The translations under genes and the position numbers were made by a program. Of a stretch of 40,792 nt of DNA, positions 1 through 40,792 are shown one piece after another. Below the pieces are notes generated by a model. That model worked only from the letters and a program-made list of their open reading frames with translations. It searched no databases and was not told the origin of the DNA. Source of the stretch: Oscillospiraceae bacterium (GTDB taxonomy: Bacteria; Bacillota; Clostridia; Oscillospirales; Ruminococcaceae). Location: contig JAFWDH010000021.1 of assembly GCA_017513135.1 (NCBI GenBank), positions 1 to 40,792 on the forward strand. Reading direction: 5' to 3'. Each line of letters opens with the position of its first letter. The stretch's first letter is position 1.

Positions 1-81
1 GGCGATGAACCTCTGGAGGATGGGAACGGAGTACCTCCCAAAGGTTCAGGTGTCGTAAAGAAACGATACCGTGCTGCGTGA
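1..81 (+). CDS. Possible C-terminal tail of TnpB (partial)
   Basis: Frame 1 is open from the window edge to a TGA at 79-81 and would encode a 26-residue tail starting GDEPLEDGNG and ending KKRYRAA. In IS605-family elements the tnpB 3' end overlaps or adjoins the guide RNA, which fits this position just before the structured segment. No catalytic residue is visible and frame 2 is also open for 57 bases, so the reading frame is a guess from context. Confidence 0.35.
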   Translation, partial: GDEPLEDGNGVPPKGSGVVKKRYRAA

Positions 82-254
82 GCATGCTTCTGCAGCCGGG
101 GTGCAGTCAATCACCCCATGATGTACCGCCAGTCTGTCGGGCTCTGAGAAAGAGAACTGACAGAAGTAAGTTTATTTAAAGCCAAAGGTGGGAGGAGTTA
201 GCCGTTGACCACCGGGCAGGTACAAGCCCGCGACTTCAGTCGTGGGTAGTTGAC
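82..254 (+). ncRNA. Putative omega-RNA (TnpB guide RNA scaffold)
   Basis: Several hairpins follow one another: GGGGTG/CACCCC around 99-118, a nested CTGTC...GACAG stem enclosing CTCT/AGAG (136-164), and the terminal hairpin at 227-246. TnpB omega-RNAs come from the 3' end of the element and run through the right end into flanking DNA, which serves as guide. The guide here would begin near 255 (GAATAACAAGTCCCATG). The 5' boundary is unknown and could lie inside the tnpB coding sequence. Confidence 0.6.
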
Positions 255-305
255 GAATAACAAGTCCCATGATTTGTCTTTCCTCCCCGGGGCTCACAAG
301 GCAGG

Positions 306-620
306 TCACTCGCCGTCATATGGATCATCCGGATCCAGCCCGAACCGGATGACCTCATTGTATCTTGCATTCGCCTCCTGAGCGGATCTCTTCTTTCTCC
401 ACTCGTCGATCTCGCTTCTAATGGCGAGCATCTCATCCACTATCAGCTCAAGGCTGTCAGGCCTCACTCCCCTGAGATAGGCCTTCATCCTGTCCATCGC
501 CTTCGGGCTTCCGAGATATCTCGCAATCTCATCTCCCAGCTCTTCAGGATAACCGAGATCGGCAAGGACTCTGCCCAGCCCGTCTCTTGCTTCAGCCCAT
601 TTTCTCTGATTATCGGTCAT
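306..620 (-). CDS. Small conserved hypothetical protein (104 aa)
   Basis: A 104-residue acidic, mostly helical protein. It contains LGSPKAMDRM near residue 37 and a lysine/arginine-rich helix around residues 65-80 (IRSEIDEWRKKRSAQEAN), and ends in an acidic DPDDPYDGE tail. Proteins of this form are familiar to me as conserved hypotheticals in Clostridia, but I know of no function. The ATG at 620 has GGAAGG nine bases upstream, which supports the start. It has no membrane segment or signal peptide. Its stop codon lies about 50 bp from the end of the TnpB element, so it may travel as cargo or simply be a neighbour. It stands alone on the minus strand, divergent from the esterase. Confidence 0.7.
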   Translation of the reverse strand: MTDNQRKWAEARDGLGRVLADLGYPEELGDEIARYLGSPKAMDRMKAYLRGVRPDSLELIVDEMLAIRSEIDEWRKKRSAQEANARYNEVIRFGLDPDDPYDGE

Positions 621-785
621 TCACCAATTCCTTCCGGCGCGTTTCCTTTTCCGTTAACTGTTCTGTTCTATATATAACATACATTTGCGCGGACAAAACA
701 GTCAATGCCATGGAGATCTCCTGACGAACGCTAAAATGCATCAGTCATATTGAACAAAAATATGCCATATACGGCCTTATTTGTG

Positions 786-791
786 TATAAT
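786..791 (+). promoter_or_regulatory. Likely -10 box of the esterase operon
   Basis: A perfect TATAAT lies 42 bp upstream of the esterase start in an AT-rich stretch. No good -35 is present at 17 bp; the nearest candidate, ATGCCA at 762-767, is weak at 18 bp. Confidence 0.4.
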
Positions 792-832
792 TGTATTAAG
801 AAACAGCAATAAACATGATAAGGAGAGAGAAA

Positions 833-1780
833 ATGAGCGATTTCAGAAAAGTGATCAGCAAAGCCGGTGAGATCATCGACTTTGATACCGAATTTGAAGA
901 GTACACCAGGATCAGGACAGGCGTTCCCGCAAAGAAGGGCACGATCGAGAGAGTCGACTACACCACCTCTGTCTATGAGGACGGAAAGACCTATCCGAAA
1001 TTCTGCTATGTCTATCTGCCCTACGGATATGACAAGGATGACAAGAGCAAAAAATACAATGTGCTATATTACCAGCACGGCAACACCTGCGCTCCCGACA
1101 TCTTCTCCATAGGCGGAAACAAGCCCATGCTGGACATGCTCTTTGATTCCGGAGAGATCGATCCCTGCATCATAGTATCCATCACCTATTACTTCGATCC
1201 AATGGGAGACGCCGATCAGAGGATACTGACCGGACAGGTCCCCGCCGGCGACGGCGGCTGGGAAGGAGTTCCCGGCTATTACTACAAGGAAGTCGTCCAG
1301 GACATCATCCCCGCGGTGGAGATGAAATACAACACCTATCTGGAAGATCCCTCACTGGAAGGCGTCAAGGCCAGCAGAGACCACAGATGCTTCTCCGGAT
1401 ATTCCAGAGGCGGCGTCATGACCTGGAGGATCCTGCATCATGATTTCGAGTACTTCAGGTGGTTCGCGCCCATGAGCTGCGGCACCAGGGGCGACAAGAA
1501 GCGCGGCGAGCCCATGACCGATCAGGAGGTCATCGATTATGTGACCGAGCCGATCAAGGCTCATCCGGAGCTTCCGTTCTTCATCTACGGGACCAACGGC
1601 GGCAAGGAAGACGTCGCGCAGATGACCGAGCAGATGAAGTTCCTGACGAAGCAGGACTGCTTCTCATACGGAAAGGATCCTCAGAAGAACAACATCTACT
1701 TCTCGGTGTCCGACTTCTACCACACCGACTTCCTCGTTCCGTACTATTACTGGAACTCCCTCAAGACAATATTCAAATAA
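833..1780 (+). CDS. Esterase of the CE1 / esterase D alpha-beta hydrolase family
   Basis: A 315-residue cytoplasmic protein of the putative esterase family (PF00756), which includes feruloyl and acetyl-xylan esterases. The nucleophile motif GYSRGG puts the serine near residue 191. The C-terminal DFYHTDF supplies the likely catalytic histidine near residue 297, and YVYLPYGYD followed by VLYYQHG matches the N-terminal beta-strands of the fold. I chose the ATG at 833 because GGAGAGAG sits eight bases upstream; the ATG at 815 has no such site. With no signal peptide it would act on imported substrates. A ketose aldolase and a sugar kinase follow on the same strand, suggesting removal of acyl groups from a sugar before catabolism. 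The acyl group and sugar are unknown. Confidence 0.8.
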   Translation: MSDFRKVISKAGEIIDFDTEFEEYTRIRTGVPAKKGTIERVDYTTSVYEDGKTYPKFCYVYLPYGYDKDDKSKKYNVLYYQHGNTCAPDIFSIGGNKPMLDMLFDSGEIDPCIIVSITYYFDPMGDADQRILTGQVPAGDGGWEGVPGYYYKEVVQDIIPAVEMKYNTYLEDPSLEGVKASRDHRCFSGYSRGGVMTWRILHHDFEYFRWFAPMSCGTRGDKKRGEPMTDQEVIDYVTEPIKAHPELPFFIYGTNGGKEDVAQMTEQMKFLTKQDCFSYGKDPQKNNIYFSVSDFYHTDFLVPYYYWNSLKTIFK

Positions 1781-1794
1781 TCATTATCAGTTTG

Positions 1795-1827
1795 CAGGGA
1801 CCGTTCCCCGTCAGGGTGCGGTCCCTG
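1795..1827 (+). terminator. Intercistronic hairpin, weak terminator
   Basis: Nine-base arms CAGGGACCG and CGGTCCCTG flank a 15-base loop just after the esterase stop. Only TTCTG follows rather than a T-run, so it may partly attenuate or stabilise the esterase transcript rather than end it before the aldolase. Confidence 0.45.
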
Positions 1828-1931
1828 TTCTGAAAATTTAGTTCTGCAGGGCATCGCATCCGTAAGGAACAGTCTGCCCTTAACGCCGCACAAACTCAAC
1901 GCGCTCTATCTTTTTTTACGGAGGAAGCAAA

Positions 1932-2774
1932 ATGTATACCAGAGTCCGCGACCTGCTCAAGATGGGAAAAGACAACAACGCATGCATCCTCGCGTTCGAC
2001 TGCGCCGATGTCAACATGATCAGATCGGTATGCATGGGCGCCGAAAAGGCACGCAAGCCCGTGATCATGATGCTGCATCCCTCCCCCACCTACAAGAACA
2101 TACTGCCGTTCGGAGTTTTCGCTCAGACGGCAAAATACTTCGCTGACAGAGTCAGCGTTCCGGTCGGTCTGCATCTGGACCACTGCAGCGATTTCGATGA
2201 GATCCTGCAGGCCATCCATGAGGGCTTCGACTCGGTAATGGCGGACGGCTCTGTCCTTCCGCTGGAAGAGAACATTGCGTTCACCAAAAAGGTCGTGGAC
2301 GTCGCCAAAAACTTTGACGTGGACGTGGAAGGCGAACTCGGTCATGTCGGCGTAGCCATGGAGTCGGACGACTTCTCCAAGAAGGAGTTCTTCACCAAGC
2401 CCGAGGAAGTGACCGTATTCACAAGAGAGACCGGCGTCACCTCGCTGGCCGTCTCATTCGGAAGCGCGCACGGCCTCTACAAGTTCCCGCCAAAGCTGGA
2501 CATAGATCATCTCAGGGAGCTCAGCAAGGCTACGGATACCCCGCTCGTTCTGCACGGAGGCACAGGAATAGATGACGACCAGCTCAGAGCGGCATTCGCC
2601 AACGGCATCAACAAGATCAATATCGGCACCGAGTTCTATATGCTCAACACCCGTCTCAATAAGGAATTCTTTGCCGATGAGACGCAGGCTCCATACACGT
2701 TCCCGGCATATATCCAGCCCGTGCTCACCGATTACATAGCAAGGAGGCTCGAGCTCTGCACCATCGAACTCTGA
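1932..2774 (+). CDS. Class II fructose/tagatose-bisphosphate-type aldolase
   Basis: A 280-residue class II (zinc-dependent) ketose-bisphosphate aldolase, which splits a ketose 1,6-bisphosphate into dihydroxyacetone phosphate and an aldehyde. Family marks are in order: HLDHC (residues 81-85; H81 and H84 region, zinc site), DGSVLPLEENI, EGELGHVG, VSFGSAHGLYKF with a further zinc-ligand histidine, LHGGTGI and KINIGTEF at the phosphate-binding end. Length is normal for the Fba/GatY/KbaY/IolJ group. A strong GGAGG lies ten bases before the ATG. It sits between an esterase and a PfkB kinase; kinase plus aldolase is the usual pair for a ketose phosphate route. Which ketose is used cannot be told from sequence alone. 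Confidence 0.88.
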   Translation: MYTRVRDLLKMGKDNNACILAFDCADVNMIRSVCMGAEKARKPVIMMLHPSPTYKNILPFGVFAQTAKYFADRVSVPVGLHLDHCSDFDEILQAIHEGFDSVMADGSVLPLEENIAFTKKVVDVAKNFDVDVEGELGHVGVAMESDDFSKKEFFTKPEEVTVFTRETGVTSLAVSFGSAHGLYKFPPKLDIDHLRELSKATDTPLVLHGGTGIDDDQLRAAFANGINKINIGTEFYMLNTRLNKEFFADETQAPYTFPAYIQPVLTDYIARRLELCTIEL

Positions 2775-2831
2775 GCGTATCATGATCTGTCAGGCCTGAG
2801 CTGACTGTTTGTTTGCGTCGGAGGATCAAAT

Positions 2832-3821
2832 ATGGAAAAGAGATTCGACATCATCGGCCTTGAGAACGGCATCGTGGATCTCGCCCTGCAGATGGACGAG
2901 ATGCCAAAGAGCGGCTCAGCATCCAAACTCAAGAATTACCTGTGGCAGCCCGGCGGGAACGTCAACAACGCGATCGCCGCCGCAGCCAGACAGGGGGCGG
3001 CCTGCGGATATCTCGGCACGGTCGGAAACGACAGTCCCGGTGAATTTTACCGCAGAGACCTTGAGATGCACGGCGTGGACACCTCTCATCTGTTTCTCAG
3101 AAAAGGCACCACGACGCTGGCGCTCTGCCTTGCCGAAGAGAAGCATCAGGAACGCAGTTTCCTCGTATACAGCGGAAACAACGATTCCCCTCCCCCGGAC
3201 CTGACGCCGGAAGACATCGACGAGGAATACATCTCCGCGGCGAGATACCTGCACATCGGCCACAACAGCGGAGATCTCATGCAGGACGTCGTAGCGGCGG
3301 CCAGAAGGAACGGAGTCATCGTCTCGGTGGACGGAGCCTCCCTTACAGATTATCTCGCCTGGACGCTGGACAACTGTGACATCATGATCATGTCAAAAGC
3401 TTTCTATACCGGGCTCTTCGGGCAGGACGACAGTTACGTGTCCAACATGAAGAAGCTCATAGCGGAGAAAGGCATGGAAACATGCATCGTCACTCTCGGT
3501 CCGGACGGGTGCGCAGGCGCCAACAGCGTCGGCGAGGGATTCCGCATCCCCGCTTTCTCCGGATATGACATCATAGACACCACCGGAGCCGGAGACGTGT
3601 TTCACGGAGGCTTCCTGTTCGCTCACAGCAGGGGATGGCCGCTTGAGAAGTGCGCGCGTTACGCCAGCGCGGTCTCCTTCATCAAGTGCACCTCGCTTGG
3701 CGGACGTGTCGGTATCCCCGACAGGAAAGCCGTGGAGCAGTTCCTCGCCGACGGAACTATTTCCGTTTCGGATCTGGAACAGAGGAAGAAGCATTACGGA
3801 GAAGTGATGCATCTGGGCTGA
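2832..3821 (+). CDS. PfkB-family sugar kinase
   Basis: A 329-residue ribokinase/PfkB-fold kinase that phosphorylates a sugar or sugar phosphate with ATP. The N-terminal signature region is visible (QPGGNVNNAIAAAARQG, about residues 39-55). The C-terminal signature DTTGAGDVFHGGF (249-261) contains the catalytic base D255 and the anion hole. GGAGG sits just ahead of the ATG, 57 bp after the aldolase stop, so the two are probably co-transcribed. A strong terminator follows. Substrate within the family is not predictable by eye; the aldolase partner favours a ketose or its monophosphate. Confidence 0.87.
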   Translation: MEKRFDIIGLENGIVDLALQMDEMPKSGSASKLKNYLWQPGGNVNNAIAAAARQGAACGYLGTVGNDSPGEFYRRDLEMHGVDTSHLFLRKGTTTLALCLAEEKHQERSFLVYSGNNDSPPPDLTPEDIDEEYISAARYLHIGHNSGDLMQDVVAAARRNGVIVSVDGASLTDYLAWTLDNCDIMIMSKAFYTGLFGQDDSYVSNMKKLIAEKGMETCIVTLGPDGCAGANSVGEGFRIPAFSGYDIIDTTGAGDVFHGGFLFAHSRGWPLEKCARYASAVSFIKCTSLGGRVGIPDRKAVEQFLADGTISVSDLEQRKKHYGEVMHLG

Positions 3822-3857
3822 CGTCTGCCTATGAGCAGTATCGATACAATAGCAGCA

Positions 3858-3886
3858 GCCGGTGACCTGAGGTCGCCGGCTTTTTT
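3858..3886 (+). terminator. Rho-independent terminator
   Basis: Stem GCCGGTGACC / GGTCGCCGGC (one G-T pair) with a TGA loop, followed by six T's, 37 bp after the kinase stop. It closes the esterase-aldolase-kinase unit. Confidence 0.92.
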
Positions 3887-3962
3887 CTCCAGGAGCTTCG
3901 GCAGCTCACATTGCACTGCTTACCGGATGTATAATAGAAAATAAAACGGAAAGGAAACTGAA

Positions 3963-4649
3963 ATGCCACACGAAACAGTAAAGATAAACGAGCGCACATG
4001 GCGCATAGAAGACAGCGGAGTACGCGTATTCCTGCTTGCGGGAGATGAAAAGGCGCTGCTGATCGACACCGGGATGAACCTTCCGGACGCAGCGGAGATA
4101 GCCCGGGAACTTACTGATCTTCCCCTGGAGCTGCTCAATACCCATGCCGACAGAGACCACATCTCCGGCAACTCATCCTTCGATTCATTCTACATGAGCC
4201 CCAATGAGGAGGCCAACTACAGGTCCGCGGGAGGCATGGGAACGATCATCCCCGTTTCTCAGGGAGACACGATAGATCTCGGCGGCAGGGTCCTGGAGAT
4301 AGTGGATCTCCCGGGACACACTCCCGGAAGCATAGCAGTGATAGATCCGGAATGCAGAGCGCTCATCAGCGGCGACCCGATCCAGGACGGCCGCATATTC
4401 ATGTTCGGAAAGTACCGCGATCTTAACAAATATGTCGGGAGCCTCAAGGCCCTCTCAGCCTTCGATGGAAGATATGACGAGATCTGGCCGTCACACGGCA
4501 GTTTCCCTGTCAGTCCTTCGATCGTAAGCGAGCTCATCACTGCGGCAGAGAGCATTCTTGCAGGCAGCGCGGAAGGAAAGAAAGCGGATCTCTTCGGAAA
4601 CACCATCACCGAGTATACGACTCCTCCCGCAGTGTTCCTCTGCGACTGA
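3963..4649 (+). CDS. Metallo-beta-lactamase-fold hydrolase
   Basis: A 228-residue MBL-fold protein of the glyoxalase II-like class, hydrolysing an ester, thioester or related bond at a two-metal site. The metal motif reads THADRDH (residues 60-66), so the second histidine of the usual HxHxDH is an aspartate, D63. Other motifs are intact: DLPGHTPGS with a metal histidine, LISGD with the bridging aspartate, and the late WPSHGSF histidine. GGAAAGGAAA precedes the ATG. It lies alone between two terminators, with TATAAT at 3930-3935 as a likely -10. Substrate is unknown; the altered motif occurs in some MBL subfamilies. Confidence 0.85.
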   Translation: MPHETVKINERTWRIEDSGVRVFLLAGDEKALLIDTGMNLPDAAEIARELTDLPLELLNTHADRDHISGNSSFDSFYMSPNEEANYRSAGGMGTIIPVSQGDTIDLGGRVLEIVDLPGHTPGSIAVIDPECRALISGDPIQDGRIFMFGKYRDLNKYVGSLKALSAFDGRYDEIWPSHGSFPVSPSIVSELITAAESILAGSAEGKKADLFGNTITEYTTPPAVFLCD

Positions 4650-4688
4650 GGTCTCACCGTTCAGGACCGCAAAAATAGTCATGCACAC

Positions 4689-4721
4689 AAAAGGAAGCCT
4701 GCTTTAGCAGACTTCCTTTTT
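4689..4721. terminator. Bidirectional terminator
   Basis: AAAAGGAAG and CTTCCTTTTT arms extended by CTGC/GCAG around a TTTA loop. A-run and T-run on the two sides let it serve both the MBL hydrolase (plus) and the adhesin (minus). Confidence 0.9.
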
Positions 4722-4740
4722 CAACTCTTATTGTTTTGTA

Positions 4741-7700
4741 TCAGTCAGACAGCCCGCGGGCGTATCTCCTGATGAAGATCACTGCAGCTGCGCAGAGCAG
4801 CATCGTGATCATGTACATTCCAATACTGCCGGCGTCGTCAGTTCTGGGAACGCGCGTGTTCACTATGGTGAGGTCAGGCTCGCCGTCGTAGGTGATCTCT
4901 GCCTCAAGGCCTTTATCGCCCATGCTCACCTTTACTGTTACGGAGTGAGTCGTCGTGTCATACGTGACATCCTCCACGCCGTCATCCTGCTCAGTGATCG
5001 TGTACTCATATGTGCCCGGCTCGGTGTAGGATATCTCGCCGAACTCTGCGACGGGATTGTCCCTGGTGGCAACAGCCGTATCGGAGGAAGGCATCGGAGC
5101 GTCCTCTGTGACTGCTTCCAGCCTGAACGTGAAGGTCTCCGCCTTTCCCCAGTCCTCTATCTCCTTTGTGACCTTAGGCGTCACGGTGGCAGGTATCACC
5201 TCGTAGGTGTTGACTATGGTCAGGCTGTCCTTGCCGTCATACGCTATTTCAGCGGCAAGTCCGCTTCCCTTTTTGCTCACGCTGATGACAACCTTATGAG
5301 GCTTTGTATCGTATGTAACGAACGGCACGCCGTCATCCACTTCCGTGATGGTGTACTCGTAGTCGCCCGGCACAGTGAACTGTATGGCGCCGAATTCCGC
5401 AGTCGGTTTCCTCTTCGTGGCAACAGCCGTATCGGAGGAAGGCATCGGAGCGTCTTTGGTGACGGCTTCCAGCTTGAAGGTGAACGACTCGGCATCGCCC
5501 CAGTCCTCTATCTCCTTCGTGACCTCAGGCACCGCCTCAGCTGGCACCACCTTGTAGCTGTTGGTCACCGTTAGGCTCTCTTCCCCGTCGTCATATGCTA
5601 CGTCGATGTCGAGATATCCGATAGGCTCATCGACCTCGGTGACAGTTACCGTGATCTTGTGAGGCTCCGTGTCGTAGGTGACGAACAGCACCCCGTCATC
5701 AACCTCGGTTATCGTGTACTCATATGTTCCGGGCTCGTAGAAGGTGATGTAATCGAATTCCGCGAGCGGATCATCCCTTGTCGCCACCGCTTCGGTGACC
5801 TTGGGCATCGGAGCGCCTTTAGTGACAGCCGCAAGCTCGAACGTGAATGACTCGGCATCGCCCCAGTCATTGATCTCTTTCGTCACTGCGGGAAGGAAGG
5901 ATACTGAGCCGGGCTCATCCGGAGGTCTGTTGACCAGTTTGAGGTCCAGTATCTCCTCATAATCGACTGTGATGTTTCCGTCCTCATCCTCTGTCTCGAC
6001 CGCTACGGGCAGAGTGAAGAACATCGGCTTTACGGGATCCTTTGTCCTGGTGGGATCGTTCTCTTCCACAAGGAGGTATGTTCCCTTGTCGAGTTTTATA
6101 GCTGCGTATCCGGTGGAATCCGTTGTGACCGTATCAACGAGGTTCGCTTCTACGGCGAAGCGCTCCAGATCCTCCTCTGTCGGCTCATCGCTGAGAGTCT
6201 CGCCTTCTTCAGGCTCGACCTTATAGATATCGAATCTGATGCCCTCCATGGGCTTGCCGGTCTCCGTCTCTGTCTTGTAGATCCTGAGGCCTGTCTCGAT
6301 ATCCCTTTCAAAGACGAACTCGTTCTTTGCCCTGACTTTTGTCTCCCCCTCCGCAACGCCTACCAGCGCCTGTGAACCCTTGTAGTTGCCGGGTTCATCT
6401 TCATAGCTCTCCGGCTGATAGAAATATACGTTCTTGGGAAGATCCTGTGTCCCTTCCGCCACGACACGCACATGATCGCCGTACTTTGCGGTGATCGTTA
6501 CGGGATACTCCTTTTCTCCCGTTACCGTAACAGTCTTCTTGGTGATGGGATCAGACTCGTTTCCGTCACCGTCCACGGTAAAGGTAGTGATCGTAAGCGT
6601 TACAGAGTCTTTTTCGTCTGCTCCGCTGTTCAGAATGATATTCAGATCGATATCGTAAGTGTCATCCGTATTCGGGTCGATATCCGAACGCACGATATCG
6701 ACCTTTGAGATGACGATATCGCTTTCGGCAGGTCCTATCCCGGGAAGACCGATGAAATAGTCACGCAGGGCGTTCACCCGCTCTTCCTTGTCTGCGTAGT
6801 ACGTCCAGTATCTTGGATTTGCATCCCACCAGAAATCCAGCTCATTGCGGTAGTCGTTGACTGAACTGATCAGTCTGCTTGAAGCCCGCGGATAATCGAT
6901 GGCGTCTGTCGTATACCCGTATGAAGCGTCTTTTTCAAGCTCTTCATTTGTCAACTTATTGGAGTAATACCATACCGCGAACTGTATCGCCGAGATGACG
7001 TCGGAACGGTCCACATCATCCGCGTACGGGAATCCGTCAGTCCTGAGGTTCTCACGCAGTTCCTCAAGAGTGATATAGGGATACGCGTTAAGGATGATAG
7101 CGCGTATGTGGCTCGCCTGATATGAGTTGTAGTAATCGCAGTCCTCCAGATTGATCCGCTTGTAATGATGTTCAAAATGAGTAGGCTCGCGCTCGTCACA
7201 GCAGTATGTGACTTCGTAGTTGTTCGTTCCGTATGCATAGGGTCCATCCGGAGTGAAAGTCGTATCATCCCCAGATGAATCGGTTATTATCAGTGTACAA
7301 GGCATATTACGTCTCGGATCGAGAGATGTGTTCTGGCTCAGTTCATACGCAAGCCACTGATTACCGGATATCTGTATCATCTGATAGTTGTATTCATTGT
7401 CGCTGGGAACAAGGCTGTATGTCCCTGCCGTAAACTTATTCGACGGAATGTCAGTCAGTCTTTTGACCAGTACAGGGTCCAGCTCCGCCTGCTGCTCCGG
7501 GGTCAGCGCGTCATACGCAGCCTGGGCTTCTGCTCTTTGCCTTGTCATATACTTTACGTAAACGTCATAACCCATCTGAGCCTTAAGATGCTCATTCATT
7601 GAGTCCTCATTCTCTTTGTCTATGAAAGAAGTGACTCTGAAATCTTCCCTGTTATCCGCCATCTCCTGAAGAGAGTCGATACCAAGCAGCATCGCTTTTA

Positions 7701-7818
7701 CAGCTTCAGCCTCAGGGCTCATCGCGAAGACGAATGACCCTGCAAACAGCATGGTCATCATCGTAACGGCCGTCAGGACAGCGGCTGTCAGTCTCTTCAA
7801 TCCTTTATTCTTGTCCAT
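4741..7818 (-). CDS. Large wall-anchored adhesin: thioester, CnaB and three pilin isopeptide domains
   Basis: A 1025-residue surface protein. A signal peptide (LTAAVLTAVTMMTMLFAG) is near residues 10-32. Then comes a region matching a thioester adhesion domain: YCC at about 205-207 and AIQFAVW at about 277-283 fit the Cys and Gln that form an internal thioester able to bond host ligands. A CnaB-like domain spans roughly 509-630. Three copies of an FctA/Spy0128-type domain follow (about 640-755, 762-872, 880-990). Each has a VTKEI lysine, a YTITE glutamate and a terminal TN or VNT asparagine, the residues of Lys-Asn isopeptide bonds. The C-terminus is VPRTD, a hydrophobic span and RRYARG, an atypical sortase signal. 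I chose the second ATG (7818), which has GGAG nine bases upstream; the ATG at 7851 has no ribosome site. No sortase is in the window. Confidence 0.87.
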   Translation of the reverse strand: MDKNKGLKRLTAAVLTAVTMMTMLFAGSFVFAMSPEAEAVKAMLLGIDSLQEMADNREDFRVTSFIDKENEDSMNEHLKAQMGYDVYVKYMTRQRAEAQAAYDALTPEQQAELDPVLVKRLTDIPSNKFTAGTYSLVPSDNEYNYQMIQISGNQWLAYELSQNTSLDPRRNMPCTLIITDSSGDDTTFTPDGPYAYGTNNYEVTYCCDEREPTHFEHHYKRINLEDCDYYNSYQASHIRAIILNAYPYITLEELRENLRTDGFPYADDVDRSDVISAIQFAVWYYSNKLTNEELEKDASYGYTTDAIDYPRASSRLISSVNDYRNELDFWWDANPRYWTYYADKEERVNALRDYFIGLPGIGPAESDIVISKVDIVRSDIDPNTDDTYDIDLNIILNSGADEKDSVTLTITTFTVDGDGNESDPITKKTVTVTGEKEYPVTITAKYGDHVRVVAEGTQDLPKNVYFYQPESYEDEPGNYKGSQALVGVAEGETKVRAKNEFVFERDIETGLRIYKTETETGKPMEGIRFDIYKVEPEEGETLSDEPTEEDLERFAVEANLVDTVTTDSTGYAAIKLDKGTYLLVEENDPTRTKDPVKPMFFTLPVAVETEDEDGNITVDYEEILDLKLVNRPPDEPGSVSFLPAVTKEINDWGDAESFTFELAAVTKGAPMPKVTEAVATRDDPLAEFDYITFYEPGTYEYTITEVDDGVLFVTYDTEPHKITVTVTEVDEPIGYLDIDVAYDDGEESLTVTNSYKVVPAEAVPEVTKEIEDWGDAESFTFKLEAVTKDAPMPSSDTAVATKRKPTAEFGAIQFTVPGDYEYTITEVDDGVPFVTYDTKPHKVVISVSKKGSGLAAEIAYDGKDSLTIVNTYEVIPATVTPKVTKEIEDWGKAETFTFRLEAVTEDAPMPSSDTAVATRDNPVAEFGEISYTEPGTYEYTITEQDDGVEDVTYDTTTHSVTVKVSMGDKGLEAEITYDGEPDLTIVNTRVPRTDDAGSIGMYMITMLLCAAAVIFIRRYARGLSD

Positions 7819-7981
7819 ACTTCTATTCTCCGGTTGACACAGATTACCCATATTAATTATTAGTATAAAATCGACACCGTGTTTTTATCAAGATAAACAG
7901 CGCCGCTTACAAAGATTTGCGTTTCAGAAACATCTCAAACAATGTAGAATATAGTAAAAAGAATTATCATGCGGAGGAAGA

Positions 7982-9895
7982 ATGGTTATCTACATAGTCA
8001 TAGCGGTCATTATCCTGATCGTCGCAGCCGCAAACGCAAGAAAAAACAGCAATGACATCAAGGCGATGTCTCTGGGTCTCACCGGGGGCATCTCACTGGC
8101 CGTGGCAGTGCTGACTGCACCTTATTTCGCACTCAGCTACAGCGATCCGTTCATCATATGTCTCAAGAGCATCAGATACGGAGCGGGATCCATAAGTCTG
8201 AGCGTGGAGCCCGGCATAGTGAGTGCTCTGGAACTTGCCGAGCCGCTCAACACGATCTATCTTGTAATGCTGTATGTCCTGTACATCATGGGACCGGTGT
8301 GCGCCTCACTGTTCGCAGTAAGCTTCTCCCGCTCAGTAGTGGAATGGATCCGCTTCCGCGGACACAGAAAGATACACGTCTTCTCGGAGCTCAACTCCAG
8401 AACAGTCGCTATCGCAGAGAACCTTGCCGAGACAAGGCCCAGGGAGATGCCGGTCTTCTGCAACGATGCAGGGGAGGGAGACGAGGATCTGAGGATGCGC
8501 GCAAGAGCCGCACATGCCCTCTTCACAAGAAGAAACGAAGCCGATCTTCCCATCAAGAAAGGTCAGGATTACGAGTTCTATATCATAACCTCAGATGTCC
8601 GCAAGGTGCTCACTTCTACTGCCAAGCTCTGCGATGAACTGGTGAAAAAGCCTAATTACGACCGTTCTCACGTCTTTGTTCGTTTCTCCGCATCCGACTC
8701 ATGTCTGGACCTTATCAGAGACCTTGACCGCACTTACGGAAACAGCGTAAAGCTGCGTCCCGTAAACGAGAATGACTCGGAGGCCGCCTGTCTGCTCAGA
8801 AAGTATACCGGCCGGCTGTCAGCTGCGGGCGATCACAACCTGATCATCGTGGGCGGCGGAGAAGCAGGCATCGCCCTTCTCAAAAGCTCCCTCTGCATCA
8901 TGACCGGTCCCGAGAGCACATTCGCCGTGAGATACATCTCGAAGAAAGCTCGCGATGAGGCGTCCGGTCTCAAGGCTTCCTCTCCCGGGATCATGGAGAA
9001 GCCTCTTGCTTCCTATATGGGAAAGGACTCGGAAGGCGGAGAATATGATATACGGTTCTATCCGGAGGACCCGGAAGGTTCCGGTCTTTTCGAGATCCTT
9101 TCAGCGGAAAAGACTCCCGATCTTGTCTGTGTGACAGGCGACGACGATGAGCAGAACTTCAGTCTCGCGCAGAGGATCAAACGCTTCTATGCCTCTTTGA
9201 GCAGCGATCTTTCATATCCTCCGATCGCCTGCAGGGTCGTTGACAAGAAGCTCAACGTCATTCTCGGCAGCAATGACGGCATCGCGCTCTACGGTAACGA
9301 AGCCGACAGATACGGATACGATGCCCTTATAGATCCGGAACTTGAGGAGGAAGCCAGGAGAGTCCACCTGTCATATATGCTTCCGTCCATGCCGAACGCC
9401 CTGGATCTTAAGGGAGAAGATAAGGAAAAAGTCCTCGAGGATTCCGGTTTCTACACCTATACGAACATGCAGTCCTCCATGGCAAGCGCCCTTTCCCTGG
9501 AGTTCCGCCGGGCTTATATACTTTCAAACAAGCCGGATGGCGATAAGCGCAGCGATAAAGAGTTCATACGCAGCTGGCTTGATGATCCCGGGAAGCTCAG
9601 CATTCTCGGAGACTGCGAGCATCTGAGGTGGAACGCGTATCAGCGGATGCAGGGCTGGAGGACCGCCGACGCGGTCCAGACCGGCGCCATCGCAGCCTCG
9701 ACCTCCGGCAGGAGGATAAGGTCTGACGAGTTCATGCTGCATCCCGCCCTGGTGTCGCTTGAGGAACTGCCCGATGCGGAAAAGACTACCGACGACATAA
9801 AGCACGGCATAGATCCCGAGAGCAGCGGGACCGGTTTCGTCGAATCCGACCGTGTCATACTGAGGAACCTCCCGCTCATACTCGGCGGAAAGTGA
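7982..9895 (+). CDS. Membrane protein with Rossmann (TrkA-N-like) and RyR domains
   Basis: A 637-residue protein. Three hydrophobic spans lie at about 2-18, 31-51 and 91-115. The rest is cytoplasmic: one Rossmann-like start (IHVFSELNSR, about 131-140), then a second with the dinucleotide-binding loop VGGGEAG (290-296), as in TrkA-N/RCK potassium-channel regulators. Near the C-terminus, GDCEHLRWNAYQRMQGWR (543-560) matches the core of the bacterial RyR domain, named after the ryanodine receptor. GGAGG precedes the ATG. The TIR gene starts 18 bp after its stop, so the two form an operon. Inference: a ligand-gated membrane effector or channel that responds to a nucleotide, possibly one made by the TIR partner. 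The membrane pore role and ligand are unproven. Confidence 0.7.
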   Translation: MVIYIVIAVIILIVAAANARKNSNDIKAMSLGLTGGISLAVAVLTAPYFALSYSDPFIICLKSIRYGAGSISLSVEPGIVSALELAEPLNTIYLVMLYVLYIMGPVCASLFAVSFSRSVVEWIRFRGHRKIHVFSELNSRTVAIAENLAETRPREMPVFCNDAGEGDEDLRMRARAAHALFTRRNEADLPIKKGQDYEFYIITSDVRKVLTSTAKLCDELVKKPNYDRSHVFVRFSASDSCLDLIRDLDRTYGNSVKLRPVNENDSEAACLLRKYTGRLSAAGDHNLIIVGGGEAGIALLKSSLCIMTGPESTFAVRYISKKARDEASGLKASSPGIMEKPLASYMGKDSEGGEYDIRFYPEDPEGSGLFEILSAEKTPDLVCVTGDDDEQNFSLAQRIKRFYASLSSDLSYPPIACRVVDKKLNVILGSNDGIALYGNEADRYGYDALIDPELEEEARRVHLSYMLPSMPNALDLKGEDKEKVLEDSGFYTYTNMQSSMASALSLEFRRAYILSNKPDGDKRSDKEFIRSWLDDPGKLSILGDCEHLRWNAYQRMQGWRTADAVQTGAIAASTSGRRIRSDEFMLHPALVSLEELPDAEKTTDDIKHGIDPESSGTGFVESDRVILRNLPLILGGK

Positions 9896-9913
9896 TACAG
9901 AAGGAGCGCGCAG

Positions 9914-12900
9914 ATGGAAACGCTTCACTATGACGCATTCATATCCTACCGCCACACTCCAAAGGATACGGCGGTGGCAAAGGAGCTCCAGCAGTCGCTG
10001 GAGCGTTTCCGTATACCCAGAAGCATACGCAAAGCCTACGGCAGGGACCGCATAGACAGGATCTTCCGCGATCAGGAAGACCTGGAGATGACCAGCGACC
10101 TCTCAAAGAAGCTTGATGACTCTCTCAGAGCCTCTGACTTCCTCATAGTTGTCTGTTCCCCGGATTACATGCAGTCAGAATGGTGCCTTCACGAGCTGGA
10201 GACCTTCATCGGACTCAAAGGCGCTGACAGGGTCCTGTGCGTGCTTGCGGAGGGCGAACCGCCTGCTATCTTTCCGGATATACTGCTCAGCAGGAAGGAG
10301 ACCGATACAGCAGATGACGGCACAGTCTTCACCAGGACCGTCAGCACTGAGCCTCTTGCCTGCGATTTCCGCGGAAGCCTCAGGGATGCCAGAAGGACAG
10401 AGCTTCCCAGACTCGTGTCCGCGATAATCGGTTGCGGGTACGATGAACTGATGCTGCGTCAGGAGCGCTACAGGCGCAGGCGCGCCGCTGTGGTCCTCGC
10501 AGGAGTACTCTCAGTCTCGGCGATCGCGATCTCTTACCTGCTTTGGAGCAATGCCCAGATAAACAGGAACTACAGACAGTCTCAGATAAACGAATCCCGC
10601 ATGCTGTCGAAGGAAGCGATGTCGTCTCTGGACAGCGGAGACAGGCTCAGCGCTCTCAGAAGATCTCTGGAAGCCGTCGGAGACGGCGACAGGCCAGTCG
10701 TGGATGAGGCGGTAATGGCGCTGACTTCATCCTCCTATGCCTATTCGGTACCGGGAAAACAGCTTGAGAACTGGAGGATAGACACCGTAAACGACATTTC
10801 TTCGTTCTGCCTCAGCGAAGACGGATCCTATCTCACCGCAATGGACCGTCTGGGATCCTACCACGGGATAGATATGTCTTTACGCAGAGAAGTGTTCCGG
10901 GTGGATACCGGATCTTCAGTCTATATCTCGGATCCCGTTTCCGCCGGCGGCAGCACAGTCATCTGCGTCTCCGGCACGGTGAAGGCGTTCGATCCTTCTG
11001 ACGGTTCTGTCCTGTGGGAGACTCCTCTGAAATACGGGCTCGTCAACTCGCTCGCGGTCAGTCCCGACCGCAGCCTCATCGCTGCGGCGGACTCATATGC
11101 CGTGCAGATCATGGATACGTCGGGCGAGCCTTTCCTCAGCCTCCCCCTTCCCGGAGAGGAAGAGGGATACATAACCGACCTGATATGGTCTCCTGACGGA
11201 AAAGAGATCACCGTATACATCAAACAGACTCTTATGACCCGCGTCGGGGTGTTCGATGTTCAGACATCGGACTTCTTCCCGGTCACAGCTTTCTGCAGCA
11301 AGACATCCGCATGTTACACCGATGACGGAGACCTTTATGTCTTCTGCTGCGGCGAGACATCTGTTCCGGAATCGGAAGGCCATGTAAGCACCATCTTCCC
11401 TGTCGATTATGAGATATGCCGCGTAAGGCACGGCAGCATCCTCTGGAAAAGTGTGATAAGCACCGATTCCGTAGTGTCGCTCATGCATGCGGATATCATT
11501 CCCGGGTATGACGGCACGCTCATCACTCTGGGCGGCAGTTTCTACCGGCTGTCAGCTGACGGCTCGGTCCTCGGACAGATGGATACAGGCGGAGTGTTAT
11601 CTGATGTCCTTCAGGTCGGAGAGAACCAGATGGATCTGGTCATGACCGACGGCAGGCACTGCATTTACGTTCCGCAGAACGATACCATATATCTCACCGA
11701 AGCGTTCCCTTCGGGATATGAGCAGATCGAGATAGTTTCATCAGGCCCTTCAGCAGGCACGTTTGCACTGCTGAAAGACGGAAACATATCTTTCTACTCT
11801 GCGCTGTCCGACGAGAACGTATCGTTCTGGACAGGAAAAGGCTTCTCATATCCTCCGCTCTCCAGCCTCAGGAGCAAGGACAGGCTCCTGCTGTATGCAG
11901 ACGGACGTCTGATACTCTACGATACCTCTTCAGGGACCGTCGTCAATGACGGGATTCAAACCGAGAACAGCCCGTATCACCTTCTCACCGTTATTGACGG
12001 AACAGCATACGCTCTCAGAGTCGATCAGGAGACGTCCCGGTTCATACTGTGCAGCTTTGATCTGAGCGACGGCGAAAAGAAAGGCGAAGTACCGCTTCCC
12101 GTGGCCGAGTTCTATACTTCTCTGGGGCTTGTGTACAATGATGATTCGTATATCTCCGCATCGATGATAGACACGCTCTATATCCCTCCGTCCCCTGTTG
12201 CTCTGCGCGGCAGCACTCTCTGCATGCACGACTGGGATGACCCGAACCGGATCTTTATCTATGATATTTCCGCCGGCACTTCCCGTGAGATCCGGGCAGA
12301 TCTCGAACCAGACTGCTACCTCATCTCATCTGAAGTAAGCGTCGGTCCCGCTCCCCTGCTCATATCGGAGGACGGCAGATACGTCTTCTCGGTGCGCTAT
12401 GACATGAAAGATTCGAGCATCCTTCCGGTAATGATATCGCTGGAGGACGGATCGGTCTCTGTACTGGAGAGCGACATAAACGATCTCTCATCCGCAGTAT
12501 TCGCGGACGGATGCCTACTGTTCTCCGGCAAGGATTCCCTCCATGAGCTGGACCAGCACGGCGGTCCGGGTCAAGACATCCCGTTCTCCGGCGACAATGC
12601 CATATCATTCACTCTCCACAAAGGCCGCACATACTGCGTTTTCCCGGACATGACGATGACAGTCTTTATCAACGGCGATGCAGAGCGGACCATCTCGCTT
12701 GGTATCCCGCCTGACAGTTATGCGAAGGGAAAGGCATACCGCTACGAATTCACAGATGACAGGCTTTACCTCTTCCGCGACCATGACATGTGTGTTATAT
12801 CCCTTTATTCTGACAGCGCTTCCCCGCTGTACACTGTGACCGGAAGCGTCATTGACGCTGATCCCGAGCGCGGGATGATCATCTGTTACGGCACGCACGG

Positions 12901-13009
12901 ATCCTCAGGTGATGAGAACTATCAGGTCGTATCCTTTGCGGAATACTCAGTGGATGAGCTTACCCTCAGAAGCAGAGAACAGCTGGATCAGTTCCTGCTG
13001 GTTCCCTGA
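9914..13009 (+). CDS. TIR-domain transmembrane protein with large beta-propeller-like outer region
   Basis: A 1031-residue protein. The TIR domain covers about residues 1-180: YDAFISYRHTPKD at the first strand, and CSPDYMQSEWCLHELETF with E94 as the probable NAD-cleaving glutamate. A basic patch RYRRRR (185-190) precedes one membrane span (191-211), so the TIR end should face the cytoplasm. Next is a short helical segment (SRMLSKEAMSSLDSGDRLSAL, about 227-247) like the linker before propellers in STAND-type proteins. About 750 residues of WD40/PQQ-like strands follow, with repeats such as LAVSPDRSLIAAADS and LIWSPDGKEITVY. The ATG has GAAGGAG upstream, 18 bp after the RyR gene. Bacterial TIRs often hydrolyse NAD or make cyclic ADP-ribose signals in defence. 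Here the layout suggests an outside sensor driving an inside TIR. Confidence 0.82.
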   Translation: METLHYDAFISYRHTPKDTAVAKELQQSLERFRIPRSIRKAYGRDRIDRIFRDQEDLEMTSDLSKKLDDSLRASDFLIVVCSPDYMQSEWCLHELETFIGLKGADRVLCVLAEGEPPAIFPDILLSRKETDTADDGTVFTRTVSTEPLACDFRGSLRDARRTELPRLVSAIIGCGYDELMLRQERYRRRRAAVVLAGVLSVSAIAISYLLWSNAQINRNYRQSQINESRMLSKEAMSSLDSGDRLSALRRSLEAVGDGDRPVVDEAVMALTSSSYAYSVPGKQLENWRIDTVNDISSFCLSEDGSYLTAMDRLGSYHGIDMSLRREVFRVDTGSSVYISDPVSAGGSTVICVSGTVKAFDPSDGSVLWETPLKYGLVNSLAVSPDRSLIAAADSYAVQIMDTSGEPFLSLPLPGEEEGYITDLIWSPDGKEITVYIKQTLMTRVGVFDVQTSDFFPVTAFCSKTSACYTDDGDLYVFCCGETSVPESEGHVSTIFPVDYEICRVRHGSILWKSVISTDSVVSLMHADIIPGYDGTLITLGGSFYRLSADGSVLGQMDTGGVLSDVLQVGENQMDLVMTDGRHCIYVPQNDTIYLTEAFPSGYEQIEIVSSGPSAGTFALLKDGNISFYSALSDENVSFWTGKGFSYPPLSSLRSKDRLLLYADGRLILYDTSSGTVVNDGIQTENSPYHLLTVIDGTAYALRVDQETSRFILCSFDLSDGEKKGEVPLPVAEFYTSLGLVYNDDSYISASMIDTLYIPPSPVALRGSTLCMHDWDDPNRIFIYDISAGTSREIRADLEPDCYLISSEVSVGPAPLLISEDGRYVFSVRYDMKDSSILPVMISLEDGSVSVLESDINDLSSAVFADGCLLFSGKDSLHELDQHGGPGQDIPFSGDNAISFTLHKGRTYCVFPDMTMTVFINGDAERTISLGIPPDSYAKGKAYRYEFTDDRLYLFRDHDMCVISLYSDSASPLYTVTGSVIDADPERGMIICYGTHGSSGDENYQVVSFAEYSVDELTLRSREQLDQFLLVP

Positions 13010-13023
13010 ACGACAATACATGA

Positions 13024-13055
13024 AGCCGGCTTCAGAAAACGGAGCCGGCTGTTTT
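13024..13055 (+). terminator. Terminator of the RyR-TIR operon
   Basis: Two copies of AGCCGGCT separated by 11 bases form an 8-bp stem, followed by GTTTTG, 14 bp after the TIR stop. Confidence 0.8.
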
Positions 13056-13064
13056 GCGGCATGG

Positions 13065-13093
13065 AACTCAAGCCTGACTTGAGTTATTATAAT
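13065..13093 (+). promoter_or_regulatory. Palindromic operator beside a -10 box
   Basis: AACTCAAG and CTTGAGTT are perfect 8-base inverted arms around CCTGA (13065-13085). TATAAT follows at 13088-13093, with a second TATAAT at 13138-13143. The position suits a repressor that blocks the promoter of the HTH-HD gene, perhaps that protein itself. Confidence 0.5.
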
Positions 13094-13174
13094 GTCAGTT
13101 CAATCTGCGGTTGCTTCTAATTAATAATGACTGATCCTATAATCTAAATGCAGGAAGGAAAGGAGGACATCATC

Positions 13175-13993
13175 ATGAGGCCGATTGGAAAAAACATCTA
13201 TGACGCAAGAAAAAGAGCTGGACTCACTCAGTTGCAGCTGGCTGAAAGGCTTGACGTCTCATTTCAGGCAGTCTCGTCATGGGAAAGGGATGAATATCTT
13301 CCGGACACGGAAAACCTGATGCGTCTGGCAGAGGTCCTCGATACATCCGTAAACTCGCTGACGGAAGGGCGAAAAGCAGAGTTCGTGACTAACAAGGAGC
13401 TTTTCGACTGGAGGCACATGAAGACCTTTGTGAAAGCCACGGCAAAGAGCCATAACATGCTGAACACGCTTAAAGCCGTCGATTTCGCGGCTGACGCACA
13501 TGAAGGGCAGTTTAAAAAGAACTCGGATATACCGTACATCAGCCATCCGCTGACACTGGCATGCAACTGTCTCGCCATGGGCATCAGCGAAGATTCGGTC
13601 ATAGCCGCTTGTCTGCTGCATGACGTTATGGAGGACTGCGGAGTGTCCAGGGACGAGCTTCCCGCAGACGAAGAGACAAAAGATCTGGTCGCTCTTCTGA
13701 CGAAGCCGGAGCATGATAAAGAAAACGAAGAGAAGGTCCTCGCAGAATACATCAAAGGCATCTCATCCTCGCCCAAAGCCTCTCTGATAAAATGCCTTGA
13801 CCGCTGCAACAACCTGACTACCATGTCCTGGGGTTTCGCCAGAAAGAAACAGGCGGAATACGTCATGGAGACAGAAAAGTATATCCTTCCGCTTCTGGAC
13901 GTCATCAAGGACACACCGGAATACAACAACGCGGCATGGCTGCTGACTTATCAGATCGGAAGTCTTCTGGAGACGTACAAAGCTCTCCTTTGA
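13175..13993 (+). CDS. XRE-type HTH fused to a SpoT/MESH1-like HD hydrolase
   Basis: A 272-residue two-domain protein. Residues 5-62 form a Cro/C1-type helix-turn-helix (IYDARKRAGLTQLQLAERLD, then VSFQAVSSWE). From about residue 100 comes an HD domain like the (p)ppGpp hydrolase half of RelA/SpoT: ISHPL (H124), LLHDVMEDC (H149, D150 and the E153-D154 pair) and IKCLDRCNN (D209). These match the metal-binding histidines and aspartates of that family. The ATG at 13175 has AGGAGG eight bases upstream; the earlier ATG at 13148 precedes that site, so it is rejected. It lacks synthetase, TGS and ACT domains. It could couple alarmone or nucleotide hydrolysis to transcription. It follows the TIR operon but has its own promoter region. 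Confidence 0.82.
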   Translation: MRPIGKNIYDARKRAGLTQLQLAERLDVSFQAVSSWERDEYLPDTENLMRLAEVLDTSVNSLTEGRKAEFVTNKELFDWRHMKTFVKATAKSHNMLNTLKAVDFAADAHEGQFKKNSDIPYISHPLTLACNCLAMGISEDSVIAACLLHDVMEDCGVSRDELPADEETKDLVALLTKPEHDKENEEKVLAEYIKGISSSPKASLIKCLDRCNNLTTMSWGFARKKQAEYVMETEKYILPLLDVIKDTPEYNNAAWLLTYQIGSLLETYKALL

Positions 13994-14025
13994 ACGCATA
14001 AAGCTTCACCTGACAACAAAACCAA

Positions 14026-14058
14026 AGGCGCAGCCGCATGGGCTGCGCCTCTTTTTCT
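14026..14058. terminator. Bidirectional terminator
   Basis: Ten-base arms AGGCGCAGCC and GGCTGCGCCT around GCATG, then CTTTTTCT on the plus side and an AAACCAAA run on the other. It serves the HTH-HD gene (plus) and probably the fucosidase (minus). Confidence 0.88.
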
Positions 14059-14087
14059 GTCTGAGTTTCAGTGTCGTCTGTGCCGGT

Positions 14088-15556
14088 TCAGCTTAACGAA
14101 ACGCGGTAGCACACCGGAAGATCTCCTTCCGCCATGCTTCCGTCTATCTCAAGTGCCTCTGAATTCCTTTCGTAACCGACTTCGCCCTTCCCGAGCATCT
14201 CGACCTTTTGTATCAGGAAATCGTGTATGCCCTTCTGTCTGAGCGCTTTCACCTTTGCTTTTTGGGAAGGTCTCATCTGGAAAGCATAAAGGTATCCGTT
14301 CCTGTAGGTAAACCTGAAATCCTCGCTGGTGAACTGCTTCTCGTCTCCATCCATGAAGAACCCTTCCTCAGCGTTCACCTCGCCTTCCCCGAACTGCCTC
14401 CAGTATGTAGTCCCGTAAATGCCTTCCCCGTTCCTTGAGAGCCAGTCACCGAGAGTTCCCAGCACTTCCTTCTCTTCTTCCGTTATCGTTCCGTCCGGCT
14501 TTGGCCCGACATTGATCAGGAGGTTTCCGTTCTTGCTGACTATGTCCACCAGATCGCAGATCACCTGTCTTGCGTTCTTGTATTCATTGTCAGTCGTATA
14601 TCCCCAGGAATTCTTTCCGATCGCGGTATCGGTCTGCCAGTAATCAGGAGATATCCCCGTAAGCGCTCCTCTTTCCACATCGAACGTAGCTGCTCCGGGA
14701 GGAAATGCCTCATGCTTGTAGTTGATGGTGACTTCTGTTCCCCACTCCTCAGCTCTGTTGTAGTAGTATGCAGCCAGCTTTCTGAGATACGGCTTGAACG
14801 CATGGTTGTGCACCCACCAGTCAAGATAAAGCACGGAAGGCCTGTAACTGTCTATGAATTCGCATGTTCTGACCAGCCAGTCCTCCATCCATTCCTCTGT
14901 AGGTCCCTCTGTGAAAGTGTCCGCAGTGAACCTGTGGACGTCGTCGGAATGGTATTCCTTCCGGTAGACGGCGGGGCCGTAGAAATCCCTGTACTCCTCA
15001 TCCTGAACGTCGCTCGGGAAGGTCCTTCCCATATTCATGAAGAAATAGTGTTCAGCCCTGTGAGTGGATGCGCAGAACGTCAGTCCCTGTCTGAGGCACT
15101 CGTCTCTTATTTCGCCGATCACGTCCCTCTTTGGTCCCATTTCCGCTGCGTTCCACCGGTTCATCTCCGTCCTGTACATGGCGAAACCGTCATGATGCTC
15201 GGCAACAGGCATCACATACCTGAATCCTGCCTTTCTGAACATCGAGACCCATTCTTCAGCGCTGAATCTCTCCCCTTTGAACATCGGGATGAAATCCTTG
15301 TATCCGAACTCCTTCTGGTCTCCGAAGGTATTCCTGTGGTGCCTGAATTCTTCGTGAGCAGGATCATACATATGCCTTGAATACCATTCATTCCCGAATG
15401 CAGGAACGCTGAATAGCCCCAGTGGATGAATACGCCGACTTTTGCGTCCATATACCACGCGGGAGTCCTGTGAGCGCACAGGGAAGTCCAGTCGTCCCTG
15501 AACCTTCCCCGGTATATAACGTCATCGATAGTCTTCAGATATGCTGCTTTATCCAT
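14088..15556 (-). pseudogene. Alpha-L-fucosidase (GH29) split by a one-base frameshift
   Basis: Two frames together spell one GH29 fucosidase of about 489 residues, which would release L-fucose from glycans. The N-terminal part begins MDKAAYLKTIDD at 15556 (AGAGGT upstream) and runs through TPAWYMDAKVGVFIHWG. It then leaves the family pattern. The continuation LFSVPAFGNEWYSRHMYD is in the next frame, which stays open to 14088. The switch lies at four G's (plus strand CCCC at 15417-15420): TGG GGC TAT must be read as TGG GGN CTA TTC. One base is missing, or the ribosome slips back one. Downstream, HHDGFAMY, LYLDWWVHNHAF with the likely nucleophile aspartate, and LLINVGPKPDG are intact, so decay is not general. 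No signal peptide is seen. Confidence 0.88.
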
Positions 15557-15619
15557 CTGCTGTTACCTCTTCGCATCCCGTTCGCCTGAGATCCGTGCTC
15601 TTCCGGCCCGGTTTCAGCG

Positions 15620-16105
15620 TCACTCCTCCATGAAGTTGATCTCAAGCTCCATCCGCTCCTCATCCGGATCGCGGTCCCATACCTCACACGCCAGTTCGAA
15701 CGCATCGTCAGGCTCGGCTTCAGTGAGTTCGCCGCTTCCCTCTTCAGACTCGAAGATGCCGCATCTGGAATCGGGTCCTATATCCTCATGAGCCCATTTG
15801 ACAGTCATCCTCAGCCCGGGATTGTCAGAAGCGAGCTTCCGGAACACCGGTACCGGAGGATCGCTGAGCGTGTCGAACGTGTATTCCAGTATCGTGTCGT
15901 TGCGGTACAGGATCACATCCGTCTCCTCCGCCTCAGACTCCGTGCCCCAGAGCTCTTTTCTCTCCTCTTCGCTCTCCCCTGCCGGAATTATCCCCGCCAG
16001 GCTTATAGCCTCGCTGCCGGCGCTCTCCGCTATCCTGTCTCTCAATGCACGCAGATCTTCCGACTCTCCGCGGAATGTCATTTTATTTCTAATATAACTC
16101 TTCAT
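15620..16105 (-). CDS. Api92-like / DUF1281-type protein
   Basis: A 161-residue acidic protein. It starts MKSYIRNKMTFRG, has a LWGTESEAEETDV stretch, then TFDTLSDPPVPVFRKLA and VKWAHEDIG. That order matches the ferredoxin-like domain of Api92-like proteins (DUF1281), whose members carry WGT, a TAWSPP-like segment and YxDE. The function of the family is unknown; many members are phage- or plasmid-borne. I chose the ATG at 16105 because GGGAG lies seven bases upstream; the longer frame to 16180 has no ribosome site. It is 63 bp before the fucosidase start on the same strand, so they may share a transcript. Confidence 0.6.
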   Translation of the reverse strand: MKSYIRNKMTFRGESEDLRALRDRIAESAGSEAISLAGIIPAGESEEERKELWGTESEAEETDVILYRNDTILEYTFDTLSDPPVPVFRKLASDNPGLRMTVKWAHEDIGPDSRCGIFESEEGSGELTEAEPDDAFELACEVWDRDPDEERMELEINFMEE

Positions 16106-16214
16106 CTTTTTTCTCCCAAACACAGTAAACGGCTGCATCCGCAGCGTTGTCTTTTCAAAACTTACACATAGATTGTACAATTAAATCAGATAAAAGTTAA
16201 CGGAGGGATGATCG

Positions 16215-16844
16215 ATGTCAAAAGTGCTGCTTCTTAACGGAAGCCCCAGAGCGAACGGCTGCACGGCCACTGCTCTTGATGAGATGATGAACGTCTTCGC
16301 TGCGGAAGGTGTGGACACTGAACTGATACAGGTCGGCAATAAGGATATACGCGGATGCATTGCCTGCGGAAGGTGTGGAGAACTCGGAAAATGCGTCTTC
16401 GACGATCTTGTGAACGAAGTTGCTGAAAAGCTCGACAAGGCTGACGGTCTTGTAGTCGGGAGCCCCGTATACTACGGTTCCCCCAACGGCACTATGCTCG
16501 CATTTCTCGACAGACTGTTCTATAGTTCCGGAAAGGTCAACAAGCACATGAAGGTCGGCGCAGCGGTGGTCACCTGCCGCAGGGGCGGAAACACTGCAAG
16601 TTTTGACGTGCTCAACAAGTACTTCACCATAAGCGGAATGCCTGTCGCATCCAGCACGTACTGGAACCAGGTGCATGGGTTCACGGCGGAAGATGTAAGG
16701 AAGGACCTTGAGGGTCTTCAGACAATGCGGAACCTCGCAAGGAACATGTCATTTCTTATCAGGGCGATTGCTGACGCGAAAGAGAAATACGGAGTTCCCG
16801 ATATGGAATCCGGGAACTTCACAAGCTTCCCTGACGGGAAATAA
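16215..16844 (+). CDS. Flavodoxin-fold NAD(P)H-dependent FMN oxidoreductase
   Basis: A 209-residue flavodoxin-like reductase. LLLNGSPRANG (residues 5-15) is the FMN phosphate loop and GSPVYYGSPNG (about 82-92) the flavin ring loop. Between them CIACGRCGELGKC carries three cysteines, as in the iron-sulfur flavoprotein / multimeric flavodoxin branch of the family. The usual partners are quinones, metals or small electrophiles; the true substrate is unknown. GGAGGG precedes the ATG. It stands alone, divergent from the Api92-like gene, and ends at a strong terminator. Confidence 0.87.
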   Translation: MSKVLLLNGSPRANGCTATALDEMMNVFAAEGVDTELIQVGNKDIRGCIACGRCGELGKCVFDDLVNEVAEKLDKADGLVVGSPVYYGSPNGTMLAFLDRLFYSSGKVNKHMKVGAAVVTCRRGGNTASFDVLNKYFTISGMPVASSTYWNQVHGFTAEDVRKDLEGLQTMRNLARNMSFLIRAIADAKEKYGVPDMESGNFTSFPDGK

Positions 16845-16861
16845 TCTCCGGATCACCTATC

Positions 16862-16890
16862 AAAAAAGCTCCCGACTCGGGAGCTTTTTT
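16862..16890. terminator. Bidirectional terminator
   Basis: AAAAAAGCTCCCG / CGGGAGCTTTTTT with a short loop. A near copy (GCTCCC...GGGAGC) stands after the GH51 gene at 18451-18476. Confidence 0.92.
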
Positions 16891-16904
16891 ATTAATCTCT
16901 GATT

Positions 16905-16985
16905 CTATGACATCCTGAAGTGAAGCACATTGACGCTGTTTTCTGCTATTCTGAACACGAAGCAGGAAGATGCGCCGGATAAAGT
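16905..16985 (-). pseudogene. Stray C-terminal fragment of the GH51 gene
   Basis: On the minus strand this segment reads SGASSCFVFRIAENSVNVL and ends in TAG. The end of the intact GH51 enzyme reads DGASSDFVFRTEENSVNVL. The fragment covers only about 25 residues, has no start, and is followed by the same type of terminator as the intact gene. It is best read as a leftover of a duplicated or recombined GH51 3' end. Confidence 0.7.
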
Positions 16986-17007
16986 ACCCTCTTCCTTCCC
17001 ATGCCAC

Positions 17008-17715
17008 TTAATAGCGGTGCTGTTCGCTGACCTCGTTGATACCAAGAGACATAGCCCCGGCAAATCCGAAGCGATCTTCGTCAAGTTTATCACATGCCGT
17101 CCCGTTCTTATCGCGCCAGTATCCGTCCGTGCCCAGGATGTATTTGTTTCCTGCGGAATCCACAACGCTTCTGACGTTCTCTATATCATCGGTGTCAAGT
17201 GTCAGAACTCCGACAGGTTCAATGAATACCTGAGGAACCGCTATACCGGATGATTCACTGGTTTCTTCAGTACCTCCTGCAGACGCCGTAAATGAGAATA
17301 TCACGAGACAGATAACGAGGATTATGAAAACAAATGTTCCTATAAAGCGGGAAAATGTCAGGCATGTCAGTCCGGCAAAAAAGCAGGCGCTGTAGTTGCC
17401 GAAGGCAGTGAAAATGGACAGGAAAGGTTTATTGCTGCCTATGACGCCGAGCAGCAGCAGTATTATCTCAGCGATAAGGCATACGGTGAAAGCCTCGCCG
17501 CGGTGACTGTTGATCTGTTCCGACTTCTCGCATATCAGCATAACTGCGGGGCTTAAGTACCCTGCCGCTCCCCCTGCGATTATGCTGAACGCAGCGTCGC
17601 CCTCCTGTTTAGCTGCAAAAACGACAAGAAGAACGACGAATACAGCTGTGATGGCAAAAAGAGGCCAGAAAGTGACCCCTGCAAGATAATTATGGTATAT
17701 AAATTCGTATATCAT
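17008..17715 (-). CDS. Hypothetical membrane protein (235 aa)
   Basis: Not recognised. The protein has about five hydrophobic spans in residues 10-145 (for example FWPLFAITAVFVVLLVVFA, FTVCLIAEIILLLLGVIG, GTFVFIILVICLVIFSF). A soluble tail of about 85 residues follows, with VRSVVDSAGNKYILGTDGYW, which looks like a small beta-hairpin domain. The ATG lies three bases after the stop of the upstream membrane gene and uses its GGAGAGG as ribosome site, so the two are translationally linked. Base composition is a little more AT-rich than the flanking hydrolase genes. It sits between the GH51 tail fragment and the intact GH51 gene, which suggests it arrived with the rearrangement. Confidence 0.72.
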   Translation of the reverse strand: MIYEFIYHNYLAGVTFWPLFAITAVFVVLLVVFAAKQEGDAAFSIIAGGAAGYLSPAVMLICEKSEQINSHRGEAFTVCLIAEIILLLLGVIGSNKPFLSIFTAFGNYSACFFAGLTCLTFSRFIGTFVFIILVICLVIFSFTASAGGTEETSESSGIAVPQVFIEPVGVLTLDTDDIENVRSVVDSAGNKYILGTDGYWRDKNGTACDKLDEDRFGFAGAMSLGINEVSEQHRY

Positions 17716-17718
17716 TTT

Positions 17719-18186
17719 TTACCTCTCCGACAGTACCCCGCCTACACCTATGATGATCCCGACGACGAGTATCCCAAGTATCATGGTAGTTCCAAAAAGA
17801 GAAGACAGTACGCCGATCGCCGGCGGAAGCAGCAGAACTACAAAAGCAATTCCTTCTGCTGTGCCATCTTCAAAGCCGGACATGATCAGAGCGGCCAAGC
17901 CGATAAGGATCAGCAGCGCTATGATCAGCGCAGGGACAAATATCTTGCTTTCGGATGGCTCATCAACATTTGCAAACAAGACGCCATTCTTCATCTGTGT
18001 CTCCAGATCCTTCTCGTTGCCGTAGACCCATTCGTCCGGATTTAGTTTCGCAGACAGGCTGGTTGTCTTTTCCATGATCTTCACTCCAAGGTCTGGCTTG
18101 ATGACCATCGTGAACACAAAGCCAAGAATCAACAGGGCCGCGGTGATATAAGTGATCCAGTTGATCACTGTTTTCACGCTTTTCAT
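17719..18186 (-). CDS. Hypothetical membrane protein (155 aa)
   Basis: Not recognised. One membrane span near residues 8-30 (INWITYITAALLILGFVF) is followed by a soluble segment of about 55 residues containing LNPDEWVYGNEKDL. Two or three further spans occupy residues 85-155 (IFVPALIIALLILIGLAALI, IAFVVLLLPPAIGVL, MILGILVVGIIIGVGGV). The ATG at 18186 has GAAGGAAA upstream; the longer frame to 18237 lacks a ribosome site. It is the first gene of a two-gene membrane unit. No catalytic or transporter motif is visible. Confidence 0.7.
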   Translation of the reverse strand: MKSVKTVINWITYITAALLILGFVFTMVIKPDLGVKIMEKTTSLSAKLNPDEWVYGNEKDLETQMKNGVLFANVDEPSESKIFVPALIIALLILIGLAALIMSGFEDGTAEGIAFVVLLLPPAIGVLSSLFGTTMILGILVVGIIIGVGGVLSER

Positions 18187-18450
18187 AGTTTTCCTTCTTT
18201 CCCAGAAATGTAGATTAGATATACATATCAGCATCATAAGTCTAGCACTGGCGTGAATTTGATTCTACATTTACGTCTCATTTCTTTATTGTCAGGTGTT
18301 TGCAGAATGCCATGATCTGTTTATCTTCAATCATTATATAGAGCATACAAATGAGCAGTAGATTAACGAAAGGCCATTCTCAAGCAAGGGTTTGTAGAGA
18401 TACATGTACATAAAACCACATAAGAAATCAGCAGTTTTGACGTCGGACAC
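18187..18450. other. Gene-free, AT-rich interval
   Basis: No convincing gene. It holds the upstream region of the two-gene membrane unit and a spaced inverted repeat AAATGTAGA (18206-18214) / TCTACATTT (18264-18272), which could be an operator or long hairpin. Confidence 0.5.
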
Positions 18451-18476
18451 AAAAAGCTCCCTTTCGGGAGCTTTTT
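18451..18476 (-). terminator. Terminator of the GH51 gene
   Basis: AAAAAGCTCCC / GGGAGCTTTTT with a TTTC loop (plus-strand order), 20 bp beyond the GH51 stop. It closely resembles the hairpin at 16862-16890. Confidence 0.9.
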
Positions 18477-18496
18477 CATTTGCCCTGTCCAAACAA

Positions 18497-21004
18497 TTAT
18501 TTTGTTTTGAACCGCAGAACGTTAACGCTGTTTTCCTCAGTCCTGAATACAAAGTCAGAAGATGCTCCGTCATGCACAAAAGTCTTTACAGAGACATTCT
18601 GCTTGTTTTCAAAGGAGTTCACTGCGTCAAGAGGAGCCGACAGCGTCTGAACGGTGTATTCCGGGGCTACCTCGCAATCAAGTACTATACGCACATCGCA
18701 CTGCTCTCCGACGCGGATCAGCTTCAGGATCAGGTCATCTCCGTCCGCTGTCGCCACGGCGTATACAGTGTCGTGCAGCGCGTGTCTCTTGCTCTGCACC
18801 AGTTTGCCGTTCAGATAGCAGTCATATCCCTCGTGCTTCGCAACTATCCTGAAATTGTTGAACTCACCGTATCTGACATCCAGATCCACGGACGGGATCT
18901 CTCCGCGCGTTCTGTATGACGGCACTTCAAGGGTTCCTTTACCGCCCGAGATGCGCCAGACCTGGTTGCGCACCGATCTCATATTCCATCTAGGGTCTTT
19001 CGGCTCGTTGCATCCGGCATCAGTCTCGGGATGATAGTTCCAGATGGAAAGAGTCACATCATCTTCGCTGTTCAGCCTGACATCTGCTTCAAACGTATAC
19101 TCCTCAAGGTCTTCCCCGTCAAACACAGCCCAGCAGACGTCCTTGTCCGCGCTCATTCCCGGGAAGAATCCGGAAGCCATGAACTCCTCAAATGTGCGGT
19201 TCCATACCGGATTCTTTCCGGTCATGGGGTGAGGATTGTCGGCTTTAGTGAACGAATATGTGCTCTCATTCTCCGATACTCCTCCGTACACCATCTGGGA
19301 TATGGCTGCAGGCTGTCCGTTGATCTTAACATCTCTGAACTCGACGCCTGGACGCGCTGACATGATGCCCGGTACTCCGAAATAGACCGGGGGCACCCGC
19401 TCTCCCGATGTCTCGCTCTCCAGGACCACTTTTCCGCGGTTTCCGGCCATCAGAGAGATCGCGTGATACGACGGTATGCCGTAGACCTCATGGTTGTTGA
19501 ACACTACCAGATTGGGTCTCCAAGCGGTATAGTCGCTGTTCTGCAGCAGCGGCGCGTAAGCAGTGAGCTTGACTATATCCTGGTTTCTCTCCACACCTGC
19601 CAGGAACACCGACTCAGCGAGCGCGCATTCCATTGAAGCTATGGTGTTGCCTCCGTTTACCGCGTACTCACCCAGGAATATCTGGGGGCCGCTGCGGTCA
19701 TAGGAGTCGAACCTGTTGTCATTCTCCATGAAGAACTCCGGAGAACTGTAGTAGTGCTCATCTGCCATCTCGGTCGGAAGGCCGTCTTCCTCCGTATGCG
19801 TGTTGGAGATATAGATGACGTCGGGATATGCCTCCTTGAGTGCCTTGTAGAACTTCTCATATCTCTCGTTGTACGCGGGTCCGCGGTTCTCGTTGCCTAT
19901 CTCGAAGTACTTCATGCTGAACGGTTCCGGATGTCCCGCCGCGGCTCTCATCGCGCCGTACCTGCTGTCAGCCGGTCCGAGGGCATACTCAAGGGCTCCG
20001 AGCGCCTCCTGCAGGAACTCGTCCACCGTTTCCTCATCGAACAGCTCCGACACTCTCGCCTGGCAGGACATCCCCACGTTGCAGACATACATGGGAGCCA
20101 TTCCCGTGTCCTCACAGAGCTGCAGGAACTCGTGATAGCCGAATCCGTTGGTCGTCCTGTAGTGCCACATAAGGTTGTGAGAAGGTCTCTCCCACTGCTC
20201 GCCTATGGTGTTTGAGAACCTCATGGCAGTCTCCAGGCTCATTCCCTCTACGATGCAGCCTCCCGGATACCTGAGGAATTTGGGATGTGTAGCCATTAGC
20301 GCTTCCACGATATCCTTTCTGAGTCCGTGTCCGCAGAAAGTATCCTCAGGAAGAAGCGAGGTAAAGCCGAATCTTATCTCTGCATCGCTCCAGCACGTGA
20401 TAACGGTCCTTATCTCATGACAGGTCCCGTTTGATACGAGCCTGAGGCAGATCTTCTGCCAGTCTTCACCGCCGTCAGAAGACGTTTTCGCCTCGGCATA
20501 CACTTTTCCTGACGGATCCTCAAGAGTAACGCTGAGCGCGGCTTTTGACCCGGTCTTTATGAACATGGTCAGATCATAAGCTGCGTTTTCAGTGACGCTC
20601 GCACCGGCGTAACCTATGTTCCAGATCCTGCCGTTCGGTAAGAACTTTACCAGCAGGGCAGCCGCTCTTTTCGCATTCAGGGTATCTGTCTCCTGCACTG
20701 CCATCTCAGCGTCGTCGCAGTACCAGCCGGGTACGGGAGTGTACGGGACATTCTCTGCCCACTCGTCCATTCCTTCACCGTGATTGAAGCAGCCAGGCCA
20801 TCCACCCCTGTTGATGTAGACCATCCGGTCAGGATCCGTGGTGCACCCTGCCGGCACGAGAGAATCCTCAAAAGAGCGGTTGCGGATCATTTCAGGGAAA
20901 ATGCCTCCGTCGCCGGCTCTGTTGATGTCCTCGTAGAAAAGTCCGTACAGATCTTCTGATACAGGGAATCTCACTTCTTTTGTTTTGACTTTTACAGTGT
21001 TCAT
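18497..21004 (-). CDS. Alpha-L-arabinofuranosidase (GH51)
   Basis: An 835-residue enzyme that removes arabinofuranose side chains from arabinan or arabinoxylan. The catalytic barrel includes FLRYPGGCIVEG (about 243-254), the acid/base motif YFEIGNEN (E372) and the nucleophile motif FLGEYAV (E446). An N-terminal beta-rich module (about 50-220) and a long C-terminal beta region, including a laminin-G-like stretch near 640-760, fit the long GH51 subgroup rather than the 500-residue form. No signal peptide, so it should act in the cytoplasm on imported oligosaccharides. The ATG at 21004 has AGAGGTG just upstream; a GTG at 21010 is the alternative. A fragment of its C-terminus is repeated at 16905-16985. 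Confidence 0.9.
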   Translation of the reverse strand: MNTVKVKTKEVRFPVSEDLYGLFYEDINRAGDGGIFPEMIRNRSFEDSLVPAGCTTDPDRMVYINRGGWPGCFNHGEGMDEWAENVPYTPVPGWYCDDAEMAVQETDTLNAKRAAALLVKFLPNGRIWNIGYAGASVTENAAYDLTMFIKTGSKAALSVTLEDPSGKVYAEAKTSSDGGEDWQKICLRLVSNGTCHEIRTVITCWSDAEIRFGFTSLLPEDTFCGHGLRKDIVEALMATHPKFLRYPGGCIVEGMSLETAMRFSNTIGEQWERPSHNLMWHYRTTNGFGYHEFLQLCEDTGMAPMYVCNVGMSCQARVSELFDEETVDEFLQEALGALEYALGPADSRYGAMRAAAGHPEPFSMKYFEIGNENRGPAYNERYEKFYKALKEAYPDVIYISNTHTEEDGLPTEMADEHYYSSPEFFMENDNRFDSYDRSGPQIFLGEYAVNGGNTIASMECALAESVFLAGVERNQDIVKLTAYAPLLQNSDYTAWRPNLVVFNNHEVYGIPSYHAISLMAGNRGKVVLESETSGERVPPVYFGVPGIMSARPGVEFRDVKINGQPAAISQMVYGGVSENESTYSFTKADNPHPMTGKNPVWNRTFEEFMASGFFPGMSADKDVCWAVFDGEDLEEYTFEADVRLNSEDDVTLSIWNYHPETDAGCNEPKDPRWNMRSVRNQVWRISGGKGTLEVPSYRTRGEIPSVDLDVRYGEFNNFRIVAKHEGYDCYLNGKLVQSKRHALHDTVYAVATADGDDLILKLIRVGEQCDVRIVLDCEVAPEYTVQTLSAPLDAVNSFENKQNVSVKTFVHDGASSDFVFRTEENSVNVLRFKTK

Positions 21005-21046
21005 TTTCACCTCTGCTAAACTTATTCAAACTGTATGGTCTTATCC

Positions 21047-21081
21047 AAAAAACGGCTCCGCAAACGTATGTACGGAGCCGT
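21047..21081 (-). terminator. Terminator of the L,D-transpeptidase gene
   Basis: ACGGCTCCG / CGGAGCCGT arms with a 12-base loop. An A-run at 21047-21052 gives a T-run on the minus strand. Confidence 0.85.
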
Positions 21082-21089
21082 GTGCTTTT

Positions 21090-22361
21090 TTAGCTGTTCC
21101 AGGGATTTTCGGGATTCGGGTCAGTCGGGTCCCATCCTCTGTTGGGGCTGGAAGTATCGATAGTCGGGACATACTCGGTCGCGAGAGGGCCCGGATTGGA
21201 AGCGTTGTCATAGAACACGACCCTGGTGCCGTGGCCGCAGTGATCGAATATCCATTTGACGTCTCTGACGCAGAGTCTGACGCATCCCATGGACGCCGAA
21301 GTTCCGAGCTTGTTGAACTCGTCATATTCAAGGTCACTGGGATCCGGCGAGTAGTAAGGCACCGAGTGGAATAGGATATCTCCCACGATGCCGTACGCGT
21401 ACATCCCGTATACTCCGCCGTACAGCGGCCACCATGGATAGTAGGGAGACCAGTTGCTGTTGTCCGGGTCGTCATAGGTGTAGTAGGTCCCTCTGGGAGT
21501 TCCCGAGCCAGTGGAGCACTTGAACGCTATGACAGGATTGCTGTAATCGCCGTTTCCTCTTTCATATACGGTGACGGTGTTGGCTGCGCAATTCACATAT
21601 ATCTCGTACGGGAGGTCATACCCGGAGGAGCTGCTTCCTCCTCCGCCGCCACCGCCTCCTCCGTTGGAGATCGGAGCCGGTTTTTCTTCTACTCGGACCG
21701 CAAATGATGCGCCGGTCTCGTTTCCGTTTCTGTCTTTTGCCCTGACAGTAACCGTATAGCTGCCGGGCTCATCCATTTTGAGATCGGTATCTATCTCGTA
21801 TTCAAGGTCTCCGTCCACCGGGTCGGTGACAGAAACTATGTTTGATTTAGGATCGAAATCATCTCCTTCTGTAAAGGTGAGCTCGTTCTTATCAAACTCT
21901 ATGACGGGTCTTGCGGTATCCTCAACGCGGTAATGCTTTGAGGCTTCCTTGGTCACCTCATCTCCGTACTCAGTCGTATCGGTAACGATAAAGGTCACGT
22001 CATAGTCTCCGGGAACGGTCGTATCGATCTTTTCCGCTCCCTGGACAGCAAGAGTCCCCTTGTGTTCTCCCACAAGTTCAGCGGGATCTATCACGGCGGT
22101 ACCGTATTCGAACACGCCGCCGTAATCATCCTTTCTCATCGCGGTCCCTGTGAACTTAGCATTCACGTCGCCCGCATTGAGGAACGGGACGGTCAGCGTC
22201 TTCGTAAGCGACTCGAGGGCTTCTTCCCTCTTCTGTCTTTCCTCCACCAGATGCCTGTAATACAGATATCCGCCCGCTGCTCCGGCCAGTATCGCCGCGG
22301 TCAGCAGGATAGATAATACGATCTTTAGTGTCTTTTTCCCCTTTTTAGCTTTGTCTGCCAC
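21090..22361 (-). CDS. Membrane-anchored L,D-transpeptidase with Ig-like domains and poly-Gly linker
   Basis: A 423-residue YkuD-type L,D-transpeptidase, which makes 3-3 peptidoglycan cross-links or attaches proteins to the wall. A basic N-terminus and one membrane span (about 12-34) anchor it outside. Two beta-sandwich segments follow (about 55-148 and 150-225, the latter like a DUF5011 bacterial Ig domain: YTVTVRAKDRNGNET). Nine consecutive glycines and four serines (234-246) link to the catalytic domain. That domain has FHSVPY (H332) and SASMGCVRL with catalytic C360; the family usually shows S-H-G-C, so M replaces H. The tail is rich in Pro, Asn and Asp. The start is GTG with GGAGG eight bases upstream. 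Confidence 0.88.
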   Translation of the reverse strand: MADKAKKGKKTLKIVLSILLTAAILAGAAGGYLYYRHLVEERQKREEALESLTKTLTVPFLNAGDVNAKFTGTAMRKDDYGGVFEYGTAVIDPAELVGEHKGTLAVQGAEKIDTTVPGDYDVTFIVTDTTEYGDEVTKEASKHYRVEDTARPVIEFDKNELTFTEGDDFDPKSNIVSVTDPVDGDLEYEIDTDLKMDEPGSYTVTVRAKDRNGNETGASFAVRVEEKPAPISNGGGGGGGGGSSSSGYDLPYEIYVNCAANTVTVYERGNGDYSNPVIAFKCSTGSGTPRGTYYTYDDPDNSNWSPYYPWWPLYGGVYGMYAYGIVGDILFHSVPYYSPDPSDLEYDEFNKLGTSASMGCVRLCVRDVKWIFDHCGHGTRVVFYDNASNPGPLATEYVPTIDTSSPNRGWDPTDPNPENPWNS

Positions 22362-22391
22362 CCGGGAAACCTCCGTTTTCTTTTAGTTTTT

Positions 22392-22841
22392 TCACAGTCT
22401 TGCCGAGAACACTTCGTACTCCGTGCTGTCTTTGTCGTCCGAACCCGTGACGACAAGAACTGTTTCAAAGTCATTCAGCTTTACGAATCTTATGAAACTG
22501 CCTTCCGTGATCCTTACATCGTTCGCCGAATAATACATCTTATGCCTGTCTATCGCACGGAAGATATAGGTCCCGGCTTCCTCAGGCTCTCTCAGAAAAA
22601 GTTCCGTCCCGGATCCGGTCCCGAGCTTTGCAACCGTTGCGGTCCCCCACAGTGTCGTCTTCAGGATCTCGGGGTTCTGCGGAAGTATCCAGAAATCCGC
22701 TTCCTCCACTTCATTGATGAAGGATACTTTGACAGTCGCTTCCGGAACATCCGGTTCAGGAACATCCGGTCCTTTGCCGGTGCAGGATACCAGGAACGCC
22801 CCTGCGAGGATGCAGAGAAGTCCGGCGAACAGTTTTCTCAT
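22392..22841 (-). CDS. Small lipoprotein
   Basis: A 149-residue protein with a lipoprotein signal (LLCILAGAFLVSC, lipobox cysteine at residue 20), so it should be lipid-anchored on the outer face of the membrane. A short PDVPEPDVPE spacer is followed by a compact beta-rich domain (VKVSFINEVEEADFWIL, EEAGTYIFRAIDRHKMYY). I do not recognise the domain. AAAGGA precedes the ATG. It lies 30 bp upstream of the L,D-transpeptidase on the same strand and is probably co-transcribed, which hints at an envelope role. Confidence 0.8.
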   Translation of the reverse strand: MRKLFAGLLCILAGAFLVSCTGKGPDVPEPDVPEATVKVSFINEVEEADFWILPQNPEILKTTLWGTATVAKLGTGSGTELFLREPEEAGTYIFRAIDRHKMYYSANDVRITEGSFIRFVKLNDFETVLVVTGSDDKDSTEYEVFSARL

Positions 22842-22865
22842 TTACGCCATTCCTTTCAATTCGGA

Positions 22866-23909
22866 TCACTCTTTATTGAGATCCGTCAGGATAATGTTCA
22901 TGTATCTGGGCGATGTCCTCTCCAGCCAGTAGCAGTCCCCTTCCAGGTTGGGATATCCTGCAAGGAAGGATGCTATCTCCTGCATATCCTCGTCGGTCAG
23001 GTCAAAGCTCAGAGTCCTAAGATTGGAGTCGATGTGCTTTGAGTTCCTGGTGCCGACCATTATCGCTCCTACGCCATCCTGCTTCAGGATATATTGGGTG
23101 GCGACGTTGGCGATGGACACACCGTGCCTGTCTGCGACTCCCTTCAGTACGAGCAGCAGCTTCTGCAGGCCCTCCCATGTGAGCGTATCCTCGATGACCT
23201 GCATGTACTTGACCTGAGACCGCGTCTCAGGCGACTTGTACTCCTTGCCGATATATCTCTCATCCAGGAATCCGCCGGCGAGAGTCCCGTAGCAGAATGT
23301 CTGGATCCCGTGCTCACGGCTGAACTCCAGCAGTTCCCTTTCCGGCCTCCTGTCGAAGCAGGAGTACTGAGCCTGGTTGGATACTATGTCTATGCCCGCG
23401 TCAAGCAGTTCCCTGAGGCGTGCGGTATCCATATTGCACATGCCGATGTTGCGGATCTTTCCCTTCTTCTGAAGCTCCACAAGATCCAGGGCGGCATCCA
23501 CATATCCGGGGATGTCGAAATCCCACCAGTGGAACTGTATGAGGTCTATCGCTTCCCTGTGCGTGCGCCTCAGAGAGCGGTCAACTATCTTCTCGGTATA
23601 TTCCCTGTTTATCACAGGCAGCACTGACTTGTCGGGAACATACTTCGTGTGGATCTGAATATCCTCTTCCCTATAGTTTCCGGAAGACTTCAACTCATTC
23701 ACGAATCTGCCCAGGATATCCTCGACTCCGGTGTATATGTCAGCGCAGTCAAAGGTCGTCATTCCTTCATCCTTTAACCTGTGAAAAGCGTATATCGCGT
23801 CGTCGATATCCAGCTTTCCCTGCAGGCAGTGCTCAGCCGATAGCTGCCAACAGCCATTAATCACCTTGCTGAATTCGTAACCGTTCTTAAATCTGTTCTT
23901 CCGTTCCAT
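22866..23909 (-). CDS. Aldo/keto reductase
   Basis: A 347-residue NAD(P)H-dependent aldo/keto reductase. The catalytic set is visible: FDCADIYTG (Asp and Tyr, about residues 53-61), HTKYVP (Lys) and LIQFHWWDF (His). Later NIGMCN, SNQAQYSCFD and MVGTRN fit the barrel and cofactor site. The ATG at 23909 has GGAGG six bases upstream; the ATG at 23930 does not. Its start overlaps the TIGR04076 gene by 23 bases, so the two are translationally coupled. The substrate is unknown. Confidence 0.87.
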   Translation of the reverse strand: MERKNRFKNGYEFSKVINGCWQLSAEHCLQGKLDIDDAIYAFHRLKDEGMTTFDCADIYTGVEDILGRFVNELKSSGNYREEDIQIHTKYVPDKSVLPVINREYTEKIVDRSLRRTHREAIDLIQFHWWDFDIPGYVDAALDLVELQKKGKIRNIGMCNMDTARLRELLDAGIDIVSNQAQYSCFDRRPERELLEFSREHGIQTFCYGTLAGGFLDERYIGKEYKSPETRSQVKYMQVIEDTLTWEGLQKLLLVLKGVADRHGVSIANVATQYILKQDGVGAIMVGTRNSKHIDSNLRTLSFDLTDEDMQEIASFLAGYPNLEGDCYWLERTSPRYMNIILTDLNKE

Positions 23910-24243
23910 CGTCAGCCTCCAGTGGCACAATCGTGGTCTCGCTGTGGGAGAATGTTCTCTTTCCTGTCCTTGTTATGAGGAACCTCGCCCCGCAGTTGGG
24001 ATCCGGACAGGCTATATACGCATCTGTCGTCATCCAGTCATTGGGATCCGTATTCCTCTGTTTGGCCGGAAGCAGCGGAAGTATAGCGCTGAGGGCGTAC
24101 ATCGAGAAACTGGATCCTTCTGGAAAGACCAGGTTCTCACCCTGCACGTAGAAACAGTCACCTTCCCTGTGAGAGCACACAAAGGGTCTGTCAGAGGCAA
24201 CCACCTCCACCTTGAGATCATAAAGTTCAAAACTGTCGTCCAT
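23887..24243 (-). CDS. TIGR04076 family protein
   Basis: A 118-residue protein matching the TIGR04076 family: YDLKVEVV at the start, VCSHREGD, ENLVFPEG, FSMYALSAILPLLPAKQR, then PNDWMTTDAYIACPDPNCG. Five cysteines, including CPDPNCG, suggest a metal or iron-sulfur site, but no function is established. It is first in an operon with the overlapping aldo/keto reductase. A TATAAT-like -10 (minus strand, 24270-24275) lies 27 bp upstream of the ATG. Confidence 0.82.
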   Translation of the reverse strand: MDDSFELYDLKVEVVASDRPFVCSHREGDCFYVQGENLVFPEGSSFSMYALSAILPLLPAKQRNTDPNDWMTTDAYIACPDPNCGARFLITRTGKRTFSHSETTIVPLEADDGTEEQI

Positions 24244-24732
24244 AGCAAAACCCTGATTGTTTTTTATTCATTATATCATCACAAAAACACTTTAAAACAG
24301 TGAAACATGCATGCCGGCCATGCAGAAAGATAATAGTATACATACATGGAAAGAACCGGCTTTCCGGTCCTTTCCAACTGTTATACATTCTTTCGGGCGC
24401 TCTGGACAGATCACACGGCTTTCATCCCATTAGTGATCCTCAGCTGCGTTCTCCGTGTCGGCATCATCAACTGTATTCGGAGAACAGACGGAGATAAGGC
24501 TGTCACAGGAACAAAACGGTTCGGTCTTTATCGAAAACATCGCGCTCATGGCATCTGTACCGGCATAGCTCATTGAGACCGGTCCGTTTACGGTGCAGCA
24601 CAGTGGGTTAAGGATCCTTGCAGGAAGCAGCCGAGCACCGTCCGACGGTCTTTTGTTCGGCCTGTTTGTTTTCTGAATCAAAGCACTGTAATGTGCAGTC
24701 TATCCATACGGAAATCTGATACCATCATTGAG
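24244..24732. other. Gene-free interval with scattered palindromes
   Basis: About 490 bp with no convincing gene; the short open frames here lack ribosome sites and recognisable domains. It contains an imperfect 28-bp palindrome (GGAAAG.ACCGG...CCGGT.CTTTCC, 24348-24375), GCATG/CATGC arms near 24308, and a small hairpin ACCGT/ACGGT followed by CTTTTG at 24637-24655. Confidence 0.5.
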
Positions 24733-24756
24733 AAAAAGGGACTGATCATCAGTCCC
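24733..24756 (-). terminator. Terminator of the PTS operon
   Basis: GGGACTGA / TCAGTCCC arms with a TCA loop; AAAAA on the plus strand at 24733-24737 gives the T-run for the minus-strand operon. Confidence 0.85.
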
Positions 24757-24782
24757 TTCACTGTTATCCTTTTTTGCAAGTT

Positions 24783-25298
24783 TCAACTGTTGCCGAAACG
24801 GAAAAGGAACCCGCCAACAGGCACCGTCTGCCGGTCAGTGATGCCAATGTCTCCGAGATCCCCGGAATTTGTGACTACCACCGCGACCGTGCAGGGATGT
24901 CCCGCTGCTTCGACTGCTTTCCTGTCGAAAGTGAGCAGCAGATCCCCTTTTCTGACCTTCTGCCCCTTGGACACCTTCATAGAGAAGCCTTTTCCTCCCA
25001 TTTCGACGGTATCCACGCCGACATGTATCAGTATATCCATTCCGCCGCTCTCCAGTCCCACTGCGTGCCCGGTGGAAGGCGCGGTACTTATCTCTCCGTC
25101 TGCCGGAGCATATATCCTGCCATCGGACGGATCTATCCCGCAGCCCTGTCCGAGGATCCCCTGCGAGAATACCGGATCGGGGAACTCAGACAGAGGAAGC
25201 ACATTTCCAGATACCGGAGCATAAACATGCATCGGCTCACATACCGGATCAACATCTGCTCTTCTGTTGATGTTAAGAAACCTGTCGAACAGTCCCAT
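24783..25298 (-). CDS. PTS glucose-type EIIA protein
   Basis: A 171-residue EIIA of the glucose family, a soluble phosphocarrier that takes phosphate from HPr and passes it to EIIB. The phosphorylated histidine is H92 in MDILIHVGVDTV. H78 in STGHAVGL is its usual partner; LLTFD and the terminal hydrophobic strand are also typical. The ATG at 25298 has AAGGAG eight bases upstream; a GTG at 25307 directly abuts that site. It is last in the operon, 12 bp after the esterase, and should serve the EIIBC encoded two genes upstream, which has no EIIA domain of its own. Confidence 0.9.
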   Translation of the reverse strand: MGLFDRFLNINRRADVDPVCEPMHVYAPVSGNVLPLSEFPDPVFSQGILGQGCGIDPSDGRIYAPADGEISTAPSTGHAVGLESGGMDILIHVGVDTVEMGGKGFSMKVSKGQKVRKGDLLLTFDRKAVEAAGHPCTVAVVVTNSGDLGDIGITDRQTVPVGGFLFRFGNS

Positions 25299-25310
25299 AT
25301 CAGTCACTCC

Positions 25311-26408
25311 TTACATTGTCCTAAGCTCATCCGCCATGCACAGGCAGATCTCCTCAGCCTGCACCGTTGTGCCGAGCATATCCAGTATCCCGTGATCGCA
25401 GCCGCAGTATTTTACGAGTCGCACGTTCACTCCGAGTTTCTTCAGTTTCTCCGCGAACTGTTCGCCGCCTACCCTCAGGTAATCGAACTCGGCATTATTT
25501 ACAACCGTTTCGGGGAACCTTGAAAGGACTTCATCAGAAGCAAGGTAAGCCGATATCATGGGGTCGTAGCAGTCAGTATACTGCTGGCAGTACAGGTTCG
25601 GCGCTCCCTTGACCATGTTGTTCTTGATCCTGTCGACCCTGCTCATTGCTATTTCTCTCTGTTCTTCCAGAGAAGGATACCTGTCATATGACCAGACATA
25701 ATCGTCTATATCCTCGAGAGGCCTTCCGTCCGGCGCCGGATAGAGCAGATAGATCTTCCTGATCATTCCCGCGCCTTCCAGGATATCCTTCTGAGCGCAG
25801 GCGCATGTAAGCACGCCGCCGGCTGAATCTCCTGCAACCATGAGCCTGCTGCGGTCCACATGGAGCTCATCCGCGTTCTCATATACGTATCTCACTGCCG
25901 CGTAGCAGTCATCGTGAGCTCCGGGATACGGAGTTTCGGGAGCTAGCCTGTATTCTGGATATACAACGGTCGCTCCGGACTGCTCGGCTACGTATGCCAT
26001 CTGTTTGCCGAACAGATCTATGTTTCCTGCGGTGAACCCGCCTCCGTGCAGATAGACCATGACCGGCGTCACAGCGTCGCCTATATCAGCTCTGCGGAAG
26101 ATAAAGAGATCGATATAGTGGTCTCCGTTCACATGGATGAGCCTCTCATCGCACGATATCTCTGTCTCGGTGAGATCATAAGTGACCTTGTCGGGACGGT
26201 TGCGCTCGTTGGAAAGGCGGAAGCCGCCCTTTGCCCTGTCGCTGAACATCTTCTTCTTGTTCGCAGCGATCTCATAGAGCCTTGGGTCCATTGCGTGTTC
26301 CCTGCTGTCATCCGGGACAGGCTTGAACAGCACTTCCATGCCGTTCTCCTCAGAAGTGTACTGCATGTCGCGTATCGCCCGGACCAGAGCCTTGTCGTAT
26401 TTTCTCAT
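25311..26408 (-). CDS. Alpha/beta hydrolase of the HSL (hormone-sensitive lipase) family
   Basis: A 365-residue esterase. YLHGGGFTAG is the HSL oxyanion-hole motif and VAGDSAGG carries the nucleophile serine. NAEFDYLR gives the acid residue and KYCGCDHGILD the catalytic histidine. It acts in the cytoplasm on acyl esters; the substrate is unknown. The ATG at 26408 has AAAGG upstream; the longer frame to 26465 would run into the stem-loop at 26445-26475. Its place inside a PTS operon, between EIIBC and EIIA, suggests it deacylates an incoming sugar phosphate, but this is inference. Confidence 0.86.
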   Translation of the reverse strand: MRKYDKALVRAIRDMQYTSEENGMEVLFKPVPDDSREHAMDPRLYEIAANKKKMFSDRAKGGFRLSNERNRPDKVTYDLTETEISCDERLIHVNGDHYIDLFIFRRADIGDAVTPVMVYLHGGGFTAGNIDLFGKQMAYVAEQSGATVVYPEYRLAPETPYPGAHDDCYAAVRYVYENADELHVDRSRLMVAGDSAGGVLTCACAQKDILEGAGMIRKIYLLYPAPDGRPLEDIDDYVWSYDRYPSLEEQREIAMSRVDRIKNNMVKGAPNLYCQQYTDCYDPMISAYLASDEVLSRFPETVVNNAEFDYLRVGGEQFAEKLKKLGVNVRLVKYCGCDHGILDMLGTTVQAEEICLCMADELRTM

Positions 26409-26444
26409 CTTTATCTGCCTTTCAACTGAGATGTTTCTTTTTAC

Positions 26445-26475
26445 AGTATGCCCCCTGCTCAGCAAGGGGCATACT
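26445..26475 (-). other. Intercistronic stem-loop
   Basis: AGTATGCCCC and GGGGCATACT arms extended by TGC/GCA with one mismatch and a short loop, between EIIBC and the esterase. No T-run follows on the minus strand, so it more likely sets mRNA stability or processing than ends transcription. Confidence 0.65.
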
Positions 26476-26511
26476 CCGTGTATATAAAGTGGACTCTAGA
26501 AAGATATCGGT

Positions 26512-27936
26512 TTATGCGTCCTCTTCATCCGTGTATCCGGAGTCATCCCACTTGGTGACCCAGACGCCGACAAAGGTGATAACTGCCATGATCACAACTC
26601 CGATAAGAGCCTTGATGAAGTTTGCGGTGTCATGATCCGGCCCCATGTACAGCAGGATGTTGGTCAGCGAGTATCCTCCGAAGCCGTAGCACTTGAGGCC
26701 AACGATGCCTGCATAGATCGAGGTGATGAACGCGCTGGCGAAGAACACGCCGTAGAGCACGGGCATCTTGTAGATGATACCGTATGTTGTTGGCTCGGAG
26801 ATGCCTCCGAACAGAGCAGAAACAGTGGAGGTGAAACCGTACTGTTTCAGTTTGTTCTTCTTGGTCTTGAGAGCGACCCAGAGTGCAAGGAATCCGGGAG
26901 TGATGGTGCAGCAGAAGAACCAGATGTTGATCAGGTCGTCATATCCGACTTCAGCAAGCGACTGAAGAGCGATGGGTATGAGGGCCATATGGAATCCGGG
27001 CATGAACGTTCCGACTGTTGTGGAGAATATGATGATCGCGGGAACTGCCAGCCACGGCACTGTGTTGCGGACCCAGACAAGTCCTGCATAGATGTAGTTT
27101 GTCACAAGACCGCCGAGAGGCGCGAACAGAGGCAGTGTGATCAGCGACATCAGGAACAGGAGCAGGAACGGCTTGAGGAAGTGGCGCACGCTGTTGGGCA
27201 GCACCTTCTTGAGCCAGTTGTCAAGTTTCGACATGACCCATACTGCAAGGACTACCTGCAGGACAGCTCCGTTATATGTGCTTAGGAGCGTGGGGATCCC
27301 GAAGTAGGATGTGAATCCGGTTTCGGATCCGGCATTTACCAGGTTTACCCAGTCGGGATGGACCAGCCACGCGGCAAGGACCATCGCGAGAACGGGCTCA
27401 GTCCCGAACTTCTGGGCTGAAGTGTATGCCACGTAGATCGGCATGAAATAGAATACTGCCTGAGCGAGAGCATTGGCTATCACGTAGGTGGAACTGCTCG
27501 CATCCATGACTCCGCAGAGCTGGAGCACAAGGAGCAGGCATGTGATGAATCCTGCAGCGATCAGAGCCGGGATGACCGGGCTGAGCACGCTGGACATCAT
27601 GAGAAGGAACCCCGCGAAGCGCTCCAGGATGGTCTTGTGTTCACCGGGGCCGGCTTCCACCTCGCCTCCGAGCTTGACCTTTCCTTCCAGCTGCTTTGCG
27701 GTCGCGTTGTACAGATCCTCAACGATCTGTCCGACGATGACCTGGACCTGTCCGTTGCGGTTCTCAAGTCCGAGGACCCCGTCCAGCTTGCCGAGTTTTT
27801 CTGTGTCGACGGCTGAATCGTCCTTGACGTTCAGGCGCAGACGTGTTGCGCAGTGGGTGATGTTGGTGAGGTTGTCAGTACCGCCAACGAGCTCGATGAT
27901 CTTGCCCGCCCACTCTTCGTAGTTGCGACTTGCCAT
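26512..27936 (-). CDS. PTS EIIBC transporter, glucose/beta-glucoside family
   Basis: A 474-residue sugar permease. The EIIB domain (about 1-90) has NITHCATRLRL, with phosphorylated C29. The EIIC domain follows with about ten membrane spans and the substrate-site motif GGISEPTTYGI. The order B-C without EIIA matches the beta-glucoside/sucrose/trehalose branch with EIIA encoded apart. The ATG at 27936 has AAAGGG eight bases upstream; the ATG at 27960 lacks one. It is 63 bp after the fruK-like gene. No phospho-glycosidase is present, so the sugar is perhaps a monosaccharide or an acylated one. Confidence 0.9.
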   Translation of the reverse strand: MASRNYEEWAGKIIELVGGTDNLTNITHCATRLRLNVKDDSAVDTEKLGKLDGVLGLENRNGQVQVIVGQIVEDLYNATAKQLEGKVKLGGEVEAGPGEHKTILERFAGFLLMMSSVLSPVIPALIAAGFITCLLLVLQLCGVMDASSSTYVIANALAQAVFYFMPIYVAYTSAQKFGTEPVLAMVLAAWLVHPDWVNLVNAGSETGFTSYFGIPTLLSTYNGAVLQVVLAVWVMSKLDNWLKKVLPNSVRHFLKPFLLLFLMSLITLPLFAPLGGLVTNYIYAGLVWVRNTVPWLAVPAIIIFSTTVGTFMPGFHMALIPIALQSLAEVGYDDLINIWFFCCTITPGFLALWVALKTKKNKLKQYGFTSTVSALFGGISEPTTYGIIYKMPVLYGVFFASAFITSIYAGIVGLKCYGFGGYSLTNILLYMGPDHDTANFIKALIGVVIMAVITFVGVWVTKWDDSGYTDEEDA

Positions 27937-27999
27937 GACCTTTACCCTTTCTTTCCTCATTGAAACTTTTGTTTCATTGCTTTCTATATAGATGCAGCA

Positions 28000-28926
28000 T
28001 CATCTCTGCATTTCTACCACTTTCATCAGCGGAAGGAATTTTTCCATATCCTCTGCTGTGATGTCCTCAAGCTTTGATGCGGTGGCGTTGCCTGCGGCTC
28101 CTCCGTATCTGAGAGCCTGCCTGACATCCATTCCCTTCTCTTTCGTTCCGAGGAATGCGGCGAGCATTGCGTCTCCGGCGCCTACCTTGTTTACCAGCAC
28201 CGTATCCGGATGGGTCAGTCTCAGCCTTTTCCTGCCGTCGGCGTACATCGCGCCGTCCCTGCCGAGCGAGAGGAGCACCGCGCCTATCCCGGAACCGACC
28301 AGTTCGTCCAGAGCATCTGCCGCGTTGCTGACATCGAGGTCGTCTCTGCCAAGTATCAACCCGAGTTCATAAAGGTTGGGTTTTATGAGTTCGGGAGCGC
28401 ATCTCATCAATGCTTCGGGGCTCAGGGTCTCCATGTCTATCACGAGCCCTGCTCCTCTGCCGTGTATCACGTCTGACAGCTCCGCGAGAAACTCTTCGTC
28501 AAGTCCCGGCATCATGCTTCCGCTTATGACTACCTTATCTTCCGCGCCTACTGCTGAGAACAGATCCAGGATCTGTTTCCTGTCCGCTTCTGTGACAGAC
28601 GGGCCGGTACCGTTTATGCACAGCGCTTTATGGTCATACATCGCCTTGAGGTTGATGCGGTTGTATCCTTTTATCCATACCGGCATAATACCGATGTTCT
28701 GATCATCCTTGAACGCGTCGCGTATAAACATTCCGGTGAATCCCCCGAGCAGCGCGACCGCCTTTGAAGCTACTCCCAGAACACTAAGCGTCTTGGAGAC
28801 GTTGAGGCCCTTGCCTCCGGCCTTGAACAGTTCGCCGGTCCCGCGGTTCACCTCATCCACCATAAGCTCATCCTTAAGCGTGATGAAGTAGTCTATCGCA
28901 GGATTCAGAGTCACTGTATAGATCAT
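28000..28926 (-). CDS. fruK: 1-phosphofructokinase / tagatose-6-phosphate kinase family
   Basis: A 308-residue PfkB-family hexose-phosphate kinase of the FruK/LacC type. TVTLNPAID (residues 4-12), FKAGGKGLNVSKTL (about 34-47), KPNLYELG and NKVGAGDAMLAAF with the catalytic aspartate (about 253) are diagnostic. It phosphorylates a ketose phosphate to a bisphosphate. AAAGGAG lies before the ATG. It is first in an operon with PTS genes and divergent from a DeoR regulator, the usual fructose-operon layout. However, the PTS here is of the glucose family, so LacC-like use of a 6-phosphate is possible. Confidence 0.82.
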   Translation of the reverse strand: MIYTVTLNPAIDYFITLKDELMVDEVNRGTGELFKAGGKGLNVSKTLSVLGVASKAVALLGGFTGMFIRDAFKDDQNIGIMPVWIKGYNRINLKAMYDHKALCINGTGPSVTEADRKQILDLFSAVGAEDKVVISGSMMPGLDEEFLAELSDVIHGRGAGLVIDMETLSPEALMRCAPELIKPNLYELGLILGRDDLDVSNAADALDELVGSGIGAVLLSLGRDGAMYADGRKRLRLTHPDTVLVNKVGAGDAMLAAFLGTKEKGMDVRQALRYGGAAGNATASKLEDITAEDMEKFLPLMKVVEMQR

Positions 28927-28959
28927 ATTGGTCTCCTTTCGCTGTTATTTTCTGTCATG

Positions 28960-28988
28960 AATATACATAATTTCTACAACTGTCACAA
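28960..28988 (-). promoter_or_regulatory. Promoter of the fruK-PTS operon
   Basis: Minus-strand TTGTGA (28983-28988) and TATATT (28960-28965) are exactly 17 bp apart, upstream of the fruK ribosome site. Confidence 0.65.
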
Positions 28989-29029
28989 TAGTTTATTAGT
29001 TATTCATTACAAACGATCACTACTATTTG

Positions 29030-29038
29030 TGCTATAAT
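29030..29038 (+). promoter_or_regulatory. Extended -10 promoter of the DeoR gene
   Basis: TGCTATAAT is a full extended -10 element; the region 17-20 bp upstream has only a weak TTACAA. Transcription would begin just before the 25-bp palindrome. Confidence 0.65.
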
Positions 29039-29052
29039 ATTACAAAACGATC

Positions 29053-29077
29053 AAATGATCATTCTGAATGATCATTT
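29053..29077. promoter_or_regulatory. 25-bp palindrome, likely DeoR operator
   Basis: AAATGATCATT, CTG, AATGATCATTT: perfect 11-base arms, 15 bp downstream of the -10 and just before the ribosome site. Partial copies (ACGATCA) occur at 29013 and 29047. Autorepression and control of the divergent fruK operon is the simplest reading. Confidence 0.7.
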
Positions 29078-29095
29078 CCCCCGGAGGATACTGAT

Positions 29096-29854
29096 ATGAC
29101 TAAACAATTCAGGTGGAGACTCATAACCGAGACACTCACGGAAAGACAGACAGCTACCGTTGACGAACTGGTCGGCATACTCAGGGTATCCCCTGCCACC
29201 GTCAGGCGCGATCTGGCCGAGATGGAGGAGCTCAGGATGATCAGCCGCTTTCACGGAGGCGCCAGGATAAGCAGCATACAGAGCGAAGAGCCTCACATGA
29301 TCATCAAGAGCGAACTCAACCAGAAAGAGAAGACGTCCATCGCCATCAAGGCAGCAAAACTGATCTCGGATGACCAGATGGTCTTTCTGGACGCCGGCAG
29401 CACCACATTCGGAATGATCAGATACATCACGGCGAAGAACATCACTGTCGTCACTCCCGGGATTCCGCATCTGACGGCTCTATGTGAGCGCGATATTCCC
29501 ACCATCGCTCTCGGTGGTCCTGTCAGGCCGGAGACACAGGCGATCGCAGGCAGGCAGACCGCTGAAATGATAGAGAGCATGTATTTTGACGTAGCGTTCA
29601 TGGGGGTCAACGGGATACATGAAAAGATCGGCTTCACCACCTCTAATGAGAGCGAAGCCATAACGAAACAGACTGCGATAGCAAGGAGCACTGCTCCTTA
29701 TGTGCTTGCGGACAGTTCCAAATTCAGTCATCTGAGTCCCTTTGCATTCGGTAAGCTGGAAGATGCAGTCATAGTAACGACATCTGTACCGGATTCTTTC
29801 ATTGAATCAGGCGCAAGGTATCTTCTGACAGGAGGAAGAGCAGGAAACATCTGA
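29096..29854 (+). CDS. DeoR-family transcriptional repressor
   Basis: A 252-residue sugar-phosphate-sensing regulator. The N-terminal winged HTH includes VDELVGILRVSPATVRRDL (about 22-40), the DeoR signature. The effector domain shows FLDAGSTTFGMIRYI, VVTPGIPHLTAL, LGGPVRPETQAIAG and DVAFMGVNGI, as in the DeoR C-terminal sensor. CGGAGGA precedes the ATG. It is divergent from the fruK-PTS operon, which it probably represses until a sugar phosphate binds. The palindrome at 29053-29077 is the likely site. Confidence 0.92.
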   Translation: MTKQFRWRLITETLTERQTATVDELVGILRVSPATVRRDLAEMEELRMISRFHGGARISSIQSEEPHMIIKSELNQKEKTSIAIKAAKLISDDQMVFLDAGSTTFGMIRYITAKNITVVTPGIPHLTALCERDIPTIALGGPVRPETQAIAGRQTAEMIESMYFDVAFMGVNGIHEKIGFTTSNESEAITKQTAIARSTAPYVLADSSKFSHLSPFAFGKLEDAVIVTTSVPDSFIESGARYLLTGGRAGNI

Positions 29855-29882
29855 GCCCAGGCCGGATCACTGCCAATAAAAG

Positions 29883-29909
29883 AAAAAGCACTGCATGCAG
29901 TGCTTTTTT
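29883..29909. terminator. Bidirectional terminator
   Basis: AAAAAGCACTGCATGCAGTGCTTTTTT, a fully symmetric hairpin read here as AAAAAGCACTGC plus its complement, 29 bp after the DeoR stop. It also faces the DUF2812 gene. Confidence 0.92.
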
Positions 29910-29948
29910 GTGTATCAGGCAAACCATGTGATGTCGTGACTTTGATAT

Positions 29949-30497
29949 TCAGTCTTTGTATCTGCTTCTTATCTTTTTGAGTTTAGCTGTACAGTATACG
30001 ATCAGGAACACGTCCAGCGCGAACACAATACTGAAGAATCCGCTGTATACCTTTCCCCAGAACCCGATATACTCGCCATCCAGCATCCTCATGAAATTGG
30101 GAAGGACCGTGCAGAAGAACAGCAGCACCACAGGCAGCAGTCTCGACCTCATAACTTTAGTGACCTGCTCCGCCCTGGACTCATCATCAGAGAATATCTC
30201 GCCTTCCTCTTCAGTTACCGTTTCGGAAGCAGGCTTGCGGAAATAGCTCCATCCAAGGCAATCGGCAAAGTGTTCCCATCCGAAATCGCTCAGCATCTGC
30301 ATATAATCATTCGGCCTGTCGTCGCTCCCGAAATCAAGCCTGTATATCACGTCCTCAGGCTCGCAGGATTCGAATCTGTAGAAACACGGCGGCGTCATAC
30401 CGGTGAGTTTCCATCCTTTTTTATGCTGTTCCCTGAGCCAGATCTCCTCCTCCTCGAAATCCGCTATGGTAAATACCTTAGTCACTGTTCTTCTCAT
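29949..30497 (-). CDS. DUF2812 membrane protein
   Basis: A 182-residue protein with the DUF2812 domain at residues 1-90: TKVFTIADFEEEEIWL, KKGWKLTGMTPPCFYRFE and YRLDF. Two membrane spans follow (about 118-137 and 147-170). Such proteins are typically paired with PadR regulators, as here: the ATG lies inside the PadR gene, overlapping it by 20 bases, with a G-rich ribosome site upstream. The family's function is not known; an envelope-stress or sensing role has been a common guess. Regulation should be by the PadR partner. Confidence 0.85.
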   Translation of the reverse strand: MRRTVTKVFTIADFEEEEIWLREQHKKGWKLTGMTPPCFYRFESCEPEDVIYRLDFGSDDRPNDYMQMLSDFGWEHFADCLGWSYFRKPASETVTEEEGEIFSDDESRAEQVTKVMRSRLLPVVLLFFCTVLPNFMRMLDGEYIGFWGKVYSGFFSIVFALDVFLIVYCTAKLKKIRSRYKD

Positions 30498-30813
30498 TTA
30501 AATATTCCCCCCTGCTGTTCCTGAATAGTCTTTCTATCCTCGCTGTCTCAGCAGACAGCACTTCCTTGCCGCTCTCGGTGAGCTGATACAGTTTCCTTTT
30601 GTCTTCCTCGCCGTGAAGTCTAATAAGCCCGTCTTTCTCCATCTTCGACAGAGCTCCGTACATCGTACCAGCGCTTATGGTGACTTCACCTCCGGTCATC
30701 TCCTTCACCTGCCGGCTTATCCCGTAACCGTGCTGCGGTTCCTGCAGGCAGTAGAGGATATAGAATCCCGATTCCGTCATCGGCACATATATGCGTTTTA
30801 TCCTTTCTTCCAT
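30478..30813 (-). CDS. PadR-family transcriptional regulator
   Basis: A 111-residue regulator. FYILYCLQEPQHGYGISRQV (about 17-36) and SAGTMYGALSKMEKDGLI (about 47-64) form the PadR winged HTH. The length fits the short PadR subgroup, with one C-terminal dimer helix. GGAAGAGGA precedes the ATG. It is first in a two-gene unit with the overlapping DUF2812 gene. Its promoter is covered by three palindromes, which suggests autorepression relieved by a small molecule or stress. Confidence 0.9.
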   Translation of the reverse strand: MEERIKRIYVPMTESGFYILYCLQEPQHGYGISRQVKEMTGGEVTISAGTMYGALSKMEKDGLIRLHGEEDKRKLYQLTESGKEVLSAETARIERLFRNSRGEYLNEKNSD

Positions 30814-30834
30814 TCCTCTTCCTTTCTATCGCCA

Positions 30835-30888
30835 TCCGATATATCGGACTACGATATATACTATATCGGATACCGATATATATGTCAA
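30835..30888 (-). promoter_or_regulatory. Consensus promoter covered by a triple PadR operator
   Basis: On the minus strand TTGACA (30883-30888) and TATAGT (30860-30865) are 17 bp apart. Three palindromes overlap or follow: TCCGATATATCGGA (30835-30848), CGATATA-TAC-TATATCG (30852-30868) and TATATCGG-ATA-CCGATATA (30862-30880). Confidence 0.85.
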
Positions 30889-30967
30889 GCATTTCCCAGA
30901 ACATTTTCCTGGAGCTCTTAGTATGCCGAGCAGCGGCGTCACTGACTGAGAAAAATATACACAAACG

Positions 30968-30998
30968 CAAAAGAGCGCTGCCATTTGAGGCAGCGCTC
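30968..30998 (-). terminator. Terminator of the CE1-type esterase gene
   Basis: GAGCGCTGCC / GGCAGCGCTC arms around ATTTGA; the AAAAG before it gives CTTTT on the minus strand. Confidence 0.8.
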
Positions 30999-31044
30999 CT
31001 GTCATTATATTCAGTTTCTATCTGAAAATATGAACAGATCCCTA

Positions 31045-32190
31045 TTACAGGTTCCTGAATACGATCTGAGCATAGTCATGGAATGCAGCTCTCCAGACTC
31101 TGTACTCATGATATCCGGGATAGATCTTCTGGATGTAGTTGATGCCCTTCTCTTTGCAGTACTCACGCTCCTTCTCGAACAGCGGCAGGGATACCTCGTG
31201 GTCGCCGATCGCTCCGAAGAACGGGTTGACTTCGCGGTTCCAGGTCTCTGCGTCGTCGAGAGGCTTGAGCTGCTCGGACTGGTCTCTTCCGCCGCCCATG
31301 ACTGTCGGATATGTATAGCCGGTGAACAGACCCGCGGAGCCGAACACGTCATAATGCCTCATGATCATCTCACCGGAGAGCAGTGAGCCCATGGAGAGTC
31401 CGCCGATGGCGCGGGCTTTCTTGTCGGGGATGGCGCGGTAGTGGGACTCGATGAACGGGATGCAGTCCTCAAGCAGCATGTCATTGTACTTGCTGGTGTC
31501 GAGGTGCGGGTTGCCGTCGGTGTTGACCTGCATCATGGCGTTGTTCATGACTACGATGAACGGAACTGCCTTGCCCTCTGCGAGCAGGTTGTCCATGATG
31601 AAGTTGATCTTTCCGAGGTGCACCCAGACGGTCTCGTTCTCGCCGCCGCCGTCCTGCAGGTAGAATACGGGATACTTGGTGTCCACATCATCCCTGTATT
31701 TGGGAGGAGTATAGACATAGCAGCTCTCCCACTCGCCCGTGACCTTGGAGAAGAAATACTCCTGGGAGACTGTTCCGTGGGGAACGTCCTTGATGAGGAG
31801 ATAGTCCTGATCGGTGTCCGGGATCTCGATGTAGTTGATTGCATATCCCCAGCCGTAGCTGATGGGTGCCAGCGGGTTGACGACTCTGACTCCGTCCACA
31901 GTGAAGATCAGCTGCTTCTGTCCGGGCTCGTCATACTGGATGGTGCCGGTCCACATGCCGTCATCCTGAAGTTCAAGATTTACCATGTTGTCGGGATAGC
32001 CGGCAGTGACTTCCTTTGCAGTGGGGCCATAAAGGGAGACCCAGACCTTTCCGTCCGGATATACCTTGTAGCCGATGTTGGTGTCACCGTGCTTGCCGCC
32101 GTTGATCATATTGGGTATGAGCTGACGGTTGAAGCCGAGAGGACGTGCGTCAAATACCTGGTTCTCTAAAAACTCTTTTGGAATGTTCAT
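31045..32190 (-). CDS. CE1-type esterase with N-terminal E-set domain
   Basis: A 381-residue enzyme. Residues about 35-125 form an Ig-like E-set/CBM48-type module (KVWVSLYGPTAKEV, WTGTIQYDEPGQKQLIF), common in front of feruloyl and xylan esterases. The PF00756 hydrolase domain follows with YVYTPPKY, VFYLQDGGGENE, the nucleophile motif GGLSMGS and a terminal YHEYRVWR histidine. No signal peptide, so it is probably cytoplasmic. GGAAAGGA lies before the ATG. It is the second PF00756 esterase in the window and is divergent from a carbohydrate-binding lipoprotein. The acyl substrate is unknown. Confidence 0.88.
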   Translation of the reverse strand: MNIPKEFLENQVFDARPLGFNRQLIPNMINGGKHGDTNIGYKVYPDGKVWVSLYGPTAKEVTAGYPDNMVNLELQDDGMWTGTIQYDEPGQKQLIFTVDGVRVVNPLAPISYGWGYAINYIEIPDTDQDYLLIKDVPHGTVSQEYFFSKVTGEWESCYVYTPPKYRDDVDTKYPVFYLQDGGGENETVWVHLGKINFIMDNLLAEGKAVPFIVVMNNAMMQVNTDGNPHLDTSKYNDMLLEDCIPFIESHYRAIPDKKARAIGGLSMGSLLSGEMIMRHYDVFGSAGLFTGYTYPTVMGGGRDQSEQLKPLDDAETWNREVNPFFGAIGDHEVSLPLFEKEREYCKEKGINYIQKIYPGYHEYRVWRAAFHDYAQIVFRNL

Positions 32191-32248
32191 AATCTATCCT
32201 TTCCGCGGAATCTGTATAACTCTTACGATACTAGGTGATTCCGCACAA

Positions 32249-32281
32249 TTACCAAATTAAATAATAATACTATTTTGGTAA
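32249..32281. promoter_or_regulatory. Inverted repeat in a 303-bp divergent intergenic region
   Basis: TTACCAAA (32249-32256) and TTTGGTAA (32274-32281) are perfect arms separated by 17 very AT-rich bases, between the divergent esterase and lipoprotein genes (gene-free from 32191 to 32493). It could be a shared operator. No clear -35/-10 pair was found. Confidence 0.4.
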
Positions 32282-32493
32282 AAAAGGAAGTATTATATCT
32301 ATCCCGTAACAATATTCCTGACTTTGATCCCTCTATCTCATTTTCTCATACACACATAACTTTTAACCCAGAGTTCATCTTGTCCTTGCCGAATCTTCAG
32401 ACAGCGTTCACATTGCGCAGTTATCATTTCATCATCCGACAAACACACGCGGCCGTGAAAAACAGAGGCCGCACTATCAAGGAAGGAAAAACA

Positions 32494-33741
32494 ATGAAAG
32501 ACAGAACTCTAATAATCATATCCACCATCATTGTCATGGCAATGATGATGATATCTCTCCAGGGATGCCTGCCGGCGTCTTCAGGAAGGGACACACCGGT
32601 ATCCCAGGAGGTCTCCGCAGCAGAATCACCCGAAAAGAACAGCAGCGCCGAGATCACAGCTGACAGCAGCGCTCTTTCGCAGGCTGTCCAGTCATACGAA
32701 AAGATAATTCTTGAAACAGACAGCGAGCTGTTCACTGAAAGGGATCTCACGCAGAACGCAGACATGTCTCAAGCCGAAACGGTCACCGCAGCCGATGACA
32801 GTACGGTCACTCTTACGGAAGAAGGCATCTATCTTCTGACCGGAACAGCTGAGAATTTCACGGTGATCGTTGACACAGACAGCGAAGCCAAGGTCCAGCT
32901 GGTCCTGGACGGGCTGAATGTCACAAACGATGACTTCCCCGTTGTCTATGTAAAAAGCGCGGACAAGGTCTTCTTGACCAGCAGCGGAGCAGAGAGCACT
33001 CTCACGGTCTCAGGATCGTTCACAGCGGACGGGACCACGAACACCGATGCCGTCATCTTCTCCAGAGATGATCTGGTGCTCAAGGGCACAGGCACTGTCA
33101 ATATCTCTTCCACTTCGAACGGGATCAGCACCAAGGATGATCTTAAAGTCACGGGAGGCGTCTGGAACATAGACTGTGAAGACGACGCCCTTGAGGCGAA
33201 TGATTCAATAGCGGTCGCCGGAGGCGCGGTATCAATAGTTTCCGCAAAGGACGGTCTGCATGCCGAGAACGACGAAGATGATACGGTAGGCTGGATCTCC
33301 ATAGAAGGCGGAACCATCACTGTAAGAGCCGGTGATGACGCCGTACACGCCACCACAGTGGCATCTGTCAGCGGCGGAACTCTGGACCTTACCGCAGGAG
33401 AAGGCATCGAAGCAACGCAGGTAGAGATCAGCGGCGGCGACATCAGCATCAGCGCATCCGACGACGGCATCAATGCCGGGCGGAAATCCGATTCCATGAG
33501 CGTCGGCATCACCATCAGCGGCGGATCAGTCTATATCGAGATGGGACCCGGAGACACCGACGGTGTCGACTCCAACGGCTATCTCACGATCTCCGGAGGC
33601 ACTCTGGACATCTATGCGCAGTCTCCTTTCGACGCCGACGGAAGCGTCAGCTGGACAGGCGGGACCATCTACGTCAACGGATCCCAGGCAAGTTCCATCA
33701 ACACACAGATGATGGGCGGCGGCAAGGGCGGAAGATGGTGA
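32494..33741 (+). CDS. Cthe_2159-like carbohydrate-binding lipoprotein
   Basis: A 415-residue exported protein. The signal has a lipobox at SLQGC (cysteine near residue 26), followed by a Ser/Thr/Glu-rich spacer. From about residue 105 repeated short strands build a right-handed beta-helix: VTLTEEGIYLLTG, VQLVLDGLNV, LVLKGTGTVNIS, and many IxGGxxxI turns with Asp. This fits the Cthe_2159 carbohydrate-binding family (PF14262), some of which bind acidic plant polysaccharides with calcium. The tail is Gly-rich (MMGGGKGGRW). I chose the ATG at 32494, with GGAAGGA upstream; the frame upstream to 32275 lacks a start signal and would bury the lipobox. Confidence 0.82.
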   Translation: MKDRTLIIISTIIVMAMMMISLQGCLPASSGRDTPVSQEVSAAESPEKNSSAEITADSSALSQAVQSYEKIILETDSELFTERDLTQNADMSQAETVTAADDSTVTLTEEGIYLLTGTAENFTVIVDTDSEAKVQLVLDGLNVTNDDFPVVYVKSADKVFLTSSGAESTLTVSGSFTADGTTNTDAVIFSRDDLVLKGTGTVNISSTSNGISTKDDLKVTGGVWNIDCEDDALEANDSIAVAGGAVSIVSAKDGLHAENDEDDTVGWISIEGGTITVRAGDDAVHATTVASVSGGTLDLTAGEGIEATQVEISGGDISISASDDGINAGRKSDSMSVGITISGGSVYIEMGPGDTDGVDSNGYLTISGGTLDIYAQSPFDADGSVSWTGGTIYVNGSQASSINTQMMGGGKGGRW

Positions 33742-33790
33742 TCAGAAGCGCCTGATCCGCTCAGGCGGTTCTATTCCCATAATAAATAGC

Positions 33791-33824
33791 GATCCGGCTG
33801 CTCAACAGCAGCCGGATCTTTATT
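33791..33824. terminator. Bidirectional terminator
   Basis: Twelve-base arms GATCCGGCTGCT / AGCAGCCGGATC with a CAAC loop, then TTTATTT; AATAAATA on the other side. It serves the lipoprotein and the MFS gene. Confidence 0.9.
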
Positions 33825-33869
33825 TGAATATATGCTCTTTTCCGGAAGGAAAAGCTCTGTCCCTCAGCG

Positions 33870-35150
33870 TCAATCTTCCGAATAACTGTATCTTCTCAGA
33901 TTCCTCCCCGATACCAGGCAAAGCATTATGCCGGCGATGCCCAGTATGAAGATCACGAGAGAAGCGCCTGATCCTTTCCCTGTACCGAAAAGAGCCGCGA
34001 ACACAGTTCCTTCCGCCTGACGGGACATGAACGGTTCACACACATCATCCACAAGGAATCCGCCGAACGCGAGTCCGAGAGGGATGGTGAAGAACTGGAG
34101 GGTGTTTCTGCAGGCAAAGACCCTTCCCTGCAGCTCCACAGGTATAGTGTTCCTGAGTATCACGTTTTCATTGGCGCTCATGACCGGCACCAGAATCCAT
34201 CCGATGACCTGACCGACACACCATACGGCGGCGTTTCTCGACAGTGCCAGCAGGAAATTCTCCGTCCCAAGAGAGAACAGCATGGTCAGGTATATGACCC
34301 TTACCCTGTCCTTCGGTCTGGGCATCACCGTGACGATCAGGCTGCCGACGACCATCGCGATCCCGGAGCATGACATCACTATTCCGAGAGTGCTGTTTCC
34401 GTGCGTCGGTATGACCAGCGCCGGTAGAGCAGCGTCAAATGCCGATGCCACGAGATTCACTCCCGACATAAAGAGCAGCACGTGAAGCACAAGCGGATTC
34501 TTCCTGAGAAAGCCAAGTCCTTCCCTTGCGAGCCGGAGCACCGAGCCTTCGCTGCCAGATGCTGTCTCCTTCTGCGGGATATGAATGAAAAAAGCCAGTG
34601 AAAGGAACGCTACGAGAAACGTCGCGAGATCCACCGCGATCACCGCCTCAAGACCAGCAAATCCGTATATGGCTGTTGCTATGACCGGGTTGCCTACCGA
34701 GATCGCCGATCTTGCGAGCGACTGAAGGCCGCTCGTTTTCTGATAGTGCTCTTTGGGCACTATCAGCGTATATGCAACTTCGGAGGCAGGCTGCTGGACA
34801 GTGTTCATCAGTCCGGCGGCAGCGTTTACGGCATACAGATGCCAGGTCCTGAGCATATCGCTTCTGTACAGCACCAGCACAAGCAAAGTGCCCGCTGCAG
34901 CCAGCACATCGCAGACCAGCATGGTCTTCTTTTTATCGAGCCTGTCCGAGACCGCCCCTGCAAGTATGCTCATGATAACGTAAGGAGCATAGGTGCATAT
35001 CGTGAGAGCCGCAGTGCTCAGCGCAGACCCGGTTTTCTCATAAAGCCACAGAGTAAGCGCAAAACCTGTCATAGCGCTTCCAAGCTGTGACAGGCTCTGC
35101 GTGATCCACAATATGACGAAATCCCTGAGCTGTCCTTTGCTCTTATCCAT
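33870..35150 (-). CDS. MFS transporter (MFS_3 / drug-efflux type)
   Basis: A 426-residue permease with about 12 membrane spans. FVILWITQSLSQLGSAMTGF is the first helix and SDRLDKKKTM the conserved loop 2-3 motif of the family. VPVELQGRVFACRNTLQFF is the second-half signature seen in macrolide-type exporters. The likely role is proton-driven efflux of an unknown compound. The ATG at 35150 overlaps the stop of the DUF3795 gene by eight bases (ATGGATAA), so the two are coupled; the longer frame to 35198 lies inside that gene. It is last in a six-gene minus-strand run ending at a strong terminator. Confidence 0.86.
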   Translation of the reverse strand: MDKSKGQLRDFVILWITQSLSQLGSAMTGFALTLWLYEKTGSALSTAALTICTYAPYVIMSILAGAVSDRLDKKKTMLVCDVLAAAGTLLVLVLYRSDMLRTWHLYAVNAAAGLMNTVQQPASEVAYTLIVPKEHYQKTSGLQSLARSAISVGNPVIATAIYGFAGLEAVIAVDLATFLVAFLSLAFFIHIPQKETASGSEGSVLRLAREGLGFLRKNPLVLHVLLFMSGVNLVASAFDAALPALVIPTHGNSTLGIVMSCSGIAMVVGSLIVTVMPRPKDRVRVIYLTMLFSLGTENFLLALSRNAAVWCVGQVIGWILVPVMSANENVILRNTIPVELQGRVFACRNTLQFFTIPLGLAFGGFLVDDVCEPFMSRQAEGTVFAALFGTGKGSGASLVIFILGIAGIMLCLVSGRNLRRYSYSED

Positions 35151-35478
35151 TCTTAAGGTTCCTGAGCGCCTCCTCGTTGTTGGAAATGATCGCCTCAAGC
35201 TTAACGCAGCTGTTCATCTCGGGACAGCTGCCGCATGTCTCGACTTCCCTTTTCAGAGCGCACTGGCGTATCTGACAGAGCGATCCGCAGAAAGGCGTCT
35301 TCAGGACTCCTACCCGGCATCCCTCGCAGTTGATCATATCAGCCGTGATCTCCGCGCCGTTCAGCCTGCTCCAGAGCTCAGCAGTCTTTCTGCGCAGACT
35401 GTCATCGTTATTCATCGTCGCTATCCTGGCATCGCATTTTTCGCAGTCCAGTCCGCAGAACGCTATAAGGTCTCTCAT
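35143..35478 (-). CDS. Cysteine-rich DUF3795 protein
   Basis: A 111-residue protein matching DUF3795: MRDLIAFCGLDCEKCDA at the start, then INCEGC, FCGSLCQIRQCALKR and ETCGSCPEMNSC. About 12 cysteines in pairs suggest metal or iron-sulfur binding; function is unknown. The ATG at 35478 has AAGGAGG six bases upstream, and the longer frame to 35535 does not. Its end is fused by an eight-base overlap to the MFS start. Confidence 0.86.
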   Translation of the reverse strand: MRDLIAFCGLDCEKCDARIATMNNDDSLRRKTAELWSRLNGAEITADMINCEGCRVGVLKTPFCGSLCQIRQCALKREVETCGSCPEMNSCVKLEAIISNNEEALRNLKNG

Positions 35479-35547
35479 TTTACTCCTCCTTATATAAATC
35501 TTTTTGCAGCCGGTAATTTTCTGTCCGACTGTCATGTATTCCGGCTT

Positions 35548-36264
35548 TCAGCCCGTGAAGCCGATAAACTTCCTGAACTTTTCCTCTGAATTGTTGACGA
35601 TCAGTTCCTCGTCGAATCCGACCTCATCAAGAAGCGCGATCGCTTCCTGAAACCTCCCGACGGTACTGGGGTCATGAGCGTCGGAACTTACGATTATGCT
35701 TGAACGGTATTTCATGCAGAGGTCCAGATAAGTCCTGATATTCTCCATGCAGTTCTTCTTCCAGCCGTTTCTGATCGTGTTGTTATTGACCTCCAGAGCG
35801 ACTCCGTACTGCTTTGCGGCAGGCACTATCTGCTCATAGTCCAACGGGTAAGTGCTGTCGTCGGGATGTGACACGAAGAACACCTTCGGGTTGGACATGC
35901 ACTTTATCAGGTTCTCGGTGTTCTTTTCGATCCCGAGATCATGATAGCAGGTCGCGTGTATGCCGACGATGGAATAATCGAGTCCGGACATGAACCTGTC
36001 ATCCAGGGACATAGAGCCGTCCTCCATCATGTCGTTCTCAACGCCGTAGTAGACATTGACGCCGTACAGTTGTCTCGGAATGTAATGGATATTGGTGAAA
36101 TACAGCGGATGGCAGGAGCCCGGCATACCCGGTCCGTGTTCCGTTACTCCGATGCCGGTCAGTCCCTTCTCCGCAGCCGCCATGGCATTTTCCCTGACAG
36201 TCCCGTAAGCGTGTCCGGAAGCCAGTGTGTGAGTATGAAGGTCCATAAGAAGTCTGTTTTTCAT
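35548..36264 (-). CDS. PHP-domain phosphatase/phosphoesterase
   Basis: A 238-residue metal-dependent phosphoesterase of the PHP (polymerase and histidinol phosphatase) family, closest to the YcdX-like branch. Metal-site motifs are in order: DLHTHT (8-13), VTEHGPG (about 40-46), YGVEND, IVGIHATC, SHPDD and SSDAHDP near residue 195. The substrate is some phosphate ester. AAAGGG precedes the ATG. It is in the middle of the six-gene run, 62 bp after the SGNH hydrolase. Confidence 0.88.
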   Translation of the reverse strand: MKNRLLMDLHTHTLASGHAYGTVRENAMAAAEKGLTGIGVTEHGPGMPGSCHPLYFTNIHYIPRQLYGVNVYYGVENDMMEDGSMSLDDRFMSGLDYSIVGIHATCYHDLGIEKNTENLIKCMSNPKVFFVSHPDDSTYPLDYEQIVPAAKQYGVALEVNNNTIRNGWKKNCMENIRTYLDLCMKYRSSIIVSSDAHDPSTVGRFQEAIALLDEVGFDEELIVNNSEEKFRKFIGFTG

Positions 36265-36326
36265 GGATTTTTCCCTTTCTGATACGATAATCGATCCCGT
36301 GCTGTCGGATCCGTTCCGCTTACGCT

Positions 36327-37019
36327 CTATGCGTCTCTCATCACTTTATCGACTGCATCAAGAATGACAGCGACAGTCTGCGGAGGGAGCAGCACATGCT
36401 CCTCTTCAACATCTTCATTCGCGCTCGGAAAACCGCCGGCTCCGGAGAAATCATATGCATCCATATATCCGGCGTCAGGCGATGATCCTGTTATTGTTTT
36501 GGTGATCACCGCAGAGATGAGGTAGTCGCCCGCGGGAGAAGCGTGTTCACCGTCTTTCCAGTACAGATCGACTTCAGGATGCTCTTTCAACACTGTCTCC
36601 CACACCTCGCCTATCGGCGCCAGCAGCGCACCGGTCTTTTTGGCAAGATCACGGTATCTTCTAGTCATCTCCGCCTGGTGTTCCGGCATCGCCTTCTCTG
36701 CCCACGTCTCAAATATCACCGGCACAGTCCCTGCTTTTGCGCACAGTTCGATTATCTTTGCGGCGTTCTTAACAGTAGAGTCCTCATCGGTCATGGGATG
36801 GGCCTGCTCCTGAATGACGCAGAAGTCATAGCCTCCGTGAAGGATGTTGAATCTTTCGGAAAAGTATTCCTCTTCCATATGCCATTTCAGCGACCTTCCG
36901 GGATATGCCAGCATTACTGCCTGACAATCCTGTCCTGTCATATGCGCAATCATATCGCTGACCAGGCGGGGCATATCGTTCATAAATGTGTGGCTGTTGC
37001 CGATAAACAGTATCTTCAT
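36327..37019 (-). CDS. SGNH-type hydrolase
   Basis: A 230-residue SGNH/GDSL-like esterase. ILFIGNSHTFMND holds the block-I serine near residue 9. LAYPGRSLKWH and IQEQAHP fit blocks II and III, and KDGEHASPAGDYL gives the catalytic Asp-x-x-His. No signal peptide. It probably removes acyl groups from a sugar or lipid. The ATG at 37019 has GGAG upstream (GGAGCGATC then ATG); the ATG at 37040 does not. Confidence 0.82.
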   Translation of the reverse strand: MKILFIGNSHTFMNDMPRLVSDMIAHMTGQDCQAVMLAYPGRSLKWHMEEEYFSERFNILHGGYDFCVIQEQAHPMTDEDSTVKNAAKIIELCAKAGTVPVIFETWAEKAMPEHQAEMTRRYRDLAKKTGALLAPIGEVWETVLKEHPEVDLYWKDGEHASPAGDYLISAVITKTITGSSPDAGYMDAYDFSGAGGFPSANEDVEEEHVLLPPQTVAVILDAVDKVMRDA

Positions 37020-37061
37020 GATCGCTCCTTCCGGACGCATCCGGTCCGCACGGTTTACTTC

Positions 37062-37757
37062 TTATGATAAAAGCGTTCTTATTAGCCAGATCACAAGCAG
37101 ATGCCCCGGGTAGAAGAGATAGAACAGCCATTTCAGTCCTCTGCCCTTCTCACCGTTATAAAAGAATATCGGAATGAACCCGAGCAGTCCGAACCAGTAG
37201 ACCCCGACATTGCGCAGCGCTGCATGAAAAGCCATAGCCGTGAGATTCCTCAATGCAGGCGCTTTTTTTCGCAGCAGATAGAACACGCTTACAAGAACGA
37301 CTGCCAGCATGTTGTAATCAAGTCCGAGCAGCAGTGCGATGACCGCAAACACGGGAAGCACTGCGATGCCGAGCGCCTTTCTGACTTTGCTGTCTCCGCT
37401 GCCGGTCAGCATGTCGCAGCAGATCAGCCCCATGACACACAGCGCGAATGTGAACATGATGTTCTGATGAGAGAACTCCAGCACCTTCCCGGCGGTGACC
37501 AGATCAAACGGTATCTCACTCACCGCTCCGAAAAGCAGCATCCTTGTGAGATATCTTTTGGGATCCCTGGTGTGAGAGTATCCCTCCGCCACACAGAACG
37601 AGAACAGCGGCATAGCCATCCTTCCTATCACGCGCATCCATACCGCTCCGGGGAAAAAATTGTCGCCGACGTGATCGAACACCATACTGACCATAGCAAT
37701 AAGCTTCAGCACAGTGCCGTCAAGGAATTTGTAAGTCTTTTCTCCTGTATCAGACAT
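37062..37757 (-). CDS. TraX family membrane protein
   Basis: A 231-residue protein with about seven membrane spans. LDGTVLKLIAMVSMVFDHVG near the start and GRMAMPLFSFCVAEGYSHTR are the marks of the TraX family (PF05857), related to membrane acyltransferases; F-plasmid TraX acetylates pilin. In Clostridia, chromosomal copies of unknown role are common. I prefer the ATG at 37757, with GGAAA upstream; an ATG at 37805 overlaps the CPBP stop (ATGATGAATAA) and is a real alternative. It follows a CPBP protease and precedes an SGNH hydrolase. Confidence 0.85.
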   Translation of the reverse strand: MSDTGEKTYKFLDGTVLKLIAMVSMVFDHVGDNFFPGAVWMRVIGRMAMPLFSFCVAEGYSHTRDPKRYLTRMLLFGAVSEIPFDLVTAGKVLEFSHQNIMFTFALCVMGLICCDMLTGSGDSKVRKALGIAVLPVFAVIALLLGLDYNMLAVVLVSVFYLLRKKAPALRNLTAMAFHAALRNVGVYWFGLLGFIPIFFYNGEKGRGLKWLFYLFYPGHLLVIWLIRTLLS

Positions 37758-37794
37758 AACCTGATTTCCTTTCACTAACCTGTCTCTGCGTCCT

Positions 37795-38820
37795 TTATTC
37801 ATCATGCTTTTCCGGGAGCTTCTCTGCGGTCGAAGCAGCCAGAACAGGAGACTCAAAAGGTTTCCATATATCCTTTTTTTCCGGCTTTCTCAGATTGATA
37901 ATGATCACCGCAGCCATTATCGCGATGTTTACGAGCAGTGAGCCTATGCTGCCTTCCACGCCGAATCCCACATTGTAGAAAAACCCGTTCTCAGCAGAAG
38001 CGGCGTCAAGCTTGAACACCGAGTACGAAGAGACGATGCCGCTGTTCGGAAGCCCGAAGAATATGCTCTGCGTGAAGTTCCAGGCCGCATGGAAAGCCAT
38101 AGCGATCCAGAGCCCGTCATACCAGTAGACGAACGCAGAGAACAGCAACGCCGTGACCAGTATCTCAAGGCACGCTGTCAGAGTGAACCCGGGGTTGAGA
38201 GCGTGCATTGCCGCAAATGCACCGGAGTTCAGGACAACTGCTACCAGAGGACTTACATATCTTCTTCTCAGCTTGGAGTACAGATACATCCTGTCAGTCA
38301 GTTCCTCCGCGCCGGACTGGATGAATACGGCTATCATGAACGCGATGATGATCACAGGTTTGAATCCGGAATAAGTCAGTTTGATATCATCCAGCAGGAC
38401 TGACATGAGAACACAGAAAGCGTTACTGCCGAACCCCAGAAGCGTCCCAACGCAGAAATGCCTGAAGGCCTGTCCTTTACCGGGAAACAGCAGGCTGAAC
38501 ATAGGCCGGTTGGATCTTTTGAGCATCACGATGAGAACTATTATCCATATCCCGAAAAAAACAGTGTAGTTCCACAGGAACTCTCTCAGATTTCCGTCTC
38601 CGCCGGATATCAGATCAAGAAGCGATCCCAGAGGCGTGACCTTCATGATGAAATAACTGACGGAGCTGCTGAAGACCGTGATAACCAGAGACAGGAATAC
38701 GGCGATCGGGAATATATCGCTGAATCTTCCTGTGCTTCGGATCAGCCAGCTGAGTTTTTCATGATATCGTTTTCTTATCGCTTTTATCTTTTCGAACATC
38801 GATCGTTTATATGCCTTCAT
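37795..38820 (-). CDS. CPBP-family intramembrane protease
   Basis: A 341-residue protein with about eight membrane spans and the CPBP (CAAX protease and bacteriocin-processing) motifs: GAEELTDRMYLY (E-E-x3-R), FAAMHALNP (F-x3-H) and AMAFHAAWNF (H-x3-N). These form the active site inside the membrane. Members process prenylated proteins or bacteriocins, or give immunity; the substrate here is unknown. The start is uncertain: the ATG at 38820 lacks a clear ribosome site and an ATG at 38799 is possible. It heads the six-gene run and diverges from an aldo/keto reductase. Confidence 0.86.
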   Translation of the reverse strand: MKAYKRSMFEKIKAIRKRYHEKLSWLIRSTGRFSDIFPIAVFLSLVITVFSSSVSYFIMKVTPLGSLLDLISGGDGNLREFLWNYTVFFGIWIIVLIVMLKRSNRPMFSLLFPGKGQAFRHFCVGTLLGFGSNAFCVLMSVLLDDIKLTYSGFKPVIIIAFMIAVFIQSGAEELTDRMYLYSKLRRRYVSPLVAVVLNSGAFAAMHALNPGFTLTACLEILVTALLFSAFVYWYDGLWIAMAFHAAWNFTQSIFFGLPNSGIVSSYSVFKLDAASAENGFFYNVGFGVEGSIGSLLVNIAIMAAVIIINLRKPEKKDIWKPFESPVLAASTAEKLPEKHDE

Positions 38821-38931
38821 CCGGAGAAGGCATGCTCTCCTTTGCTCTGTATTAAATGGTCTGCAGATATAGTATCATTTTTGTAGCGAGAGAAAAACAG
38901 TGTTGATTTCAGACAGTAAAGGGGGATCACC

Positions 38932-39774
38932 ATGGAATATTTTACGCTTAATGACGGGAATCGCATTCCTGCTGTAGGATCCGGTACGAACTCATTCGGC
39001 AAGGAAGGCGGATTTGCCGGAGTCTTTACCGGAAGCACAAAAGAGATGCTCTCATGCATCGAAGCCGGCTACAGGCTTTTCGATACGGCTGAGAGCTACG
39101 GAAATGAGGCAGTTATCGGCAACGCCGTCAGAGAAAGCGGTGTCAGCCGCGGCGAATTCTTCCTGGAGACAAAGATGAAGATCAGAAGCCGCGGCGATGA
39201 GCCGTGGCCGGTGCTTGGAAGGAAAGAGACGGAAGCAGCCATACAGAGAAGCCTGGAAAAACTCGGTACGGATTATATCGACATCTATCTTATGCATCAC
39301 CCCGCAAACACTCCGGAAGAACTCAGAGCGGTCTGGACCACGCTGGAGGAATACCACGGCAATGGAGTCCTGCGCAGCATAGGTGTATGCAACTTTTCCG
39401 CAGAGGATCTTGATCAGCTGCTGGGTTTCTGCAGGATCAGGCCGGTGATAAATCAGATACGCATCAATCCGGAGACTCCGAACTCAGCAATCGCGGAGCA
39501 CTGCAGAAAAAACGGGATAATCCCTATGGCGTGGAGTCCGCTCAATTTCACTGCTCACCGCTCGGAACTGGAGGATATAGCAGAAAAGTACGGTGTCTCA
39601 TGGTCAAAGCTGCTGCTCAACTATAACTGGAGAAACGGCATAATCTCGATACCCAAGTCTCATTCCGCCGAGCATCAGCGCGACAATATAGACGTGTTCG
39701 GGTTCAGCATCAGCGATGATGACATGGCCGCGATCGGAAGTCTGTATGATCTTTCGGCTCCTGAACGCGTCTGA
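38932..39774 (+). CDS. Aldo/keto reductase (diketogulonate-reductase type)
   Basis: A 280-residue NADPH-dependent reductase. FDTAESYGNE (Asp and Tyr, about residues 50-59), ETKMKI (Lys) and IYLMHHP (His) form the catalytic set. IGVCNF, VINQIRINP and ISIPKSHS are the cofactor-binding motifs. Length and SIPKS fit the AKR5-like group acting on small aldehydes or keto sugars. AAAGGGGG lies upstream of the ATG. It stands alone, divergent from the CPBP gene and closed by its own terminator. Confidence 0.9.
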   Translation: MEYFTLNDGNRIPAVGSGTNSFGKEGGFAGVFTGSTKEMLSCIEAGYRLFDTAESYGNEAVIGNAVRESGVSRGEFFLETKMKIRSRGDEPWPVLGRKETEAAIQRSLEKLGTDYIDIYLMHHPANTPEELRAVWTTLEEYHGNGVLRSIGVCNFSAEDLDQLLGFCRIRPVINQIRINPETPNSAIAEHCRKNGIIPMAWSPLNFTAHRSELEDIAEKYGVSWSKLLLNYNWRNGIISIPKSHSAEHQRDNIDVFGFSISDDDMAAIGSLYDLSAPERV

Positions 39775-39807
39775 AGGTCATTTGCATTTTTCACAGCACA
39801 CAGAAAA

Positions 39808-39846
39808 GAACCGGGCTCTGCAGCGAGTCCGGTTCCTGCTTTTTAT
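39808..39846. terminator. Terminator
   Basis: GAACCGGGCTC / GAGTCCGGTTC arms (one G-T pair) around TGCAGC; T-run after and A-run before, so it also faces the truncated surface protein gene. Confidence 0.85.
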
Positions 39847-39853
39847 AACTTTT

Positions 39854-40045
39854 TCAGTCTTTTTTCTTCCAGGGAAGCGCTCCTGCGACCGCAGCGGATG
39901 CAATAGTCATGAGGATAAGCATGACTCCGCCGGTCATCCTGACTCCCGTCTGCGGGATATTGGTCTCGACCGGGGCCTTGATCTCATGTGAGGACGAATA
40001 AGTGATGCTGTCGTATGCGGTTATGCCGTTATACTTTCCTTCTCC
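39854..40045 (-). pseudogene. C-terminal remnant of a sortase-anchored surface protein
   Basis: The minus strand encodes the end of a wall protein. It reads IPQTG, then a hydrophobic span (TGGVMLILMTIASAAVAGAL) and a PWKKKD tail, a typical sortase sorting signal of the pilin-like IPxTG type. The preceding residues (GKYNGITAYDSITYSSS) look like the edge of a beta-sandwich domain. The frame meets the right end of the TnpB element at about 40046 and stops inside it, so the rest of the gene is missing here. If the element inserted cleanly, the N-terminal part should lie on its other side, outside the window. Confidence 0.75.
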
Positions 40046-40200
40046 GTGAAGCCTCACACGACTGAAGTCGCGTGCTTCCTAGTGCCGTCAACTCTGACGG
40101 TTGTCCTTTAGGGACATCGGACTTCCTTTCCACCATACAGCCTGAACTCAGTCACTTGGAGCCTAAGCCACAAGTGCCGTGTAAAGGCTAATCAGCGTGG
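40046..40200 (-). ncRNA. Putative omega-RNA of the TnpB element
   Basis: Reading on the minus strand: CACTTG/CAAGTG (40153-40176, overlapping the tnpB stop), GTCC/GGAC (40103-40115), CCGTCA/TGACGG (40085-40100), and the terminal hairpin CACGCGAC-TTCA-GTCGTGTG (40055-40074), then GAGGCTTCAC. The guide would be the bases below 40046 (GGAGAAGGAAAGTATAACGG), inside the interrupted surface gene. Confidence 0.72.
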
Positions 40201-40792
40201 ATAAGGTGCAGGTGCTTCTCCTGGCAAGCTGAGGATCTTTTGCCTCTGCCGCCAACCTCTCCCTCTCAGGCAAGGATTTTGTTATCTCACGGATATAATA
40301 CCGTGCTCCAATATTGTAGCTTGCATTAAGGTCACAGTTGTAGACCTTTCCTGTCGCAAACTCACACACACTGTAACTTCCGCCGGTCTTTTCTGACTCT
40401 TTTCCTCTTTTGACTCTGCCGCTGCCGTCGAAAGCATATCTGCTCGTCCCCCATGCATTTACTCTGCTGACCCGCAGCCCCAGTCTGTGTGCTTTTCCTT
40501 CCACCATGGACTGTACATATGATGCCTTCCACATATGCAGACGCTGCTTCTTTGAACCTCTGATCTTTCCCGTCCTGTCCAGATGCTCAAACACTATCAC
40601 GTCCGCATGCAACTGTTCAGCGCACTCCATGATAAAGGCCGCGGTCTTTACCGCAATGTCATCATTGATACCTTTCGCTATTGCCCACAGTCCCGGAGTT
40701 TTGCTGCTGCCGTGCTGCTGCGCTTTCTTTATCCTGCCTATGGCTTTTCCCAGACAGTCTTCTTCTTCCGGAAGATGCAGAAAACGTCTTCC
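40163..40792 (-). CDS. tnpB: RNA-guided endonuclease TnpB (IS605 OrfB), N-terminus outside window
   Basis: The frame is open from the window edge to TAG at 40163, giving the last 209 residues. AKGINDDIAVKTAAFI and VIVFEHLD carry the second RuvC glutamate (VFEHLD). VNAWGTSRYAFDGSG and YSVCEFATGKVYNCDLNASYNIGARY end with the third RuvC aspartate (CDLNAS). The usual four-cysteine zinc ribbon between these is reduced to two cysteines. TnpB cuts DNA with an omega-RNA guide and helps keep the transposon. The first RuvC aspartate lies upstream, so activity cannot be judged. The 3' end overlaps the guide RNA. Confidence 0.88.
   Translation of the reverse strand, partial: GRRFLHLPEEEDCLGKAIGRIKKAQQHGSSKTPGLWAIAKGINDDIAVKTAAFIMECAEQLHADVIVFEHLDRTGKIRGSKKQRLHMWKASYVQSMVEGKAHRLGLRVSRVNAWGTSRYAFDGSGRVKRGKESEKTGGSYSVCEFATGKVYNCDLNASYNIGARYYIREITKSLPERERLAAEAKDPQLARRSTCTLSTLISLYTALVA

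Follow-up and report, generated by a model that had tools for sequence, protein, structure and literature searches.

Do two adjacent genes in the window (the whole stretch of DNA analysed here, 40,792 nucleotides from a gut-type bacterium) encode a TIR protein that makes a nucleotide signal and a membrane protein that senses it, as an earlier note on this DNA had proposed? The features to which we refer are given below with coordinates, strand, description and, in brackets, source.

7982..9895, +, gene 1 (P1), 637 aa, predicted membrane protein of three spans, with a pair of predicted RCK domains and, at its C-terminus, an RyR domain (ORF list, predicted model, profile comparisons)
7982..8362, +, P1 residues 1-127, membrane part (hydropathy, predicted model)
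8369..8821, +, P1 residues 130-280, predicted first RCK (TrkA-N-like) domain (predicted model)
8828..9421, +, P1 residues 283-480, predicted second RCK domain with a dinucleotide-binding-type loop, VGGGEAG (predicted model)
9587..9811, +, P1 residues 536-610, divergent RyR domain (profile comparisons)
9620..9793, +, pocket residues H547 (9620-9622), W550 (9629-9631), H587 (9740-9742) and D604 (9791-9793) (31-row alignment A2)
9901..9906, +, Shine-Dalgarno-like AAGGAG ahead of gene 2, within the 18-bp gap (sequence)
9914..13009, +, gene 2 (P2), 1031 aa, with a TIR domain, a single predicted membrane span and a propeller-like region (ORF list)
9929..10264, +, P2 residues 6-117, TIR domain including the NADase-type glutamate E94 (10193-10195) (Pfam, TIR alignment)
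10478..10549, +, P2 residues 189-212, single predicted membrane span (hydropathy; arginine-rich stretch before the span)
10721..13006, +, P2 residues 270-1031, beta-propeller-like region, predicted extracellular (Pfam: PQQ_2, Beta-prop_ACSF4)
13024..13050, +, 10-pair hairpin with TGTTTT after it, resembling a terminator at the end of the gene pair (fold)

The gene pair and its surroundings

The arrangement described in the earlier note, two genes on the forward strand 18 bp apart, is confirmed by the ORF list, and each ATG is preceded by a Shine-Dalgarno-like GGAGGA or AAGGAG. The stretch containing the hairpin 3' of P2 (13015-13070) has a folding energy of -19.3 kcal/mol (z -2.3); the hairpin itself is absent from the list of the terminator scan, for which the loop limit was 8. 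Foreign DNA was rejected as an origin, the GC content, taken in 2-kb steps, being 0.51-0.55 across the pair and similar in the flanks, and a scan of viral contigs with a single peptide pattern returned no viral relatives.

Pfam assigned ten flanking proteins to an esterase, an aldolase, a PfkB kinase, a metallo-hydrolase, a pilin/thioester surface protein, an HTH+HD protein, a fucosidase and an FMN reductase, with two lacking a family, i.e. chiefly metabolic or surface genes. Nearness to defence islands, raised in the earlier note, gains nothing from these ten genes, among whose products only the HTH part of that encoded at 13148-13993 resembles PADLOC models, and a defence island was rejected. 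The gene divergent from gene 1 (4741-7851, -) encodes a large protein of the cell surface in which a thioester (TED) stretch, SpaA/pilin and three isopeptide stretches of the FctA type are recognised. Immediately 3' of the pair, 13148-13993 (+) encodes HTH_3 fused to HD_4, and a homologue of this HTH-HD gene is also carried by a contig of genome G004 that ends in a P1 fragment. The product of 15620-16180 (-) has no Pfam match and has a 72% identical homologue directly after the pair of G005.

Two relatives from the same genus, G005 and G006, keep the P1-P2 pair with gaps of 21 bp and 18 bp in neighbourhoods that are mostly different: among the flanking genes compared, the G005 pair has only the homologue of 15620-16180 close by, and the G006 pair has none. 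The only P1 match in the genome of the window is the window's own P1. The same genome encodes a second large TIR protein of gene 2's TIR type (L035 5993-9148, +), with a TPR protein nearby.

Domains of P1 and P2

Residues 6-117 of P2 match the Pfam families TIR_2 (49.6 bits, cut-off 28) and TIR (36.7 bits) and narrowly exceed the cut-off of ThsB_TIR (22.8 vs. 21.2 bits). The glutamate E94, within WCLHE, occupies the position of the NADase glutamate in TIR enzymes. It is retained in 14/14 aligned TIRs, hand-picked rather than all TIR_2 matches, so that the catalytic-type residue named in the earlier note is present, and present too in the homologues aligned. Hydropathy gives one span in gene 2, in agreement with the earlier description of a transmembrane TIR protein, and since an arginine-rich stretch precedes this span the TIR is predicted to be cytosolic and the propeller to lie outside. 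The region beyond TIR and span, about 760 residues that appear propeller-like, had been missed by the first note; at approximately residues 286-469 it matches PQQ_2 (6e-5) and Beta-prop_ACSF4 (6.8e-5), both below their curated cut-offs.

Pfam returned no family for gene 1 at E <= 1. Hydropathy agrees with the three spans previously claimed for it (1-23, 26-51 and 89-116), and the predicted model has helices at 2-21, 26-52 and 89-113, a short helix at 56-72, and then residues 117-127 leading into RCK1. P105 is invariant across the 32 rows of alignment A4. A TVGYG-type K+ filter was found in none of the 32 rows when their first 180 residues were searched (row P0011 being RyR-only rather than full-length), and a K+ channel identity for P1 was dropped; this speaks against the reading favoured below, a pore in P1 being putative.

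The model predicts two RCK domains per chain. The dinucleotide-binding loop of the earlier note is indeed present (VGGGEAG, residues 290-296, a retained GxGxxG loop in RCK2), while the single Rossmann loop then envisaged gives way to the two RCK domains of the model. Foldseek returned just two PDB matches at E <= 0.001, both with low TM-scores (0.36 and 0.34 by query). The match to GsuK takes in the membrane part, with an rmsd of 13.3 A. In one distant P1 relative TrkA_N is matched above its cut-off (26.2 vs. 23.8 bits), and the whole-family P1 profile matches, besides RyR, ubiquitin E1 enzymes (E 3e-4), through a Rossmann stretch that lies in RCK2. Gene 1 also gave NCBIfam matches to phosphoglycerate mutase, with E-values of 0.033 and 0.09 and some 13 bits where the cut-offs exceed 300; these were taken as chance. 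The name 'urea transporter' that one source gives to the P1-like protein P0012 is very probably an annotation error.

P1 resembles the tandem-RCK channels CASTOR/DMI1, GsuK and BK (Slo1), and the single-RCK MthK, in its predicted tandem-RCK gating-ring fold after the membrane part and in the short helix that its model likewise places between the last two spans. It differs from them in having no recognisable filter and an added RyR domain, and its sequence identity to these RCK chains is 6-14%. CASTOR, which conducts Ca2+ and has a tandem-RCK ring, likewise lacks TVGYG (PMC6697748). NAD+ and ADP activate GsuK, a dual-RCK protein whose ring senses them directly (PMC3510474), so there is a precedent for adenine-nucleotide gating.

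The C-terminus of P1, which includes EHLRWNAYQRMQGWR (residues 546-560), is termed here divergent and RyR-related because the window protein has no match to PF02026 at E <= 1 and does not reach the curated cut-off. Four relatives (the G241, G319, G269 and G545 copies) carry PF02026 at the C-terminus with 29.7-32.1 bits (cut-off 27.4), and 4/7 other P1-likes match it weakly, below the cut-off. Against the PDB, the whole-family profile finds the RyR structures 6uhi (6.2e-13) and 3nrt (5.9e-6), and each of the 53 matches of the C-terminal profile at E <= 5 carries a ryanodine-receptor or RyR-domain name, the best having E 4.5e-13. This profile consists of 16 rows (alignment A5, 16 of 17 stretches, L077 having been left out by choice); it matches 35tm_A, which may be RyDEP, at just E 0.052. 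Comparison with five stand-alone RyR proteins by hhalign yields a probability of 95.2 (E 2.7e-8). The results of the whole-model fold search were filled by RCK and Rossmann matches, and the lack of RyR structures among them is therefore uninformative. As judged from these profiles, the C-terminus of P1 is related to RyR domains at the family level; the RyR domain of the earlier note was thus right, though it is recovered through the family only, Pfam being blind to gene 1 itself.

The phage protein RyDEP binds and cuts 2'cADPR and 3'cADPR, with H75, W78, H100 and D117 as ligand residues and H75/D117 as the catalytic pair (PMC13232231, a 2026 preprint). Six of the eight homologues tested bound the signals and two did not, and cleavage was found for the founding RyDEP only, the other tested homologues lacking it though well conserved (PMC13232231). 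In alignment A2 these ligand residues correspond one-to-one to H547, W550, H587 and D604 of P1, with the same spacing from H to D (D604 = H587+17, D117 = H100+17). Conservation across the 31 rows is 30 for H547, 31 for W550, 31 for H587 and 19 for D604; the f32, f52 and f85 rows have no D at H+17, nor do the TIR-linked relatives G462 and G445. In a 32-row alignment in which f32, f52 and f85 rows are not included, all four pocket residues are among the 12 invariant columns. The five stand-alone RyR proteins, when aligned, have T at the position of H587. P1 thus shares four ligand residues, the H-to-D spacing and profile homology with RyDEP and PF02026 domains (animal RyR repeat 1-2, bacterial 3nrt), but its W550-H587 stretch is 15 residues longer than that of RyDEP (37 vs. 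22), its RyR domain is fused to a membrane RCK protein, and the window copy falls below Pfam detection.

Recurrence beside TIR genes

The co-occurrence of the two families, which the earlier note had made a point to check, exceeds chance: a TIR_2 gene lies within 5 kb of a P1-like gene in 8/26 genomes (G000, G005, G006, G139, G195, G462, G445 and G551) against 0.48 expected (P about 8e-9), and by family in 6/12 against 0.47 expected (P about 6e-7), both estimates ignoring TIR gene clustering and contig breaks. All eight TIR genes are on the strand of P1, and in five the gap is -4 to 21 bp. In the remaining 18 genomes no TIR_2 match was seen that close, a contig end falling inside the 5-kb range in 9 of them. 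Excluded from the 26 were G425, G153 and G443, in which a larger protein contains a partial match (TIR genes being near in G425 and G153, and no TIR_2 in G443), 14 further genomes whose matches are short, and, on account of contig ends, G004 and G045. G516 was counted as having no TIR, since Pfam assigned its upstream gene to GDPD alone, although the sequence looks TIR-like on inspection, and a neighbour in G120 (ThsB_TIR, E 0.033) was left uncounted. In G008, P1 is found without an adjacent P2 on a 4.6-kb contig.

Gene order varies among the linked copies. G195 has a TIR with a propeller-like region, a P1-like and a stand-alone RyR; G462 has a P1-like, RyR and TIR; in G139 two P1-likes flank an AAA+/M41 protein and are followed first by RyR and next by TIR. 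At L030 (6567-14431, -) two P1-likes occur with an AAA+ protein with M41 peptidase, a stand-alone RyR and a stand-alone TIR, and a TIR-FHA gene lies further on. The P1-likes of L031 (3386-10972, -) and L070 (8090-18499) adjoin Tubulin_2-type gene clusters. A P1-like branch represented by L073, L075, L076, L078-L080 and L086 has no equivalent of D604 and is found by genes that we take to be SCIFF radical-SAM maturase-like and SecD/SecF-like.

On the P1 tree, TIR-linked rows occur in three parts. The TIR label requires 7 changes, and 274/500 shuffles are as low (rows P0001-P0003 and P0006-P0009 being counted as unlabelled), which indicates that the label is scattered rather than the property of one clade. 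The copies of f32, f52 and f85, none of which has a TIR_2 neighbour where testable, form a branch of 10 rows (100/100) that combines the lack of a TIR neighbour with the lack of a D at H+17.

A possible TIR signal and its ion-flow effector

Building on the gene order, the TIR and RyR relationships, the pocket residues and the recurrence beside TIR genes, all established at the sequence level, we favour, with a little less than even confidence, a reading in which the TIR would make an ADP-ribose-type signal from NAD+, the RyR pocket of P1 would bind it and the tandem-RCK gate would switch ion flow. The outward-facing propeller would serve as the trigger of the TIR; cleavage of NAD+ by the TIR is suggested by E94 and family knowledge, binding of the signal by H547, W550, H587 and D604 by their match with RyDEP, and passage of the signal from the RCK ring to the pore, with movement of the membrane part, by the predicted model. 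The earlier idea of a TIR that signals and an RyR-Rossmann membrane protein that senses is thereby partly supported, by the RyDEP preprint and the RCK gating-ring match, while the flanks give its defence aspect no backing. Several observations weigh against the favoured reading: the 18 genomes in which no TIR_2 match was seen nearby, among them all testable f32, f52 and f85 copies; the missing D in G462 and G445; the P1 of G008 without its partner; the lack of a filter in the alignment; the failure of Pfam to see gene 1; the scarce, low-scoring Foldseek matches; the poor E-value for 35tm_A; and the two RyDEP homologues that did not bind the signals. What the pair achieves may be defence or some other reaction to an external cue, and we lean slightly towards defence. 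A more specific form, which we consider rather unlikely, is a bacterial version of cADPR-to-ryanodine-receptor signalling, where an outward-facing TIR receptor would make a cADPR isomer and a CASTOR/DMI1-like channel with an RyR pocket would be its receptor, opening a pore, perhaps for Ca2+.

Other readings of P1 have to be weighed against this. P1 may serve clostridia more generally, as an RCK-RyR membrane protein that handles some house-keeping nucleotide and alongside which TIR genes were occasionally acquired. The 18/26 genomes in which no TIR_2 match lies within the 5-kb range would fit this, as would the f32 copies, which sit among genes that look SecD/SecF-like and ribosomal-protein-like, the P1-likes that adjoin AAA+/M41, Tubulin_2 or transglutaminase genes, and a tree on which TIR-linked rows are clustered no more than shuffled labels. 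TIR neighbours are, however, far over chance and occur in three parts of that tree, with 8/8 on the same strand and 5/8 at gaps of -4 to 21 bp, and we regard this explanation as unlikely.

About as improbable in our estimation is that P1 is its own NAD+/ADP-type RCK sensor or a transporter regulator, with the TIR as a scaffold or as a consumer of gate-holding NAD+ and no special messenger. The GxGxxG loop retained in RCK2, the presence of TrkA among the P1 model matches and the direct sensing of NAD+ and ADP by the GsuK ring (PMC3510474) are consistent with it, but it leaves unexplained both the conserved RyR pocket and the additional stand-alone RyR genes that occur at TIR loci. It is less likely still that P1 is an off-switch, whose RyR domain would cut the TIR-made signal via H547/D604 in the manner of RyDEP while the membrane part merely positions P1 by the TIR. 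Counterparts of the RyDEP catalytic pair (H75, D117) do occur in the window P1 and in 19/31 rows; yet cleavage by the founding RyDEP was not seen in the other homologues tested (PMC13232231), a degrading enzyme has no need of an RCK gating ring, and G462 and G445 retain the TIR partner without the D.

The favoured reading, a TIR signal acting on an RCK-RyR membrane protein, recalls Thoeris (ThsB TIR and ThsA effector) in that a TIR with a catalytic-type glutamate stands beside a predicted nucleotide-sensing gene. It differs in that P1 is a predicted membrane RCK-RyR protein in which Pfam found no SIR2-SLOG or macro domain, and in the predicted span and propeller of P2. PADLOC ThsB models match P2 over the TIR only (E 1.2e-4 and 0.032), and the NCBIfam model ThcB4, with a cut-off of 220 bits, reaches just 20.1. 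No PADLOC family was matched by gene 1 at E <= 1 or by any of 10 P1-likes at E <= 0.01; membership in Thoeris was rejected for want of a ThsA-type effector, despite P2 passing the Pfam ThsB_TIR cut-off. P1-P2 would work as a TIR signal-effector pair, yet by its effector not as Thoeris.

Within the incomplete literature searched, the RyDEP preprint alone joins an RyR domain with a TIR domain, its main text containing none of the words TrkA, RCK and transmembrane (PMC13232231), and no paper was found that joins RyR with TIR and TrkA or SLOG. Titles and opening lines of abstracts in the broader literature gave no such system, and the conflict-system papers searched yielded no mention of RyR or TrkA.

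TIR enzymes feed SIR2-SLOG, macro-domain and other effectors; if the proposed reading is true, an RCK gate with an RyR pocket would add ion flow to these outputs. The RyDEP preprint asks whether animal ryanodine receptors respond to cADPR by way of their RyR repeats (PMC13232231), and a small bacterial RyR-RCK protein encoded beside a TIR would make this question testable.
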